The notes under the pieces were generated by a model. That model ran no database searches. It was given only the letters and a program-made list of their open reading frames with translations, and was not told where the DNA came from. From positions 1 through 64,000 of the forward strand of contig JAJVHY010000018.1 of assembly GCA_022072455.1 (NCBI GenBank): 64,000 bases of DNA. The letters run 5' to 3'. This document shows, in pieces, positions 1 through 64,000 of this stretch. Each line of letters begins with the position of its first letter. Positions within the stretch are counted from its first letter, which is position 1. This stretch comes from Verrucomicrobiia bacterium (GTDB lineage Bacteria; Verrucomicrobiota; Verrucomicrobiia; Palsa-1439). The position numbers were made by a program, and so were the translations under genes.

Positions 1-138
1 GTCTCGCTGGCGACTTGCTTAGTTTGAAATTTGGGTTTTATCAGGCTAACGCAATACGCTGTCTTGTAGGCACTTCCAGCAAACCCAAGCTGAATCAAGG
101 TATTTCAAGCTTTTAACTAAGTCTCAGTCCGGTCGAAA

Positions 139-201
139 GTGAGGTCGGTCCGGCCCGGAGTGAGGGCACATTTGCCGAATGTGAGGGCACTCCGGTCACA
201 A
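139..201. repeat. three direct repeats at exact 21-bp spacing
   Basis: GTGAGG begins at 139, 160 and 181, so the spacing is exactly 21 bp. The last two copies share GTGAGGGCAC. Exact spacing of two helical turns fits a row of protein-binding sites, or a decayed minisatellite. It lies about 460 bp upstream of the PstS-like gene. Function unknown. Confidence 0.55.
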
Positions 202-292
202 AACGGGCGAAACTTGGCATCGGGATGGCAAAAACCACGGAAATCTGGTTTTATAGGGCTAAACGAGCGTTTAAGGGGCATCAGACGGCAAA

Positions 293-352
293 CGGGCGAG
301 CCGCCCGCTCTATTGGTGGCAAGAGGTGATCCCGGTCGCGGTTGAAAACCGC
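293..352. repeat. two short intergenic palindromes
   Basis: CGGGCG-AGC-CGCCCG occupies 293-307 and GCGGTT-GAA-AACCGC occupies 338-352. Both have 6-bp arms and a 3-base loop. The first resembles the CACGGGCG-GGA-CGCCCGTG palindrome found inside the GH31 gene at 29231-29249, so both may belong to one genome-wide REP-like family. That relation is inference from two copies. Confidence 0.5.
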
Positions 353-659
353 TCCTACGAAAGTGGGGAGGGCTGGCCGCCAAGGCCCCGGCGATTAATC
401 CGGCCCGGCCAGCATCCTCGTACCGTAGGCCGATTCGCAGTTCACAGTTTGCCGTTACCGGAATTCGTGATCTTTCGCCTTCGTCCGACTACGGCGCGAC
501 ACGTCGTGCAATTCGTGGCTAACCAGTTCGACGTTTACGGTTCACAGTTGGCAGTTCAGAGTTCTGTCGTCCCGTCTCCTCCCGTCGTCATCAAGGGTTT
601 AGAGTTGCATTTGCCGGCGGGGAGTCTAGGCTTGCCCCAGCGAACGGGAGGTTATTCCA

Positions 660-1487
660 ATGAAATGGTGCGTGGGACTGGCGTTGGCGTTGGGCATGGC
701 GTGGACGGGGGCGGTTCACGCTGGTGAAAAGGTCGTCATCAAAGGGTCAAATACGTTCGGCGAATTTCTCGGGCCGCAGTTGATCGCGGAGTTCCGGCGT
801 GAGAATCCGGGCGTTGAATTTGAGGTGGAAACCAAAGGCACGGCGAGTGGCATTGCCGCGTTGATTGCCGGTGAGTGCGACCTCGGAGCGGCATCGCGCA
901 CGATCTCACAGGATGAATGGCGATTGGCACGGTCGCGCGGGTTGCGGTTGAATTCTTTCACCATCGGCTATTACGGCGTGGCGGTCATCGTCAATGTAGC
1001 CAATCCGGTCCGGTCGCTGACTGACAAACAGATTCGCGACCTGTTTACCGGCGCGACTACGCACTGGGAAACCGGCGGGACGGTGCAACTCTACATCCGC
1101 GACAAGAGTTCGGGGACTCACCTGGGATTTCAGGAGCTGGCGATGGCGGTTAAACCATACGCGGCCAGCGCGCGGGCGTTTGATAATGATGCCGACATCG
1201 CCAAGGCGGTCGCCACCAATCCCAACGGTATCGGGTATGTCGGAATGCACCTGCTGAAGGAGTTGGGCGTACACCCGGTCTCGGTCAACGGCGTGCCACC
1301 CACGACGTTGGCGGTCAATGAGGGTTTCTACCCGTATGCGCGGTTGATTCTTCTGTACGTGAACCAAGCGAAAGTCACACCGCCGACGCGCCAGTTTCTC
1401 CGCTTTGTGCAATCGCGGCGTGGACAGGCGGTGCTGGAACGCCACGGCTACGTTCCGGCCGCTGGCCGGCGGTTGGGAACGGAGTAA
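660..1487 (+). CDS. PstS-like phosphate-binding periplasmic protein
   Basis: This is a 275-aa periplasmic solute-binding protein of the PstS/PBP-like family, which bind phosphate or related anions. A signal peptide covers residues 1 to about 21, ending VHA before GEKV. The mature start, VVIKGSNTFGEFL, matches the first anion-binding loop of PstS proteins, and DKSSGTHLGF near residue 150 matches the SGT-type second loop. An RBS (GGGAGG) precedes the ATG. No PstC, PstA or PstB follows. The next gene, 5 bp downstream, is an OPA-family transporter, so the protein may act as a sensor or scavenging partner and not as part of an ABC importer. The family call is firm; the ligand is inferred. Confidence 0.85.
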   Translation: MKWCVGLALALGMAWTGAVHAGEKVVIKGSNTFGEFLGPQLIAEFRRENPGVEFEVETKGTASGIAALIAGECDLGAASRTISQDEWRLARSRGLRLNSFTIGYYGVAVIVNVANPVRSLTDKQIRDLFTGATTHWETGGTVQLYIRDKSSGTHLGFQELAMAVKPYAASARAFDNDADIAKAVATNPNGIGYVGMHLLKELGVHPVSVNGVPPTTLAVNEGFYPYARLILLYVNQAKVTPPTRQFLRFVQSRRGQAVLERHGYVPAAGRRLGTE

Positions 1488-1492
1488 GGATT

Positions 1493-2932
1493 ATGACGAC
1501 AGGACAGCCAACACCATATCCCGCCGGGTTTCGGCGCCGGCGCGGGTTGAACTGGTCATCACTGGGGTTGATGTATGCCGCGTACTACATGTGCCGGTAC
1601 AACTTCCGGTTCGCCACGCCGGGCATGCAGACGGAGTTTGGGTTTACCACCACGCAAATCGCCGACATGCTGGCGATCTGGTCGTTGACGTACGGTACCG
1701 GGCAGTTGGTGAATGGATTGCTCTGCGACAAGATCGGGGGCAAACGCTGCATGCAGATCGGCGCATTCGGCACCATCGTCGTGAATCTTCTGATGGGCCT
1801 GGTGCCGTTGCTGGTCATTGGCGGGGCGTTGGCGGCAGGGGCGAAGGTGCTCGGTTTCTCCGCGATTGATCCGGCATTTCTGGCAATCTCGGTGGTGTGG
1901 TTGGTCAACGGCTGGTTTCAGTCGTTTGGCGCGCCGGGCATGGTCAAGGTCAATGCGGCGTGGTTTCGCCGGACGGAGCGGGGGACGTTTGCCGGCATTT
2001 TCGGTTTCATGATCCAACTCGGCCAGGTCGCCAGCTCGAAGCTCTCGCCGGTGATTCTCAACGGCATTTCGCTTGGCATACTCGTCGTCGCCCCCGGCCA
2101 ATGGCGCTGGCTGTTCATCATCCCTCCCGCCGTCACGCTGATCGCCGCGCTCTTCATGACGTTTGCCGCGAAGAACACGCCCGATGAAGCTGGTTTTTCC
2201 GGTGTGATCGAAGACGAAATTGACAATTCCGCCGGTGTCACAGTCAGCCTGAAGGAATCGTTCAAGACGATTTTCACCCATCCCTTGGTGTGGTTTTATG
2301 CGGCGGCGTACGGCTGTACGGGGGCGGTGCGTTCGACGTCCGACCAACTTGCCATTCTCTACTTCCAGGAACAGCTCGGAATGAACATGAAGGCCAACAT
2401 CCCCCGCGTCGTGATTTGGACATTGGCGCTCATGCCGATGGCGGCGGTCGTTGGCTCATTCTTGTCGGGGTGGGTTTCGGACCGGTTCTTCAAAGGCCAT
2501 CGCTCGCCGGTGGCGATGGTGTTGTATCTGTTGGAGGCCACGGTCATTGGTTGTTCAGCGATTTTGCTCTTGAAAGGGTTGGTCGGCCCGACGCCGGCCG
2601 GCATCATGACCGGCTGCGGGATCCTGATTATGATCGCGTTCACGGCCAATTCAACGCACTCGATCGTCGGCGCTGCGGCGCCGATGGACATTGGCGGAAA
2701 AAAGATGGCTGGGTTTGCCGCTGGAGTGATTGACTCGTTTCAGTACTACGGCGGAGCGATTTCGTTGTTCGTGACCGGCCGCGTTCTCGACGCGACGAAA
2801 GCGCAGCATGGCTGGCTGTTCTGGTACGTCATCATGACCGGCTTCGGCCTGCTCGGCGGCCTCTCCATGTACATGGTGATGCGGAAGCAGAAAAAGATGG
2901 CTGCGGTCACAGCGAAATCGGCGGCAGGGTAG
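1493..2932 (+). CDS. OPA-family organophosphate:phosphate antiporter (GlpT/UhpT-like)
   Basis: This 479-aa, 12-TM major facilitator protein belongs to the organophosphate:Pi antiporter branch, whose members exchange glycerol-3-phosphate or hexose phosphates for phosphate. The AAYYMCRYNFRFATPGM segment near residue 24 corresponds to the YY-x-R-x-NF signature of GlpT/UhpT helix 1. NGWFQSFGAPG with a following WFRRTERGTFAGI matches the conserved GWFQG-mid-loop region, and NTPDEAGF ends the first half as in GlpT. The start lies 5 bp after the PstS-like stop with AAGGA as RBS, so the two are co-transcribed. Its substrate cannot be read from sequence. Confidence 0.88.
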   Translation: MTTGQPTPYPAGFRRRRGLNWSSLGLMYAAYYMCRYNFRFATPGMQTEFGFTTTQIADMLAIWSLTYGTGQLVNGLLCDKIGGKRCMQIGAFGTIVVNLLMGLVPLLVIGGALAAGAKVLGFSAIDPAFLAISVVWLVNGWFQSFGAPGMVKVNAAWFRRTERGTFAGIFGFMIQLGQVASSKLSPVILNGISLGILVVAPGQWRWLFIIPPAVTLIAALFMTFAAKNTPDEAGFSGVIEDEIDNSAGVTVSLKESFKTIFTHPLVWFYAAAYGCTGAVRSTSDQLAILYFQEQLGMNMKANIPRVVIWTLALMPMAAVVGSFLSGWVSDRFFKGHRSPVAMVLYLLEATVIGCSAILLLKGLVGPTPAGIMTGCGILIMIAFTANSTHSIVGAAAPMDIGGKKMAGFAAGVIDSFQYYGGAISLFVTGRVLDATKAQHGWLFWYVIMTGFGLLGGLSMYMVMRKQKKMAAVTAKSAAG

Positions 2933-2958
2933 TCGCCAAAGCGATACGTGTTTACGTT

Positions 2959-4029
2959 ATGCTAGAAGTCAGCACCCGGGCGATGGAGAAGTCCTTGTTC
3001 CTACGGATGCTGGCTACTGCGAAAGAGCGGCCTGAGTTTCGGCGCGTTGGGGGGAAGGGCAACATCCTACAGATGACCGCCTTCCCGCTGCCAGATTTTA
3101 CGGGTTACCAAATCCTTCCTTTCCCGGGGTTCCAGATCACTCACGTCTCTTCGGAATACTCACACGCTTGGCTTGAGCAATTCTTTTTGCTTCTCGACGA
3201 ATTCACGGACACCGGGGCGATTTGCTGTGCACAGTTGAGCATTGGCGAATCCGGTAAGGCGTATGATCCCAAACAACAGACTGATTTGAGCCTCAACTTT
3301 GGAAAGAATTTTATAGGCCCCAAGATCGATCTCCAAGTTGGTCCAATATCACCCGGCGAAGCCAACCACGCATACCGGAAGCAACTTTTCGATACATTCC
3401 TGCGAATAGTCGGAATGGTGAATCGGATTGCGATCGTTACTGTAGGTAATGAATTGGAGTTGGAGATACGAGACAGAAAAATACTGGATCTTGAAAAGAT
3501 TAAGCGCGATCGAATTGCTGTTGAGTATCGGCAAGGCGCTCGGTTCGTGGCGAAAGGCTGCACCAACTCGGTCGGTAGAGATTTTAGAGAGCTGCGATTA
3601 AATACCTTCGATCATAGCGAACTGATTGCCGTGGTGCCGAAGCTGATCGCGCACTATGGTGCTGCTGTGATTCATCGCGCCGAGGTGTCGGTGAGCTGCA
3701 AACCGGGCGAATATTCAAAGACACGTGAAATCTTGAACCAATCGACCTTTCATCCACTCACCGTGCGGGTCGCCGCCGTTGCGCGGTATGGATTGGATAA
3801 CATTGAGCAGGCTATCGCCGAAAACGACCAATTTCTGATTTCTGGGTTCCAACTTAAGGACAAGACCATTGGAGAGATTGATGTCGACCTAGCACTCGAC
3901 AGCGGCAAATACACGCTTAACGCCTCCGGTAAGTTCAAGAAAGATGTGAATGAACAGCGAGTCGCCTTGGAGCGCCTCTTATGTGAACTCGCCGGAGGCG
4001 AGGATGTCATAGATCGTACGCTGATCTAG
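2959..4029 (+). CDS. hypothetical protein, unrecognised family
   Basis: This encodes a 356-aa soluble protein with no signal peptide or membrane segment. I recognise no domain. It is rich in alternating hydrophobic/charged strands (residues 60-110, 170-230, 300-350), suggesting an alpha/beta or beta-rich fold. Codon use differs from its neighbours: AGA arginine codons and A/T-ending codons are common around 3400-3610, where flanking genes use mostly C/G-ending ones. This suggests recent acquisition. It lies 26 bp after the transporter on the same strand, but the composition break argues against an old functional link. A start at Met9 (2983) is also possible. Confidence 0.75.
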   Translation: MLEVSTRAMEKSLFLRMLATAKERPEFRRVGGKGNILQMTAFPLPDFTGYQILPFPGFQITHVSSEYSHAWLEQFFLLLDEFTDTGAICCAQLSIGESGKAYDPKQQTDLSLNFGKNFIGPKIDLQVGPISPGEANHAYRKQLFDTFLRIVGMVNRIAIVTVGNELELEIRDRKILDLEKIKRDRIAVEYRQGARFVAKGCTNSVGRDFRELRLNTFDHSELIAVVPKLIAHYGAAVIHRAEVSVSCKPGEYSKTREILNQSTFHPLTVRVAAVARYGLDNIEQAIAENDQFLISGFQLKDKTIGEIDVDLALDSGKYTLNASGKFKKDVNEQRVALERLLCELAGGEDVIDRTLI

Positions 4030-4116
4030 GCGACTGGTCGGACTGTGCGGTCACGGTTCAAGTGCAGGGCATTTTCCCTACGGTGTATGCGAATCCGACC
4101 GGTAGACAAAACCTCG

Positions 4117-4889
4117 TCAGTCCGCGTGCGCGGCTTTGGCTTTTGACGGAGCGCGCAACAGGGCGCCGAAATAATCGCGGTTCATCTTCGCGATGAAATT
4201 CAGGCTGATCCCCTTCGGACAGACCGCTTCGCAGGAGCCGGTAACGGTACAAGCACCGAAACCTTCGGCATCCATCTGTTGAACCATTGCGAGCACACGC
4301 TTGTCCTTCTCCGGTTTGCCTTGGGGGAGAAGATTGAGATGCGAAACTTTCGCGGAAACGAACAGCATCGCGCTGGCGTTTTTACAGGCGGCCACGCATG
4401 CGCCGCAACCAATGCACGCTGCGGCATCCATCGCGGCATCGGCATCTTGTTTTGGTACCGGGATCGCGTTGCCATCTGGCGCGCTACCGGCGCTGGTGGA
4501 GATGAAACCACCGGCTTGAATCACCCGGTCGAACGCGCTGCGGTTGACGATCAAATCCTTGATGAGCGGGAAGGCTTTCGCGCGGAATGGTTCGACGGTA
4601 ATCGTTTCGCCATCCTGAAAACTGCGCATGTATGTCTGGCAGGTTGCGACTTTGTACTCGGGGCCGTGGGCTTCGCCATTGATCACGCACGAGCACATCC
4701 CGCAGATGCCTTCCCGGCAATCGTGGTCGAACGAGATCGGTTCTTCACCGCGCTTCGTGATGTCTTCGTTGACCTCGTCGAGCATTTCGAGAAACGACAT
4801 GTTCGGGTTCAAGCCGGTGGCTTCATACTCGACGAACTTGCCGGGCGTGTCAGGGCCGGCCTGACGCCAGACGCGCAGTTTGACGTTCA

Positions 4890-4890
<1 letters not shown>
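4117..4890 (-). CDS. sdhB: succinate dehydrogenase/fumarate reductase iron-sulfur subunit
   Basis: SdhB (257 aa) passes electrons from the flavoprotein to the membrane quinone site. The N-terminal plant-type [2Fe-2S] ligands are in [13 protein letters not shown] and a later VATCQ. The C-terminal half has [11 protein letters not shown] and a [12 protein letters not shown] cluster for the [4Fe-4S] and [3Fe-4S] centres. I chose ATG 4890, giving [10 protein letters not shown], because it overlaps the sdhA stop by one base (TAATG); the open frame reaches further upstream but only inside sdhA. The gene order sdhC-sdhA-sdhB and the sequence type match the Bacteroidetes/delta-proteobacterial 'type B' enzymes. 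Confidence 0.95.
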
Positions 4891-6800
<1,910 letters not shown>

Positions 6801-6801
6801 G

Positions 6802-7479
6802 TTATTTCACCATGCCGATCTGCACGGCGAGCGGGATTGAGATGTAGCCGATGAACAACCCGACCGCCACGATCTTGGCCAGGCAATCAATCCGTTCCAC
6901 GTAGGCCTCATTTTTCAAGCCGAGGGATTGGAACATCGCGCCGATGCCGTGGCTCAGGTGGAAACAGAGCAGCCCGACGCTGATGACGTAGAAGCTGACC
7001 ACGGACGGACTCGAGAATCCAAGCACTATCATCCGGTAAACATCGTGGCGACCGAGATCATCGTGCAAGTTCCGGTATTCGGGATGAATCGTCAGCAATG
7101 TGTAATGAGCGAGGTGATAGATGATGAAACTCAGAACGATCAACCCGCTGACTACCATCGTTCGCGAAGCGAGGGTGGCTTTGACGGCGCGTTTGACGGC
7201 GTATTCCTGATCGCGGGCTTGCATGTTTTCGATAGCCAACGCAATTCCGACGCAGAAGTGGACGGTGACCATGGCCAACAATCCCAAGCGCGCGCCCCAG
7301 AGTAGTTCCGGGGTGGACTTCAGGAAGTGAGCGTATTTGTTGATCGCGTCAGGGCCGAGGAAGACCTGGAGGTTGCCGAGCATATGCATGACGACAAAGC
7401 CAAACAGGCCGAAGCCGGTAAAGGCCATCAGGTATTTCTTGCCGAGCGACGACTTAGCCAGCCGCAATAGGGGACTCAT
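6802..7479 (-). CDS. sdhC: succinate dehydrogenase cytochrome b558 membrane anchor
   Basis: SdhC (225 aa) is the single, five-helix membrane anchor typical of type B complexes, holding two b-type hemes and the quinone site. Candidate axial histidines sit in [24 protein letters not shown] and [11 protein letters not shown], each in a hydrophobic helix. It heads the sdhCAB operon. The region upstream (7480-7527) is short and another minus-strand gene ends at 7528, so the sdh message may begin further upstream. Confidence 0.92.
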
Positions 7480-7527
7480 CTGCGAGTTGTGTTACAGAAA
7501 GCGTGAGGGGAAGGAAAGCAGAATTTT

Positions 7528-8199
7528 CTACAGGGCCGCAATTCGGCGGACTTTTTCCCGGTAATCCAGCTTTCGGAACTTGCGAATTTCGCTGGTGCGG
7601 CGTTTGGGCGTCAGGCTGTCGAGATGCTTCACATACCGGCGCCCGAGCCGGTTGCTCTCCCGGTATCGCTCCACCAACTCCGGTTCGTCGTAGTTGAAGC
7701 GTTCGGAATCAAACAGGCATGCCTTTAACCAGCGTTTGTCAGCCGCGTGGACTTTCTTGTCTGTGTTGAAGAACGCACAGTACATCTGCAGGATCAGATA
7801 AGAGTCCACTTTCGCCTGCAGTTCGAGACCGCGGACGAACGCTTCCGAGTAGATATCGCGGTGCCCTTCGAGATATTTCAGCGACGCATGCACGGCATGA
7901 TCCAGTTCCTCCAGAAAGACCATGAACGGCAGGATATTGTTGTCCGTCAACCCGCACTGCGGGTTCTCGACTTCCAAGGCTTCAATCACGCTCGGCTGGT
8001 AATAGATGCCGAGCCGGAGTTTACCATTCGCGACGCGAAGAAAGGTCCGCCCGAGATTGGAAATCTGACCAGCCGCGGTGCCGCTCATTTCCGCCAACTC
8101 ATCGTGCCGGCGTGTGTCCAAAAGAAACTCCTCGAAGTTCACACCGGTCACGCCATACGTGTGTTCCAAGAGCGATTGGATTTCGTGCAGCAGTGTCAT
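7528..8199 (-). CDS. conserved hypothetical protein with EExDHxxH motif
   Basis: This encodes a 223-aa soluble protein of unknown function. The middle contains VFLEELDHAVHASLKY (about residues 98-113) and then FVRGLELQAKVDSY. The acidic/histidine pattern E-E-x-D-H-x-x-H plus a downstream E is what a helical metal site could look like, but I cannot name a family. The C-terminus is strongly basic (RRTSEIRKFRKLDYREKVRR). I chose ATG 8199, not the in-frame codon 18 bp upstream, because it overlaps the TGA of the preceding 60-aa ORF as ATGA. It lies 48 bp upstream of sdhC on the same strand. Confidence 0.75.
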   Translation of the reverse strand: MTLLHEIQSLLEHTYGVTGVNFEEFLLDTRRHDELAEMSGTAAGQISNLGRTFLRVANGKLRLGIYYQPSVIEALEVENPQCGLTDNNILPFMVFLEELDHAVHASLKYLEGHRDIYSEAFVRGLELQAKVDSYLILQMYCAFFNTDKKVHAADKRWLKACLFDSERFNYDEPELVERYRESNRLGRRYVKHLDSLTPKRRTSEIRKFRKLDYREKVRRIAAL

Positions 8200-8378
8200 G
8201 GTTGCTTCTTCAGGCACAAAAGCCTGTCGGCCCTGGTGCGGAAAACTTCCGCCAGTCCGGTTACTTCGGTGAGGAGCTGGGCGAGATAAACCGTCGGTGT
8301 TTCCATCAGTGATTTCGCGACAAATGCGAAATCACCAGCCGTCAGCCACTCGCGATTATTGGTATTACTGGCTAGCAT
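8196..8378 (-). CDS. small 60-aa ORF coupled to the next gene
   Basis: This is a short ORF starting MLASNTNNREWL and ending LLCLKKQP. Its stop overlaps the start of the 223-aa gene by an ATGA junction, the coupling used many times in this window between genuine operon partners. Residues 13-50 look like two amphipathic helices. There is no signal peptide. I recognise no family. It could be a small partner protein or a coupling leader peptide. Confidence 0.5.
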   Translation of the reverse strand: MLASNTNNREWLTAGDFAFVAKSLMETPTVYLAQLLTEVTGLAEVFRTRADRLLCLKKQP

Positions 8379-8485
8379 ATAACAATTTACAGTTACTCAA
8401 ATGAGCAGCATCAGTGCCATCTCTCAAGGGTGACAGAAGGCAGTAGTTTATTGGTTCCCAGGGCTATTGACGCTGTGCTCGCATT

Positions 8486-10489
8486 GTGGTGTCTTGTGTT
8501 GCAATGAGTGTGACGCGGCTGCCATATCGCGGCGTCAACCGGCAATTGTGGCGGTTCTGCCAGTTTTGCCTATGCCTTCTTGGTGGACTCTTGCCGGCGG
8601 TGGTGGCGCAGGAGTTCAATCCAAACATTCTCCGCGTCCAATCCTTTCCGCTGAATCCGTATGTTGCGGTGCTCGATGGGCAATGGGAGGGTATCCGCGT
8701 CGCCTCGGATGGCAGTTGTTATTTCGGAAGTTCGACTCACGATAACCGGCAGGGGGCAGCATTTTTCCGGTACGAACCGACGACACGCACCCTGACACTA
8801 TTGGCACCCGATCTATCGACGATCTGTGGTGAAGATCCGAGTATCTTGCCGCCGCAAGGCAAACTGCATAGCGACATCACCGAGCATAACGGCTGGCTCT
8901 ATTTTGGTATGCACTTGGGTAACTACTGGGATGAAGCCTACACGGCGTTTACCGGCGGCCACATGCTCGGCTACGAAATGGCCACCGGTCAGTGGCGCGA
9001 CTTTGGTGTCATCCGCTCCAATCACACCATTTACGGTGCCGTTGGGATCGACCGGGTGCGGAACAAGGCGATCGTGTACACACTTCGTTGGTGGGGATCG
9101 CCGGTCGGGAGTTATCTCGACTCGATAAACCTGACCACTGGTGCGCGAACAGCCCTCGCCGGCATCCCGTATGGCGGCGGCGCCTTTTACCCGTTTGTGG
9201 ACCAACGCGGCGATTGTTGGATCAGTCAGGCCACTGATAGTGCGTCGCTCATGTGTGTGCGCTCGGCGACCGGCCAGGTTGACCGGTGGACAAATGTCCT
9301 GCCGGAAAGTGGACTGGGGAGTGGCCGGTTCTGGGAATGGGCCGAGGCTTTGGACGGTGACCGGTGTGTGTTCAAGCTCGCCGGTGGCCAGTACCTCCAC
9401 ACCTTCAACGCCGCCGCGGCTGGGGCCAATCCATCGAATGCCATAACCGCACTGCAGAACATCGGTCCGACTGGCGCCGGTCATGTGGTGGGCGGTGACC
9501 GGGTTTATTACATACAGCGAGCCAACCGGCAGGTTGGATGGCAGGAGTATCAAGACTTCCACTTGTTGAGCGCCGCTCTGAACACCAACGTTTTTCCGGC
9601 AATTATTGATCACGGTTTGATTGCCGATCAGAATGGGCGGCGTGTTTGGCGCAGCCACGCATTGGCCGCCGACCGGCAGGGCCGGCTTTTCATGGTTGGC
9701 GATTGGTGGTTGCTCCCTGGCGAACAAGGGAGTTCCACCGGCACGCTCCGTCACGTGGACGGTCCCGGTACGAACTATACTGCCCTTGTGCGTGGGCAAT
9801 TCTTCGCGCTGGTCGAGATGTTACCGCTGGTCACAAATCAGCCACCCAACCAGACAGTCTACGTCGGCTCCAATGTCACTTTCCATGCGGGTGTGGCCGG
9901 GTATGCGCCGCTGGCTTTCCAGTGGCGGCACAACGGAACCAATATTGCTGGCGCAACGACGTCCGCCCTGACACTGAGCAATGTGCAAACGGCCGACGCC
10001 GGCAATTACGATTTGGTTATCACCAATGTGCTTGGCGCAACGACCAGCGCCGTGGCGCGGTTGACCGTGACGTGGCCGGACAGTGTTGGTGATGGAATCC
10101 CTGACGTGTGGCGGGCCCAGTACTTCGCTGATGTCGATCCAAGCGGCGCGACCACCAACCACCGGTCCTGCGCGACCTGTGACGCCAGTCATACCGGCCA
10201 GGATAACCGGTTCAAATATGTGGCCGGGATTGACCCGACGAACACCACGGCTGTCTTCCACCAGCAACTTGCCAGCGTACCGGGGCAGCCGGACCAGATG
10301 CAGTTGACTTTCGCTCCGCGCTGGCCGGATCGAAGTTACGTGCCGGAGTACAGTTTGGACTTGGTGGATGGCGGCTACGCGCCTTTGACGAACTGCTCAA
10401 CCAACGACAACGGGACGTGGCGTACCATTACCGACTTGAGTGCAACTGGGAGTAAAAAGTTCTACCGGCTCAAGATCACGTATCCATGA
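8486..10489 (+). CDS. secreted beta-propeller-like protein with Ig-like domain
   Basis: This is a 667-aa exported protein. A long N-terminus leads into a hydrophobic segment, QFCLCLLGGLLPAVVAQEF, with cleavage likely near AQ; an alternative start is 8504. Residues 45-440 are strand-rich with repeated G-x-x-Y/W-G patterns and no catalytic motif, resembling a kelch/SMP-30-style propeller. An Ig-like domain follows (about residues 447-532, with FQWRHNGTNIAGAT and DAGNYDLVITN). The tail has a DSVGDGIPDVWRAQYF segment and a YVAGIDPTN motif, typical C-termini of large secreted verrucomicrobial proteins. A surface or periplasmic binding role is inferred. Confidence 0.8.
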   Translation: MVSCVAMSVTRLPYRGVNRQLWRFCQFCLCLLGGLLPAVVAQEFNPNILRVQSFPLNPYVAVLDGQWEGIRVASDGSCYFGSSTHDNRQGAAFFRYEPTTRTLTLLAPDLSTICGEDPSILPPQGKLHSDITEHNGWLYFGMHLGNYWDEAYTAFTGGHMLGYEMATGQWRDFGVIRSNHTIYGAVGIDRVRNKAIVYTLRWWGSPVGSYLDSINLTTGARTALAGIPYGGGAFYPFVDQRGDCWISQATDSASLMCVRSATGQVDRWTNVLPESGLGSGRFWEWAEALDGDRCVFKLAGGQYLHTFNAAAAGANPSNAITALQNIGPTGAGHVVGGDRVYYIQRANRQVGWQEYQDFHLLSAALNTNVFPAIIDHGLIADQNGRRVWRSHALAADRQGRLFMVGDWWLLPGEQGSSTGTLRHVDGPGTNYTALVRGQFFALVEMLPLVTNQPPNQTVYVGSNVTFHAGVAGYAPLAFQWRHNGTNIAGATTSALTLSNVQTADAGNYDLVITNVLGATTSAVARLTVTWPDSVGDGIPDVWRAQYFADVDPSGATTNHRSCATCDASHTGQDNRFKYVAGIDPTNTTAVFHQQLASVPGQPDQMQLTFAPRWPDRSYVPEYSLDLVDGGYAPLTNCSTNDNGTWRTITDLSATGSKKFYRLKITYP

Positions 10490-10502
10490 TGGATTTGGGC
10501 TT

Positions 10503-10538
10503 TTGCCGGGCGACTGCTTCGAGTAAAAATCCCGGCAA
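10503..10538. promoter_or_regulatory. inverted repeat just before malQ
   Basis: TTGCCGGG (10503-10510) and CCCGGCAA (10531-10538) form a perfect 8-bp inverted repeat with a 20-base loop, ending two bases before the malQ ATG. It could fold in the transcript over the ribosome-binding region or act as a weak terminator for the upstream gene. There is no T-run after it. Confidence 0.35.
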
Positions 10539-10540
10539 GC

Positions 10541-12253
10541 ATGAAACTTTCTCCTGACCAAAAGCTGGCCGGCATTTTGTGCCCGGTATTTTCGATTCGC
10601 ACCGAAAACGATCTCGGCATTGGTGATACCGATGGCGTTCGCCAGATGATTGATTGGTGTCATAAGCACGGCATTTCGATGTTGCAGGTGCTGCCGATCA
10701 ACGAAACCAGTGACGATAACTCGCCGTACAATGCCATCAGTTCGCTCGCATTGGATCCGACAACGATTGCGATAACGACGGAACACCTGCCGGAGTTGAC
10801 GGAGACCGATTTCAAGAAGATCGCCCCCGAAACCATCCTCAATGACCTGCGGTCGGGAGCCGTGAAGTACACCAAGGTCAAAGACCTCAAACGGAAACTG
10901 CTGCGCGCGGCGTTTGATTCGTTTCTCACCAAACACTGGAACAAAAAGTCGGAACGCGGCGATGCGTTCCGGCAATTCTTGGATGAAAACGGTGACTGGA
11001 TTTCGGATTATGCGCTGTTCCGGGTACTGATGGAGGATTACAACAACTGGCCGACTTGGGACGAATGGCCGCTCGACCGGCAAAACCCAAAGAAAGCTTG
11101 GACATGGATTTTATCGTTACCGGCCAAGCAACGGGAGGAGTATGCCGACCGGATTCTGTTTAACGCCTACATCCAATGGGTCGCCTTTGACCAGTGGATG
11201 AAAGTCAAAGCACACGCCACGCGCAAAAAGGTTTACCTGATGGGCGACATCCCGTTCGGCGTGAACCGGTACAGCTCCGACGTGTGGGGTAACCGGCCGA
11301 TTTTTGATTTGGATTGGAGTGGGGGTTGTCCACCCGAAAAAGTCTTCAAGGTTGACCCGTTCACCGAGAAGTGGGGGCAGAACTGGGGCATCCCGCTCTA
11401 CAACTGGGTAGTCTCCCGGCAGCGCAACCACGATTGGTGGCGCATCCGCTGTGGCAACATTCACAAGGTTTTTCACTTTTTCCGCATTGACCACGTGCTT
11501 GGGTTCTACCGGATCTACTCCTTCCCGTGGCAGCCGAAGCACAACGCGAAGTTCCTGCCCATGACCGAAGCGGAAGCGGCCCAGCATACCGGCGGGAGAC
11601 TGCCGCATTTCCAGCCCTATGCCGATGACACCAAAGAAGGTGCAGCTTTCAACCAGAAACAAGGCGAAGAGTTACTGGCGATGGTTGTCGAGGCCGCCGG
11701 TGACACGGCGGTCGTGGCAGAAGACCTCGGGGTCGTCCCGGCCTACGTGCCGGAATCGCTCGAACGCCTGAAAATTCCCGGTTACAAGATTCCGCATTTC
11801 CTGCGCGAGAAAGATCACAGTTTTGTCGACGGGAAGACCTACCCGCGCCTTTCACTCGCCACGCCGGCCACTCACGACCATGATCCCATCGCCAAGATGT
11901 GGCGGGAGCTCTGCGAGCGTGCAGCCCGCGGCGATGACGCTGCCCGGTATGACCTGAAATGCTGGATGAAATACTGCGGACATGCGCAGGCTGAACCGCC
12001 CCGGGAATTCAATGACCATGCTCACGAATTAATCCTGCGGGGCGTACTCCATTCGAATTCGTGGCTCGCGGTCTTGATGATTACCGACGTGTTTGGTACC
12101 GAAGACCGCTTCAATGTGCCGGGTGCCGTTAGTGAAGGAAACTGGAGTTACCGGCTCGGGAAGACAGTCGCGGAACTTGATCGGGAGGCGCACCTCCTCC
12201 ACAAGACGCAGATGTTTTCGCGGTTGATCAAGGAAGCACACCGGCTGCCATGA
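10541..12253 (+). CDS. malQ: 4-alpha-glucanotransferase (GH77)
   Basis: MalQ (570 aa) transfers alpha-1,4-glucan chains and works in maltodextrin and glycogen turnover in the cytoplasm. GH77 hallmarks are present: GDIPFGVNRYSSDVW, the nucleophile Asp317 in FRIDHVLGFYRI, the acid/base Glu394 in VVAEDLGVVPAYV, and ATHDHDPIAKMW. The length fits the short bacterial form without N-terminal carbohydrate modules. Its stop overlaps the next gene's start (ATGA at 12250-12253). No obvious Shine-Dalgarno is visible, but an inverted repeat sits right before the ATG. Confidence 0.95.
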   Translation: MKLSPDQKLAGILCPVFSIRTENDLGIGDTDGVRQMIDWCHKHGISMLQVLPINETSDDNSPYNAISSLALDPTTIAITTEHLPELTETDFKKIAPETILNDLRSGAVKYTKVKDLKRKLLRAAFDSFLTKHWNKKSERGDAFRQFLDENGDWISDYALFRVLMEDYNNWPTWDEWPLDRQNPKKAWTWILSLPAKQREEYADRILFNAYIQWVAFDQWMKVKAHATRKKVYLMGDIPFGVNRYSSDVWGNRPIFDLDWSGGCPPEKVFKVDPFTEKWGQNWGIPLYNWVVSRQRNHDWWRIRCGNIHKVFHFFRIDHVLGFYRIYSFPWQPKHNAKFLPMTEAEAAQHTGGRLPHFQPYADDTKEGAAFNQKQGEELLAMVVEAAGDTAVVAEDLGVVPAYVPESLERLKIPGYKIPHFLREKDHSFVDGKTYPRLSLATPATHDHDPIAKMWRELCERAARGDDAARYDLKCWMKYCGHAQAEPPREFNDHAHELILRGVLHSNSWLAVLMITDVFGTEDRFNVPGAVSEGNWSYRLGKTVAELDREAHLLHKTQMFSRLIKEAHRLP

Positions 12254-13149
12254 GAGCCTTCATTCTCCTGTTGGCTGTGGTCTGTCACGGATGGGCAGGG
12301 GAAGAGTCGCTCGGGGAATTCGGGACATTCCGGACGCTGGAGTTTGACCGGCTCAGCAATCGAAACCTGAGCCGGCATGGGGCTTTGGCGTTGAAGATGC
12401 CGGGGGTGGTGTGGGTGCATGGAGAGTCCACGCACTTTATCTATCATTTCGAGCAAGGTTTTCTCTGTCCCCAGTTTGCCATGACGGCGGAGCTATTTTA
12501 CCGGAACATCAAGGCGGACTTGGGTATCGGTGAGGATTCTCAAGAGGGCAAAGCCCGGATTTATGTTTTTCTCGGAACGAACTCCTGGAACGAGTTCGCC
12601 TGCTCAGCCAAACTCGAAAAATGGACCGGGGCTTTTCAGAACGGAAATGAGTTGTTTGTGAGTGGCCGGGCCAATCAGAATTTTGAATTGACGGCCAGTT
12701 TCCCGCACGAGATCACGCATTTGATTGTGAACCGCTTCATCGGCGATGTGCCGTTGTGGCTGAACGAGGGGATCGCGGAATACGAAGGGCGCCGGCAGCG
12801 GGCGTTCTTTTTGCGCCGGCATGGGAAAGCCAACGCGCGATTCGTTGTACCGAATCGCAGCGTGAGCCGGCAACAGTTCATCCCCTTGGCGGAATTAACT
12901 ACCATGGCTGATTATCCAGCGGACGAGAGTCGGGTGCGGATCTTTTATGCGGAAGCGGAATTGTTGGTGCGCTATCTCGTGCTCCAAAGTGGCAGCCGGG
13001 AAAAGTTTCTGGAGTTCGTGAAATTACAGGCGCAGGGGCTGGCGTTCGTCACGGCCTTGCAGAAGGTGTACGGCGATAAGTTTCGCGATTTGGTGGCGTT
13101 CGAGAAAGCCTTTGCCGATTACGCCGCACTCGAAACGAAGCCCGATTAG
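12250..13149 (+). CDS. exported zinc metallopeptidase (peptidase MA-like)
   Basis: This is a 299-aa protein with an N-terminal signal peptide (MRAFILLLAVVCHGWAG). FPHEITHLIV places the zinc ligands and base at His153, Glu154 and His157, and LNEGIAEYEG about 20 residues later supplies the third ligand, the gluzincin layout seen in the 'peptidase MA-like' family. The substrate is unknown. It is translationally coupled to malQ through an ATGA overlap. Its stop overlaps the bcp stop on the other strand by four bases (13146-13149), a tail-to-tail arrangement. Confidence 0.8.
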   Translation: MRAFILLLAVVCHGWAGEESLGEFGTFRTLEFDRLSNRNLSRHGALALKMPGVVWVHGESTHFIYHFEQGFLCPQFAMTAELFYRNIKADLGIGEDSQEGKARIYVFLGTNSWNEFACSAKLEKWTGAFQNGNELFVSGRANQNFELTASFPHEITHLIVNRFIGDVPLWLNEGIAEYEGRRQRAFFLRRHGKANARFVVPNRSVSRQQFIPLAELTTMADYPADESRVRIFYAEAELLVRYLVLQSGSREKFLEFVKLQAQGLAFVTALQKVYGDKFRDLVAFEKAFADYAALETKPD

Positions 13150-13571
13150 AGGGCGGCCAACACTTCGGCCGCATGGCCTTTGGGTTTTACCTTGGTGAAA
13201 ATCTTGGTGACGACACCGGCGGGGTTGATAATGAATGTGGTCCGGACGATACCCATGTATTTGCGACCGTACATGGATTTTTCCTGCCAGACACCGTAGG
13301 CCAAGGCAATCTTGTGGTCTTCGTCGGGAATGAGTTTAAATGGCAGCGAAAATTTCGTGGCGAATTTGTCGTGAGATTTCTGCGAATCGGGACTGACACC
13401 GAGGACGACGGCTTTCCTTTTCTTGAGCGCCGGGTAGGCGTCGCGAAGCTCACAGGCTTCGACCGTGCAGCCGGTCGTGTCATCTTTCGGGTAGAAGTAG
13501 AGCACAACTGTTTTGCCTGCGTGGGCTGTGAGTTGGGGGAATGCCGGGGCTTTGGTGCCTTCGTTGATCAT
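13146..13571 (-). CDS. bcp: thioredoxin-dependent peroxiredoxin, Bcp/PrxQ type
   Basis: This 141-aa peroxidase reduces hydrogen and alkyl peroxides with thioredoxin. The peroxidatic Cys35 lies in KDDTTGCTVEAC and the resolving Cys40 five residues later, the PrxQ pattern; YGRKYMGIVRTTFII follows as expected. I chose ATG 13571, overlapping the nth stop (ATGA), over an upstream in-frame start that would run into nth. The N-terminus is about ten residues shorter than usual: APAFPQLTAHAGKTVVLYFYP lacks part of the beta-hairpin normally preceding the active-site strand. Confidence 0.92.
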   Translation of the reverse strand: MINEGTKAPAFPQLTAHAGKTVVLYFYPKDDTTGCTVEACELRDAYPALKKRKAVVLGVSPDSQKSHDKFATKFSLPFKLIPDEDHKIALAYGVWQEKSMYGRKYMGIVRTTFIINPAGVVTKIFTKVKPKGHAAEVLAAL

Positions 13572-14212
13572 GATTTGACTCCGTGTTGCGGGCAGAGTGC
13601 CAGAAGCTCGCAGTGGGTGCAATCGGGTTTGCGCGCAGCACACCGGCGCCGGCCATGCCAGATGAGGAGATGCGAGAGGTCAATCCAATCATCGTGCGGA
13701 ACGAGATCCATGAGATCGCGTTCAATCTTTTCAGGAGTGGTTTGCCGGGTGAGACCGAGACGTTGGGAGAGGCGCGCGACATGGGTGTCGACGACAATCC
13801 CTTCGGCTTTTCCAAAGGCGACGCCGAGGACGACGCTGGCAGTTTTGCGACCGCAGCCGGCCAGTTGGGTGAGTTCCGCCATTGTTTCCGGAACGCGGCC
13901 GGCATGTTTCTCGGCAATAGTCCGGCAGCAGTTGCGAATGGATTTGCCCTTATTTTTGTAGAAGCCGGTGGATTTGATCAGCTCCTCCAATTCGCCCGGA
14001 GGTGCGGCAGCGAAGTCGGCGGCTGACTGGTATTTGGCGAAGAGGGCGGGGGTGACTTGGTTGACGCGGACGTCAGTGCACTGCGCGCTGAGGATGGTGG
14101 CGACGAGTAGCTGGAGTGGGGTTTGGTGGTTGAGTTCGCAGCGCACGTCGGGGTAGGTGGCCCGGAGCCGAGAAATTATTTTGCCGGTAAGTTTCCGCTT
14201 GGCAGCATTCAT
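13568..14212 (-). CDS. nth: endonuclease III
   Basis: This DNA glycosylase/AP lyase (214 aa from ATG 14212; a GTG at 14239 would add nine residues) removes oxidised pyrimidines. The helix-hairpin-helix LAGCGRKTASVVLG carries the catalytic Lys, and VVDTHVARLSQRLGL carries the catalytic Asp. The C-terminal [4Fe-4S] ligands follow C-x6-C-x2-C-x5-C in CAARKPDCTHCELLALC. It overlaps bcp by ATGA, giving a two-gene oxidative-damage unit. It is divergent from fdxA, with 57 bp between them. Confidence 0.95.
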   Translation of the reverse strand: MNAAKRKLTGKIISRLRATYPDVRCELNHQTPLQLLVATILSAQCTDVRVNQVTPALFAKYQSAADFAAAPPGELEELIKSTGFYKNKGKSIRNCCRTIAEKHAGRVPETMAELTQLAGCGRKTASVVLGVAFGKAEGIVVDTHVARLSQRLGLTRQTTPEKIERDLMDLVPHDDWIDLSHLLIWHGRRRCAARKPDCTHCELLALCPQHGVKS

Positions 14213-14269
14213 GCGGCACAGTATATCACAAGGTGTCACCCCAATTTTAACCAGAGGAAATCATAGACT

Positions 14270-14578
14270 ATGGCTCATATTGTCGCCGAACCTTGTGTTG
14301 GCTGTAAGTTCACTGACTGTGTTGAGGTTTGTCCGGTGAACTGTTTTTATGAGGTGGGTGACCGGCTTTACATCCATCCTGATGAGTGCATTGATTGCAC
14401 GGCGTGTGTGCCGGTTTGTCCCGTCGAAGCGATTTTTGCCGAAGGTGATTTGCCGGAGAAGTGGACCAGTTTCGTCGCGGAAAATCGCGATGGATGTGCG
14501 AGTGCCACGAATATTACGGCGAAGAAGGAAGCGCTCGGCAAAGACAAGCCCGAGTGTAAAGGCATCGGTAAGAAGTAG
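14270..14578 (+). CDS. fdxA: 7Fe ferredoxin (3Fe-4S + 4Fe-4S)
   Basis: This 102-aa soluble electron carrier resembles the Azotobacter FdI family. The first ligand group, [16 protein letters not shown], has the extra spacing (C-x7-C-x3-CP) of a 3Fe-4S site with Cys9, Cys17 and Cys21. The second, [14 protein letters not shown], is a normal 4Fe-4S motif. HPDECIDC and the roughly 40-residue C-terminal tail also match FdxA. It is monocistronic, with a strong terminator 22 bp after the stop. Confidence 0.95.
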
Positions 14579-14600
14579 CCCCGATTATTGGCAGTCACGG

Positions 14601-14631
14601 AAAAGCGGACTGATTATCAGTCCGCTTTTTT
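14601..14631 (+). terminator. intrinsic terminator after fdxA
   Basis: AAAGCGGACTGA (14602-14613) pairs with TCAGTCCGCTTT (14617-14628), a 12-bp perfect stem with a 3-base loop, followed by a T-run to 14631. A-tracts on the left side make it able to work on the minus strand too, for transcripts coming from 14732. Confidence 0.92.
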
Positions 14632-14731
14632 CGTCAATCGCATCAAGTTGAGTATTTTCACCGCGCACAGCAACAACCTGCCGAAAAAAGCGAGCCGAGA
14701 ACCAGTCTGCCTTAGCTTTCGATGGGCAAAG

Positions 14732-16294
14732 CTACGAACTACCGGTGGGCCGGCCAGGAGTTGCGACTGGCATGGCGGGGAGATTTTTCTTTTCCATCTC
14801 CTGATAGATCGGCAAATACCGGTAGTAAACCTCGAGCATCAGACAAGCTAATGCGGTGCTGTAGACTGGGCCGTAGGGATTCTTTTCACCGGGCGGATCC
14901 CAGTGACCGTCGGACGCTTGTTTGGCGACCAGAACTTTGCGCATTTCTGTATTCCATTGAGTCCAGTAGCTTCCGCCGGCCTGGAACATTGCCTGGGTGA
15001 TGTAATACCACGGGTAAAATGGAGTGCCGTGGTTGCCGGGTGGCTTGTCCCAGTCCACCTTTTTGTCCTTGTATAAGTCGAGTGATTTCTTAAGTCGCCG
15101 GTCGGCGTGGTGTCCGAGAAACTGCTGGCAAAGAATTCCGATTGCCGTCGTCGCGTAGCCATGTCCAGGATTCGAATAGCCAAAGCCACCATTCTCAGCG
15201 TGCATGTTCCAGAGATACTCGGAGGCCTTTTCAAAGGCTTCGTCAGGAACGGAAATATTGGCTAATTTTGCTGATTTCAAGCCCATGACCAACCACCCGG
15301 TAACCGATGTATCCGCATCAGCCGAAAGCGGACTGTAGCGCCAGCCGCCTTGGTCAGCGGGCTTGGTCTTTTTGACTTTTTGAGATTGGACAACGGCGTT
15401 CACCGCGCGGTCGAGGGGCTCGCGCACCAAGGGCGATTGGGTCATACCGTAGGCTTCGGCCAGAGCGAGGAGCACAGCACCTTGGGCGTACATGCTTTTG
15501 CTTTTGACAATTCCGTCGGAGCCGACAACTGTCACGAGGTAGCTGAGGGCACGGGAGACGGTCGGGCCAAACTCCTCGGAATCCGGTGTTTCTCCATGCC
15601 CGAGAAAGCATAATGTCGCGAGTGCCGAACTGGCTTCCTTGGAGTAGCCGGCCCACGAACCGTCTTTCGTTTGTTGTTCTTTCAGCCAGCGCAGGGCGGC
15701 AAGAACGGCGCGCTCCGTGTCGCCGCTACCACCACCTTGTTTGATTTTCTGCGCGCGCATTGGGCCGACCCGGTGGCCGAAACCCCCGCCGCCCGGGCCA
15801 CGCACACCGGCTGTGCCAATCTTGCCTTCGCCAAAACCCATCGTTGGGGCCGCGACTCCACCCAACCCACTGCCTTGGAGGCGGGCCACGGCCGTCGCCG
15901 AATCACTGACAACCCCAATCACTTCCTGGACTTGGCTGTCCACCGCCGTCCGATCCACCGCGCTAATACTCGCCTTGTATTCGGTGGGCGTTGTGCCGGC
16001 TGCCGTGGGAATCCCCCCGGGACCTTTGCCAGGGGTGCCGCCCCCGCCGCCGAGGGTGGGGCCACTGTATTCGAAGTCCCGCAACGCAGCGAACGGGTCC
16101 ATGTCGTCTTGGACGGGGGGGGGAGGCATTGCGCCGGAAAAGGTGGCAATGATCTTGGGGATTGCCCCGGCAATCTCAATGGTCCCGAGAATGAACAAAA
16201 TCAGCACGTGAAACATGACGGCAATGACGAAATAACGCATCAGCGTCGTCAAACTCATCAACCACGTCAGAAACTTTTTGGATGCGACCTTCAT
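14732..16294 (-). CDS. membrane-anchored alpha/alpha-toroid protein, TonB-like architecture (copy 1)
   Basis: This is a 520-aa protein. A single TM anchor (about residues 19-42) contains RYFVIAVMFHVLILFILG, with His29 placed like the conserved TM histidine of TonB; the position four before it, Ser in TonB, is Ala25. A PPPP and Gly/Pro-rich linker follows (about 55-185). Residues 190-505 form repeats of the prenyltransferase/squalene-cyclase type (LRWLKEQQTKDGSWAGY, GGWRYSP, GGFGYSNPGHGYATTA, SDGHWDPPG). The cyclase motif DxDD is replaced by DADTS, so terpene cyclisation is unlikely. It is the last gene of the ExbB-ExbD-ExbD-TPR operon. Codons 1-182 nearly duplicate those of the upstream gene. 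Confidence 0.8.
   Translation of the reverse strand: MKVASKKFLTWLMSLTTLMRYFVIAVMFHVLILFILGTIEIAGAIPKIIATFSGAMPPPPVQDDMDPFAALRDFEYSGPTLGGGGGTPGKGPGGIPTAAGTTPTEYKASISAVDRTAVDSQVQEVIGVVSDSATAVARLQGSGLGGVAAPTMGFGEGKIGTAGVRGPGGGGFGHRVGPMRAQKIKQGGGSGDTERAVLAALRWLKEQQTKDGSWAGYSKEASSALATLCFLGHGETPDSEEFGPTVSRALSYLVTVVGSDGIVKSKSMYAQGAVLLALAEAYGMTQSPLVREPLDRAVNAVVQSQKVKKTKPADQGGWRYSPLSADADTSVTGWLVMGLKSAKLANISVPDEAFEKASEYLWNMHAENGGFGYSNPGHGYATTAIGILCQQFLGHHADRRLKKSLDLYKDKKVDWDKPPGNHGTPFYPWYYITQAMFQAGGSYWTQWNTEMRKVLVAKQASDGHWDPPGEKNPYGPVYSTALACLMLEVYYRYLPIYQEMEKKNLPAMPVATPGRPTGSS
15749..16294 (-). repeat. 546-bp near-identical block, copy 1
   Basis: This is the first 182 codons of the copy 1 toroid gene. 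Aligned without gaps to 17427-17972 (offset 1678), I count five scattered single-base differences, all synonymous, plus four differences within codons 4-6. Similarity ends abruptly at 15749, beyond which the two genes diverge as ordinary paralogs. The pattern points to gene conversion or a recent partial duplication. Confidence 0.9.
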
Positions 16295-16412
16295 TTGGGC
16301 GGGTGATCCTTGTTAGCGTTGTTCATCACTAGTGCTAGAGACACTGTTCCGAAGAATTTGTTCCAACTTTTCTTGTTGGTTACGCTTGCAGATTACCGGT
16401 TTGGCGGAAAAG

Positions 16413-17972
16413 TCAGGAGCGGCTCGGTGACTGACCAGGATTTGAAACGGGCATGGCCGGGAGGCTTTTCCGCTCCATCTCTTGATAAATGGGGAGGTAG
16501 CGATAGTAAACTTCCAACATCAAACAGCAGAGGGTAGTCGAGTAAACGAGCCCGTGGCCACTCTCATTACTGCCGGCTGGCAATCCCCAACTACCGTCGG
16601 AGTTTTGGTTCTTCACCAGGGTCTCGCGCATTTGCTTGTTCCAGTGTTCCCAGTAGGAGCCGCCGCCTTGAAACATGGCTTGGGTGGCGTAGTACCAGCC
16701 GTAAAGTGTATGACCTTTGGCTGTTGGCTCTTTCCAATCCACTTTATGCTCTTTGTAGAAATCGAGCGCTTTCTTGAGGCGTTTGTCACTACCATGCCCG
16801 AGAAATTGTTGGCAGAGAATCCCCACCGCCGTGGTGGCCATTCCCCGACCGGGGCCGGCGTAGCCAAACCCACCGCTTTCCGCATACATATTCCACAAAT
16901 ATTTGCTGGCCATTTCAAATGCATCCTCCGGCACTGAGAGGCCAGCCAATTTGGCGGATTTGATCCCCATCACCAGCCAACCGGAGACGGAAACATCGGC
17001 ATCGTTGGAAGTGGGAGTGTACCGCCAGCCACCCTCGTCAGCACTGGAGGCTTTTTTAACCTTTTGTGAGAGGAGAATTGCGGCCACTGCGCGTTCCAAT
17101 GGCTCACGGACTTGCGGGGATTGCGTCATCCCGTAGGCTTCTGAGAGAGCAAGGGTCACGGCTCCTTGTGAATACATGTTCCGGCTTTTGACGATCCCTT
17201 GCGGTCCCACAACTGTCACGAGATGACTGAGGGCTTTCGAGACCGTCGGACCAAACTCGTCGGAGTCCGGTGTTTCACCGTGCCCGAGAAAACACAATGT
17301 CGCCAATGCTGAGAATGCCTCATGACCTTTCCATGAACCATTGGGACTTTGTTGTTCTTTCAGCCAGCGCAACGCCGCAAGAACGGCACGTTCAGTATCT
17401 TGGCTGCCCTTGTTTTTTGAAATCATCTGCGCGCGCATTGGGCCGACCCGGTGGCCGAAACCTCCGCCGCCCGGGCCACGCACACCGGCTGTGCCAATCT
17501 TGCCTTCGCCAAAACCCATCGTTGGGGCCGCGACTCCACCCAACCCACTGCCTTGGAGGCGGGCCACGGCCGTCGCCGAATCACTGACAACCCCAATCAC
17601 TTCCTGGACTTGGCTGTCCACCGCCGTCCGATCCACCGCGCTAATACTCGCCTTGTATTCGGTGGGCGTTGTGCCGGCTGCCGTGGGAATCCCCCCGGGA
17701 CCTTTGCCAGGGGTGCCGCCCCCGCCGCCGAGGGTGGGGCCGCTGTATTCGAAGTCCCGCAACGCGGCGAACGGGTCCATGTCGTCTTGGACGGGGGGGG
17801 GAGGCATTGCGCCGGAAAAGGTGGCAATGATCTTGGGAATTGCCCCGGCAATCTCAATGGTCCCGAGAATGAACAAAATCAGCACGTGGAACATGACGGC
17901 AATGACGAAATAACGCATCAGCGTCGTCAAACTCATCAACCACGTCAGAAACTTTTTGGAGATGACTTTCAT
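16413..17972 (-). CDS. membrane-anchored alpha/alpha-toroid protein, TonB-like architecture (copy 2)
   Basis: This is a 519-aa paralog of the following gene with the same plan: TM anchor with His29, PPPP then Gly-rich linker, and a C-terminal toroid of cyclase-like repeats (LRWLKEQQSPNGSWKG, GGWRYTP, GGFGYAGPG, SDGSWGLPAG). Its DADVS also lacks the DxDD acid motif. The C-terminal domain is clearly diverged from copy 1, while the first 182 residues differ only at residue 4. I chose ATG 17972 because it overlaps the TPR gene's stop (TGATG) and matches the copy 1 start; the frame stays open four codons further. The two proteins may present different binding faces on one common anchor. Confidence 0.8.
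   Translation of the reverse strand: MKVISKKFLTWLMSLTTLMRYFVIAVMFHVLILFILGTIEIAGAIPKIIATFSGAMPPPPVQDDMDPFAALRDFEYSGPTLGGGGGTPGKGPGGIPTAAGTTPTEYKASISAVDRTAVDSQVQEVIGVVSDSATAVARLQGSGLGGVAAPTMGFGEGKIGTAGVRGPGGGGFGHRVGPMRAQMISKNKGSQDTERAVLAALRWLKEQQSPNGSWKGHEAFSALATLCFLGHGETPDSDEFGPTVSKALSHLVTVVGPQGIVKSRNMYSQGAVTLALSEAYGMTQSPQVREPLERAVAAILLSQKVKKASSADEGGWRYTPTSNDADVSVSGWLVMGIKSAKLAGLSVPEDAFEMASKYLWNMYAESGGFGYAGPGRGMATTAVGILCQQFLGHGSDKRLKKALDFYKEHKVDWKEPTAKGHTLYGWYYATQAMFQGGGSYWEHWNKQMRETLVKNQNSDGSWGLPAGSNESGHGLVYSTTLCCLMLEVYYRYLPIYQEMERKSLPAMPVSNPGQSPSRS
17427..17972 (-). repeat. 546-bp near-identical block, copy 2
   Basis: This is the partner of 15749-16294, with no indels. It covers the TM anchor and linker of the copy 2 toroid gene and ends exactly where the two proteins begin to differ (after GPMRAQ). 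Confidence 0.9.
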
Positions 17973-20929
17973 CAGGGGGCGCAAAGTTTGCGGATTTTTT
18001 CTTTGGCCTGATCCACGAAAGCGCCAGCGGAATAGCGTTTCAGGTAGCTCTGGAAGACGGAACAGGCTTGGGCGGCATTGCCCAGTGCTTCATGGCATTC
18101 GCCGGTCCGATAAGCCGCTTCGTCCGACATCGGTCCCACTGGGGCAAACAACAGCCGCGCATAATATGCCAGCGCCGTCTTCTTGTTGTCTTTTGTTTTC
18201 ACTGGATCTGGGGACACCATGTTGAAGAAAATGTTCCCGAGTCGATGGGCGGCTTCGAACGCCGGATCGCCCTTGGAATCACGCAGCACGTTGCTGTAAA
18301 GCGGCACGGCGGCCTCGATTCGATTTTTTGCTTCGTACACTTTCGCGAGAGCCAATTCTGCATCCGACCGCGGTACATGTTGAGTATCTTTCAGTGCCTT
18401 TTCCAACGCTTCTTGGGCCGCATCGTACTGTTTCAAGCCGAGCAAGGCTTGCCCAAGGCCGACTTCCGCCAGGGTCTGCACTTTCTGGTCATTGCCGGCG
18501 GTGGCGAGCGCGGCGTCATAGCTTTCCTTGGCTTGGGCGAACTTGTCCGTTCGTAACGACACATTCCCAATCGTCAGAAAGCCCGAAGCCGGTAACTCGG
18601 ATTTGTTCGGATCAGCCAACAGGCGGACGACCAACGCATTGGCCCGGCTGATGTTTTTCTCGGTCAGGGCGATTTCCGTCATGCCGATGACACAGGCGTG
18701 GCGAATGGCGGTATTGGCGGCGTATTGTTGCGCGAGTGCTTCGAGTTTGGTGTTGGCTTCGGCTGACTGCCGGTTCTTGGTGTAGACCCGGGCGATTTGT
18801 CCGACTAACGTCCGGGCGGCAAGCGGGTCATTCGAAAACTTGCCAAGGAATTGTTCGAGATCTGCGGCCACGGTCTTTGGATCATTGCGGAGTTCAAGAA
18901 TCGCGGCGATACGGAGAACGGCGGCGACCGCCGCGTTACGGGCGTCGTCGGACAGGGTTTCTGCAGCGAGGGCGCGATTGACGATGTCCTGATACGCTGG
19001 GATGGCCTCGTCGTAGCGTTTGGTGTTTTCGAGTTCGGTGGCGATGGCGTAGAGCGCATCACCGACACGGGGGTGATTGGGATACTTCTGTACGAAGTGC
19101 CGCAGGGCTTCGACCACTTCCGCCATTTTGGGTGGTTTCATGGAGGCGTACGAGGTCGCTATCTCCCATGCTGCAAATGGGGCAAGGTCGTGGTCGGGAT
19201 ATTTTTCGACCAAAGTTTTGTAGGCGGCAATGGCGGCATCCAGGCGTTCGGCCGAAATATTATTGCGGGCGATTTGGTACCATGCCTCCGGCAACTCTGG
19301 CTGGCTGGGCCACTTCTTGATGAACTCCTCGAACATGGCGATGGCCTTGTCGTAGTTCGCGGCGTCGTACGCGCCGAGATAGCTGTAGAGATAGCCCATC
19401 CGGAACGTCACGGTTGGGATCTTGTCGTACTCCGGATATTTCGCCCGGATTTCCTCATAGGCTTTGATACCAGCCTCAAGATTGGGGCGGGCGACATTGG
19501 TGTCACCGGAACGATTGGCGATCTCATAGTGGGTTAGGCCCAAAAAGAACAATGCATCGGGACGGATTTTTGAGTCAGTCCGTTTGGTAGTGAAACCGGT
19601 GAACGCCTCCAGTGCTTTGGGAAAGTCTTCCAAGTTGAAGTGGCAGGTGGCAATCCGGAACTCAATGAGTTCGATGGTGGCTTGGTTTTTGGTGCTCTCC
19701 AAGGCCGTCACATAGCCGGCCAAGGCTTCCTTGTAGCGTAACTGCTGGAATTGCGACTCGGCCTGCATCATCTGAACGCTTTCCGTCCCCCCGGCATTCG
19801 GATACTTCTTTTTGAATTCTTCGGAGAGCTCGCCGGCTTTCTTGCTTTGGCCCCGTTGCGTAAGTGTTTGAATCAAGCCAAACCAGATCTGCTCGGCTGC
19901 CCGGTCATTCGGATACCGGTCCAGCAGATATTGGTAAACAACGCTGGATTCTTCCGGCATTTCCAGCGCCTGATAACAGTTGGCAACCCGGAACAGTGCC
20001 AGGACCCGTAAGTCAGGGCGGTCTTTGATTTGTGTCATCAGCCGGCGCACCGCATCGGTCCGGCGTTGCCAGACTTCCAAACCGAGCTGCCCCCGGACCG
20101 CGTTCAACTGGTCAATATCCCGCTGGAGGACTTCGAGTAACGCGGCCTTCGAGCGCACTCCCTTGAAATAGCCGATGGCATCCCGGAATGCCTTGTTCGC
20201 CTCTTCCGTCTTGCCCTCTCGACTTAAGGCTTCACCCCGATTGAACATCGCTTCGGCCGCCAGATAGAGCGCCTCGGTGGCGCGGGGATTGGAGCGCTGT
20301 TTGGTGATTTCCCGGTACACTTTATTGGCGCTCTGGAAATCTTTTTCCTCAGTGTAGACTTGTCCGAGCAGGAACAGCGCATCGAGTTGGACACCGGCAT
20401 TTTCGAGATATTTCTGCTGGACAATGCGAATGATGGTCTTGGCGCCGTTGGTGTTGCCGGCTTTGTAGGTCGCCCACGCTTCGCCGAGCATGGCTTGGGG
20501 GAGCATTTCGTGGGCGGGGAATTGCTGTTGGAATTTCCGATAGAGTTCCACCGCTTTGGCCGCATCCTGCATTTCCCGGTAGCACTCCGCCTGTTTCAAG
20601 AGGGCTTCCGCAACCAAAACATTCCCGGGAAAACTAGTCATCAGCCGCTGGAAGACGTTGATCGCTTCCTGATATCGGGTCTGATTGGCCCAGCACCACC
20701 CCTGGTAGTAAATCGAATCCGGGACGGCCAAACTAAACGGAAACTCTTTTTCGAACTTCTGAAACGCCGCAAGTGCTTTGGGCCAATCGCCTTCACTATA
20801 CGCAGTCTGAGCTTCCTGAAAACCGACTTGTGCGGTTCGGATTGTTGGTGGAGCCTTGGGAGCTTGCCCATAAGAAGTCAAACTCGCCAAGAACATCCCG
20901 GCGATAAGCAGGCGCAGTGTGTTGATCAT
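17972..20929 (-). CDS. exported TPR-repeat protein of the Exb-type operon
   Basis: This is a 985-aa protein with a signal peptide (MINTLRLLIAGMFLASLTSYGQ) and tetratricopeptide repeats over nearly its whole length, with units such as AQTAYSEGDWPKALAAFQKF and AIAMFEEFIKKWPSQPELPEAWYQIA. TPR solenoids bind partner proteins; in Tol-Pal systems the TPR protein CpoB/YbgF plays a periplasmic coordinating role, and a similar role is inferred here. I chose ATG 20929, which overlaps the upstream ExbD stop (ATGA); a longer frame exists but lies inside exbD. Its stop overlaps the first toroid gene. The size, several times that of CpoB, is unusual. Confidence 0.85.
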   Translation of the reverse strand: MINTLRLLIAGMFLASLTSYGQAPKAPPTIRTAQVGFQEAQTAYSEGDWPKALAAFQKFEKEFPFSLAVPDSIYYQGWCWANQTRYQEAINVFQRLMTSFPGNVLVAEALLKQAECYREMQDAAKAVELYRKFQQQFPAHEMLPQAMLGEAWATYKAGNTNGAKTIIRIVQQKYLENAGVQLDALFLLGQVYTEEKDFQSANKVYREITKQRSNPRATEALYLAAEAMFNRGEALSREGKTEEANKAFRDAIGYFKGVRSKAALLEVLQRDIDQLNAVRGQLGLEVWQRRTDAVRRLMTQIKDRPDLRVLALFRVANCYQALEMPEESSVVYQYLLDRYPNDRAAEQIWFGLIQTLTQRGQSKKAGELSEEFKKKYPNAGGTESVQMMQAESQFQQLRYKEALAGYVTALESTKNQATIELIEFRIATCHFNLEDFPKALEAFTGFTTKRTDSKIRPDALFFLGLTHYEIANRSGDTNVARPNLEAGIKAYEEIRAKYPEYDKIPTVTFRMGYLYSYLGAYDAANYDKAIAMFEEFIKKWPSQPELPEAWYQIARNNISAERLDAAIAAYKTLVEKYPDHDLAPFAAWEIATSYASMKPPKMAEVVEALRHFVQKYPNHPRVGDALYAIATELENTKRYDEAIPAYQDIVNRALAAETLSDDARNAAVAAVLRIAAILELRNDPKTVAADLEQFLGKFSNDPLAARTLVGQIARVYTKNRQSAEANTKLEALAQQYAANTAIRHACVIGMTEIALTEKNISRANALVVRLLADPNKSELPASGFLTIGNVSLRTDKFAQAKESYDAALATAGNDQKVQTLAEVGLGQALLGLKQYDAAQEALEKALKDTQHVPRSDAELALAKVYEAKNRIEAAVPLYSNVLRDSKGDPAFEAAHRLGNIFFNMVSPDPVKTKDNKKTALAYYARLLFAPVGPMSDEAAYRTGECHEALGNAAQACSVFQSYLKRYSAGAFVDQAKEKIRKLCAP

Positions 20930-21375
20930 GGGTTGGCCGCCGCTGGTGCCGCAGCCGCCACATCCGCCAATGGACGGAAGGCCACGTTGGTCAGATTTGC
21001 TTGGGCACAAGCGTCGAGTGCCGAAATCACCGCCTGATAGGAAGTCTCGGGGTCAGCCTCGATGACGATCGTCGCTTCCTGGCCGATCGAAGCGAGCTGT
21101 CGCATGGCATCGGTCAAGGTGAAGCTGTCATACCCGGGGGCGCCATTGACCGAGATATCATTCGTACTGCGGACGTGGATGTTGAGATCAAGCGGAACTT
21201 TCGTCGGTGCCACTGCGCTGGCTTTGGCAACGAGCGGCAGCCGAGAGTCCAAACGCTTTTCAACGGCGCTGAACGAGGAGAATGACATGTAGAAAATGAG
21301 CAGAATCAAAATTGTGTCGATCATCGGGATGATCTCGACGCGCCCGCGTTTCACGTTCCGGCGGGCGAGTTTCAC
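20926..21375 (-). CDS. exbD: ExbD/TolR-family protein (second of a pair)
   Basis: This 149-aa proton-channel subunit has a short cytoplasmic basic start (MKLARRNVKRGRVEI), one TM helix with the essential Asp in IPMIDTILILLIFYM, and a periplasmic domain of about 100 residues ending in an Ala/Pro-rich tail. It overlaps the preceding ExbD by ATGA and the TPR gene by ATGA. The first 30 residues almost match the neighbouring ExbD, but the periplasmic domains differ strongly, so the two probably form a heteromer with separate periplasmic contacts. Confidence 0.9.
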   Translation of the reverse strand: MKLARRNVKRGRVEIIPMIDTILILLIFYMSFSSFSAVEKRLDSRLPLVAKASAVAPTKVPLDLNIHVRSTNDISVNGAPGYDSFTLTDAMRQLASIGQEATIVIEADPETSYQAVISALDACAQANLTNVAFRPLADVAAAAPAAANP

Positions 21376-21794
21376 TTCACTTCCTCAGTGGTGAAGGTAA
21401 TGTTGGCCAGGCGGGCTTTCGCGCAGGCTTTCATGAAGGCGCTCAAATCGGCGTAAGTCATATTGCGGTCGCCGCGGAGCACGACCAGCATGTCAGCATA
21501 CCGGGGGTCGCTCATCCGGATGGCATTCAGCTCGCCGGGCAATTCCTCGATGGGGATTGTCCGCTTGTTCAGAATGATCTTGTCCTTGCTGAACATGTTG
21601 AGCACGACTTTGGCCGGACCACCTTCCTTGTCATCAAGACCGGCTTTCGATTTCGGGAGTCGGAGACTGGCTTCTTTGGAGGCTTCGGCGAACCGCGAAA
21701 ACGTCATGTAGAAAATCAACAAGATCACAATCGTGTCGATCATCGGAATGATCTCCACGCGTCCGCGTTTAATCTTGCGCCGCTTCAGCTTCAT
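21372..21794 (-). CDS. exbD: ExbD/TolR-family protein (first of a pair)
   Basis: This 140-aa ExbD-like subunit has the channel Asp in IPMIDTIVILLIFYM, followed by a periplasmic domain (residues 45-135). It lies 10 bp after the ExbB-like gene and overlaps the second ExbD by ATGA. In the known motors, ExbD/TolR works with a pentameric ExbB/TolQ ring to convert proton flow into movement of a TonB or TolA partner. Here the downstream partners are a TPR protein and two toroid proteins. Confidence 0.9.
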   Translation of the reverse strand: MKLKRRKIKRGRVEIIPMIDTIVILLIFYMTFSRFAEASKEASLRLPKSKAGLDDKEGGPAKVVLNMFSKDKIILNKRTIPIEELPGELNAIRMSDPRYADMLVVLRGDRNMTYADLSAFMKACAKARLANITFTTEEVK

Positions 21795-21804
21795 GGCTGA
21801 CGCT

Positions 21805-22566
21805 TTATCCCTCGTGCGATTGTTTGATGAGCACCATGATCTCGCTGAGGCCTTTTTCCAAGTCCATCAGGATCTGCTCTTTCTGAGCTGTCAAGTAATT
21901 ATACGCGAGAAGGGAGGGCAACGCAACGCCAAGGCCGGCTGCCGTATTAATCAGCGCCTCGGAAATACCGCCAGCCAGCGCGGCCGGATCGCTCATGCCT
22001 TTTTGCGAGACGATGGCAAAGGAACGAATCATGCCGATTGTCGTTCCCAACAAACCCGCCAGTGGACACATCGTGACCATCGAATCCAACATCGGTAGCA
22101 ATTTTTCCAAGCCGATCAATTCCCGCGTGACTTCACCTTGCACAAGCTGCTCGACGTGTTCGGGGTGGTACCCATCGCGGGCGGCCGACAAGGCCACCCG
22201 GAAAACACGCCCGGCCATCCCCGGTTCAGTTTCGATGGCTGTCAAGGCATCGGAAAAGGAACTACTGGCTTTGACTTTATCAATGATGCCCTGGGTATTG
22301 CCTTGGCATTTCCGGTAATAGAAGAAGCGTTCAGGGATGATCGTGAAGGTGAAGATCGAGGCCGCCACCAGGAAGAAGAACACGTACGGCGGAGTAATCG
22401 CCACCTCCCAAACCATTTCCAAGGCTGTCTTGCCGCCATGCGCTTCCGCCGCCGCCGCCGGCGCCTCGCCGCCGGCCTCCTGAGCGGAGACCGACACCCC
22501 CGCCGCCAAAACGGCGAAGCACAGAGCCAAGACAATGCGACGGATACGACGTGATATCAGATGCAT
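21805..22566 (-). CDS. exbB: ExbB/TolQ/MotA-family proton channel protein
   Basis: This 253-aa protein has a cleavable-looking signal peptide (MHLISRRIRR then a hydrophobic stretch to VSAQ), a short Ala/Glu-rich periplasmic segment, and three TM helices. The conserved TM2/TM3 motifs are CPLAGLLGTTIGMIRSF and ALINTAAGLGVALPSLLAYNYL. I chose ATG 22566 because GGAG lies 7 bases upstream; the frame is open 12 codons further. It opens the motor operon and lies 95 bp after pnp on the same strand. Confidence 0.92.
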   Translation of the reverse strand: MHLISRRIRRIVLALCFAVLAAGVSVSAQEAGGEAPAAAAEAHGGKTALEMVWEVAITPPYVFFFLVAASIFTFTIIPERFFYYRKCQGNTQGIIDKVKASSSFSDALTAIETEPGMAGRVFRVALSAARDGYHPEHVEQLVQGEVTRELIGLEKLLPMLDSMVTMCPLAGLLGTTIGMIRSFAIVSQKGMSDPAALAGGISEALINTAAGLGVALPSLLAYNYLTAQKEQILMDLEKGLSEIMVLIKQSHEG

Positions 22567-22661
22567 ACTATTCTCCATAATTGAAATCCCCATCATCAGC
22601 ATCGACGACGGGCTTGCTTATACTGGTTGGCTGCGAACATGGCAACCAAACTTTCCATTCC

Positions 22662-24770
22662 CTACTGTTTTGCCGCGGCGTCCTTCTCAGCCATCGCCGC
22701 CCGGCGACTGAGTTTGATTTTACCGCGATCATCAATCCCGAGAACTTTAACATCAACTTCATCGCCAAGTTTCAAGACATCTTCGACTTTGTTGATGCGA
22801 CGATCCGCAATTTCGCTGATGTGCAACAGGCCATCTTTTTCCGGCAGGATTTCAACAAACGCACCGAACTCCTTGATGCCGACAACGCGGCCTCGGTAAA
22901 TCTTGCCCACTTCGGCTTCCGCCGTGATCGCGTTGATCTGCGCAATCGCCATCTCGGCGCCGGCGGAGGATGACGAGAAGATCCGAATTGTGCCATCATC
23001 CTCGATATCAATCTGACAGCCGGTCGCTTCGACAATGCCTTTGATCACCTTGCCTTGCGAACCAATGACAGCGCCAATCTTGTCCGGGTTGATCTTCAGC
23101 GACGTGATCCGCGGCGCATACTTCGACATCTCCGCGCGCGGTGCACTGATGGCTTTGTTCATCACGTCGAGAATCTTCAAGCGCGCTTCCAATGCCTGCG
23201 CGAATGCCTGCTTCGTGAGCGCATGGCTCAAGCCGGCCACTTTCAAATCCGTCTGAAACCCGGTAATCCCCTTGGCCGTGCCGGCAACTTTGAAATCCAT
23301 GTCGCCGAAATGGTCTTCCGAGCCGAGGATATCGGTCACCGTCAGGGTTTGACCGGTCTTCTCATCGGTGAACAAACCAACCGAAATCCCGGCCACTGGC
23401 GCCTTCATCGGCACGCCGGCATCCAGCAGCGACAAGGTCGCGCCACAAACGCTGGCCATCGAAGTCGAGCCGTTGGACTCCATGATTTCCGAGGTGACGC
23501 GGATGGAGTAGGGGAAGTCAGCTGCATCGGGGATCATGGGCGCGATGGAGCGTTCCGCCAATGCGCCGTGCCCGATTTCCCGACGGCCGGGTGAACCAGT
23601 CCGCCCGGTTTCGCCGACGCTGAAGGGCGGGAAGTTGTAATGCAGGTAGAACGCCTTTTCCGTCGGGCCACCGGTCCAGCCGTCCATTTCCTGTGTGTCC
23701 GAGGTCGAGCCGAGTGTGGTGATGACCAGTGCCTGGGTCTCGCCGCGTTGGAAAATCGCGGACCCGTGCGTGCGCGGCAGGACTCCGACTTCGCAATACA
23801 AGGGGCGCACATCATTCACGCCGCGACCATCGGGGCGCTTGTTGTTCTTCAAAATTGAAGTGCGCAATGCCTCACTCTCGATTTTATAGAATGACTCGGA
23901 AACTTCAAAGTCCGTCAAATCCGCAAATTGCGCTTTGAGCGTCTCCTTCATTTTCGTCTTGAGGGCGCCGAGCGCGGCTTGTCGAGCCAACTTCTTTTCG
24001 GTCAACAAAGCCGCCAAGATGTCGTTGCCGATGGTCTGCTTGGCGAGCGCGAGGACTTCCGGGCGCACGGTCTTCAAGGCGACTTGCCGCTTCGGTTTGC
24101 CGGCGAGCTTGGTCAAGTCGCGGATGCCGGCGACGATCTTCTTCACTTCGGCATGGGCAAATTCAATCGCCGCCATCATGTCGGCTTCGGAAATTTCGTG
24201 GGCTTCGCCTTCGATCATCACGAGGTCGTTTTCGCTGCCAACGTAGATGAGGTCGAGGTCGCTGTCTTTGCGCTGCGAATGGGTCGGGTTGACGATGAGC
24301 TTGCCGTCCACGCGGCTGACGCGCACCGCGCCGAAAGGCCCGCCCCACGGAATGTCCGAGACGGACAACGCGGCGGACGCGCCGTTGATGGCGAGGATGT
24401 CCGGGTCGTTTTCGGTGTCCGCGGACAAGAGGACAGCCATGATCTGGGTGTCGTTGTAAAAACCTTCGGGAAACAGCGGCCGGCAGGGGCGGTCAATCAT
24501 CCGGCAGGTGAGAATTTCCTTTTCGGTCGGCCGGCCTTCGCGCTTGAAATAGCCGCCCGGGAATTTGCCAACAGCCGCTGCTTTCTCCCGGTAATCCACG
24601 GTCAACGGAAAGAAATCGAGCCCCTCGCGCGGATCGGAGGAGACGGCGGTGACCAGGACGACCGTTTCGCCGAGTTGAATCAGAACCGCGCCGTCGGCTT
24701 GTTTGGCGAGTTTACCGGTTTCGATGGCGAGTTGCGCGTCGCCGACGGCGACATTGATACGATGATGCAT
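22662..24770 (-). CDS. pnp: polyribonucleotide nucleotidyltransferase (PNPase)
   Basis: PNPase (702 aa) degrades RNA phosphorolytically from the 3' end, usually as part of the degradosome. It has two RNase PH domains (about residues 5-220 and 310-535) joined by a helical linker. A KH domain follows (ITSLKINPDKIGAVIGSQGKVIKGI), then a C-terminal S1 domain (VGKIYRGRVVGIKEFGAFVEILPEKDGLLHIS region). An AGGA Shine-Dalgarno precedes ATG 24770. The rpsO-pnp order is the widespread bacterial arrangement. Confidence 0.97.
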   Translation of the reverse strand: MHHRINVAVGDAQLAIETGKLAKQADGAVLIQLGETVVLVTAVSSDPREGLDFFPLTVDYREKAAAVGKFPGGYFKREGRPTEKEILTCRMIDRPCRPLFPEGFYNDTQIMAVLLSADTENDPDILAINGASAALSVSDIPWGGPFGAVRVSRVDGKLIVNPTHSQRKDSDLDLIYVGSENDLVMIEGEAHEISEADMMAAIEFAHAEVKKIVAGIRDLTKLAGKPKRQVALKTVRPEVLALAKQTIGNDILAALLTEKKLARQAALGALKTKMKETLKAQFADLTDFEVSESFYKIESEALRTSILKNNKRPDGRGVNDVRPLYCEVGVLPRTHGSAIFQRGETQALVITTLGSTSDTQEMDGWTGGPTEKAFYLHYNFPPFSVGETGRTGSPGRREIGHGALAERSIAPMIPDAADFPYSIRVTSEIMESNGSTSMASVCGATLSLLDAGVPMKAPVAGISVGLFTDEKTGQTLTVTDILGSEDHFGDMDFKVAGTAKGITGFQTDLKVAGLSHALTKQAFAQALEARLKILDVMNKAISAPRAEMSKYAPRITSLKINPDKIGAVIGSQGKVIKGIVEATGCQIDIEDDGTIRIFSSSSAGAEMAIAQINAITAEAEVGKIYRGRVVGIKEFGAFVEILPEKDGLLHISEIADRRINKVEDVLKLGDEVDVKVLGIDDRGKIKLSRRAAMAEKDAAAKQ

Positions 24771-24826
24771 TTTGCTTCCTTATCTGGACCGGCGGCGGGG
24801 TCGGACTAATGGATGGAATGAAAACG

Positions 24827-24851
24827 CCGGCCCGCGGGAGCGAGCGGGCGG
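24827..24851 (-). terminator. GC-rich hairpin between rpsO and pnp
   Basis: On the plus strand CCG-G-CCCGC (27-35 of this stretch) pairs with GCGGG-CGG, giving eight base pairs with one bulge and an 8-base loop. In the transcript it lies after rpsO and before pnp, followed by CGTTTTC and not by a clean T-run. It may be a partial terminator, or an RNase III-type processing hairpin as known between rpsO and pnp in other bacteria. Confidence 0.45.
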
Positions 24852-24886
24852 TTTCAATCCATCAATCCACCAAACCCCTGACCGGT

Positions 24887-25153
24887 CTACTTTCTGAGGT
24901 TTAACTTCTTGATGAGTTCGTGGTAGCGGCCGGTGTCAGTCGCGCTCAAGTAATCGAGCAACCGGCGCCGTTGGCCGACCATTTTCAGCAGCCCCCGGCG
25001 GGAACTGTGGTCTTTGACGTGTGACTGCAGGTGCTCGGTGAGCTCGTTGATGCGAGCGGTGAGCAACGCGATTTGGACGTCGGCGGAGCCGGTGTCCTTC
25101 GGGTGGAGCTGAAATTGTTTGGTGACTTCGGTCTTTTTAGCTACAGCGATCAT
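24887..25153 (-). CDS. rpsO: 30S ribosomal protein S15
   Basis: S15 (88 aa) binds the central domain of 16S rRNA. Typical S15 sequence is visible: [46 protein letters not shown] and a C-terminal [12 protein letters not shown]. It is followed by pnp. A strong inverted repeat 72 bp upstream (25225-25260) may belong to its leader. Confidence 0.97.
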
Positions 25154-25224
25154 GGGTCGTTTCGTTTGCCTTTCTGGGAACGGCGCGGAGTTTAGAGAGG
25201 ATTCCCGGAACTGTAAAGAGGTTT

Positions 25225-25260
25225 TTCGACCCGTCCCGGATTAGCTTGGAACGGGTCGAA
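25225..25260 (-). promoter_or_regulatory. 10-bp inverted repeat in the rpsO upstream region
   Basis: TTCGACCCGT (25225-25234) and ACGGGTCGAA (25251-25260) are perfect reverse complements with a 16-base spacer. The gap 25154-25532 between rpsO and the divergent PDZ gene holds no credible gene. As RNA on the minus strand this hairpin would sit in the rpsO 5' leader, where S15 commonly autoregulates its own mRNA through structured leaders. It could equally be a protein operator. The role is inferred. Confidence 0.45.
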
Positions 25261-25532
25261 TTGGGTTTTCGTTTTGCCAAAATCACTTTTCGACGGCCTG
25301 CCCTTGGTGATCCACTTCCATCGTCACCGCGCCCGGCAACACCTCCGCCGCTTACCGCGCTTGTTCGTCGTCGCTTCCTGTTGGTTGGTGAGACGGAGCG
25401 GCACAAGAGACAGGCTGAGGGTTCCAGCCGTCAGCTGCCGGAATAGGGACTCACGCGTTGTGACTCCGTAATATCCATGTTGTGCTGGATGAAGAATTGA
25501 CGCCGTGCGGGGCGGTGCCTATAGGTTGCAGT

Positions 25533-26219
25533 GTGCGCGCGGTCATCATTATTCTGTGGTGTTGCACCTGTCTGGTGGCGGCGGAAGTTCAGGATGCCAT
25601 CGGCGCATTGGGGGCCGGAACGTTTGCCGCCCGCGAGGCCGGCATTGCGCGCTTGGTGAAACTGGCGGAAACCGATGTGCCCACGGTCTTGCAGGAATGT
25701 GTCAACGCCTACCGGCAAAGCTCTGATCCAGAGGTGAAAACCCGGTTGCGGACGGTACTGCAACGGGTCGTGGATCAGTACATCTACCGGGCTCCCCGCG
25801 GTTTTTTAGGAATTCGTCTTCAAGGTGGGAATATCATCATCGGAGGCGGCGGCCGGCTCATCATCAATGGTGTGACGGTTCCAGCCGACGCGGTCTGGGT
25901 GACCGGCACCGTCGAGAACTCCGCGGCCGAAAAAATCGGGCTCAAGCCCAACGATTTCATCTTGGCCGTGGACGACCGGAAAACCGTCAATACGGCGGAA
26001 TTCACCCGGTACGTCCAATCCAAACGCCCGGGCACAACGGTCAAATTGCGCGTCTTGCAAGGCGGCAAAACCAATGAAATGGAGGCGGTCTTGGGCGAAT
26101 TGCCGGCGGAAGCGCGCGACCAGATTTTGACGGACGAGGGCAGCCGGGAGTTTTTCAGGACCTGGCTTAAAGAGCAAACAGAGATGGCGCCTGTGAAGAA
26201 CAATCCGCCGGAGCAATAA
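25533..26219 (+). CDS. exported PDZ-domain protein
   Basis: This encodes a protein of about 228 aa. The frame opens at ATG 25482, but a GTG at 25533 gives a proper signal peptide (VRAVIIILWCCTCLVAAEV), so I prefer it. After a helical region (DAIGALGAGTFAAREAGIARL, HEAT/armadillo-like) comes a PDZ domain (about residues 90-190): RGFLGIRL, AEKIGLKPNDFILAVDDRKTVNTAEF and RPGTTVKLRVLQGG. No protease domain is attached. PDZ domains bind C-terminal peptides, so a periplasmic scaffold or chaperone role is plausible. Confidence 0.78.
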   Translation: MRAVIIILWCCTCLVAAEVQDAIGALGAGTFAAREAGIARLVKLAETDVPTVLQECVNAYRQSSDPEVKTRLRTVLQRVVDQYIYRAPRGFLGIRLQGGNIIIGGGGRLIINGVTVPADAVWVTGTVENSAAEKIGLKPNDFILAVDDRKTVNTAEFTRYVQSKRPGTTVKLRVLQGGKTNEMEAVLGELPAEARDQILTDEGSREFFRTWLKEQTEMAPVKNNPPEQ

Positions 26220-26281
26220 CGGACATTTGACAAACTTTGGCGCGGTCGCTAGTCTGCAGGCATCGGTGCGGTTTAGTGGAG

Positions 26282-26358
26282 GGGGACGTAGCTCAGTTGG
26301 CTAGAGCGCCGCAATGGCATTGCGGAGGTCGAGGGTTCAACTCCCTTCGTCTCCACCA
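26282..26358 (+). tRNA. tRNA-Ala (anticodon GGC)
   Basis: A full cloverleaf can be drawn: acceptor GGGGACG/CGTCTCC with one G-U pair, D-arm GCTC...GAGC, anticodon stem CCGCA/TGCGG around loop ATGGCAT (T33, anticodon GGC), T-arm GAGGG-TTCAACT-CCCTT, discriminator A and an encoded CCA (26356-26358). Confidence 0.95.
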
Positions 26359-26488
26359 AACCCAAGGGGGTCCACAAAGTCCGATACAGGGGACTGGGAC
26401 TTGCGAATTCGTTGAAGCAGGTTACCAGTATAACGTGTAGTTGACTAGTTGTTGCGACACCGTGTTGTGTCGAGAAGGGTAAGGGATT

Positions 26489-26716
26489 ATGCAGCTTCAA
26501 CAAAAGTCCGGCCAAAGTCTGGTCGAATACGTCGTCCTGTTGGCGTTGGTGACCGTCGTCGCGGTCAGCATTGTGGCCGGCATCGGCCACCGCTCCACCA
26601 ACCGTTACGCTCAAGTCAGCGATGCGCTGGCCGAATCCACTGTGGCTGCGGCCACGGATGGCAAAGGCAAGCCCGGCGTTGCCGGCATCGCCGCCGGTAA
26701 AGCCCGCCGTCCGTAA
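26489..26716 (+). CDS. orphan Flp/Tad-type pilin-like protein
   Basis: This is a 75-aa protein. The short basic/polar leader MQLQQKSG is followed by QSLVEYVVLLALVTVVAVSIVAGIG, matching the Flp-type (class III) prepilin pattern of Gly, then a Glu-Tyr pair at mature positions 5-6, then a hydrophobic helix. A short Ala/Gly/Lys tail follows, as in small Flp pilins. AAGGG precedes the ATG. No TadA, TadB, TadC, TadV or RcpA genes lie near, so the assembly machine must be elsewhere. It sits alone between tRNA-Ala and typA. Confidence 0.75.
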   Translation: MQLQQKSGQSLVEYVVLLALVTVVAVSIVAGIGHRSTNRYAQVSDALAESTVAAATDGKGKPGVAGIAAGKARRP

Positions 26717-26791
26717 TAGGCTTGCGTTTCCGGTAGAATCCACTAGCTTCTGCGTCTCCCTGAGCCGAAAGTCACAGGGCGACGTTTTTTT

Positions 26792-28615
26792 ATGACCCAA
26801 AAAATCCGCAACATCGCCATTATTGCCCACGTTGACCACGGGAAAACCACCTTGGTGGACAAACTTCTCCGCGAAGGCGGCGTTTACCGCGCCGGCCAAG
26901 CGATGGAGGAACGCGCCATGGACTCCATGGACCTCGAAAAAGAGAAGGGCATCACCATCCGCGCCAAAAACGCCTCCGTCCACTGGAAGGATTATCTCAT
27001 CAACATCGTGGACACGCCCGGTCACGCCGACTTCGGCGGCGAAGTTGAACGCATCCTCGGCATGGTGGACGGCGTCCTCTTGCTGGTGGACGCCTTCGAC
27101 GGCCCGCAAGCGCAGACCCGGTTCGTCTTGAAAAAAGCGCTCGCCCACGGCCTCAAACCCATTGTCGTCATCAACAAAGTTGATCGCGACAAAGCCGATC
27201 CGCACGCTGTTCACGATAAAGTCCTCGAACTCTTTCTCGAACTCAACGCCACCGAAGACCAGTTCAATGCCCCCTTCGTCTACGCCAGCGCCCGCGACGG
27301 TTTTGCGCTGCGGCAAATGGGCGACGCGAAGAACGGGATGACCCCGCTCTTCGAAACGATCATCGAACGCATTCCGGCTCCCCAAGCTGACGTCACAGCG
27401 CCGTTCCAAATGCTGGTCAGCAACCTCGACTGGAGCGACTACGTCGGCCGCATCGCCATCGGCAAAGTGACCGGCGGCTCCTGCAAGATCGGCGATTCCA
27501 TCGTCTGCATTCACAAAAACGGCAAACGCGAACGCGCCATCGTCACCAAGATTTTTGAATTCAGCGGGCTCAAATCCGGCGAAGTTGTTGCCGCCGAAGC
27601 CGGCAACATCGTCGGCATCTCCGGCGTCGAAGAGCTGCAGATCGGCGAAACCCTCTGCGACTCCGAAGACCGCGAGCCGGTGCCGTGGGTTGAACTCGAC
27701 CCGCCGACAATTCAAATGCAATTTGCCGTCAACGACGGTCCGCTCGCCGGCAAGGAAGGCAAATTCGTCACCGCCCGGCACATCGGCGAACGCCTCCATA
27801 AAGAGACGCGCACCAACATCAGCCTGACGGTCGAAGACACCGAAGCCGCCAACATCTTCCTCGTCAGCGCTCGCGGCGAAATGCAAATTGCCGTCCTCGT
27901 CGAACAAATGCGCCGGGAAGGTTACGAAGTGCTCGTCTCGCGTCCCGAAGTGATTATCAAAGAGGAAGCCGGCAAGAAACTCGAGCCGTACGAATCCCTC
28001 TGGCTCGAAGTGCCAAACGAATGCCTCGGTGACATCCTGCAGTCACTCGCCAACCGCAAAGCGCAAATCACCAACATGACGCATCACCCGCACGGCGTCG
28101 GCGTCGAAGCAACAATCCCGACGCGCGGCCTCATTGGCTTCGAGACCGACATGGTGAACCTCACCAGCGGCCGGGGCGTCATGAGTCACATGTTCAAAGA
28201 GTACGGCCCGTTTGTCGGCGAAATCCTGACACGGGTTACCGGCACGCTGGTCTCGATGGAAACCGGCATCGCCACCGCTTGGGCGCTAAACAACATCCAG
28301 GAACGCGGCCGGCTCTTCGTCGGCCCGCAGGAGGAAGTCTACACCGGCATGGTCATCGGCGAAAACCCGCGCAACGAAGACATGCCGGTCAATCCGACCA
28401 AGACCAAACACCTCACGAACATGCGTTCGCAGGGTGAAGGCAAAGGCATCCAACTTGAACCGCCGCTCAAGATGAGTCTGGAGCGCGCGTTGGAGTACAT
28501 TGCCGGCGACGAGTACGTCGAAGCGACACCGAAAAATCTCCGGCTCCGCAAAAAGATCCTCGACGCCACGCAACGGAAACGCGCCGCCCAGCGGATTGCT
28601 GAACCAGTGGCCTGA
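26792..28615 (+). CDS. typA: ribosome-associated GTPase TypA/BipA
   Basis: TypA (607 aa) is a translational GTPase that binds ribosomes under stress and in late assembly. The G1 motif [15 protein letters not shown], the switch [16 protein letters not shown] and G4 [10 protein letters not shown] are present. The elongation-factor domains II, III and V and the TypA-specific C-terminus follow ([18 protein letters not shown]). The length matches the family. Confidence 0.97.
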
Positions 28616-28674
28616 GGTTGGGGACGTCAAGTTTCCTGTTGCTGCGGGGCGGGAATTGACGCTAAAAGCCGGCC

Positions 28675-30930
28675 ATGTCGGCACATTCTTATTCAGGCCT
28701 CGGCTCCATCCAATCCATCACGCGCGGCGACCGGTCACTCGACGTTACCGGCGAGCGGGGACGGGTGCGGATTACTGTGCTGGCCGAAGGGTTGGTGCGC
28801 GTGCGCGCGACGCAGGCGAACGAGTTCGGGCCGGACTTTTCCTACGCCATCGCGAAAACCAAGTGGCCCAAACTGCCGGTCCGCGTCACCAAGAATTCAC
28901 TCGCAACGAAGAAATTGACCGTGCGGGTGGCGCGTGCGCCGTTTGCCATCGAGTTTGCGTTGCCGGACGGGACGGTGCTCAATCGCGACCTCGGCATCGA
29001 GTGGAACGGCGCGAAAGGGCGGACCCGCCGGGAACTCGCCCCCGACGAAATGTTCTTCGGCTGCGGTGAGAAGAGCGGACAGTTCAACAAACGGAGCGAA
29101 CAGTTTTCCAATTGGAACACGGACAACCCGAATCACACATTTCTCAATGGCGAACTTTATGTGTCGATTCCGTTTCTGGTGTCAACCCGTCGTGGGCCCG
29201 GCGTCTCGCCCACCGGTGTCGATGGGAAGCCACGGGCGGGACGCCCGTGCCACTACGGCATCTTTTTCGATAATTCGCACCGCACGACTTTCAACCTCGG
29301 CCAGACCGAAGACGAGAAGCATTACTGGCTCGAAGCAGATGCCGGGGAGATTGATTACTACTTCTTCGCCGGCAATTCGGTGAACGACATTGTGCGCGGT
29401 TACACTGAACTTACGGGCCGCATGTCCCTGCCGCCGCGCTGGGCGCTCGGGTATCAGCAATGCCGGTGGAGTTATATGACGGCTGACGAGATTTTGACAG
29501 TCGCCAAAGAGCTCCGCCAGCGGGAGATACCGGCGGATGTGATGTACTGTGATATTGATTACATGGACGGCTTCCGGGTTTTTACCTGGAATCCCGCGAC
29601 ATTTCCGAAACCGGCCGAGCTGATCGCCAAACTCAACAAGCTCAATTTCCAACTCGTCACCATCATCGATCCCGGCGTGAAAAATGACGACCGGTCCGCG
29701 GTCTGCCGGGAGGGGAAAGAGCAGGGGATGTTCGTGCGGAAACCGGATGGAACATGGTTCACGGGCAATGTGTGGCCGGGGGAATGCGTCTTCCCGGATT
29801 TCACCAGCGCGCGGGTCCGACAGTGGTGGGCGAAGTGGCAGAAGACGTTGACGGAGACCGGTGTGGCCGGCTTTTGGAATGACATGAATGAGCCGGCTGT
29901 CTGGAATTATCCCGGCGGCACGATGCCAAACGATATTCCGTTCGCGTACGAGGGCCAATGGACGACGCACGCGCGCGCTCATAATGTGTACGGCTTCAAC
30001 ATGGCGCGGGCGTCGCACGAGGCGGCGCGGGCGGCGGCCCCCGATGTGCGGCCGTTCATCATCACCCGGGCGGCTTATGCCGGGGTGCAGCGGTATTCGA
30101 TGATTTGGACGGGGGACAATCACAGCACGTGGGAGGATTTTGCACTCAGCCTCCGGCAATGCTTGAACCTGTCGCTTTCGGGCGTGGCGTTTTGCGGTCC
30201 GGACGTGGGGGGGTTCACGCTGAACTGTCATGCGGAGCTGTTTGCGCGCTGGGTGCAGACCGGGGCGTTCTTCCCGTTTTTCCGCAATCATACGGCGGCC
30301 GGCACGCGGCGACAGGAGCCGTGGACGTTTGGGCCGGAAGTCGAAGCCATCGCGAAGAAGTACATCACGTTGCGCTACACGTTGCTGCCGTATCTCTACA
30401 ATCTGTTCCATGAAGCGACCCGGGACGGAGCCCCGATCATGCGGACGCTCTTCTGGGAATTCCCGGACGACCCGCACGGGTACGGGATTGACGACCAGTT
30501 TTTGCTCGGGCCGGGCTTGCTGGTTGCCCCGGTATTGCAGCCCGGGAAACGGCAACGGACCGTCTATTTGCCGGCGGGGGCGGAGTGGTATGACTTTTGG
30601 ACAAAGGCGAAACATGCCGGCGGGCAACACGTCACGGTGGACGCGCCGCTCGATAAACTGCCGTTGTTCGTGCGGGCGGGAACCATTGTGCCGATGACGA
30701 AAGCTGTCCAGCATACCGGCGCGAAAGTTGCGGAGATCATCCTCGCGGTCTATCCGGGGCCGAAGACGACCGGGTTTTTGTACGAGGACGATGGCGCGTC
30801 GAATGCCTACGAACGCGGGGAGTATTCACTCACGCAGTTTGAGTGGAAAAATGGCGCGCTACGGGCAACCATGAAACGCGCCGGCTATGCTGGCGCGGTG
30901 AAGAAACACCGCCTCGAGCTTATTGCTTGA
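28675..30930 (+). CDS. GH31 family alpha-glucosidase
   Basis: This 751-aa glycoside hydrolase family 31 enzyme probably cleaves alpha-glucosidic or xylosidic ends. The nucleophile Asp403 is in GFWNDMNEPAVW and the acid/base Asp481 in MIWTGDNHSTWEDF; PPRWALGYQQCRWSY marks the barrel start. No signal peptide, so cytoplasmic. Between SIPFLVSTRR and YGIFFDNSH there is an extra stretch of about 20 residues (29190-29255) encoded by palindromic repeat DNA. The 3' end overlaps the convergent yceI stop by 11 bases (30920-30930). Confidence 0.93.
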   Translation: MSAHSYSGLGSIQSITRGDRSLDVTGERGRVRITVLAEGLVRVRATQANEFGPDFSYAIAKTKWPKLPVRVTKNSLATKKLTVRVARAPFAIEFALPDGTVLNRDLGIEWNGAKGRTRRELAPDEMFFGCGEKSGQFNKRSEQFSNWNTDNPNHTFLNGELYVSIPFLVSTRRGPGVSPTGVDGKPRAGRPCHYGIFFDNSHRTTFNLGQTEDEKHYWLEADAGEIDYYFFAGNSVNDIVRGYTELTGRMSLPPRWALGYQQCRWSYMTADEILTVAKELRQREIPADVMYCDIDYMDGFRVFTWNPATFPKPAELIAKLNKLNFQLVTIIDPGVKNDDRSAVCREGKEQGMFVRKPDGTWFTGNVWPGECVFPDFTSARVRQWWAKWQKTLTETGVAGFWNDMNEPAVWNYPGGTMPNDIPFAYEGQWTTHARAHNVYGFNMARASHEAARAAAPDVRPFIITRAAYAGVQRYSMIWTGDNHSTWEDFALSLRQCLNLSLSGVAFCGPDVGGFTLNCHAELFARWVQTGAFFPFFRNHTAAGTRRQEPWTFGPEVEAIAKKYITLRYTLLPYLYNLFHEATRDGAPIMRTLFWEFPDDPHGYGIDDQFLLGPGLLVAPVLQPGKRQRTVYLPAGAEWYDFWTKAKHAGGQHVTVDAPLDKLPLFVRAGTIVPMTKAVQHTGAKVAEIILAVYPGPKTTGFLYEDDGASNAYERGEYSLTQFEWKNGALRATMKRAGYAGAVKKHRLELIA
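29192..29249. repeat. palindromic repeat pair inside GH31 coding sequence
   Basis: Two hairpins lie head to tail: GTGGGC...GCCCAC (29192-29213) and CACGGGCG-GGA-CGCCCGTG (29231-29249). Together they encode roughly 20 residues (GPGVSPTGVDGKPRAGRPCH) absent from the conserved GH31 alignment block, in frame. This looks like insertion of a REP/BIME-like element that the protein tolerates in a surface loop. Confidence 0.7.
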
Positions 30931-31483
30931 CGCCCTGCGCGCTGATTTTGATTCGCACTTCATCGCCGACGGCCGGGGTCATCTTGTCCATGCCGTAGTC
31001 TTTTCGGCTCAACGTCAGTTCAGTGCTGACGGCAAGCCGCGTTTTGCCCCACGGGTCTTGGATCGGGCCTTTGACCGTGACGGGGAGGCGGATTTCTTTC
31101 GTGACGCCGTGCATGGTGAACTTGCCGGTCATCGCGAACTTGTCGCCGTCTTTCTCGACCTTGGTGCTTTCGAAGGTAATGGTCGGGTATTTTTCGACTT
31201 CGAAGAAGTCCGGATTGCGAAGGTGTTTGTCGCGGCCTTCGTTGCCGGTGTCCACGCTCGCGGCTTGAATTGTCGCTTTGGCGCCGGTAACCGCGCCGTC
31301 GGCAAAAGTGATTTCACCGGCCACGTCGTTGAAGCGGCCGCCCACTTCGGAGATCAAGAGGTGGGTGATGGTGAACGAGACGGTGGTGTGCGCGCCGTCG
31401 AGCTTGAAGACGTCCGCCGCCTGAAGCGGGAGGCTGAGCGCGAACGCGGTCAAAGCGAGGAGCGAATGACGGATTGCTTTCAT
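30920..31483 (-). CDS. YceI-family periplasmic protein
   Basis: This is a 187-aa protein with a signal peptide (MKAIRHSLLALTAFALSLPLQA) and a YceI lipocalin-like barrel: FKLDGAHTTVSFTITHLLISEVGGRFNDVAGEI region, HLRNPDFFEVEKYPTITF, TMHGVTKEIRLPV and DYGMDKMTPAVGDEVRI. The family binds isoprenoids such as polyprenyl quinones. It is the last gene of a run with the two coiled-coil proteins, 12 bp after the 545-aa gene. Confidence 0.93.
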   Translation of the reverse strand: MKAIRHSLLALTAFALSLPLQAADVFKLDGAHTTVSFTITHLLISEVGGRFNDVAGEITFADGAVTGAKATIQAASVDTGNEGRDKHLRNPDFFEVEKYPTITFESTKVEKDGDKFAMTGKFTMHGVTKEIRLPVTVKGPIQDPWGKTRLAVSTELTLSRKDYGMDKMTPAVGDEVRIKISAQGVKQ

Positions 31484-31495
31484 GGGGTGACTTCC

Positions 31496-33133
31496 TTATT
31501 TGCTGGCGGCGCGTCGGGCGGCGTCGAGTTGTTGCTGGAGGACAGTGTTCTGTCGGGTGAGTTCTTCAACACGAAGCGTGGCTTGCTCCGCGCGGAGATT
31601 GTTGACGCGCGCTTCCTCCAGTTGGGCTTTCAGTTGGGCGATCTCCGTGGCTTCGCCGATGCTTTGCGGGCGGACAAAGGCGCTGCGTTTCGTCTCGTCG
31701 ACCTGCTTGGATAAGAGTTTGTTCTTTTCCGCCAAGTCGGCCAGGGAGCGGGTGAGGATGGCAACTTGATCTTTTTCTGCGGTCAATTCAGCCGACAACT
31801 GTGCCGCCCGTTTTTCGGCAGCTTCAAGTTGTGCGACCGATTGCCGGGAAGCCGCCAGGTCAGCTTGGGCGGCGGCCAGTTGTTTGCGGAGGTCGTCAAT
31901 TTCTTTGGGATTCGGCGTCTGCGCGACTCTCTTTTCGAGATCGGCAACCCGGTCATTCGCGGCGGCTAGTTTGCTGTTCAGTTCCCGATTCTGCTTCGTC
32001 AGGTCCTCGGTTTTGGCGGCCGTTTGTTTGCTGGCATCGGCCTGTTTTTCCAACTCTTTGACGCGTTGTTCGGAGTTGGCAAGTTTGCCTTGCAGGTTTT
32101 GTATTTCGCGAGTGGACGCTTTTTGCGCGGACTCGGACTCATTCTGAGTCTTCGCTGTTGCTGCTTTGGCCTCGGTCAGTTCGGCGCGGAGTTTCTTCAG
32201 TTCTGCTTGATCAGCCGGGTTGCTGGCCGGTTTGGCAGCAAGTTGTTTTTCCAAGTTTTTGGTCTGGTCGTTCAGTGCCGTGAGTCGGGCTTGGAGGTCG
32301 GCGTTTTCCTTGGTGACTTGTTCGAGCTTGGCATTTGTCTGCTTGGCTGCGGCAGTACCGGCTTTGGCCTCGGCCAACTCGGCCCGGAGTTTCTTCAGTT
32401 CTGCTTGGTCGGCTGGGTTACTGGCCGGTTTGGCGGCAAGTTGTTTTTCCAGGTTCTTGGTCTGGTCGTTCGCCGTCGCCAGCCGGGCTTTAAGGTCAGA
32501 ATTATCTTTGGTCAGTTGATCGATTTTGGCGTTGGCTTGCTTGGCGGCGGAGGCGCTGGCGGCGGCTTGGCTCTCCAATTCTTTGACCCGGGCGTTTTCC
32601 TTGGCAATGGCTTTTTGGCCGGCCTCGGCTTGAGCTTTGACTGCGGCGAGCTCGGTTTGGAGCTTTTTCAATTCGCCGGTATCGGCGGTCGGCGCGGCTG
32701 GTTTGGCGGCGAGTTGTTTTTCCAATTCTCTGATCCGCACGTTGGAGCTGGCCACCTTGGCTTCAAGTTCCTTGGCTTGTTTGGCGGATTGTTCCGCCTG
32801 CGCGGTGGCCTTTTTCGCAGCGGCCGATTCGGTTTTGGCTTTGTCGGATTCGAGCCGGGATTTCTTATCAGCTTCCGCGAGTTGGGCTTTGAGCTCCGCG
32901 GATTGCTTTTGGAGGGCGGTCAGTTCGGCTTGCCCGCTGGGGGCATTGCGTTGGGCAATCGCCAATTTGTCGGTGAGGGTTTTGTTTTGTCGCTGGAGTT
33001 CGGCGATTAACGCCTGATCGGCTTTGCGGGCGTTTTCCAAGTCGGCGATGTTTTTTACCGGCTCGGCAGCCGGAGTGAGCGGTGCGAGGACAACAAGGGT
33101 CAGCAACAACACGACATGATGCATGATTCGCAT
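31496..33133 (-). CDS. exported coiled-coil protein with tandem repeats (545 aa)
   Basis: A signal peptide (MRIMHHVVLLLTLVVLAPLTPA) is followed by an almost continuous coiled coil rich in Ala, Lys, Gln and Glu to the C-terminus. A 66-residue unit (ADQAELKKLRAELTEAKA, then KEN..LQARL, then LEKQLAAKPASNP) is tandemly repeated, matching a 198-bp DNA repeat. AAGGA upstream supports ATG 33133. It follows the 1006-aa coiled-coil gene by 13 bp and shares its C-terminal style (EATEIAQLKAQLEEARVNNLRAEQ), so the two are paralogs. A structural or tethering periplasmic role is inferred. Confidence 0.8.
   Translation of the reverse strand: MRIMHHVVLLLTLVVLAPLTPAAEPVKNIADLENARKADQALIAELQRQNKTLTDKLAIAQRNAPSGQAELTALQKQSAELKAQLAEADKKSRLESDKAKTESAAAKKATAQAEQSAKQAKELEAKVASSNVRIRELEKQLAAKPAAPTADTGELKKLQTELAAVKAQAEAGQKAIAKENARVKELESQAAASASAAKQANAKIDQLTKDNSDLKARLATANDQTKNLEKQLAAKPASNPADQAELKKLRAELAEAKAGTAAAKQTNAKLEQVTKENADLQARLTALNDQTKNLEKQLAAKPASNPADQAELKKLRAELTEAKAATAKTQNESESAQKASTREIQNLQGKLANSEQRVKELEKQADASKQTAAKTEDLTKQNRELNSKLAAANDRVADLEKRVAQTPNPKEIDDLRKQLAAAQADLAASRQSVAQLEAAEKRAAQLSAELTAEKDQVAILTRSLADLAEKNKLLSKQVDETKRSAFVRPQSIGEATEIAQLKAQLEEARVNNLRAEQATLRVEELTRQNTVLQQQLDAARRAASK
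32161..32556 (-). repeat. 198-bp tandem repeat, two units
   Basis: Units 32161-32358 and 32359-32556 align at a 198-bp offset (for example GGCCGGTTTGGC at 32225 and 32423). The length keeps the frame and the heptad register of the encoded coiled coil, so unit number could change without breaking the protein. Confidence 0.8.
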
Positions 33134-33146
33134 ATCGTTCCTTGGG

Positions 33147-36100
33147 CTAGTTGCCGGATGTCGGTGCGGTTTCGAGACGCCGCAACCGGGGTTTCAATTC
33201 TGGGTTTTTCTCCGCGTAGGTTTCAAGGAGATTTCGCATGTAGGAATTTTCTTCGCGGAGGTTTTTGAGCAGGGCGGCGTTTTGAGCGTTGATGGCCGCC
33301 GCGGTGTTTTGGGCAGCGCCGCGATTCATGTCGATCATCTCAATGCGCGGCTGTGCAGCCCGGGCTTGGGCGAGTTGTTGCTGCAGCGTTTCATTCTGTC
33401 TGGTCAGTTCATCCAACCGGACTTTGCTTTGTTCGGCGCGCAAAATGTCAAGTTTGACATCCTCCAGTTGGGCTTTCAATTGGTTGATTTCCGCCGCTTC
33501 ACCGGTCGTGAGGGGGCGAACGTAGGGCCCCTTTTGAGCTTCTTCCAGTTTGTTGGCCAAGAGTTTGTTTTCGACCTCGAGTTTGGCCGCCATGTCGGCG
33601 CCGGCTTTGGCTTGTTCAGCAGTGGCGCGGGCATCGGCGAGTTCGGCGCGGGTTTGCGCGAGGGTAGCGAGTTGGTCGCGTTGGGCGGTCAATTCCGCGG
33701 CCAGTTGTTGGTTCTGCTTGGTGAGGATCTCGGCTTGCGTGCCGGTCTGGCGGGCGGTCGCAAGTTCAGTTTGGGCGTTCGCCAGTTGTTTGCGAAGCTC
33801 GTCGAGTTCCTTGGTGTTGGCCGGGATGGCCGCGCTCTTCGCGGCGACTTTGGTTTCCAAGTCGGCAACGCGGTTGTTGGCGGCCGCGAGTTTGCCGGCG
33901 AGTTCGCGGTTTTGCTGCGCGAGTTCATCCGCTTTGGCAGCGGCGGATTTTTGCGCGGTCTCAATCTGGGATTGAGCAGCGGCAAGTTCGGCGCGGGCTT
34001 TCTTCAAGTCGGCGGATTCGTCCGCCGACCCGGCTTTGCTGGCCGCTTGTTTTTCTAATTCTTTCACGCGCTGATCGGCGGTCTTAAGATTGGCGAGGAG
34101 CGCTTTGTTTTCCTTGGCGAGTTGCTCGGCTTTGGCTGCCGCTTGTTTCGCAGTTTCTGTGTCGGCTTTGGCTTGGTCGGCGGCACGACGGGCTTCGGTG
34201 AGCTGGGTCCGCAGATTTTTCAATTCGGCAGTGTCAGCCGGTATGGCTGCCGCTTTGGCTGAGACTTGACGTTCCAGATCTTTGACGCGCTGATCGGCGG
34301 TGGCCAACTTGGCTTGGAGATCTTTGTTGGCTGCGGCAATTTGTTCGGCTTCGGCAGCGGTGCGCTTCGCCGATTCTGCTTGGGCTTTGGCGAGACTGGC
34401 TTCCTGCCGGGCTTTCTTGACGGCGGCAGATTCTTCGGCGCGGCCTTGGCGCTCCGCCTGGGCGAGCAGTGATTTTAACTCGGCATTTTGTTTTTGTAGT
34501 GCGGTCAGTTCTTCTTTGGTGGCGAGGGCCGGATTGGCGGGGCGGAAGTTTTGGCCGGTGATTGCGCCGCCGGTCAGACCCTGATCGGTACTGGCACGAC
34601 GGCGGGCATCGGCGAGTTGGGCGGCCAGACGTTGATTTTCGCGTTCGAGGTCCGCGACGCGATTGCCGGATTGGCGGGCCTTATCGGCGGCGGCTTGGGC
34701 GTCGCTGAGTTCGGCGCGGAGTTTCTTGACTTCGGCGTCGCTGGTGGTGGCCGGCGATTTTTCGGCGCTGGCCAACCGGGCGGCGAGTTCCTTGTTTTTG
34801 GTTTCGAGTTCCTTGTTCTTGGCGGCCGCTTGCCGGGCTTTCTCAGTTTCGGCTTGGGCGGCGGCGAGTTCTTTGCGGAGTTTCGCGAGTTCTTCGGATT
34901 CGGCGACGGGCTTGCCGGCCTGTTTCTTGGCGGCGGCCAGGTCGACGCTCAAAGTTTTGTTCTGGCGCTGGAGTTCGGCCAATTGGGCTTGGTTGGTTTT
35001 GCGGGTGTCTTCCAACTCGGCTTTGGCTTTGGCCAGTTCGGCTTGAATGGCTTTGGTGTCAGCCGGGGTTTTGCTGGCGGCTTTCTTCTCGGCGACCGCC
35101 ACTTCCTTCTTCAGGAGCGCATTCATTTTCTCCAACTCGGCGAGTTGCCGGCCCATGGCGGCGCGTTCGGCGCGTTCAACTTCGATGCGGGCCGATTTCT
35201 TTTTTTCCGCATCGAGTTCCGCTTTGGTTTTGGCGAAGGCGGCGCGGAGTTGTTTGATTTCGGCGTTGTCAGCAGGGGCCGGGGTGGCGGCGATCTTTTT
35301 GGCTTCGGCGGCTTCCGCTTTTGCTTTGGCGAGTTCGGCGCGAAGTTTTTTCAATTCGGCAGATTCGCTCGGAGCTGCTTTGGCGGCGGCGGCCTTTTTG
35401 GCGTCGGCAAGTTCGGCGGCGAGGTCTTTGTTTTGGCGTTGGAGCTTGGCGAGTTCGGATTCATTGACCTTGCGGGCATTGTCGAGGGCGGCTTGAGTCG
35501 CGGCCAGTTCGGTGCGGAGTTTTTTCAGTTCCGGCGATTCGGTCGGTTTGGCGGCGAGTTGGCGTTTGAGGTCGGCGATGTCTTTTTCGCTGGCTTGGAT
35601 TTTTTGGCTGAGTTGCTGGTTTTCCGCTTTGAGTTGTTTGACCACTTTGGGGTCCGCCACCGGGGCTGTGGGCGTTTTTTTCGCGGCGTCCAGATCAGCA
35701 AGGAGGCGGGCATTGTCGGCTTTGAGGCGGTCAAGTTCGGCGCGGAGGCGCGTGGTCGCTTGGGGGGTGGCTAATTCAACGGTGAGGGGGGCGGCCGGGG
35801 GTTCGGGAGCGGGTGCGGTCACGGCGGGAGTTGGGGGTTCGGCGGGGGGGGCGGGGGGGGCGGGGGTGGGCTCTGGTTCAGCCGGGGCTTTGGGGCGGAC
35901 GACGGCGAGTTTTTCCGTAACGTCCTTGAGCCGGTATTCGACGACTTGGGGATTCCAGTCGGCCGAGGTTTTCCGAATGTCTTGAAGGATTCCGACGGCT
36001 TGGGAGTATTTCTTGACGGCGACGGCCCAATCCGAATTTTGCTCGGCCTGTTGGCCTTCTTGAATCGCGATGAAGGCATCTGCGTACGCTTGGCCAGGGT

Positions 36101-36167
36101 CTTCAACTGCGCGGGCAACACTAACGGCAAGAATGAACGACAACAGCAGGATCATGTATTTATTCAT
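33147..36167 (-). CDS. exported TPR/coiled-coil protein (1006 aa)
   Basis: A signal peptide (MNKYMILLLSFILAVSVARA) is followed by a helical hairpin (residues 25-90, TPR-like), a Pro/Ala linker (about 95-130, PAPPAPPAEPP) and then more than 800 residues of coiled coil with recurring KKLRAELA, KNKELETKNKELAARL and LEKQAASK units. A short non-coil C-terminus (NSYMRNLLETYAEKNPELKPRLRRLE) may be a capping or anchor motif. It heads the minus-strand run with the 545-aa protein and yceI. Long exported coiled coils of this kind usually act as spacers or scaffolds between membranes. Confidence 0.8.
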   Translation of the reverse strand: MNKYMILLLSFILAVSVARAVEDPGQAYADAFIAIQEGQQAEQNSDWAVAVKKYSQAVGILQDIRKTSADWNPQVVEYRLKDVTEKLAVVRPKAPAEPEPTPAPPAPPAEPPTPAVTAPAPEPPAAPLTVELATPQATTRLRAELDRLKADNARLLADLDAAKKTPTAPVADPKVVKQLKAENQQLSQKIQASEKDIADLKRQLAAKPTESPELKKLRTELAATQAALDNARKVNESELAKLQRQNKDLAAELADAKKAAAAKAAPSESAELKKLRAELAKAKAEAAEAKKIAATPAPADNAEIKQLRAAFAKTKAELDAEKKKSARIEVERAERAAMGRQLAELEKMNALLKKEVAVAEKKAASKTPADTKAIQAELAKAKAELEDTRKTNQAQLAELQRQNKTLSVDLAAAKKQAGKPVAESEELAKLRKELAAAQAETEKARQAAAKNKELETKNKELAARLASAEKSPATTSDAEVKKLRAELSDAQAAADKARQSGNRVADLERENQRLAAQLADARRRASTDQGLTGGAITGQNFRPANPALATKEELTALQKQNAELKSLLAQAERQGRAEESAAVKKARQEASLAKAQAESAKRTAAEAEQIAAANKDLQAKLATADQRVKDLERQVSAKAAAIPADTAELKNLRTQLTEARRAADQAKADTETAKQAAAKAEQLAKENKALLANLKTADQRVKELEKQAASKAGSADESADLKKARAELAAAQSQIETAQKSAAAKADELAQQNRELAGKLAAANNRVADLETKVAAKSAAIPANTKELDELRKQLANAQTELATARQTGTQAEILTKQNQQLAAELTAQRDQLATLAQTRAELADARATAEQAKAGADMAAKLEVENKLLANKLEEAQKGPYVRPLTTGEAAEINQLKAQLEDVKLDILRAEQSKVRLDELTRQNETLQQQLAQARAAQPRIEMIDMNRGAAQNTAAAINAQNAALLKNLREENSYMRNLLETYAEKNPELKPRLRRLETAPTSGN

Positions 36168-36258
36168 AATATCTCAGCCTCGGTAGGTGTCACCGTATAG
36201 CGGAGGTGAGTTGTGTTTGCAATCCTTTCTGTTGATTGCCAATTGGTTGACAGCAGCA

Positions 36259-37122
36259 TCAATAGTGGCCCGGGGCACCGAGCGCGAGCCGCCGGTAGCG
36301 AAGCGGAGGATGGCCAAAATGCCGGCGAAAGACTCGCGAGAAGTAGAACGGATCAGGGTAGCCAACCGCGGCGGCAATTTCGGCGACAGATTTGCTGGTG
36401 CCGGCGAGGTATTGGCGGGCGGCACCCAAGCGGCGTTCTTCCAGCCACCGCATGGGGGGGAGACCGGTTTCCTGTTTGAAGACGTGTCCAAAGTGGACCG
36501 GATGCCAGCCGGTCACTTTCGCCCATTGGGCCAAGGTGATGACGGTTTCGAGCCGCGCATTGGCCCAGGTTAGGGCGGTCAGGATGCGATCAACATCGGC
36601 CTGACCGGGTTTGCTGGCGGCAGACAGCGGCGCGCCGGTCTCGGCCAAGAGATGAATACACCAAGCGAGAAGCGGGCTGGCCACCGCCCAGTCCCGGACC
36701 GCGAGCGGACTTTGCAGGCCGTCGAGAATGGCGTTGAATTTTGCGGTGTACTGGAGCGGGTCGTTGAGTCGATACCGCCGGGCAAAACGGCGTTGGAGCA
36801 GGAGATTCGGTACCGGGCCTTGTTCGATGGCAATGCTCAGGCTCAACGCGGTGATGGGGTGGCGCGGATCATGCCCCAGGCTGATGAGGTCGCCACCGCG
36901 GACGGTCAACAGTTCGCCTTGGGTCAAGTTGCCGCGCCGGCCGTTGACGATGTACCAGCAATTGTTCTTCTCCAAAAAAAAGAAACTGATGAATTCGCGG
37001 GGCAACCGCTCCGGCGCGACAAACCAGTCCGGCTGGCAGACGAACCGGCCACAGTACAGCAGGCGCAGTCCGAGTCGTGTCTCGAAAAGCGAACGGCGCG
37101 CGTGGGGAAAAGGTTTCGTCAT
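36259..37122 (-). CDS. AraC-family transcriptional regulator 1
   Basis: This is a 287-aa regulator with an N-terminal cupin-like sensing domain (residues 15-150) and a C-terminal double helix-turn-helix (about 180-280). The second HTH is clear in SVAEIAAAVGYPDPFYFSRVFRRHFGHPPLRYRR. It is divergent from the 846-aa glycosidase, with the shared 41-bp element in the 136-bp gap. Control of that gene is the natural inference. The ligand is unknown. Confidence 0.9.
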   Translation of the reverse strand: MTKPFPHARRSLFETRLGLRLLYCGRFVCQPDWFVAPERLPREFISFFFLEKNNCWYIVNGRRGNLTQGELLTVRGGDLISLGHDPRHPITALSLSIAIEQGPVPNLLLQRRFARRYRLNDPLQYTAKFNAILDGLQSPLAVRDWAVASPLLAWCIHLLAETGAPLSAASKPGQADVDRILTALTWANARLETVITLAQWAKVTGWHPVHFGHVFKQETGLPPMRWLEERRLGAARQYLAGTSKSVAEIAAAVGYPDPFYFSRVFRRHFGHPPLRYRRLALGAPGHY

Positions 37123-37169
37123 TTCAGGGCTGAATGGCGTCCACCACCGGCGGAAGTGGTTTTGCGCGC

Positions 37170-37210
37170 GTCACTATAAAGTAACTTTTTGTCTACGAGC
37201 CAGAAGATTT
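37170..37210. promoter_or_regulatory. 41-bp shared promoter/operator element, copy 1
   Basis: It begins GTCACTATAA, continues with CTTTTTGTCT, and ends CCAGAAGATTT. Aligned gaplessly to 41579-41619 it matches at 34 of 41 positions, with five of the seven differences in one central run. On the minus strand TATAGT could be a -10 box for the AraC gene. In this copy AAAGT-A-ACTTT and CCAGAA-GATTT-TTCTGG (37200-37216) are additional palindromes. Confidence 0.75.
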
Positions 37211-37258
37211 TTCTGGAAGGATGCAGTATCTGGTGTGGCCAAGCCGTCACCGAATCAT

Positions 37259-39799
37259 ATGAAGATATCCGTGCTTTTTGCGAAACCACAAACTCCGAAA
37301 TTCACCGTCGTCACTGGCCGGTTGGGCAAAGTCACCGGAGGTAAACTGCGCTGGGTGGTGGAGGTGGTGGAGTCAACTCTTGAGCCGGGCGCGCCCGCAA
37401 CGCGCATCACCGTGCGAACGGCGAAGTCCGCCTTCACTTTTTTTCTGCGGGACGTGACGGCGCAGTGGCCGATTTGGATTCCCCAATTCGAAGTCGTCGT
37501 CGTGCCGGCGGATGATCGGCGGGATTACCGGCAGATTACGGACGCGATTCGCGGTCGCGGGTTGCAAAACGAACTCGACCGGATCGCCGGTGCGCCGGAG
37601 GAGACGTTTGCGAATGCGGCCGCCGCGACGCGTGATCAGCCCTGCGAGACGTGGTTGGGGTTGAGTCGTGATTTGCGGATGTTTCGCGTGACTGACCGGT
37701 GGGGGTACCTCGGCGAGTTTCAGGCCCAATACGCCGGTTACGGTGGCGCGATGTGGGGCACACGCGAGATTTGCGGACCGGAATGTGAGATTTTTGTCGG
37801 CCGCGGCGCGGCCTGCCGGGTGGATATTCGCCGGTGGCTGGAGGACGGCGCGCTGCCGATTTTGAACGCCGAACAACGCGACGGCGAGATGCTGTACCGG
37901 CTGACGACGTTTGTGACGCTAGAGCGGTCGGCATTGACGGCGCAGAATTTGCGCGGGTCGCATTTTCTCGTGGCGGATCGCCGGTGTGTCGGACACATGC
38001 ACCAGCCGCACGAACAGGAATTCGTCAAAGCACACGAGGCCGAAGAATTCGCCGGCAAGGAGCAGACGGTGTTGCTGGCGCGAGTCGAGGCAATCAATAC
38101 CGGCACCGCACCGCACTACGCGTTTCTGTCGGCGTTGGCGCCACGGGACAAGCGCCAGTGGCGGTTTGACGGCGCACGCGGTTGGGGGGTGTATGACGAC
38201 GGGAAAGTCGGCAGCATCTCGCGCTTGAACGGGAAACCGCTGCGGCAACTTGAAGTTGCTGTGCTCGTGGCGCCGGGCGAGAAGGTCACACTCGAGGCGG
38301 CGCTGCCGCACCAATACTTGCCGGCGGAGCGGGCGCGCGCGTTGGCGCGCTTCGATTTCGAGCAGCGGCGAATCGAGTGCCAGCGATTCTGGCGGGCGAA
38401 ACTCGCAACGGCGGCATCCATCCGCGTCCCGGAGAAGCGGATTGATGAGATGATCCGGGCGGGGCTGTTGCATTTGGATTTGGTTTCGTTCGGGCGCGAA
38501 CCGGATGAGCCGGTCGCAGCGACGATTGGGCTTTACAGTCCGATTGGCTCGGAGAGCGCGCCGATCATTCAATTCTATGATTCGGTGGGCTGGCACAAAT
38601 TGGCGGAACGTTCGCTGGATTATTTTTTGGCCAAACAACACGCGAACGGCTTCATGCAAAATTTCGGTGGCTACATGTTGGAGACCGGCGGCGCGTTGTG
38701 GACGCTGGGCGAGCATTACCGGTATACGCGGGATGCACGGTGGGTGCGGCGGGTGCAGCCGAAGCTGCTTAAGGCGTGTGAGTTTTTGTTGGCGTGGCGG
38801 GAGCGCAATCAGCGGCCGGAGTTGAAGGGGAAGGGCTATGGGTTGATCGAGGGCAAGTGTGGTGATCCGGAGGATCCATACCGGTCATTCATGTTAAACG
38901 GGTATGCGTACCTTGGTTTGCAGCGCGTCAGCGAGATGCTGGCGCAGATCAACCCGGCTCAGTCGAAACGGTTGGCGACCGCAGCCGCCGCGTGGCGGGC
39001 GGATATCCGGGCCGCCGTGGACATCGTGGTCGCCGAATCGCCGGTCATCCCGTTGGGGGATGGCACGTGGGTCCCGACTTGTGCGCCGTGGGCGGAGGGT
39101 CGGGGTGCGGGGGCGTTGCACGTGGATGGGACGCCCTGTAATACGCATGGCACGGTGAGCGCGCGCGATTCCCTGGTGGGGCCGTTGTATCTGATCTTCC
39201 AGGAGATTGTGGAGGCGACTGAGTCGCTTGCTGATTTTCTGGTGAAGGCCAATCACGAGTTGTTTACGTTGCGCAATGCCGGGTTCAGTCAGCCCTATTA
39301 TTGCCGGCATGATTATGCGCACTTGCGGCGCGGGGAAGTGCCGGCATTTCTGAAGGCCTATTACAATCAATTCGCGGCAATGGCTGATCGGCAGACGTAC
39401 ACGTTCTGGGAGCATTATTTTGGGGGGCCTCACAAGACGCACGAGGAAGGTTGGTTTCTCATGCAGACGCGCTGGATGCTTTGGCTGGAGGACGGCAACA
39501 CGTTGCGACTGCTCGCCGGCATCCCGCGGGCGTGGCTGGAGTCTGGTCAATCCATTGCCGTGGAAAATGTCGCGAGTTATTTCGGGCCAGTGAGCTTCCG
39601 TGTCGAATCCAACGACGAGGTCATCACGGCCGCCATCGAATGCCGCACCAACCGGCAACCCGCCGTGATCGAAATCCGCCTCCCGCACTGGCGCGGGGCG
39701 AAAGCCCGGCATGTCGAGGGCGGTACCTATAACCCGGCTCGTGAGACGGTGCGGGTGGCCGGATTCAAGAACTCGGCGCGGGTGATCCTCAAATTCTGA
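37259..39799 (+). CDS. predicted (alpha/alpha)6-barrel glycoside hydrolase or phosphorylase
   Basis: This is an 846-aa protein without signal peptide. Residues 1-350 are strand-rich (beta-sandwich domain), residues 370-760 are helical with six-hairpin features (RMDxMxxAGLLHLD-like start, FAGE-like LWTLGEHYRYTRDARW, SFMLNGYAYLGLQR, TYTFWEHYFGG, EEGWFLMQTRWMLWLE), and the end is a small beta domain. This layout is shared by GH65/78/94/95-type enzymes; I cannot pick a family. The frame stays open 177 codons upstream, but that part lies over the AraC gene and its promoter, so I start at ATG 37259, after the shared element. Confidence 0.75.
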   Translation: MKISVLFAKPQTPKFTVVTGRLGKVTGGKLRWVVEVVESTLEPGAPATRITVRTAKSAFTFFLRDVTAQWPIWIPQFEVVVVPADDRRDYRQITDAIRGRGLQNELDRIAGAPEETFANAAAATRDQPCETWLGLSRDLRMFRVTDRWGYLGEFQAQYAGYGGAMWGTREICGPECEIFVGRGAACRVDIRRWLEDGALPILNAEQRDGEMLYRLTTFVTLERSALTAQNLRGSHFLVADRRCVGHMHQPHEQEFVKAHEAEEFAGKEQTVLLARVEAINTGTAPHYAFLSALAPRDKRQWRFDGARGWGVYDDGKVGSISRLNGKPLRQLEVAVLVAPGEKVTLEAALPHQYLPAERARALARFDFEQRRIECQRFWRAKLATAASIRVPEKRIDEMIRAGLLHLDLVSFGREPDEPVAATIGLYSPIGSESAPIIQFYDSVGWHKLAERSLDYFLAKQHANGFMQNFGGYMLETGGALWTLGEHYRYTRDARWVRRVQPKLLKACEFLLAWRERNQRPELKGKGYGLIEGKCGDPEDPYRSFMLNGYAYLGLQRVSEMLAQINPAQSKRLATAAAAWRADIRAAVDIVVAESPVIPLGDGTWVPTCAPWAEGRGAGALHVDGTPCNTHGTVSARDSLVGPLYLIFQEIVEATESLADFLVKANHELFTLRNAGFSQPYYCRHDYAHLRRGEVPAFLKAYYNQFAAMADRQTYTFWEHYFGGPHKTHEEGWFLMQTRWMLWLEDGNTLRLLAGIPRAWLESGQSIAVENVASYFGPVSFRVESNDEVITAAIECRTNRQPAVIEIRLPHWRGAKARHVEGGTYNPARETVRVAGFKNSARVILKF

Positions 39800-39982
39800 C
39801 CGATGCATTCATCCGCTCAATTAACGTCTGCCAGTTTGCCGGTCACGGAGAATGGCCGGCGGCCAAGCAGTACCGGTGGGGGTGTGGGAAAATTCTTGTA
39901 CGAAATGCGGGCAGCCGCCGCATAGAAGATCAGTAGAGAAAACAGTCACACAAATGAAACCACAAAACGTAAGGAGATCGTG

Positions 39983-40576
39983 ATGCGTAAGGTTATCGTC
40001 GCAATGCTGTGCGCGGTGTGGGTTACGGGCGGTGGGTTGATGGCGCAGGATGCCAAAGACCCGCAGGTCGAAAAAATCAAAACTTTGCGGTCGGGGTTGT
40101 TGGCAAAGATGCCGGTATTGGGGGATCAGTTCAGCTATGACTACAATGGCATCAATACGGCCTCGTTGGATTTCAATAAGAAGTATCAGGCGGTGGCCGC
40201 CAGTTTGCGGGAAAAGCTCGAAACCGAAAACGCGAAGACCGGCGAGGCGCGTGACCAGATGGCCATCAACGCGGTGGTGGCCAAGCAGCAGCGCCTGGCC
40301 GTGATCCTCGCCGACCGGAGCGCCAGCGCCGCCGTGCAAGCCTGGGTTCAAAAATTCAATGACATGAATACGATTCGCCTCAACCTGGCCAGTCTGGTGA
40401 CAGCCCAGACCGCTAATGACCAGGCGTGGTTGCGGGCGGGGTGCGATCCGGCAGTGTTTGTTTCCGTGTTGACGGAGTTGACCAAGCGCGTGGATGAACT
40501 GAACGATCAGATCACCGCGCACCTCAATGAGTGGCAAAAGCGCAACGAGTCCGACTTGGTAAAATTGGCCGAGTAG
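39983..40576 (+). CDS. small exported helical protein
   Basis: This encodes about 197 aa. ATG 39983 is chosen because AAGGAG lies six bases upstream (a GTG at 39980 would be too close). A signal peptide (MRKVIVAMLCAVWVTGGGLMAQ) is followed by a fully helical mature protein (KIKTLRSGLLAKMPVLGDQF, DFNKKYQAVAASLREKLE, VDELNDQITAHLNEWQKR). I recognise no family. It stands alone between the glycosidase and the second AraC gene, and ends 29 bp before a bidirectional hairpin. Confidence 0.72.
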   Translation: MRKVIVAMLCAVWVTGGGLMAQDAKDPQVEKIKTLRSGLLAKMPVLGDQFSYDYNGINTASLDFNKKYQAVAASLREKLETENAKTGEARDQMAINAVVAKQQRLAVILADRSASAAVQAWVQKFNDMNTIRLNLASLVTAQTANDQAWLRAGCDPAVFVSVLTELTKRVDELNDQITAHLNEWQKRNESDLVKLAE

Positions 40577-40605
40577 CTAGCCACGCCACGGTGGTTAAAT
40601 CAGCG

Positions 40606-40641
40606 CCCCTCATTCCGACCGGCGCAGGCCGGGATGAGGGG
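40606..40641. terminator. bidirectional terminator-like hairpin
   Basis: CCCCTCAT (40606-40613) and ATGAGGGG (40634-40641) form a perfect 8-bp outer stem, with further G-C pairing inside. It lies between two convergent genes (198-aa protein and AraC 2). TTT follows on the plus strand. No long T-run, so strength is uncertain. Confidence 0.6.
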
Positions 40642-40665
40642 TTTGCTGTGCTGGGCCAGCGGCGA

Positions 40666-41574
40666 CTAGCGGGGTTTGCGCTGCCGGCCGACGGTCTTGG
40701 GGCTGGGTTGGACGAGTGCGACGGCCCGCTCCGGTGTTGCGAAGTGCTGTGACTGCCGGTACTGGCGCGGGGTGGCCTTGTGGTAGTTCTCGAAGACCCG
40801 GTAGAAATGCCCGAGATTCTGAAAGCCGCACTCAGCGCAAATATCCAAAATCTTTTTCTCGGTGGCCAGCAGTTCATGGGCGGCGTGTTCCATCCGGGCG
40901 CGATTGACGACAGCGGTGGCGGTCAGACCGTAGCATTGCCGGAGAACGCGGTTGACGTGTTTGCGGCTGCGGCCGGCGAGCCGGACAAATGCGGGGGCAC
41001 CGCCGCGAAAATGCGCGGGGTCGCTCACGGCTTCGAGCGCGTGGTGCAACCAAGAGGGACACGCGGGCAGATCGACTTTCGGCGGTGGTTCGAGTTGCGC
41101 GAACAATCCCAGCAGAAACAAATCGACCATCATCTGGTTGGTCTGGAAGTTGTAAAGGGCTTTGTTCCACGAGGCGAGCCATTCGCGCTGCGCGGCATTT
41201 AGCTTGACGTTGTAGGGCAGTGGGGTGGTCTTCCAAAAGAAAGTCGGGGTGCTCGGAAAATATCGCTGCCGCAGGCTTTCCAATGCGGCGCGGGGGACCA
41301 ATCCGCGGGAGATTATTAGCTCCACCGGCCCGGGGTTCGCCTGAATCTGCACGCGGTCTTTGGGGCGCTGCATCACCAGCATGCCGGGACGCAACAGCAG
41401 TCGGTGACCATTGGCGCGGTAAACCCCGGTTCCGCCGGGGTGAACCCAGAACACCGTCCCAAATTCCTGCGTGTACGTTCGCACCGGCGACCGGCTGCTG
41501 AACGAGACATGGTCGAAGTTGAACACTTGGCCATTCTTGAAAAAGTACGCCTCAGTCATTCGCGCGGCTTTCAT
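40666..41574 (-). CDS. AraC-family transcriptional regulator 2
   Basis: This is a regulator of about 302 aa. An N-terminal cupin domain (residues 10-110, VFWVHPGGTGVYRANGHRLLLRPG) is followed by a C-terminal AraC double HTH (about 200-275), with KKILDICAECGFQNLGHFYRVFENYHKATPRQYR the conserved second half. The start is unclear: GTG 41583, ATG 41574 or ATG 41559. I use 41574, which leaves the shared 41-bp element upstream. It is divergent from the PEP-CTERM operon. It is not a close paralog of AraC 1. Confidence 0.87.
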   Translation of the reverse strand: MKAARMTEAYFFKNGQVFNFDHVSFSSRSPVRTYTQEFGTVFWVHPGGTGVYRANGHRLLLRPGMLVMQRPKDRVQIQANPGPVELIISRGLVPRAALESLRQRYFPSTPTFFWKTTPLPYNVKLNAAQREWLASWNKALYNFQTNQMMVDLFLLGLFAQLEPPPKVDLPACPSWLHHALEAVSDPAHFRGGAPAFVRLAGRSRKHVNRVLRQCYGLTATAVVNRARMEHAAHELLATEKKILDICAECGFQNLGHFYRVFENYHKATPRQYRQSQHFATPERAVALVQPSPKTVGRQRKPR

Positions 41575-41578
41575 CAAT

Positions 41579-41619
41579 GTCACTATAACGTAGCTTTTTG
41601 TCTTGTCTCCAGAAGATTT
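41579..41619. promoter_or_regulatory. 41-bp shared promoter/operator element, copy 2
   Basis: This is the partner of 37170-37210: GTCACTATAA, then CTTTTTGTCT, then CCAGAAGATTT at identical spacing. It lies between AraC 2 and the PEP-CTERM gene. TATAGT on the minus strand is again a candidate -10 box; it would place the AraC 2 transcript start very near its start codon. Confidence 0.75.
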
Positions 41620-41650
41620 CTTTTTCGCGTGTCAGCTAAGGTGAAAATGC

Positions 41651-44600
41651 ATGAAAAAGATGCGCAGATCCTGGCGGGAGTTATGGTTGCCTCACCTTTG
41701 TTGGAGCGTGATCCTTGGCGTCGGCTGGCTGACTGCACCACTGGGTCAGGCGGCAACTGGGACATGGACAAATTATCTAGCCGGCGGCACGCTGACCGGC
41801 TACTGGACGAACAACGCCAGTTGGAGTCCGACTGTTACCGGGCATCCTGGGACTAATGCGAATGAAGACGCGTTTCTGACCAACAACGTCGCGCTGGCGT
41901 ACACGAATATTGTCAACGCCCGGATCAACAACAGCATCCGCACCCTCGCCGTTTCCAATACACTTGGCGAAGCGTGGTTGATCATCACCAATACCGCGCT
42001 GACTAATGCGACCTCTGTAACGCTGAATCATGGTGGCCGGTTGCAGGTGGACAACGGGGGCACACTCCGTGCCAGCAGTGCGTTCGCCTGGGCGGGCACC
42101 AATGGCGCGATTTACCTCAACAACGGCGGTCTGCTTTTCACCGCCGGGGCTCTGACAATGAGTGGCGGTACGACGGGCTTGGTTTCCAGTGCGAGCGGCG
42201 CCGGTAATGGTGGCGTGTGGAATCGCAACGCCCAAGCTTTGAACATCGGCAGTTCAACCGACGACAATATCCTGCGGATTACCGGGGGCGCGGTGGTTAC
42301 CAACAGCGGGGCGCTCAATTTATCCGGCAACCGGAATAGTCTGCTCGTCACGGACGGCGGCCAGTTAGTTGGTTCCGGAGCGATTACCTTTGGCGCATCC
42401 GGCAATACCTTCACGCTGGGCAGTGGATTCTGGACGCATAGTACAGCGGCATTGACGATCAACGGCACGAGCAATGCGCTCAACCTGGTCGGGGGCACCC
42501 TCAGCAACGCCACCGGTCTCATAGTGGGCGGCGCAGCAGGCGCGAACTTCAACAGCCTGATCGTGACGAACGGCGGACGTTTGGTGTCGCTGGGGGGCGG
42601 CCTGCTCCGAATCGGTGCGACCGCCGGCATCGGGGGAGCCGTTGCTGCCGGCGGCAGTGGCAACACCGTGATTCTCTCGAACAGCTTGCTGATCACCGCG
42701 ACCGATACTCCCTACATCGGATTCGGCACCTCCGACAACTCGATGACGGTGCTGGAACAGACTCTCTGGACTGGCGGCAATCAGTTTCTGATCGTGGGAG
42801 CAACGGCGGCGACGAACAACCTCCTGACCGTCAGCGGGGCGGTGTTGACGAACTTTAGCACCTTGCGACTTGGCGCCAACGGCAACTCAATCAGCAATCG
42901 GATCGTCATCCGCGACGAGGCGAAGGTTTTCTTCAATTCCTTCGCGGTCATTGGCTTCAGCGCGGGTGACAACTTCAACAGCTTGGTCGTCAGCAACGGC
43001 GGGCAATTGTTTGTTGCCGGCGGAATCAGCCTCGGGACGGGGGGCAACACTGGGAACACCATCCGCGTCACCGGTGGCGGCCAGTTGTCCGGCTCCGGTG
43101 TGATCAACTTCGGTCCGGCCGAGAATACGTTGGAGATGGGCGGGGGACACTGGACCTATAATTCCGCGAACGCGCTGACCATCAACGGGCGCAGCAACGC
43201 GTTGAGGATCGTCGGCGGCGTGGTCAGCAACGTCGGCGGCCTCACGGTTGGCGGCGCGCCCGGCGCTGACTACAACACGGTGGTCGCCACCAATGGCGGG
43301 CGCCTGCTGCTGGCCTCTACCGGTGGCCTCAAAATCGGTTCGTCGGCGGCCGCGCCCGGTAGCGGCGGCGCGGGCGGTAGCTTCAACACCGTGATCCTGT
43401 CCAACAGCTTTCTCTCTGGCGTCGCCGGTCACGAACACTTCCTCGGCTGGTCCTCCTCGGAGAACACCTTGGTGCTGCTGGATCACACGCTGTGGAACGG
43501 CGTCAATTCCTTGTCCGTTGGTCGCGGCACGAACAACGTCCTGGTCGTCCAGGGTGCCATCATGACCAACTTCTTCACACTCAGCATCGGTGCCGGTGGC
43601 AACTCCTTCAGCAATCGCGCCCTCGTCACCGACAACGGCCAGATATTCATACGCAACGGACTGACGGTCGGCTTCAACGCCGGCGACACTGCCAACCGCT
43701 TGACGATCACCAACGGCGGCTCCGTCTTCGCTGGCAGTGCAATCACGGTGGGAGCGGCCAACTCCACCAACAACTCAATCTGGATCGCGGCTGGCGGCCA
43801 ACTGGTCTCGGCCGCCGGTGTGACCGTTGGTGCCGCGGGTGCGTCCGGTAACTCGTTGTTCATTGTCAACGGCGGGTTATTGCAGGCTACCGGCTTGACC
43901 ATCGGCGGCGGCACCGGCAACACGATCAGCAATCGCAACGGTACCTTCCAGTTTACGAATGCACTGGTGGCGATCACCTCCCTCAATCACGGCGACATCG
44001 CGTTGACCGACGGCACGATTGCCTTCCGCAACATCAGTACTGGTCTGAACCTGACCAATAACTGGCGCGGCACCGCCCTGACGAATATCGCCTTTGCCGG
44101 TCACAACACCTTGCGCCTCGACAACTCCAGCGTCACCAACACGCTGGCGGGCGGGTACACGTTCAATACCGGTCTTGGCGCGACCAACTATTACCGGTTG
44201 GAAATGGTGAATGGGACGACCGCCGTCACCGGTCACGGAGTCACCATCGGTGCGGCGGGGGCGTTGTTGATCTCCAATACGAGCGCAAGTCTGACCGGCG
44301 TGTTCACCAACCACGGCCTCACGCGACTCGTCGGGGCGACGGCGAACTTGGAGCGCGGGATCGTCAACAGCGGTATTCTTTCGCTGGAAACTGCGACTCT
44401 GACCGGCACTGTTACCAATAACGGGACCTTGCGCGGCGACGGCTTGGTCGTGGGGGATGTGACGAGTTTCGGGACAAACAGTCCCGGCTTCTCGGTGGGG
44501 ACGCTCTCGATCACCGGCAACGTGGCGTTCGGGAGTTCAGCCGTGACGTGGATGGAGTTGTTTGCCGGTGGGAGCAACGACGTGATCAGTGTGAGCGGGC

Positions 44601-44878
44601 AGTTGACGTTTGGCGGAGAATTGGTCGTGACCAATGCCACCGGGTTTGCGTTTGCTGCCGGGCAGAGTTTTCAGTTGTTCGAGTTCGGGAGTCAGAACGG
44701 AACGTTTGACACCCTAAACCTGCCGGACTTGATGTCGGCGTACTTGGAATGGGACACGACGCAATTGGACACGGCCGCGTTGTTGATGATTGCGGCGATA
44801 CCGGAGCCGTCGGCAGTTGTGTTGGTTCTCGGCGGTTTGGTGATTTGGTGGGCGTTGGGGCGGCGGAGGCGGACATGA
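41651..44878 (+). CDS. PEP-CTERM beta-helix surface protein
   Basis: This is a 1075-aa protein with a signal peptide (hydrophobic SVILGVGWLTAPLGQA, cleavage near residue 35). The body is Gly/Asn/Ser/Thr-rich with short repeats of the form N-x-L-x-V-x-x-G-G-x-L, typical of autotransporter-associated beta-helices. Residues 229-469 and 470-about 700 are two tandem copies of a 240-residue unit (720-bp DNA offset, for example 42361 and 43081). The C-terminus IPEPSAVVLVLGG plus TM and RRRRT is a PEP-CTERM sorting signal, processed by exosortase/archaeosortase-type enzymes. It starts a four-gene operon. Confidence 0.88.
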   Translation: MKKMRRSWRELWLPHLCWSVILGVGWLTAPLGQAATGTWTNYLAGGTLTGYWTNNASWSPTVTGHPGTNANEDAFLTNNVALAYTNIVNARINNSIRTLAVSNTLGEAWLIITNTALTNATSVTLNHGGRLQVDNGGTLRASSAFAWAGTNGAIYLNNGGLLFTAGALTMSGGTTGLVSSASGAGNGGVWNRNAQALNIGSSTDDNILRITGGAVVTNSGALNLSGNRNSLLVTDGGQLVGSGAITFGASGNTFTLGSGFWTHSTAALTINGTSNALNLVGGTLSNATGLIVGGAAGANFNSLIVTNGGRLVSLGGGLLRIGATAGIGGAVAAGGSGNTVILSNSLLITATDTPYIGFGTSDNSMTVLEQTLWTGGNQFLIVGATAATNNLLTVSGAVLTNFSTLRLGANGNSISNRIVIRDEAKVFFNSFAVIGFSAGDNFNSLVVSNGGQLFVAGGISLGTGGNTGNTIRVTGGGQLSGSGVINFGPAENTLEMGGGHWTYNSANALTINGRSNALRIVGGVVSNVGGLTVGGAPGADYNTVVATNGGRLLLASTGGLKIGSSAAAPGSGGAGGSFNTVILSNSFLSGVAGHEHFLGWSSSENTLVLLDHTLWNGVNSLSVGRGTNNVLVVQGAIMTNFFTLSIGAGGNSFSNRALVTDNGQIFIRNGLTVGFNAGDTANRLTITNGGSVFAGSAITVGAANSTNNSIWIAAGGQLVSAAGVTVGAAGASGNSLFIVNGGLLQATGLTIGGGTGNTISNRNGTFQFTNALVAITSLNHGDIALTDGTIAFRNISTGLNLTNNWRGTALTNIAFAGHNTLRLDNSSVTNTLAGGYTFNTGLGATNYYRLEMVNGTTAVTGHGVTIGAAGALLISNTSASLTGVFTNHGLTRLVGATANLERGIVNSGILSLETATLTGTVTNNGTLRGDGLVVGDVTSFGTNSPGFSVGTLSITGNVAFGSSAVTWMELFAGGSNDVISVSGQLTFGGELVVTNATGFAFAAGQSFQLFEFGSQNGTFDTLNLPDLMSAYLEWDTTQLDTAALLMIAAIPEPSAVVLVLGGLVIWWALGRRRRT

Positions 44879-45525
44879 TTGGGCGGCATTGCAATCGTTG
44901 TCGCGCTTTCACTCTGATCGAGTTGATGGCGGTCGTCTTAATTATCTTGGTCTTGGTCGCCATTGTTTTCAGAGTAACCGGTTACGTGCAACGAAAAGCG
45001 GCGATTGCCACGACGAAGGCGCAAATGGCGGCCATTGAAGCGGCACTGGAAAGTTACAAGAGCGACTTCGGGTATTATCCGCAGACGCAGTCCGGTCGCA
45101 TCTCGAAACATGCCATCGTCGAAAGTGCCAACGGGAACACGTTGTACAAGGCACTCTTCCAACAAGGCAAAGTGTATTTGCATAACTTTCCGGAGAAACA
45201 GATCCGGGTGAAAACGGCGTGGGGCGCGACGGGTGTTGTCCAAACCAATCTCTGTGATGTGTGGGGCACGCCGTTCAACTACTATTGCTCGCCGCGGAGC
45301 GTCGCGACCAATAACCCGCCGGCATTCTGTCTGTGCTACAATCCCGGCGTTGCCCACGGGGGGCAAATCAATCTGGCGAGTTTCGATTTGTTTTCGTACG
45401 GACCGGATCAGACGACGTATGTGCCCGGTTCGTTTTACTGGGGTGCGACCGGTAACAACGGGTCGTGGCTCGAGGTCTTTACCAACGTGGCGTCGGTCAG
45501 CGACGACATTACCAACTGGAAATGA
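44875..45525 (+). CDS. type II/IV pseudopilin (GspG-like)
   Basis: This is a 216-aa prepilin-like protein. The leader MIGRHCNRCRA precedes FTLIELMAVVLIILVLVAIVF, the N-methylation/cleavage motif with Glu5. The mature domain resembles GspG major pseudopilins (KAAIATTKAQMAAIEAALESYKSDFGYYP and DVWGTPFNYY). I chose ATG 44875, which overlaps the PEP-CTERM gene stop (ATGA) and has GGAGG upstream. Coupling to a PEP-CTERM protein is unusual and suggests a dedicated secretion or surface structure. Confidence 0.88.
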   Translation: MIGRHCNRCRAFTLIELMAVVLIILVLVAIVFRVTGYVQRKAAIATTKAQMAAIEAALESYKSDFGYYPQTQSGRISKHAIVESANGNTLYKALFQQGKVYLHNFPEKQIRVKTAWGATGVVQTNLCDVWGTPFNYYCSPRSVATNNPPAFCLCYNPGVAHGGQINLASFDLFSYGPDQTTYVPGSFYWGATGNNGSWLEVFTNVASVSDDITNWK

Positions 45526-45538
45526 AGCCGGGGGCGCG

Positions 45539-46645
45539 ATGAGAAAGAAGAATCCAGGTTGTCGGCGCGCCTTTACCTTGATCGAGTTATTGACGGTCAT
45601 ACTCATTATTGTCTTGCTGGCGGCGTTACTGATGCCGGCGCTCATGGCGGCGCGGAAGCGCGCCAAGACGGTGCAGTGTGCTCACAATCAACGGCAGCTT
45701 GGCGTGGGTTTCACGGCCTACACCACGGATCACAACGGCTATTTCCCGTATAGCAGTCCCGAATGCATGCTGATCTGGTTGGGCTACTGGACCGGCACGC
45801 AATGGGAGGACCGACCGGACAACACCGCTGACTGGCCGCAGTACGGACAGCCGTTTCGCAGTTCATTTATGCGGAGTTCCGCTTGTGCCACGGATTGGCA
45901 GGCGTTTTTGGCACCGTATTTTTCTACGAAGGCGAGTTACTATAGTCAGATGATGCGGTGTCCTTCCAACCCCTGGCCGTTCCCCAATGCATCCACAACA
46001 TCGTACGGCATGAATGGCAGCATGTTCCCGATGAACTATCGCTGTTCGAGCATGTCAACGCTCTTCGAATGCGCGTTGCTGGCACCGACCTATCCCGTCG
46101 AACGCGCCACCCCCGCCACGCCCTCCGGCTGGAACAAGGCGGTTCACCTGACCGACATCAATCGCCCCGGTAGCGTGGCGTTGGTGGGTGAAATTCCAAT
46201 CTGCCCATCGGGCGTCGCGAATCCGTGGGGAACCGGCGGACTCCCCGGTGGCTACATCGGTCGCACAATCTGGATGTGTGCTGCGACGCCGAGTCCCGGC
46301 TCCGTTCTGTGCGATGGCAGCAATTGGTTTCCGACGCACAAGGAATGGCGGCGGCCGGACTGCAACGCCTTCATCGCCACCTGGCACAATCAAGGGATGA
46401 ACACTTTGTTCGTGGATGGGCATGTCGAACGGGTATCAAAGACCACGTTAATGGACTACAGCCTGCAAGCGCAAAGCAATCTCTGGAACGTTGGAGTGAG
46501 CGGCTCTTCTGGCGGTCCCAATCCCACGCCCGGGGGCATTTTTTGGATGGATGGCAAAACCGCTTGGAGCGGCGCCTATGGTTGGTACACCGGCCAGTGG
46601 CCGAGTCCACCGTACGCCCTCCCGCAACGAGTTGCCTATCCGTGA
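45539..46645 (+). CDS. large prepilin-type protein (DUF1559-like)
   Basis: This is a 368-aa protein: leader MRKKNPGCRRA, FTLIELLTVILIIVLLAALLMPAL helix, then ARKRAKTVQCAHNQRQLGVGF, the hallmark of the big prepilin-like family expanded in Planctomycetes, Lentisphaerae and Verrucomicrobia. The C-terminal part has NTLFVDGHVERVS, also conserved in that family. It lies 13 bp after the GspG-like gene, and its stop overlaps the next gene's GTG start. Confidence 0.9.
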   Translation: MRKKNPGCRRAFTLIELLTVILIIVLLAALLMPALMAARKRAKTVQCAHNQRQLGVGFTAYTTDHNGYFPYSSPECMLIWLGYWTGTQWEDRPDNTADWPQYGQPFRSSFMRSSACATDWQAFLAPYFSTKASYYSQMMRCPSNPWPFPNASTTSYGMNGSMFPMNYRCSSMSTLFECALLAPTYPVERATPATPSGWNKAVHLTDINRPGSVALVGEIPICPSGVANPWGTGGLPGGYIGRTIWMCAATPSPGSVLCDGSNWFPTHKEWRRPDCNAFIATWHNQGMNTLFVDGHVERVSKTTLMDYSLQAQSNLWNVGVSGSSGGPNPTPGGIFWMDGKTAWSGAYGWYTGQWPSPPYALPQRVAYP

Positions 46646-47283
46646 TCTCCCGCCGAACCGTTGGCGCTCTGTTTGGCGTGGCACTTGTGGTCGCCAGCAT
46701 CTCGACCTGGTGGATCAGGCGATCGTCACCGGCTCGCAATAATATCGCCTTGGCGGAAGGCAGTGGTATGGGCTGCGCCGAGGCAGCCCTTCGCGTCGTA
46801 ACCGGCGGTGGTCAGATCGTTGTCGTTACCTTTGGTAAAGAGGATCTGCGATTGGCCGGTTTTCAGAAAACCCTGAAGCGACATCCCCAGATTCTATTGA
46901 CGCCGCATTTTCTGACACCGGACCCAAAGGACGCCGCGGTTTGTCCGCCGGTCATGCTCCGCGAAGTGCTGCAACAATATCCAATCGCCGCCGTTATCGT
47001 ATTTTTTCTAGAATTGCCGGCGTGGAACTTGGCGCAGCACTGTTTCACAGCAGAGGCTGGCCCCAAGCTGATCGCGCTGACTCATCGTGCAGCGCTGTCG
47101 CATCACGGCGGCTATTTCCAGCAGGGCCGCTTGCTGACGCTGATCACGGCGCGCCAGACGCTGGATGATTCTGTACCGACCAATCCGAAAACCCCGGCGG
47201 AATGGTTCGCGCGCGATTACGAGATCGTCACGCCGGACAATTACACCACGCGCTTGTCCAACCCAGTCTATCTCATGCCCTAG
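46642..47283 (+). CDS. membrane-anchored hypothetical protein of the pilin operon
   Basis: This is a 213-aa protein from GTG 46642, which overlaps the upstream TGA as GTGA. MISRRTVGALFGVALVVASISTWWIRR gives an N-terminal basic segment plus one TM helix or uncleaved signal. The mature part is an alpha/beta domain (QIVVVTFGKEDLRLAGFQKTL; AAVIVFFLELPAWNLAQHCF) of no family I know. The frame is open further upstream but only inside the pilin gene. Its position suggests an accessory of the PEP-CTERM/pilin structure. Confidence 0.7.
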   Translation: MISRRTVGALFGVALVVASISTWWIRRSSPARNNIALAEGSGMGCAEAALRVVTGGGQIVVVTFGKEDLRLAGFQKTLKRHPQILLTPHFLTPDPKDAAVCPPVMLREVLQQYPIAAVIVFFLELPAWNLAQHCFTAEAGPKLIALTHRAALSHHGGYFQQGRLLTLITARQTLDDSVPTNPKTPAEWFARDYEIVTPDNYTTRLSNPVYLMP

Positions 47284-47428
47284 CGAAACGGAATGCGAGG
47301 TGCCGCGCAGTTTTCGCACCTTGAAAAAATGCAGGTTATTCTCGCGAGTTGTCCATTCACTTTCCGCGTGGATTCGCTAATCTCAGCCTGGTCGCAGCCA
47401 AAATGAATTCAACCAACGGAGCCCATTC

Positions 47429-48184
47429 ATGAGCGTCGCCGGAACCGAACCAACCCTGAAGCTTTCCCCACAACAACTCGCCCAATACCGGGATGAAGGA
47501 TATACGGTCGTGCGCGGCTTGATTCCACAGGCCGATTGCGCCGCCGTCCGCGCCAAGATGCTGGATCTGCTCGCCGGCAACTATGAGGGGTGGCCGTTAA
47601 GCCATTTCCAAGTGCCGGACCCCAGCAAGTACCGAAACCCCAAGGGCGGCTTCGTGCCGCTGGGCATCCAGGTGCCGGCGCAACAGGACGAAACTTTCCG
47701 CAAAGTCGCCGACCATCCAAATTTGCAGGGGGTGATGGCGCAGTTGCTCGGTGGCCCGGTCAAAAGGTTCACTGATCAGGCTTTGCTCAAGTACAAGGAG
47801 ATCAACGGACAGACGTTCTACCACCAAGACTCCTACTACTGGCATCTCAATCCCGAACTCGGCTGCAACAGTTGGATTGCCCTCGACACCGTGGGCAAAG
47901 ATGCCATCGCCCTTGGCATGCTGCCGGGCACGCACAAAACCTGGACGCTCACACCGCACGAAGAATACTTCGATGAGCCGTCCTACCACTCCGCCACCAA
48001 CAGCGTCGCGTTCAAACGCTTTCGGATTCCACTCGACCAGATTGATTTTTCCAAAGAAATCCTCCTCCCCATGCAGCCCGGTGATGCCGCGTTCTTTACG
48101 AATTTCACCTGGCACCGGGCCGAGCCCAACCGGAGTGGCCAACACAAATGCGCCTATGCCATCGCGTACCAGCGCGCCCAGTAA
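47429..48184 (+). CDS. phytanoyl-CoA dioxygenase (PhyH) family protein
   Basis: This 251-aa Fe(II)/2-oxoglutarate-dependent oxygenase has the metal ligands His132 and Asp134 (FYHQDSYYW) and a distal His229 (FTWHRAEPN) followed by an Arg/Lys-rich cosubstrate site. The whole conserved jelly-roll is present, including KYKEINGQTFYHQD and AIALGMLPGTHKTW. The substrate is unknown; members hydroxylate many small molecules. The gap before it (47284-47428) holds no gene. Confidence 0.9.
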   Translation: MSVAGTEPTLKLSPQQLAQYRDEGYTVVRGLIPQADCAAVRAKMLDLLAGNYEGWPLSHFQVPDPSKYRNPKGGFVPLGIQVPAQQDETFRKVADHPNLQGVMAQLLGGPVKRFTDQALLKYKEINGQTFYHQDSYYWHLNPELGCNSWIALDTVGKDAIALGMLPGTHKTWTLTPHEEYFDEPSYHSATNSVAFKRFRIPLDQIDFSKEILLPMQPGDAAFFTNFTWHRAEPNRSGQHKCAYAIAYQRAQ

Positions 48185-48190
48185 ACCCGG

Positions 48191-50689
48191 TCACTGCAAA
48201 CTGAAAATCACCCGCGCCCCGTCCTTGGCGACAGGCGCGTTGGGGTTGGTGGAGATGAACAGCCGATCGTCCGCTAGTTGCCCGGTCGTCTTCAAGAATT
48301 CGACCACACTCGCGACCCGCGCCGCCGTCAACCGCCGGTAATCCTCCGCCTGCAACTCGACCAGCGGCAGGTACTGGCGTTCCAGTTCTTCGAGGGGCAG
48401 GTCGCCGGCAACCCGTTTGGCCTTTGTTCCGGCAACCGGCGCGGTTGATTTTGTGCCGAGGTTGCTGACGTTGGAGGTCAACTTCGGCGGGGCCGGTGGA
48501 GTCAGGCGCGGTAACGCTTCGACGTAGAGGGCACGGAGTCCCGTTGCGTAATCGGCGCCGGCAAGGACTTTGAGCTTCTCGCGTTTGAGCGGCTCGCGAT
48601 CTTTGACCGGGTCAATCGAGCCGGTGATTTCGAGATTCAAGGCCGGGCGTTCTGTCAGCGCTTTGATGAGGACGTCGAGTTTCTTGATCTCGTTGGATTG
48701 CAGAACGGCACTGCCGGGCGCGAATTCTTGGTAGCTCAATTCCTCGCCGCCGCCGCCGAACATCGAGCCGAGCATGCTGAATGGCGCGGTGAAAATCTTC
48801 GTGAACATATTGCCGAGCACGCCCCACACAGCCGGCCAATATCGGAATTGCGGGTCATCAACGCGACCTTCGATGGGCACGTCGAGTTTGATCTGGCCGT
48901 GCCGGTCTTTGAGGATCGCCACCGCCAGTTTGACCGGCAATTTCGTCGCGCTGGGGCTGTCCACCGCTTCACCGAAAGTGAATTGATCGAGCAGCAACGT
49001 GTTGGCGGCTTTCAGGGCGCGTTGGTGAATGTCGTAATTCAGATCAATGCTGACGGTGCCCCGACGGATCAGGTAACCGGCGAACTTGCCGGAGTAGGGG
49101 CCGGCGGGAACGAGGTTGATGTTCTTGAACGCGACGCGCAGCTCAGTGGTGGCGTCAATGCTGAACGGATTGAAATGGCCGGTCAGGGAGAACGGCGCAG
49201 TGTTGTCAATCCGCCCGGCGACGGCAAACTCAGTCAGGCCGTTCGTGGCGGTGGTGAAGCCGGTCACGCGCACCGCGACGCCGGTAACTGTCAGCCCGGC
49301 CGTCGGCTGAACTGTTTCATCAGTGAAAGTGGCGGTCGCGTTGCTGACCACGAAGGCCCCGACGCTGGCAAAGGGCAGGGGTTTGTCCGGCGCGGCGTTG
49401 GTGGTGGTGGGCGGCGCACCAGCTTTCGCGAACAAGTTCGTCGCATCCGCCGGCAAATGCACATCGAGCCGGGGGGCGACGACGAGAATTTCATCCACCG
49501 TGAGCGACAACGGTTCGGTGACGATGCGGAGGTTTGTGAGTTGCACGCGTTCGTACCGGCTGGTTTCATTGCCGAAGTAGCCGGTTACGGTGGCGCGATG
49601 ATCGTCCGAGCGAACTTCGCCGACGGTCACGCGCCAGGGTTTGGTCGGGGCTGAATTTGTCGCGGCCGGCAACGGCTTGAGCATTTTGGCCACATTCGGC
49701 AAACCATCGGCAAGTTTGTAGATCGCGACTCGGTCGCCGGTCGTGCGGAGCGCCGCGACGGCTACGGTCTGTGCGAGCAAATCGAGGTCAATCCCGGCGA
49801 TGGTCAAGTCGCCGAGCGCCATCACGGTGTTGGTCTGGCCGGGTTCGGTGATGTCCAGTGCATTGAGCCGGATGGTGGCGTTCGAGAGTTGAGCGAGGGT
49901 GAGCTGATCGGAAAATTCCACACGATAGTTGCCGGCGATGCTGATGGTGCCGGAGCGGAGGGTGAGATTGAGAAACTCATCGTAGAACGGCGCGTATTTT
50001 TTTAGAGCGATGTTTTCGACCGCGAATTCACCTTCGGAACGGACGGGGCTGAGGTGAACCCGGCCACGCCAGGAAAATGTCTCGCCAACTTCGGTGGTGG
50101 CGGTGAAAGCGTACGGGGCGTGTCGCCGGGGCGCGGTGCTGAAGTCGCGAAGGGTAACATCAATCGGCCCGATCGTGGTGTGGAACGGAGTCGCGCGGGA
50201 ATGATCGTCATAGATCGCCTTGGTGCCGGTGATCCGCAACTGGCCAACCCGGACGACCGGCGGTTGCCTGGATTCCTTCGGCTTGTTCGGATCGGCGGGG
50301 AAGCGCGTGAGGATGTCAGAGAAATTGAATGAGCCGTCCGGGTTGACTTGGACACGGGCGGTCGCGTTGCTGATGTTGATGGTGGAGAAGACGATTTCCT
50401 TTCCGAGCAAGCCGGTCGGATCCACGTTCACAAAGACTTCGTCCCAACTGACGAACGGCTTGCCGTCGGCATTTTTCTCGGTAATCCCAAAACCCTGCAG
50501 CGCGACCGACATCGTGAAGGGGTTCACGCGCACATTTTGGAGGGTGACCGGCCGGCCGATTTGTTTCGGGAGTTGCCAGAGAACCACGAACTTGAGCAAC
50601 CGCGGCGCGCCGAAAAAACCGAACAGCACATACCACAACGCCACACTGAGGATCCAGAGCTGAAGTTGGCGGCGTTTCGTTGCGGTCAC
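48191..50689 (-). CDS. DUF748/AsmA-like envelope protein
   Basis: This is an 832-aa protein with one N-terminal TM (QLWILSVALWYVLFGFFGAP) and a very long beta-rich periplasmic part typical of DUF748 (TLQNVRVNPFTMSVALQGFGI, SATKLPVKLAVAILKDRHGQIKLDVPIEGRVDDPQF). AsmA-like proteins of this kind form periplasm-spanning grooves for lipid traffic and outer-membrane homeostasis. The C-terminus (about 745-832) has an OmpA-like pattern (AARVASVVEFLKTTGQLADDRLFI). It is convergent with the PhyH gene, 6 bp apart. Confidence 0.88.
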   Translation of the reverse strand: MTATKRRQLQLWILSVALWYVLFGFFGAPRLLKFVVLWQLPKQIGRPVTLQNVRVNPFTMSVALQGFGITEKNADGKPFVSWDEVFVNVDPTGLLGKEIVFSTINISNATARVQVNPDGSFNFSDILTRFPADPNKPKESRQPPVVRVGQLRITGTKAIYDDHSRATPFHTTIGPIDVTLRDFSTAPRRHAPYAFTATTEVGETFSWRGRVHLSPVRSEGEFAVENIALKKYAPFYDEFLNLTLRSGTISIAGNYRVEFSDQLTLAQLSNATIRLNALDITEPGQTNTVMALGDLTIAGIDLDLLAQTVAVAALRTTGDRVAIYKLADGLPNVAKMLKPLPAATNSAPTKPWRVTVGEVRSDDHRATVTGYFGNETSRYERVQLTNLRIVTEPLSLTVDEILVVAPRLDVHLPADATNLFAKAGAPPTTTNAAPDKPLPFASVGAFVVSNATATFTDETVQPTAGLTVTGVAVRVTGFTTATNGLTEFAVAGRIDNTAPFSLTGHFNPFSIDATTELRVAFKNINLVPAGPYSGKFAGYLIRRGTVSIDLNYDIHQRALKAANTLLLDQFTFGEAVDSPSATKLPVKLAVAILKDRHGQIKLDVPIEGRVDDPQFRYWPAVWGVLGNMFTKIFTAPFSMLGSMFGGGGEELSYQEFAPGSAVLQSNEIKKLDVLIKALTERPALNLEITGSIDPVKDREPLKREKLKVLAGADYATGLRALYVEALPRLTPPAPPKLTSNVSNLGTKSTAPVAGTKAKRVAGDLPLEELERQYLPLVELQAEDYRRLTAARVASVVEFLKTTGQLADDRLFISTNPNAPVAKDGARVIFSLQ

Positions 50690-50742
50690 GCCGGTAATCT
50701 ACGCTCAAGCCACGCGCGGAGGCAATAGCGCGGAAGGCCGTG

Positions 50743-51123
50743 TCAGATATGCCGGCTGTCGTGTTCGTCTTTGGTCGAGTAGCCGCTGTCTTGCCGGGCG
50801 AGGTTGACTTTGTGCTTCTTGGTGTACGCGTCGTAGAAATCATCGGGGGTCATTTCCAAAACCTGCCCGATCGAGATGAGAAAATGCATCAAGTCAATGA
50901 CCTCGACTTTCGCATTCTGTTTGTCGAACTTCTGATACTTCGCCCACCACTTCCACGGGACGCTGTCGGTCAATTCCGCGATCTCCTGCGTCATTGCCCG
51001 GCAATAGTTGAGCACCCATTTCACGCGCTCCTCGTCGGTCATCGTGGTGGTGTCCACGCCGATGCGTTTGTTGAGTTGTTCCTGGAGGCGGAAAATTTCT
51101 TCGAGCTTGTCCGGTTTGGTCAT
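50743..51123 (-). CDS. all-alpha dUTPase-like nucleotide pyrophosphohydrolase
   Basis: This is a 126-aa protein of the dimeric dUTPase/MazG-like all-alpha fold. EIAELTDSVPWKWWAKY supplies the first metal-binding E-x-x-E/D helix and the WKWW signature; VEVIDLMHFLIS supplies the second. Such enzymes hydrolyse dUTP or related nucleotides to the monophosphate. ATG 51123 (MTKPDKLEEIFRLQEQL) is chosen; the longer frame runs into the divergent kinase gene. It is divergent from the sensor kinase with 69 bp between. Confidence 0.83.
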   Translation of the reverse strand: MTKPDKLEEIFRLQEQLNKRIGVDTTTMTDEERVKWVLNYCRAMTQEIAELTDSVPWKWWAKYQKFDKQNAKVEVIDLMHFLISIGQVLEMTPDDFYDAYTKKHKVNLARQDSGYSTKDEHDSRHI

Positions 51124-51192
51124 GGCGCGCAGTGTCCGCGAAAGAAGGTGAAAAATCACGCGCATTTTGTTAACGTACCGCCTCGAGACGCG

Positions 51193-53700
51193 ATGCGATT
51201 GTTCGACTCCAGTTCCCCTTCGCCACGGCTGGCGCGCGACGCGCGCTTGACCGCCATCAATTTCGTTGGCGATGCCATCAATCGCACGCTCGATCTCCGC
51301 GAGATCGCCGACAACGCCCTCCACGCGATGACCGCCGTCACCAAGCTCGATGCTGGCGCGATTTACATCTGGGACGACGACGAGAAGGTGTTGAAACTCT
51401 ACGCCTTCCGCGGCATCTCCGAGGCGTTTGCCCGGCAAGTCAACCGGCTCCGCAAAGGCAATGACCGCGAGATTGACACCGTGCTCGAAGGCCAAACCCG
51501 CGTCGTCGAAGACCTCGCCTTCGGTACCGGCTTGTTTCGCGACGAAGTCCGCGCCGGCTTCCGCGCCGCCATCCTCTCGCCGGTCCGCACCCAGGGCTTT
51601 GTCGTCGGCATGCTCGCGCTCGGCACGTACAAGCCCTACCGGTTCGAGGCGGAGGATGTTGAGTTGATCGAAGTCATCGCCAACCAACTCGGCAACGCGA
51701 TGGTTCACGCCCAACTCGAATCCGATCTCCGCGCCAGCGAAGAGCAGTACCGGTCGTTGGTCGAAAATTCGGATGACGCCATTTACATTGCCGGCCCCGA
51801 CGCCCGCCCCCGGTATGGCAACTCCGCCTTTGAACGGATCCTCGGCTTCAAACCTGAGCAACTCGCCGCGCTCGACCCCTACGAACGCATCCACCCTGAC
51901 GATCATGCCGCTGTTCGCGCCGCCGTCAAAAAACTGATGGACGGCCAGTCGGTGCACAATCTGGAATATCGGTTCTGCCGGAAAGATGGCGAGTGGATTG
52001 TCCTCCAATGCAACGCGAGCATCTTCGCGCGCGACGGTGAACAGGTCGAAGAATTTCAATTTGTCGTCCGCGAAATCACCGAGAACCGCCGGCGGCAACA
52101 ACAGCTCGTGCGCCGCAATACGCAGCTGGCGGCGCTCACCACTTTGGCCGCCGTCGCCAATTCGTCGCTCAAACTCGAGGAGATTGCGCGGAACACCCTG
52201 CTCGTCGCGCTCGAAACGACCGGCATGGAAGCCGGGGTCGTCCACTTGGCAGAGGCCGGCAACACGGTACTGCGGTTGTTCGTCCAAGTCGGGTTACCGG
52301 AGGAGTTGGTGACGCAATGGCGCGAGAGCGCCTGGGGCGAAGGGATTACCGGGATGGTGGCGGCGACGGGCGAAGTGAAAGTTTCCACTGACGCGGCAGC
52401 GGGGCAGGGTGGATTCAAATCTTTTATCGTCGTGCCGGTCAAGACACGCGGGGTGGTGCATGGAACGCTCGGTCTGTTGAGTCGCCGGGAAGTGCCGCTC
52501 GGCCCCGAAGGCGTCGAGATGATGACCGCCATGGGCAATCAACTCGGCATCGCCATCGCCAATGCCCAACTCTATGAAGCCCAACTCCGCGAAAATGAAA
52601 AACTGACAACGTTACTCGATGTGACCGGCGGCGGCTCGCAGACGTTGGAGTTGGAATTGTTGTTGGAGCGAATCCTCCAGAAGTCCGCAACCCTGTTGCG
52701 TGCCGATGGTGCCTACATCGTCCGCCATGCCGGCACGCAGGCGGAAGTGGTCGCCGCCACGCCGGGACTGCGCGGATTGATCGGAGTCGATTTTCCAATT
52801 GTCGCGGGACTCGCTGGGCAAGTCAGCCAAGCCCGCCAAGGCCGCATTTTTTCCCGCGAGGAGGTCGCGCGGCAAGGCTACAGCCCAATTCTCCGGGAGG
52901 CCAATGTGCGGTCGGTGTTGATGATGCCGTTGATCGCGCGCGGCGACGTGATTGGGGCGATTGCCCTGCTAAGGGAAGTCGGCGCGGCACAGGATTTTAC
53001 CGGTGCGGATCTGGAATTGATCGGGGCGTTTGCCAGTCGCGCGGCGGTGGCGATTGACAACGCGCAGTTGCTCAAGGATCTCTCGAAGAAAAATGATCTG
53101 CTCGAACTGCTCATCGAGGAGGCGCATCACCGGATCAAGAACAACCTCCAGATGATTTCCGGGCTGCTGCAACTTGAGTCCGTCGAGTCACCGGCGATGA
53201 CGACGGCCATCTCACGAATCCAGGCCATCGCGAAAGTGCATAATCTGCTCAGTCGCGAAATGCCGGATAACGTCGATGCGGTGCCATTGCTGTCGACAAT
53301 CATGGAAACCTTGGCGGCATCCTCGGCGCGGCGGCCGGAGTTGCAGTTGGACTTGGAGCACATCTGGTTGACGCCCGACCAAGCCGTTGCGCTGGCGCTG
53401 ATCGTGAACGAGCTGGCGTCGAATTCGGTCATTCACGGTCAACCGCCGGCGGGCCTGCCGTTGCGGTTGGGAGTGTGCTGCCGGCAGGCGGGCAGTGAGA
53501 TTCAGGTGCGGGTGTGCGACAATGGGGGTGGGTTGCCGGCGAGTTATGATTGGCGGACTTCGACCCGGCAGGGGATGACGATTGTCCGGCAACTGGCGCA
53601 GATCAACCTGCGCGGGCAGTTGACGCTGGAAAACCGGGACGGCGGGCTGTGCGGGACCTTGAAGTTTTCGGGAGTGACCGGCTTGACCGGCGCGGTATGA
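51193..53700 (+). CDS. GAF-PAS-GAF-GAF sensor histidine kinase (HisKA_2 type)
   Basis: This is an 835-aa soluble sensor kinase with no TM. Rough domains: GAF 20-175, PAS 185-305, GAF 325-470, GAF 485-635, then HisKA_2 (EEAHHRIKNNLQMISGLLQLES, phospho-accepting His646) and an HATPase with VNELASNSVIHG and DNGGGLP. HisKA_2 kinases commonly drive ANTAR regulators, as in EutW-EutV. The response regulator with ANTAR domain follows 21 bp downstream. I chose ATG 51193 (MRLFDSSSPSP); the upstream open frame overlaps the divergent dUTPase gene. The signal sensed is unknown. Confidence 0.9.
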   Translation: MRLFDSSSPSPRLARDARLTAINFVGDAINRTLDLREIADNALHAMTAVTKLDAGAIYIWDDDEKVLKLYAFRGISEAFARQVNRLRKGNDREIDTVLEGQTRVVEDLAFGTGLFRDEVRAGFRAAILSPVRTQGFVVGMLALGTYKPYRFEAEDVELIEVIANQLGNAMVHAQLESDLRASEEQYRSLVENSDDAIYIAGPDARPRYGNSAFERILGFKPEQLAALDPYERIHPDDHAAVRAAVKKLMDGQSVHNLEYRFCRKDGEWIVLQCNASIFARDGEQVEEFQFVVREITENRRRQQQLVRRNTQLAALTTLAAVANSSLKLEEIARNTLLVALETTGMEAGVVHLAEAGNTVLRLFVQVGLPEELVTQWRESAWGEGITGMVAATGEVKVSTDAAAGQGGFKSFIVVPVKTRGVVHGTLGLLSRREVPLGPEGVEMMTAMGNQLGIAIANAQLYEAQLRENEKLTTLLDVTGGGSQTLELELLLERILQKSATLLRADGAYIVRHAGTQAEVVAATPGLRGLIGVDFPIVAGLAGQVSQARQGRIFSREEVARQGYSPILREANVRSVLMMPLIARGDVIGAIALLREVGAAQDFTGADLELIGAFASRAAVAIDNAQLLKDLSKKNDLLELLIEEAHHRIKNNLQMISGLLQLESVESPAMTTAISRIQAIAKVHNLLSREMPDNVDAVPLLSTIMETLAASSARRPELQLDLEHIWLTPDQAVALALIVNELASNSVIHGQPPAGLPLRLGVCCRQAGSEIQVRVCDNGGGLPASYDWRTSTRQGMTIVRQLAQINLRGQLTLENRDGGLCGTLKFSGVTGLTGAV

Positions 53701-53721
53701 TGCACGCGGCAGGAGACATTT

Positions 53722-54357
53722 ATGAAACAATTACGAGTCGTGATTGCCGATGACGATGGCGTGACGTTGATGGTGTTGAAGAAAATTCTGACCGTCATGG
53801 GCCATTCTGTCGTCGGGGAAGCTGGGGATGGCGAACAAGCCGTCGCCCTCGCCAACGACCTGCACCCCGACCTCTGCATTCTCGACATTCGGATGCCGAA
53901 GATGGAAGGGATCGAAGCCGCCAAACACATTCAGGCGCATCGGCCCACGCCGGTGATTATCGTCAGCGCGCACACCGAGACCGGGCTGGGCAGTGAAGCC
54001 GCCGCGGCCGGCGCGCACGCGTACCTTGTCAAACCATTCGCGGAAAATCAGCTCAAGCCGGCAATCGAACTCGCGCTCACCACGTTTGAGAAGTCGCAGG
54101 AGTTGACGGAAAAACTTCAGCAAGCCAACGAAGCACTCGAAAGCCGCAAAGTCGTCGAACGCGCCAAAGGCATTTTGATGCGCCAGACCGGGCTCGACGA
54201 GGAAGCCGCGTACTTGCGCCTCCAAAAAACCGCGCGCAACGAAAACCGGAAACTCATCGAAGTCGCCCGCGCCATCATTCTCGCCGAACAAATGCGCCGG
54301 GACAGCACGACCCCCGAACCGCCGCCCCCGCGCGGCTACACCCGTCCCAGCCGGTAA
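53722..54357 (+). CDS. ANTAR-domain response regulator (RNA-binding antiterminator)
   Basis: This 211-aa regulator has a receiver domain (residues 3-120, phospho-accepting Asp55 in CILDIRMPK, Lys in YLVKPF), a coiled linker, and a C-terminal ANTAR domain (about 138-195: ESRKVVERAKGILMRQTGLDEEAAYLRLQKTARNE). ANTAR proteins bind dual-hairpin RNA and prevent transcription termination, as in EutV and AmiR. GGAG lies upstream of the ATG. The Pro-rich tail after residue 195 is dispensable-looking. It is paired with the HisKA_2 kinase. Confidence 0.93.
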   Translation: MKQLRVVIADDDGVTLMVLKKILTVMGHSVVGEAGDGEQAVALANDLHPDLCILDIRMPKMEGIEAAKHIQAHRPTPVIIVSAHTETGLGSEAAAAGAHAYLVKPFAENQLKPAIELALTTFEKSQELTEKLQQANEALESRKVVERAKGILMRQTGLDEEAAYLRLQKTARNENRKLIEVARAIILAEQMRRDSTTPEPPPPRGYTRPSR

Positions 54358-54363
54358 CCCACC

Positions 54364-55908
54364 ATGAATTCATTGACTGCCCGGCCCGCGTGGACTGCGC
54401 TGGCCAATCATTTCCAACAAATCAAAGGCCAACACCTCCGGCAACTGTTCGCCGCCGATCCGACTCGCGGCGAACGACTGACGGCGGAATTTGCTGGCCT
54501 GTATTTGGATTACTCCAAAAACCGCGTGACGGATGAGACGATCCGGTTGCTGGTGAAGCTGGCGGAGGATTGCCGGCTGCGCGAGCGGACGGCGGCGATG
54601 TTCGCCGGCGAAAAGATCAATGTGACCGAAAATCGCGCCGTTTTGCACACGGCGTTGCGCGCGCCGCGCGGGGCGTCGATCCTCGTGGACGGTAAGAATG
54701 TCGTCCCGGATGTCCACGCGGTGCTCGACCGGATGACGGCCTTTGTGAGCCGGCTCGATCCGCGCATCAAGAACATCGTCAACATCGGCATCGGCGGCTC
54801 GGACCTCGGCCCGGTGATGGCGTATGAAGCACTCCGGCATTACTCGCGGCGGGATTTGACGTTCCGATTCGTCTCGAATGTGGACGGCACCGATTTTGTC
54901 GAGGCGACGCGGGATTTGCTGCCAGCGGAAACGCTCTTCATCGTGGCGTCGAAGACGTTCACGACGCAGGAGACAATGACCAACGCAATCACCGCCCGGC
55001 ATTGGCTCGGGAACTTGCCGGTGCACGAACATTTCGTGGCGATTTCGACCAACGAGGCGGAAGTGAAGAAGTTCGGGATTGATCCGAAGAACATGTTCGG
55101 CTTTTGGGATTGGGTCGGCGGCCGGTATTCGATGACGTCGGCGATTGGGCTTTCAACGATGATCGCGATTGGTCCCGAAAACTTCCGGGCGTTGTTGGCC
55201 GGCTTTCATGCGATGGACGAACATTTCCGCACGGCACCGTACGAGAAGAATTTGCCGGTGTTGATGGGGTTGCTGGGTATTTGGTACGTGAACTTCTTCG
55301 GCGCGGAGACGGTGGCGGTGTTGCCCTACGACCAGTACCTGAAACGCTTCCCGGCGTATCTGCAGCAGTTGACGATGGAGAGCAATGGGAAATATGTCAC
55401 GCTTGCCGGCCAGCGGGTGGATTATCAGACCGGTGCGATTTTCTGGGGCGAACCGGGCACGAACGGCCAGCACTCGTTCTATCAACTGATCCATCAAGGC
55501 ACGAAACTGATCCCGTGTGACTTCCTCGGGTTCAGCCGGTCACTGAATCCGACCGGGGCGCACCATGATTTGTTGATGTCGAATTTCTTCGCCCAGACGG
55601 AGGCGTTGGCGTTTGGCAAAGATGCGCCCGCGGCGCACCGGGTTTTCGAGGGGAACCGGCCATCGAACACACTGTTGGCGGAGCAGCTCACGCCTGCCAT
55701 GTTGGGGATGCTGGTGGCGTTGTACGAACACATCGTGTTCACGCAAGGCGTGATTTGGAATCTCGATTCCTTCGACCAATGGGGCGTCGAACTGGGGAAG
55801 GTGTTGGCGAAGCAGATTGTTCCCGAATTGCAGGCCGATGCAGACCTGAGGCACGACAGTTCGACGAATGCTTTGATTCGGCGCTACCGGCAACAGCGGT
55901 TGCGGTAG
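54364..55908 (+). CDS. pgi: glucose-6-phosphate isomerase
   Basis: Pgi (514 aa) interconverts glucose-6-phosphate and fructose-6-phosphate. Family signatures are [65 protein letters not shown] (catalytic Glu and His) and [14 protein letters not shown]. It starts 6 bp after the ANTAR regulator and its TAG stop abuts the next ATG, so it is probably in the same transcript. Confidence 0.97.
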
Positions 55909-56280
55909 ATGCCCATCTTTCACGAGTGTCAGCGTTGCACGGCCTGTTGCCGATGGCCCGGGGAAGTGCGCCTCAGCGAATCTGAGATCGGCCGGCTCGC
56001 GGAGTATCTCGGTGTCAGTCCGGATGATTTCATTCAGCAATACATGCGCTTGCGATCGGACCGGCGCGGGTTGGCGCTCGCCGACAAGCCGAATGGCGAG
56101 TGTATCTTTCTCACTGGCATGGATTGCCGGGTGCAATCCGTCAAACCGCAGCAGTGCCGGGATTTCCCGAATCTCTGGAACTTTCCTGGCTGGGAGCAGC
56201 ACTGCCGGGCCATCCCGCAGGAGGTGAGCGAGGCGGAGTACCGGCAAAAGCTGCTTGTCGCCTGTGGCCGCACCGGCTAA
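55909..56280 (+). CDS. YkgJ-family Cys-cluster protein
   Basis: This is a 123-aa protein with the YkgJ/CxxCxxCC metal-cluster pattern: FHECQRCTACCRWPG at the N-terminus, then CIFLTGMDCRVQSVKPQQCRDFP. The cysteines probably hold zinc or an Fe-S centre. Its role is unknown in general. It starts directly after the pgi stop and is followed one base later by the next gene. Confidence 0.88.
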   Translation: MPIFHECQRCTACCRWPGEVRLSESEIGRLAEYLGVSPDDFIQQYMRLRSDRRGLALADKPNGECIFLTGMDCRVQSVKPQQCRDFPNLWNFPGWEQHCRAIPQEVSEAEYRQKLLVACGRTG

Positions 56281-56281
56281 C

Positions 56282-57148
56282 ATGACGCCCATGGCTCGCA
56301 CCAAGAGGAAAACGGGATTGTTGCAGGGCGCGCGCGTCTACTTGTCCGGCCCGATGGATTTCGTGGCCTCGCGCACAGACGAAAAGAAACTCGGCTGGCG
56401 CAACCGAGTTAGCCAGTTCTTACAGAAGACCGGTGTCACGGTGTTCGACCCGTGGTTCAAGCCCGACGTGCGTGGCCTCCACGAGTACGGCCGCGAAGAC
56501 ATCAAGAGCGGCGACAAGATCAAACAGACTTGGACGTATGCCAACGGCGCAGCCGGGGCGAAAGCCCGCGCCTGGTGTGCCCGGCAATTCTGGGAGACGC
56601 TTCACATTGATCTGCGGATGGTGGACACGAGCGATTTCACCATCTCGTATTGCCCGACGAACATCTACAGCGTCGGTACCCCGCACGAAATCATCATGGC
56701 GACCATGCAACACAAGCCGGTCTTGTTTGTCAGTCCGCCGGTCGAGTTTCCGACTTTGCACGCGTTACGGAAACATCTGGCAAATGATCCGCGTGGCACG
56801 GAATTGCTGGCGCGATTGGAACGCGAGATCCCGATCAAGGAAAACCCACGCGGCATTCCCAGTCTGTGGTATTTGCCGCTCGTTGGTGGCGAAAACTTCT
56901 TCGACGGCTTTGGCTTTGCAGCCTACCGGAAGAAGTTCGGCTGGGACGTGGACATCCCGCTCGACGCCCACGAGAACCGATACAAACCCAAACGCCCGCT
57001 CCTGCCTTTCCTGGAAATGTTGAACCACCAGCTCCCGAAGAAATGGGACGGCAAGCTCGGGAAATTTGTCCCCGATGACGACTGGCTGCTCTGGGATTTC
57101 CATACGCAAAAAATCGGCGGCAAGCATGTCGAATCCATCCGTAAATGA
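56282..57148 (+). CDS. nucleoside 2-deoxyribosyltransferase-fold protein
   Basis: This is a 288-aa protein. GARVYLSGPMDFV at the N-terminus, LRMVDTSDFTISYCP and GTPHEIIMATMQHKPVLFVSPP match the Rossmann-like deoxyribosyltransferase/TIR-like superfamily: sugar-binding GPM, an Asp-rich loop, and G-T-x-x-E-I. Residues 200-288 are an extra C-terminal part. ATG 56282 is chosen (one base after the previous stop); 56291 is possible. The substrate is unknown. Confidence 0.75.
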   Translation: MTPMARTKRKTGLLQGARVYLSGPMDFVASRTDEKKLGWRNRVSQFLQKTGVTVFDPWFKPDVRGLHEYGREDIKSGDKIKQTWTYANGAAGAKARAWCARQFWETLHIDLRMVDTSDFTISYCPTNIYSVGTPHEIIMATMQHKPVLFVSPPVEFPTLHALRKHLANDPRGTELLARLEREIPIKENPRGIPSLWYLPLVGGENFFDGFGFAAYRKKFGWDVDIPLDAHENRYKPKRPLLPFLEMLNHQLPKKWDGKLGKFVPDDDWLLWDFHTQKIGGKHVESIRK

Positions 57149-57335
57149 ACTTCGCGACGCGTTAACCGCGTTCATTGCTGCCAGCGCCACCCGTGATGCC
57201 GGACAGATCGGAGCAACTCTCAAACGAATCATGGAACTCGAGCGGCAACTACCGGCAGATGCGCCGGAGCGCCTCCGGCATTTCTTGTCGCGACGCAGTT
57301 ATCAGAAAGCGCTGGAGTTTTTGGAACTGAGGTAG
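57126..57335 (+). CDS. 69-aa helical protein
   Basis: This is a small protein starting MSNPSVNELRDALTAF, overlapping the end of the preceding gene by 23 bases. It is all helical, with ATLKRIMELERQLP and LRHFLSRRSYQKALEFLE. I think it is real because of its composition, its complete start and its position in the gene run, but I know no function. Confidence 0.6.
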   Translation: MSNPSVNELRDALTAFIAASATRDAGQIGATLKRIMELERQLPADAPERLRHFLSRRSYQKALEFLELR

Positions 57336-57724
57336 AACCAGCAGCTTGATAGTTCGGTGTGCGAATCGAACCGCGCGGTCGGATCCAAGTCTTTCGTAAA
57401 TCAACTTCGGCCTGCTCGATGAGTTTGCGCAGTTCGGCGGCGTGTTCTTGGTGTTCTGCCAATCGAGTGCGACCCAGATCGGCGCCCTCCGCTGTCTTCC
57501 GTAAGGCTGCTTCCTGTCACATCTTCCGACATTCCTTGCCACTCAAATGGCGCGGACAGTCGGAGGATGCAGGAACTTCTGCGCTACACGGAAGTCGCCA
57601 CGACGCAGATCTGCACGCACGTGCTGGATCTCCCTGGAACTGGCGGTCAGAAACCCGCTGGATGTGTGACGCCGGCAAACCATGTCTTGAAAATCAGGCT
57701 CAGTTTGATTAAGCAAAAGCCAAC
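57336..57724. other. gap without a clear gene
   Basis: No intact gene is convincing. On the minus strand, from about 57515 down to 57354, one frame reads as a charged helix (TRLAEHQEHAAELRKL then IEQAEVDLRKTW) with no start codon of its own; it may be a remnant of a coiled-coil gene. The last 100 bases contain no clear RBS for the following ExbB-like gene beyond AAGC. Confidence 0.4.
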
Positions 57725-58354
57725 ATGTTGACCATCATGCGCCAAGGAGGGCCGTTGATGTGGTTGATCCTGCTCAACGGGATCATTGCCGCCCTGATCT
57801 ATCTGGAAAAGTGGTTTCACTTTCATCGCGCCCACATCAACACCTCGGATTTTCTCAACGGCATCCGCAATGCCCTCAAACGTGGCAACGTCATCGAATC
57901 CATCGCGCTCTGTGATGAAACGCCCGGCCCCGTCGCCGAAGTCGTCAAGGCTGGCATCACCAATCGCGATCGGCCGCGCGAAGAAATCCGTGAGGCGATG
58001 GATGACGCCGCGCGCGTGGAAATCGCCCGGCTCGAACGTCGGTTGGTAGTCCTCGCCACCATCGCGCAAATCACGCCGTTGCTCGGTTTTCTTGGGACCG
58101 TCTTCGGGATGATCAGCATGTTCAAAGTCATCCAGCTCCAGCAACTCCCCAGTCCCGGCCAACTGGCCGGCGGCGTTTGGGAAGCGCTTTTGACAACGGC
58201 TGGCGGTCTGGTTGTCGCCGTGCCGGCGTACGTCGCGTATAACTACCTCACGAGCCGCGTGCAGAACATTGTCCTCGATATGGAACGCGCCGCCAACGAG
58301 ATGATCAGTTTCCTCTCCCGCAAAGACAACGGCAACGGCGAGCCGGTGAAATGA
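57725..58354 (+). CDS. exbB: ExbB/TolQ/MotA-family proton channel protein (second operon)
   Basis: This is a 209-aa protein without signal peptide, with three TM helices. LIYLEKWFHFHRAHI follows TM1; TM2/TM3 carry ITPLLGFLGTVFGMISMF and EALLTTAGGLVVAVPAYVAYNYL. It is shorter than the ExbB at 21805. It opens a three-gene unit and overlaps the ExbD gene by ATGA. Confidence 0.92.
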   Translation: MLTIMRQGGPLMWLILLNGIIAALIYLEKWFHFHRAHINTSDFLNGIRNALKRGNVIESIALCDETPGPVAEVVKAGITNRDRPREEIREAMDDAARVEIARLERRLVVLATIAQITPLLGFLGTVFGMISMFKVIQLQQLPSPGQLAGGVWEALLTTAGGLVVAVPAYVAYNYLTSRVQNIVLDMERAANEMISFLSRKDNGNGEPVK

Positions 58355-58773
58355 CGTTCAAAACCCATGTGTCCATCGCCAACGGCCGCATCGACCCCGC
58401 GCCGATGGTGGACATCGTGTTCCTGCTGCTGATTTTTCTCGTGTTGAGTTCCCCGTTCGTCCTGCAACCCGGCTACGGCCTCGTCGAGTTGCCGACTGGC
58501 AAAGGCGATGTTGCGACGTTGCAGGAATTGGTGCTGAGCGTCTCCCGCGACAATGTGATCCACTTCAATGCCCAACTCGTGACGCTCGACAAATTGCCGG
58601 ACCACCTGCGCCGGGCCGCGCGCGAAGCCCGTAACGCCAGCCTCGTCGTCAAGATCGACCGGCAAGTCTCCTACGAGACCATTAACAAAATCTTTGCGAT
58701 CGCATTCGACGCCGGCATCGCGACCGTCAATTTGGCGACTCGGCCCGCCGTCCCGGTCGTCCCCGAGAAGTGA
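58351..58773 (+). CDS. exbD: ExbD/TolR-family protein (second operon)
   Basis: This is a 140-aa ExbD with the channel Asp in APMVDIVFLLLIFLVLSS and a periplasmic domain ending VNLATRPAVPVVPEK. The cytoplasmic start (MTFKTHVSIANGRIDP) differs from the MKLxRR starts of the other two ExbDs in the window. It is followed 4 bp later by the TonB-like gene. Confidence 0.9.
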   Translation: MTFKTHVSIANGRIDPAPMVDIVFLLLIFLVLSSPFVLQPGYGLVELPTGKGDVATLQELVLSVSRDNVIHFNAQLVTLDKLPDHLRRAAREARNASLVVKIDRQVSYETINKIFAIAFDAGIATVNLATRPAVPVVPEK

Positions 58774-58777
58774 CGTC

Positions 58778-59527
58778 ATGGCGTTGCCCCGCTTTCGCGT
58801 GACTGAGCGGCAGGTGTTGATGGCCTTGATGGGGGCGACCGTGCTCGCCGTTGCCAGCGCGATTTTGGGCAGTGGATTCTTTACCGGCAGCGGTCAGAAA
58901 CTCGAACCGGTCACCAGCGCCAACATCCGCTGGGGCCGCGACCCCGAAGGCATCCGGCAAGTCTTGGCGGAATATTTTGATCCAAGCTTGATGTCGTTAC
59001 CCAGTCCGTTCGGTTTCTCGCGTGGGCCGTGGGAACACTTGGCCCCGCCGGTAGCCAGCCGCTATCAGCCAGTCATCCCGGCCGCGTTTCTGGGTAACCC
59101 TGGCCCCGGCCTTGTCCCGGCGTTGTTGCCGCCGCCGGTGTTGGCGACAGTCGTTCTGGCTGGTTTGGAGCGCCCCGCGCTGCCAGATCTGACCGAAGCG
59201 GCGGTGCAAGTCAACGGTCCGGTCATCACCAACTCGGTGATTCAATTGGGTGGGGAATTGGCCGGCAGGCGTCTGCTTCACTTGCCGGCGATTCCGTTGG
59301 CGCCGGCCACGTTGGCTGTGCGCCGGTCGTTAGTGATGCTGGCCGTTGATCCGGCTGGGCGGGTGCAACACGCGATCTTGGAGCGCGGCTGTGGCAGCGA
59401 AGCGCTCGATACCGCAGCGGTCGAGTTGACCCGGCAACTGCGGTTTGAGCCAGAGGCCAGCGCGGATGCGTTGGCATTGACGTGGGGGACGGCGCGGTTC
59501 AGTTGGGCGTATGCGGCCGGGAATTGA
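58778..59527 (+). CDS. TonB-like protein of the second Exb operon
   Basis: This is a 249-aa protein with an N-terminal TM (VLMALMGATVLAVASAILGSGFF), a Pro-rich middle (residues 60-150) and a C-terminal domain that resembles TonB_C: SLVMLAVDPAGRVQHAILERGCGSEALDTAAVELTRQLRFEP. The TM has no His at the TonB position. ATG 58778 lies 4 bp after the exbD stop. With ExbB and ExbD it makes a compact, more conventional TonB-type motor. Confidence 0.75.
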   Translation: MALPRFRVTERQVLMALMGATVLAVASAILGSGFFTGSGQKLEPVTSANIRWGRDPEGIRQVLAEYFDPSLMSLPSPFGFSRGPWEHLAPPVASRYQPVIPAAFLGNPGPGLVPALLPPPVLATVVLAGLERPALPDLTEAAVQVNGPVITNSVIQLGGELAGRRLLHLPAIPLAPATLAVRRSLVMLAVDPAGRVQHAILERGCGSEALDTAAVELTRQLRFEPEASADALALTWGTARFSWAYAAGN

Positions 59528-59618
59528 AATGGTTATTGTCACCGGGAAAGCGAGTCGCTAAAAGTAGTCGCAGGCGAGTTGAATAATTTCAGTCGGTAAC
59601 TCAGGAGAAATTCTATCT

Positions 59619-60782
59619 ATGGGCATGTGGATTGGACGAAATCGAAAAGCGCGAGTCACCTATGGGTTTGATGATATCGCGTTGGTTCCCGGTGACGTGA
59701 CACTCAACCCGAATGAAGTGGACACGAGTTTCCAACTCGGCAAACACAGAATCATGGTGCCGATTCTGGCCAGCGCCATGGATGGCGTGGTGGATGTGAA
59801 GTTTGCCGTCGAGATGGGCAAACTTGGCGGCGTCGCGGTGCTGAACCTCGAAGGGGTGCAGACGCGCTATAAAGATCCCGCTGAAGTCCTCGATAAAATC
59901 GCCAGCGCCTCGAAGGAAGAAGCGACCCATCTTGTCCAGCAACTTTACACGGAGCCGATTCAGGAAAAACTGATTGCACAGCGCGTGCGGGAAATTAAAA
60001 AAGCCGGCGTGGTCTGCGCCGTCAGTTCGATCCCGCAAAAGGCCGAGAAATACGGCGCGATTGCGCAAGCGGCCGGCTGCGACATCTTCGTGGTGCAATC
60101 CACCGTTTCCACCGTTCGCCATCTTTCGACGGAGTACAAGACACTCGACATCGCCGGGTTCTGTAAACGAATGAAGATTCCGGTGGTCGTCGGCAATACC
60201 GTGACGTATTCGGCGACGTTGGAGTTGATGCAGGCTGGTCCGTCAGCGGTACTTGTTGGTGTTGGCCCCGGGGCTGCCTGCACTTCGCGAGGTGTTCTTG
60301 GTTTGGGCGTCCCGCAAGTCACGGCAACAACTGATTGCGCCGCGGCCCGCGATTACTATTTCAAACAGACCGGCCGGTATGTTCCGATCATTACCGATGG
60401 CGGGATGAGCAAGGGCGGCGATATTTGCAAGGCGTTCGCCTGCGGCGCCGATGCCGTCATGATTGGCAGCGCATTTGCCCGCACGAAGGAAGCACCCGGT
60501 CGTGGTTTCCACTGGGGCATGGCCACGCCGCATGCCAACCTGCCGCGCGGTACCCGCATCAAAGTCGGCGTAACGGGTTCGCTCAAACAGATCCTCTACG
60601 GCCCGGCCGAGCTTGATGACGGCTCCCAAAATCTGATGGGCGCATTGGCCACCTGCATGGGTTGCGTCGGTAAGAAAAACATCCGCGAATTCCAAGAGAC
60701 CGAGATCATCATTGCTCCCGCCATCAAGACCGAAGGCAAAGTCTTCCAGACCGCCCAAGGTGTCGGGATGGGGATGAAGTGA
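59619..60782 (+). CDS. guaB3: GuaB3-type IMP dehydrogenase-related protein
   Basis: This is a 387-aa TIM-barrel protein of the IMPDH/GMP reductase superfamily without the CBS pair. The active-site loop is GVGPGAACTSRGVLG with Cys221 as the nucleophile. YGFDDIALVPGDVTL, ITDGGMSKGGDICKAFACGADAVMIGSAFA and the ATCMGCVGKKNIREFQ tail match the GuaB3 branch. Located right before guaA, it likely provides XMP for GMP synthesis, unless a standard GuaB exists elsewhere. Confidence 0.88.
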   Translation: MGMWIGRNRKARVTYGFDDIALVPGDVTLNPNEVDTSFQLGKHRIMVPILASAMDGVVDVKFAVEMGKLGGVAVLNLEGVQTRYKDPAEVLDKIASASKEEATHLVQQLYTEPIQEKLIAQRVREIKKAGVVCAVSSIPQKAEKYGAIAQAAGCDIFVVQSTVSTVRHLSTEYKTLDIAGFCKRMKIPVVVGNTVTYSATLELMQAGPSAVLVGVGPGAACTSRGVLGLGVPQVTATTDCAAARDYYFKQTGRYVPIITDGGMSKGGDICKAFACGADAVMIGSAFARTKEAPGRGFHWGMATPHANLPRGTRIKVGVTGSLKQILYGPAELDDGSQNLMGALATCMGCVGKKNIREFQETEIIIAPAIKTEGKVFQTAQGVGMGMK

Positions 60783-60854
60783 CAGTGATCGCGACTCAGC
60801 GGATCAATCCTTAAGTCAGATTCCCAACCTGTTAATCCCGTTAAGGCCTCTCAA

Positions 60855-62384
60855 GTGGAACAAATTGTCATTCTCGACTTCGGCTCGCAATACACGCAGG
60901 TCATTGCCCGGCGCATCCGGGAATGTCAGGTGTTCTCCGCGATTCTACGCTGCGACACGCCAGCCAAAGAACTCGCCAAGCTGCCCCTCAGGGGCATCAT
61001 CCTCAGCGGTGGCCCGGCCAGCGTTTACGCCAAGGGCGCGCCGCAGTGTGATCCCGGCATCTGGCAACTCGGCGTGCCGGTGCTCGGTATCTGTTACGGC
61101 ATGCAGTTGATGGCCCACCAACTCGGCGGCAAGGTCGAGCCGGGCGACAAACGCGAGTTCGGCCACGCCGAGATCAACATCACCACTGACTCCACTCTCT
61201 TCCGCGAGATGTTGTACGAGCAAAAAGTCTGGATGAGTCACGGCGACAAAGTCACCAAGTTGCCCAAAGGTTTTCAAACCGTCGCGAAATCCGGTAACTC
61301 GCCGTACGCGGCGATTGCGCGCGACCAGTTCTTCGGCATTCAGTTCCATCCCGAAGTTCACCACACGCCCAACGGCAAGCAGATCATCTCCAACTTCGTC
61401 CACGGCATCTGCGGTTGCGGCCGGAACTGGACGATGAAATCGTTCATTGAACACAGCATTGCCGAGATTCGCGCGACCGTCGGCAAAGAACGCGTGTTGC
61501 TCGGCTTGTCCGGGGGAGTGGACTCCAGCGTTGCCGCCGCGCTCATTCATAAAGCCATCGGCGACCAACTCCTCTGCGTCTTCGTGGACAACGGCCTCAT
61601 CCGCAAAGGCGAACGTGAAGGAGTCGAGAAACTCTTTGCCGGCGGCCTCGGCATCCGGCTCCAAACCGAAGACGCCAGCAAGGTCTTTCTCAACCGATTA
61701 AAGGGCGTCACCAACCCTGAGCGCAAACGCAAGATCATCGGCCGCACCTTCGTTGAAGTCTTCGACAAAGCCGCCAAACGCGCCGGCAAGTTCAAGTTCC
61801 TCGGGCAGGGCACAACGTACCCCGACGTCATCGAAAGCATTCCGATCGCCGGCAATCCGGCGGCCTTGATCAAGAGCCATCACAACGTCGGCGGCTTGCC
61901 GAAGCGGATGAAGTTCCAACTGCTGGAACCGATGCGCGCGCTCTTCAAAGATGAAGTCCGCGAAGTCGGCACCCAACTCGGGTTGCCGAAAGAAATGGTC
62001 TGGCGGCAACCGTTCCCCGGCCCCGGTCTCGCCGTTCGCATCCTCGGCGCGATCACTCCCGAACGCCTCGCGATCACCCGCGAAGCCGACTGGATCGTCA
62101 TCGATGAAATGAAGAAGGCCGGCATCTACTACAAAGTCTGGCAGACCTTCGCCGTGCTCCTCCCAGTCAAAACGGTCGGCGTCATGGGCGACGAACGCAC
62201 CTACGACAACGTCATCGCGATCCGCGCCGTCGAAAGCGTCGACGGCATGACGGCCGACTGGGTCCGCCTGCCGTATGATTTACTGGCAAAACTATCGACG
62301 CGCATCATCAACGAAGTCAAAGGGGTCAACCGCGTCTGCCTCGACATCTCCAGCAAACCGCCCAGCACCATCGAGTGGGAGTAG
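60855..62384 (+). CDS. guaA: GMP synthase (glutamine-hydrolysing)
   Basis: GuaA (509 aa) makes GMP from XMP. The N-terminal glutaminase has Cys80 in GICYGMQ and the His/Glu pair in FHPEVHHT. The ATP-pyrophosphatase domain has [16 protein letters not shown], and the dimerisation domain ends [12 protein letters not shown]. The start codon is GTG. It follows guaB3 by 72 bp. Confidence 0.97.
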
Positions 62385-62388
62385 CGCC

Positions 62389-63114
62389 ATGGCGCCAGTT
62401 GAATACTACCACCTGGACGCCTTCAACCAGACCCAGGGCCCGTTCACCCACGCGGAGCTGGAGCAAATTCTCCGTCACGGTGATGTCCTAGTCTGGCATA
62501 CCGGCCTCAAGGATTGGACCTTGGCCAGCCAGTTACCGGGCTTCAGCCCGGCCGGCGCGGCGCTCAATCCAGCGTTGATCCACGAAATGCTCACCCTTTG
62601 CACGCACATCTTGGCCGACGGCCTGGTGCTCGAGGATGAAGCGCGGGAATTGAACGCGTGGATCATGCGGCATAGCAATATTGCCGGCCATTGGCCCGGT
62701 AACGTGCTCGCCCACCGCTTGCGCAGCATTTTCCTGGACGGCCTCGTCACCGCCAGCGAGCGCCACGAACTCAGCACGCTCCTCAAAGACATCCTCCGCG
62801 CCAAACCAGATCCGGCCAAAGCCGCGGCGACGGCGATTCACCTGCCGGTGGATGTTCCTCCGCCGGTTGTCGAGTTTCCTGGTCGCAGTTTCTGTTTTGC
62901 CGGGCGCTTTCTCTATGGCACACCAGCGCGTTGTCAGCTTGCCGTCATGGAACGCCGCGGCATCTTCCATGACCAACCGGTCTGGAACACGCACTACTAC
63001 GTTGTCGGCACCCTCGATATCCACCCGCGGATCGTCAAACAAATCGATTTGGTGAAACGGCATGGCGGCCATGCCAAAATCATCACTGAAGAACACTGGG
63101 CCGCGCATCTCTAA
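62389..63114 (+). CDS. GYF_2-helical-BRCT fusion protein
   Basis: This is a 241-aa cytoplasmic protein. Residues 4-48 are a GYF_2-type module (EYYHLDAFNQTQGPFTHAEL, VWHTGLKDWTLA). Residues 60-145 form a TerB-like helical repeat with two LADG/LDG acidic turns (HILADGLVLEDEARELNAW, IFLDGLVTASERHEL). Residues 160-241 are a BRCT domain (FPGRSFCFAGRF, THYYVVGTLD, IITEEHWAAHL). BRCT domains bind phosphopeptides or DNA ends; GYF_2 binds Pro-rich peptides. ATG 62389 is four bases after the guaA stop. Confidence 0.78.
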   Translation: MAPVEYYHLDAFNQTQGPFTHAELEQILRHGDVLVWHTGLKDWTLASQLPGFSPAGAALNPALIHEMLTLCTHILADGLVLEDEARELNAWIMRHSNIAGHWPGNVLAHRLRSIFLDGLVTASERHELSTLLKDILRAKPDPAKAAATAIHLPVDVPPPVVEFPGRSFCFAGRFLYGTPARCQLAVMERRGIFHDQPVWNTHYYVVGTLDIHPRIVKQIDLVKRHGGHAKIITEEHWAAHL

Positions 63115-63142
63115 ATGCCGCTCCGCAAGCGGGAGATCGGCT

Positions 63143-64000
63143 CTATCCTGATTGCGTGAGCAGACTCCGGGTGTGTTCCTGCAACCCAGCCGTGATGGGG
63201 GTGGCCGGCATCGTCAAACCAGCTTGCCGCAGTTTGCCCAGATCGTAAATCCGGTGGCACAGGAATGGCGAGACTTCCTGCATTGAGACGGCGGTAACTC
63301 GCAGTTCAACCCCCAAAACTTCCGCAACGATCCGGTAATACTCGCGGGATTCGATGATGTCCGGACCCGCGCAGTTGAAGATTTGCCGGTGGGTGGTCGC
63401 CTTGCCGGCGATGCTAAGGATGAGCATGGCGAGGTCGCGGACGTGAATTGGTTGTTGCCGGAAAAGACCGCCGCCGACGAGGCGCAGGGGCTGACCGGAG
63501 CGCAGTGTGTCGAGCAGTTGGGGATCGCGCCCATGCTCCGGCAGGCAGCCAAGCAGCGAACCGGGGCCGTAGATGTGACAGGGCCGCAAAATCGTCCATG
63601 AATTGTCCGAGTTCAGGAACTCCAATTCGCACTGGCGTTTGTCGCCGCCGTAATCAGCGGTCACGTAATGGGCTGGTTCTTCCGGTTGTGGGAGCTGACG
63701 CCGCGTCGGGTCGTAAACGAAGTCCGTCGAGATAAAAACCAATTGTCGGGCGCGCGGCGCGAAAACGGCAATGTCTTGCCGGGCATCGGCCGGCTTGAAC
63801 CCGATGCAATCCACGGCTAAATCCCAGTCGGTCTGGGTTGAAGCGAGCACCCGTTCAACTGCCGCGGGATCCTGCCGGTCGGCGACCAGCGCTGTGACAC
63901 CCGGCAGCGCAGGGCGTTGGCCGCGGGTGAGCGTCCACACTTGATGGCCAGCCCCGCGGGCAACCCGGGCCAAGGTGCCGCTGACAAATCCGCTGCCACC
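63143..64000 (-). CDS. NAD-dependent epimerase/reductase (5' end outside window)
   Basis: At least 285 codons are open to the right edge; the gene starts beyond 64000. At the edge the frame reads GGSGFVSGTLARVARGAGH, a Rossmann G-x-x-G-x-x-x-G motif. LVFISTDFVYDP and TILRPCHIYGPG match the extended-SDR family, with GQPLRLVGGGLFRQQPIHVRDLA downstream. The catalytic Tyr-x-x-x-Lys is seen as YGGDK. Members work on nucleotide sugars or RNA cleavage/processing (CSP41-like); I cannot choose. The C-terminus is complete. Confidence 0.8.
   Translation of the reverse strand, partial: GGSGFVSGTLARVARGAGHQVWTLTRGQRPALPGVTALVADRQDPAAVERVLASTQTDWDLAVDCIGFKPADARQDIAVFAPRARQLVFISTDFVYDPTRRQLPQPEEPAHYVTADYGGDKRQCELEFLNSDNSWTILRPCHIYGPGSLLGCLPEHGRDPQLLDTLRSGQPLRLVGGGLFRQQPIHVRDLAMLILSIAGKATTHRQIFNCAGPDIIESREYYRIVAEVLGVELRVTAVSMQEVSPFLCHRIYDLGKLRQAGLTMPATPITAGLQEHTRSLLTQSG

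Follow-up and report, generated by a model that had tools for sequence, protein, structure and literature searches.

A probable TonB/TolA-like transducer with an alpha/alpha-toroid head in a two-ExbD motor operon of the Verrucomicrobiota

The classical transducers that carry the force of ExbBD and TolQR motors through the periplasm are TonB and TolA. In 2025 they were joined by vWA heads, found in operons of Tichowtungia and other PVC bacteria (Williams-Jones et al. 2025, PMC12204202); in these, a tolQ gene is accompanied by two distinct tolR genes, a TPR gene and a transducer that joins an SHLS anchor to a vWA head. Cryo-EM places the Ser-His pair of the SHLS signature in contact with ExbB/TolQ, and the fourth position of the signature, a Ser, is weakly conserved in TonB itself (PMC12215075). 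Here, we describe an operon that matches the vWA-headed operons in gene set, SHLS His anchor, linker and the possession of a non-TonB globular head, but differs in that the head is an alpha/alpha toroid instead of a vWA domain and that two heads share one anchor. It is the same type of machine with another head, and would add the toroid as a further entry to the list of force-transducer heads. Neither of the words "toroid" and "squalene" occurs in the description of the vWA-headed systems (PMC12204202), and the literature searched contains no description of toroid or squalene-like proteins with Exb motors.

The operon consists of six minus-strand genes at 14732-22566 of the window (the whole stretch of 64,000 nucleotides that was analysed), in the order ExbB-ExbD1-ExbD2-TPR-toroid A-toroid B. 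A first-pass annotation of this DNA had proposed six same-strand genes, mostly overlapping by 1-4 bases, and these are present, with overlaps at three of the five junctions (4 bp at ExbD1/ExbD2, 4 bp at ExbD2/TPR, 1 bp at TPR/toroid A) and gaps at the other two (10 bp between ExbB and ExbD1, 118 bp between the toroid genes, in which we found no consensus promoter or terminator). Its naming of the products as an ExbB, two ExbDs, a 985-aa TPR protein and two single-TM toroid proteins is backed for each gene by Pfam and NCBIfam. The arrangement is beyond chance, as all five complete-contig relatives from the same family (L046, L051, L052, L053 and L054) show the same ExbB-ExbD-ExbD-TPR-toroid run; a same-genus contig (L048) carries TPR-toroid at its edge. 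The features are as follows.

21805..22566, minus strand: ExbB/TolQ-type motor subunit, 253 aa, with an N-terminal signal-like extension (PF01618, MotA_ExbB, 3e-30; residues shared with TolQ)
21372..21794, minus strand: ExbD/TolR-type subunit 1 (ExbD1), 140 aa, Asp20 intact (PF02472, 4.9e-19)
20926..21375, minus strand: ExbD/TolR-type subunit 2 (ExbD2), 149 aa from a GTG start, of a distinct subfamily and with Asp20 intact (PF02472, 5.4e-19; alignment)
17972..20929, minus strand: secreted TPR solenoid, 985 aa, about 25 repeats, signal peptide without lipobox (PF13174, TPR_6, 2e-56; AlphaFold2)
16413..17972, minus strand: toroid protein A, 519 aa, with SHLS-type TM anchor, Gly/Pro-rich linker and alpha/alpha toroid (Pfam, alignment, AlphaFold2, PDB matches)
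17886..17888, minus strand: codon of anchor His29 of toroid A, equivalent to TonB His20 and TolA His22 (invariant in alignment; TonB/TolA spacing)
17433..17972, minus strand: anchor and linker tract of toroid A (about 98% nucleotide identity to the toroid B tract, dS 0.05)
16458..17405, minus strand: alpha/alpha toroid domain of protein A, limits approximate (model secondary structure, pLDDT; PDB matches)
16295..16412, minus strand: 118-bp spacer between toroid A and toroid B (no consensus promoter or terminator)
14732..16294, minus strand: toroid protein B, 520 aa, with anchor and linker as in toroid A and a diverged toroid (Pfam, alignment)
16208..16210, minus strand: codon of anchor His29 of toroid B (alignment)
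15755..16294, minus strand: anchor and linker tract of toroid B, homogenised with that of toroid A (nucleotide comparison)
14780..15724, minus strand: alpha/alpha toroid domain of protein B, limits approximate (Pfam match 275-372; alignment)

Alignments with E. coli TolQ and TolR agree with the earlier reading that the channel residues of the motor are intact: Thr175, Glu203, Thr208 and Pro217 of ExbB align with TolQ, which preserves the pore threonines and glutamate, and the transmembrane aspartate Asp20 of both ExbDs aligns with its counterpart in TolR. The two ExbDs represent two subfamilies kept in register across the aligned operons of relatives, ExbD1 being 50-55% identical to the first ExbD of those operons versus 35% to its own neighbour ExbD2. 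Within the ExbB tree, the window's family is represented by a 100/99 clade, separate from the TonB- and Tol-linked ExbBs of the genome. Toroid-linked ExbBs overall fall into a few groups that require three changes; the tree itself does not unite them, and their monophyly is not rejected (p-AU 0.136). AlphaFold2 models the TPR protein as an uninterrupted helical solenoid that spans residues 30-985 (mean pLDDT 88).

Both toroid proteins match SQHop_cyclase_C in Pfam at about 1e-5, borderline to the cut-off, and AlphaFold2 predicts an all-helical toroid at approximately residues 190-490, with pLDDT of 79-96 in most 10-residue blocks. The best PDB matches of the model are single-domain squalene-hopene cyclases (8pak, 8paj) together with GH76 alpha/alpha barrels, and the likeness to squalene-hopene and class II terpene cyclases reaches a Foldseek E of about 3e-6 and a target TM-score of about 0.63. 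Pfam and NCBIfam scans found no TonB_C domain in either protein and one in the separate operon at 57725-59527 (TIGR01352, 2.4e-7), as previously claimed. Over codons 1-181 the two toroid genes share 98.3% nucleotide identity (dN 0.005, dS 0.05); beyond codon 181 protein identity is 71% and dS is saturated. From these comparisons, the shared anchor and linker are best read as a recent gene conversion between older tandem paralogues, after which two heads would dock on one motor. Locus L133 has, independently, two anchored toroids in tandem after ExbB-ExbD-ExbD.

The transmembrane helix of the toroid proteins carries Ala25-x3-His29-x6-Leu36, which fills three of the four SHLS positions, with Ala for the first Ser and Glu at the fourth, and its spacing equals that of Ser16-His20-Leu27 in TonB and Ser18-His22-Leu29 in TolA of E. 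coli K-12. His29 is the sole invariant residue of the helix among 12 same-family homologues, Ala25 and Leu36 being near-invariant, and the AxxxH form with Ala at the first position is also that of the genome's own TolA (FIVAIVLHVAIVGG) and of one of its TonBs (FGFALAAHLALLFFG). When PVC toroid proteins that have a TM and linker and measure at most 800 aa are taken together, 53 of 75 have [ASTGCV]xxxH in the TM, compared to 87 of 422 membrane proteins that served as background from the same loci; the strict form [SA]x3Hx6[LF] occurs in 37 of 75 and 7 of 422, respectively. Position -4 from the His is Ser in 47 and Ala in 21 of the 71 anchors profiled, position +7 is Leu in 38 and Phe in 16, and the fourth position (Ser) is not conserved. 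Some Exb-linked toroids of Lentisphaerae and Kiritimatiellae are without the anchor His (L089, L099, L132). Following the TM, there is a Pro-flanked, beta-prone stretch (IPKIIATF...PPPP) that could be a motor box, the post-TM strand by which TonB/TolA transducers bind ExbD, but its agreement with the published D-box pattern is only partial.

To place the operon in a wider context, GTDB genomes were scanned for toroid relatives blind to Exb genes, and 80 loci were kept, all from Verrucomicrobiota, Planctomycetota, Lentisphaerota, Kiritimatiellota or other PVC as far as named; a search of the phylum with ExbB as the sole query, at a cut-off of 1e-30, proved too strict and matched this genome only. 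A same-strand ExbB or ExbD lies within 6 kb of 34 of the 55 decidable anchored toroids versus 9 of 37 other toroids (Fisher p 6e-4), where chance would give about 1% as estimated from 10 ExbB matches in 4.8 Mb, and a TPR gene is present at 31 of 38 Exb-linked loci. The first-pass annotation had named toroid proteins occurring just as often away from Exb genes as one finding that would overturn it; anchored toroids do not show this (34 linked, 21 not), and linkage of the toroid to ExbB/ExbD and TPR genes recurs across PVC. The 21 anchored toroids with no ExbB or ExbD within 6 kb (38%), among them the orphan copies at L045 and L047, indicate that Exb linkage is not obligatory, comparable to E. 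coli, where tonB lies apart from exbBD. Gene order is TPR-ExbB-ExbD-ExbD-toroid in Lentisphaerae and toroid-ExbB-ExbD-ExbD in the planctomycete L147, and in Phycisphaerae and Opitutae TPR-ExbB-ExbD is followed by a protein of about 1100-1600 aa; the members of this group that were scanned or examined contain PD40 propeller, SHLS-type TM, long linker and toroid in one chain.

The toroid proteins resemble TonB and TolA in their single N-terminal TM with (S/A)x3Hx6L, Pro/Gly-rich periplasmic linker, C-terminal globular domain and ExbB/ExbD partners, but have neither a TonB_C nor a TolA C-terminal domain, a head of about 320 aa compared to about 90, and no fourth-position Ser. We propose that the toroid protein is probably a TonB/TolA-like transducer of a dedicated proton-driven Exb motor, with the toroid as its force-transducing head. 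In such a machine, an ExbB pentamer would surround a pair of ExbD1 and ExbD2, presumably a heterodimer, in a proton-driven 5:2 complex; the toroid protein would dock on the ExbB rim through the Ala25-x3-His29-x6-Leu36 helix, while the ExbDs would take up its proximal linker. The Gly/Pro-rich linker would then transmit force to the toroid, and the toroid may grip a periplasmic partner or one on the outer-membrane/peptidoglycan side, the TPR solenoid of the operon being the most likely candidate for that partner or track. With their common anchor, toroids A and B could act as two heads competing for a single motor. A bolder version, which we regard as unlikely, makes the toroid proteins a PVC-wide third transducer class next to TonB/TolA and vWA heads: the cyclase-like cavity of the toroid would bind a lipid, isoprenoid or glycan, and the motor would actively move or remodel this small envelope ligand and not pull on an outer-membrane protein. 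The proposed coupling is testable directly by a single substitution of the docking His. A toroid head on a TonB-type anchor that recurs beside a TPR partner in Verrucomicrobiota, Lentisphaerota, Kiritimatiellota and Planctomycetota would make the motor-anchor module a general chassis with exchangeable heads, and provides a function hypothesis for many proteins that Pfam and NCBIfam match merely as squalene-cyclase-like.

Since the closest folds of the head are squalene-hopene cyclases and GH76 mannanases, the toroid might instead be a periplasmic cyclase- or glycosidase-like enzyme tethered to the inner membrane, its place in the operon reflecting co-regulation and the motor driving, for example, the TPR protein. 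The window toroids share the alpha/alpha toroid and QW-like repeats with squalene-hopene and class II terpene cyclases (8pak, 1sqc, MstE), Asp326 of toroid A lies in a D-x-S-x2-3-[GC]-W motif present in 108 of 128 PVC toroid ORFs, and the four unanchored toroid genes of the same genome are not Exb-linked. Yet the toroids differ from cyclases in their transducer-type membrane anchor and in the missing DxDD proton-donor motif, replaced by DADV/DADT here and found in only 2 of the 128 ORFs, on which ground we reject a functional class II cyclase. In the model, the invariant Asp caps the start of a helix, where its role may be structural, and a mere tether needs no TonB-type His at the docking position, as most members have, leaving a tethered enzyme distinctly unlikely. 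A gliding or export motor similar to AglRQS or GldLM, in which a toroid transducer drags envelope cargo, is suggested by the two different ExbD-type subunits and the large TPR protein, which recall gliding and T9SS machines. The TPR protein also matches the PorW/SprE profile weakly (4e-26, below the cut-off), but this similarity reflects the shared TPR repeat only, so that a T9SS PorW identity was rejected, and no gliding or T9SS genes were found adjoining the operon; we consider a motility or secretion role very improbable.

The remaining alternative is Tol-Pal or Ton in disguise, with the toroid as a swapped TolA/TonB head serving outer-membrane stabilisation or nutrient import. Its appeal lies in a TolQ/TolR-type motor whose ExbB has TolQ as its nearest profile (9.6e-27), a TPR protein that matches the CpoB/YbgF-type TPR profile, and toroid operons in Phycisphaerae and Opitutae whose transducer is fused to a TolB-like PD40 propeller. 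However, the genome encodes a complete canonical Tol-Pal operon elsewhere (G000:C20), with TolQ, TolR, TolA bearing TonB_2, a PD40 protein (TolB) and an OmpA-type lipoprotein (Pal), as well as TonB_C proteins with their own ExbB and ExbD at C22 and at window 57725-59527, whereas the toroid operon contains no TolB, Pal or receptor gene and its ExbB branch is distinct. We judge this explanation quite improbable. Since a Tol-Pal operon and at least two genes of TonB type exist elsewhere in the genome, the toroid operon does not replace them, and the earlier phrase "in place of TonB" fails for the cell as a whole; the other part of that proposal, a motor-coupled toroid transducer, is well supported, and more strongly than by its original grounds, by the docking His and the PVC-wide Exb/TPR linkage. 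We also considered the Zorya anti-phage system (ZorA/ZorB with ZorC/D/E) and discarded it, as none of the six proteins has a PADLOC match.

The same genome holds a further Exb operon, headed by a DUF4159 protein (L074, G000:C9, 6470-17896), that encodes a 2531-aa TPR protein, ExbB, ExbD, ExbD and a multi-TM DUF4159 protein in one operon, and in Opitutae a DUF4159 operon stands back-to-back with a PD40-toroid operon (L091, 11523-21000). These operons are similar to the toroid operon in uniting a giant TPR protein, ExbB and two ExbDs, but differ in the multi-TM DUF4159 protein and in an ExbB from a separate clade. With such a relative in the same genome and in Opitutae, motor and TPR protein seem to form a module with exchangeable partners. 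We did not accept the DUF4159 proteins as proven SHLS transducers, SxxxH being present in L074 and absent in L091.

Several minor observations accompany these results. In the TonB_C operon of the window (57725-59527; ExbB, ExbD and the TonB_C protein), the likely true start of the TonB_C protein is an in-frame ATG at about 58778, and its TM (MALMGATVLAVASAILGSGF) is without the SHLS His, unlike the genome's other TonB and TolA. In one genus of the window's class (L062, L063, L080), TM-toroid genes occur as tandem pairs or triplets that have neither Exb neighbours nor the xxxH motif. Two Phycisphaerae loci (L098 and L102, both at 6578-11020) encode two toroid domains per chain with an SHLS-type TM before the second, and PD40-like propeller repeats occur on both sides of the first toroid (L098). 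The endonuclease III gene (nth), at 13568-14239 of the window, remains close to the toroid gene in several of the family's genomes, with or without the Exb operon, and orphan SHLS-anchored toroid genes of the same family adjoin the pyruvate dehydrogenase genes aceE-aceF-lpd (L045, 7524-9038; L047, 7857-9401).

Follow-up and report, generated by a model that had tools for sequence, protein, structure and literature searches.

The question raised by this locus is how two adjacent genes can share their first 182 codons almost exactly and then diverge abruptly. The genes, SQ_A (positions 14732-16294) and SQ_B (16413-17972), are open reading frames on the minus strand of the window, by which we mean the whole 64,000-nucleotide stretch of Verrucomicrobiia DNA that was analyzed. 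Codon alignment of codons 1-182 (15749-16294 in SQ_A and 17427-17972 in SQ_B) finds 9 differing bases out of 546 (98.4% nucleotide identity) and a single changed residue. Codon 2 differs at one base, codon 4 at three (Ala/Ile, the sole residue change), and codons 28, 45, 69, 77, and 170 by one synonymous change each, so that the earlier note's count of about nine differences, five of them synonymous and beyond codon 6, is exact. The likeness breaks off at codons 182/183, as the same note had described. From codon 183 onward, 334 of 1,005 bases and 97 of 335 aligned residues differ, which leaves the toroid halves 66.8% identical in nucleotides and 71.0% in amino acids. At the other end, identity begins at about codon 5, and the DNA upstream of each gene is unrelated: the start of SQ_B is the end of a TPR gene, while SQ_A is preceded by its own 118-bp intergenic stretch (16295-16412, minus strand), which does not resemble the sequence before SQ_B. 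The homogenized tract, delimited by this mutual identity, covers approximately 17427-17960 in SQ_B and 15749-16282 in SQ_A.

The longest identical run between the two genes is 278 bases, compared with a maximum of 50 in 5,000 permutations of the sites. Where both genes encode the same residue (Met and Trp excluded), the codons used are different at 6 of 172 positions in the first half and at 125 of 219 in the second (Fisher's exact test, P = 3.9e-33). Together, these results dismiss a chance origin of the first-half identity. The NG86 estimate of dS is 0.052 in codons 1-182 and saturated from codon 183. Silent-site identity ending at a sharp boundary, one mark of domain-limited concerted evolution by gene conversion, is what the SQ_A/SQ_B pair displays.

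The first half could in principle be alike through purifying selection alone, and a histidine of its helix (His29) is indeed conserved. We regard this explanation as scarcely credible, since the silent sites are alike too (the 6 of 172 same-residue codons above) and divergence between orthologs is as large in the first half as in the second. Compared with the single-copy ortholog in a genome of the same genus (G001), SQ_B retains 57.7% amino acid identity in the first half and 58.4% in the second. Since the two halves ordinarily diverge to a similar extent, recent copying is required to account for the 98.4% nucleotide identity in codons 1-182.

The neighborhood and the domain architecture suggest what is being copied. 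On the minus strand, the gene order runs from an ExbB/TolQ-like proton channel gene (21805-22602; PF01618, 104.9 bits) through two ExbD/TolR-like genes (21372-21794, PF02472, 69.1 bits; 20926-21375, PF02472, 69 bits) and the TPR protein gene (17972-21010; Pfam TPR_6, 184 bits; tol_pal_ybgF, 224 bits) to SQ_B and SQ_A. The best NCBIfam models for the channel gene and the first ExbD-like gene are TolQ and TolR, both below their cut-offs. The ExbB-ExbD-ExbD-TPR order is common to the window's family, and adjacency to ExbB/ExbD-type motor genes is a mark of TonB/TolA-like transducers. Codons 1-182 encode a predicted transmembrane helix (residues 2-38) and a Pro/Gly-rich disordered linker; the structure model returns the same helix, pLDDT below 50 for residues 37-181, and mostly 80 to 95 for the toroid. 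The alpha/alpha toroid domain itself occupies codons 183-520 of SQ_A (14732-15748, minus strand; SQHop_cyclase_C, 26.2 bits, cut-off 26.1) and codons 183-519 of SQ_B (16413-17426, minus strand; 25.1 bits, just under that cut-off), with toroid folds as its relatives in the PDB. Its likeness to squalene-hopene cyclases, GH76 mannanases, and alpha2-macroglobulin is one of fold only, with a cyclase as the nearest PDB structure in fold (TMq 0.39). The two proteins score far short of the full-length squalene-hopene cyclase families, with 12.4 and 19.5 bits against TIGR01507 (cut-off 431.1) and 22.6 and 24.3 bits against TIGR01787 (cut-off 322.7). Neither has a Pfam match to a TonB/TolA C-terminal domain; the toroid fold stands there instead.

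His29 is invariant in all 10 family proteins. The S-H-L-S motif of Escherichia coli TonB is spaced S-x3-H-x6-L-x3-S; SQ_A and SQ_B match it in L at +7 from His29 and depart from it at -4 (A) and +11 (E). Outside the family (loci L061 to L064, which belong to it, were left out of this count), 36 toroid genes carry a His in or beside the most hydrophobic stretch; S occupies -4 in 28 of these, and L occupies +7 in 19. Against expectation, the histidine was found at 12 of 31 helix-bearing GTDB loci with an ExbB/ExbD match and at 23 of 34 without one, a comparison over 68 of 80 loci (12 truncated loci were left out) that is weak either way, given short flanks, the window's ExbB/ExbD as the only query, and helix calls limited to the one most hydrophobic stretch. 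At toroid loci from other families, an ExbB/ExbD match was found in 0 of 21. The S-H-L-S motif is named for TonB/TolA in a study of PVC-group transducers with vWA domains, in which a tolQ-like gene, two tolR-like genes, and a TPR gene precede the transducer (PMC12204202). The gene order before SQ_B is the same, whereas the C-terminal domain of the SQ proteins is an alpha/alpha toroid, unlike that of the vWA transducers (PMC12204202); the words squalene, toroid, terpene, and prenyltransferase do not occur in the main text of that article. Because of the histidine pattern and this shared gene order, SQ_A and SQ_B may well work as TonB-type transducers with a toroid tip while not being members of the TonB family. 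The earlier note's description of the first half as motor-facing is backed, as a predicted role, by the gene order, the domains, and the TonB/TolA-like histidine pattern.

The sample of the window's family comprised 11 genomes, the window's included. Five of them (G001, G003, G004, G009, and G010) have a single such gene between the TPR gene and a ferredoxin gene; G002 and G008 have two toroid genes each, in separate places on different contigs; contig ends interrupt the gene of G006; the single gene of G007 lies away from its TPR gene; and no toroid gene was found in G005, which is 53% complete. The G007 gene (L052, 8225-9406) lies beside a long open reading frame instead of a TPR gene, presumably for a glucose-6-phosphate isomerase, judging from its translation. 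At the contig start of G002 (L049, 1-90), the anchor coding sequence shows a short tandem repetition, which may be an artifact of the assembly ending in a repeat. The toroid of G001 is equidistant from the two toroids of the window (58.4% and 58.3%), and a toroid tree groups SQ_A, SQ_B, and G001 while leaving the order among them unresolved. Since G001 has one gene, equally far from both toroids, the duplication that gave rise to SQ_A and SQ_B is probably younger than the split from G001. In a comparison of the two halves that used 12 of 14 rows (two pieces from G006 were left out), the first genes of G008 and G002 were 68 to 69% identical to the window's in the first half and 51 to 53% in the second; G003 showed the reverse (43% and 51%). 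The first halves of G008 and G002 sort by copy, on a long branch (0.79), as expected where homogenization is absent.

No second tandem pair was found in the 10 other genomes of the family, so that a single recent event would be enough there. Such an event without any ongoing process, either one overwrite of a first half or the duplication of a new anchor onto an old toroid, is a real possibility, if on the unlikely side. The window is one snapshot, and its 9 differences fit one event followed by brief drift. However, four of the five later differences fall within codons 28-77 and are followed by the 278-base identical run, a clustering that fits overlapping tracts of different age, although five sites are few. 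A further argument against a single event comes from repeated homogenization in another genus of the same class.

This genus, g9, has tandem toroid genes; 9 of its 59 genomes matched at 1e-60, and four (G043, G051, G072, and G091) carry full copies 1 and 2, with a first half of 164 codons. Within these genomes, the first halves of copies 1 and 2 are 94.7, 93.7, 98.2, and 95.3% identical, respectively, compared with 91.9 and 91.7% for the orthologs of G043 and G072 and 86.2 and 88.2% for those of G043 and G091. Silent sites agree, with first-half dS of 0.060 to 0.217 between copies within genomes and 0.337 to 0.603 between orthologs of G043 and those of G072 and G091. Paralogs are closer than orthologs in this region only: in the second half, copies 1 and 2 are 75 to 77% identical, orthologs in the same two genome pairs 85 to 92%, and dS is ortholog-like. 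Approximately unbiased (AU) tests were run on 8 genes plus an outgroup (9 of 21 g9 sequences), leaving out the partial or frameshifted G027_2a, G106_1p, and G101_xp, the remaining copy-3 genes, and genomes lacking either full copy. For the first half, the tree by copy was rejected (P = 9.4e-8), and the best tree groups genes by species clade (P = 0.999); for the second half, the tree by copy has P = 1, and the tree by species was rejected (P = 4.3e-35). Because a strict by-genome tree of the first half has P = 7.6e-4, no clear exchange has taken place since G043 and G051 parted. The best-supported reading of these alignments is that the homogenization of neighboring g9 toroid genes came after species separation. 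A comparison of this kind, in search of concerted evolution, had been asked for by the earlier note, and in g9 it shows grouping by species for the first half and by copy for the second. The note's proposal that the first half underwent gene conversion is supported in the window by silent sites and the G001 comparison and, across species, by g9.

Other parts of the earlier proposal need qualification. Its claim that the outer domain diversifies is correct as regards divergence, but that divergence is ordinary and under purifying selection (dN of 0.24 with saturated dS between the SQ_A and SQ_B toroids; dN of 0.20 to 0.24 and dS of 0.52 to 0.62 between g9 paralogs). Likewise, conversion "holding constant" the first half, taken as selection, stands only in part. 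The first half of g9 copy 3 is only 67% identical to that of copy 1, so a constant anchor is not required, and conversion touches toroids as well. The toroids of G043 are 81.5% identical between copies 3 and 1 and 76.9% between copies 2 and 1; copy 1 in g9 combines a copy-2-like anchor with a copy-3-like toroid, and in G106, copies 2 and 3 are identical across several comparison windows inside the toroid. From this mosaic and the G106 identity, conversion is modular and reaches beyond the anchor. In two g9 loci, a toroid gene is split into two frames (copy 2 in L170 of G027 and copy 3 in L183 of G091), and genes of the array seem to decay individually.

Beyond g9, another family (f4) was considered as a second replicate and set aside, as both of its halves fit grouping by genome (AU P = 0.217 for forced pairs in the second half) and it does not discriminate. 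First-half dS in f4 is 0.189 to 0.309 within genomes and 0.475 to 0.781 between them (G052z set aside). The two f4 genes of G028 lie on different contigs with first halves still 93.3% alike, which suggests that adjacency may not be needed. Nine of 14 targets were profiled; the others were L083, L107, and L123, whose frames overlap within a single region, and L133 and L176, which gave no nucleotide match. Among 11 targets with separate neighboring toroid genes, L110 has the reverse pattern, and L125, L133, and L176 have none; in the toroid gene pairs L072 and L173, likeness is about uniform along the length. At L110 (4307-7979), the first part of the pair is diverged and the toroid part is 63 to 88% alike. 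Elsewhere in the window (32154-32549), two tandem 198-base units, 80% alike, sit in a 545-amino-acid, Lys/Ala/Glu-rich, coiled-coil-like open reading frame on the minus strand.

Near-identical repeats in a metagenome assembly may also arise by repeat collapse or chimeric joining. The window's genome is in 36 contigs, and contigs of G002, G006, G101, and G106 end inside a toroid gene, as contigs do at repeats. Nevertheless, two intact genes with five spaced differences lie within one 88-kb contig, and the pattern recurs in G027, a single-contig genome; we consider such an artifact very unlikely.

The earlier note had also suggested that the repeat could recombine and fuse the two genes, and one species of g9 lends this support by analogy. 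Its genome, G035, has a single gene, of which the 140 bases upstream align with G072 copy 1 (78.5%, z = 12.0) and not with copy 2 (z = -0.4), the body matches copy 2 (91.6%), and the downstream sequence aligns with copy 3 (83.2%, z = 12.8), as expected of such a fusion. In the tree, the G035 toroid sits beside that of G072 copy 2 (98.7/98). The likeliest history is therefore an array that later shrank in G035 through loss of copies, its first junction falling within the anchor that the copies share. By analogy, fusion through the repeats in the window would be supported too, plausibly as a rare evolutionary loss and not a switch. A programmed cassette switch, in which different toroids would in turn be joined to a single expressed anchor, takes up a further suggestion of the note and is permitted by the direct repeats of the anchor and recalls the fused gene of G035. 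It went unsupported: each of the two genes in the window is intact and has a start of its own, the window holds no inverted repeat pairs of at least 60 bases, and G035 looks like a deletion, with no silent copies seen. We judge it highly improbable.

The mammalian tandem paralogs TLR1 and TLR6 are one close comparison. In nine species, gene conversion has acted independently to keep their transmembrane and signaling region alike, whereas orthologs are the closer pairs in the other region; coevolution with shared partners was proposed (PMC2077338). The SQ pair shares the tandem arrangement and the homogenized transmembrane-containing region; an ortholog-like remainder is seen in g9. It differs in being bacterial, with anchors on the N-terminal side and toroids, whereas the homogenized region of these mammalian receptors lies toward the C terminus (PMC2077338); selection by shared partners would be a candidate explanation for the SQ pair. 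The PE_PGRS pair of tubercle bacilli is, like the SQ pair, a pair of duplicated bacterial genes, but of another protein family; the study of its rearrangement uses the term "gene conversion" 17 times (PMC1762029). In the open-licence literature searched, we found no description of toroid-tipped transducers or of conversion of their anchors.

We favor, with considerable confidence, a history of tandem duplication, toroid drift, and gene conversion of the anchor after the split from G001, in genes that we infer to encode transducers sharing a motor. One gene with anchor, linker, and toroid would have been duplicated in tandem in an old event that still followed that split, and its toroids would have drifted to 71% amino acid identity. 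Homologous recombination that left the flanks unexchanged would then have remade codons from about 5 to 182 near-identical, on at least one recent occasion. As TonB/TolA-like force transducers, SQ_A and SQ_B would insert anchors of one kind into a single ExbB/ExbD-type proton motor and present different toroids in the periplasm. Conversion spanning the toroids would be lost, either because it would erase their difference or because their divergence stops it, while conversion spanning the anchor would be harmless or favored; the first half may be preserved by selection for motor coupling. The direct repeats would allow occasional fusion and loss of copies. More tentatively, one motor may serve several toroid-tipped transducers, one socket for several heads, with recurrent conversion keeping the plug interchangeable and the repeats letting lineages, in the course of evolution, drop or fuse toroids or re-pair them with anchors; we offer this as speculation and regard it as doubtful.

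Concerted evolution limited to one domain is a known process; here it acts on the apparent motor plug of toroid-tipped force transducers. Should the need to fit one motor be what keeps the plug alike, the boundary of the tract would mark where coupling to the motor ends and specificity begins.
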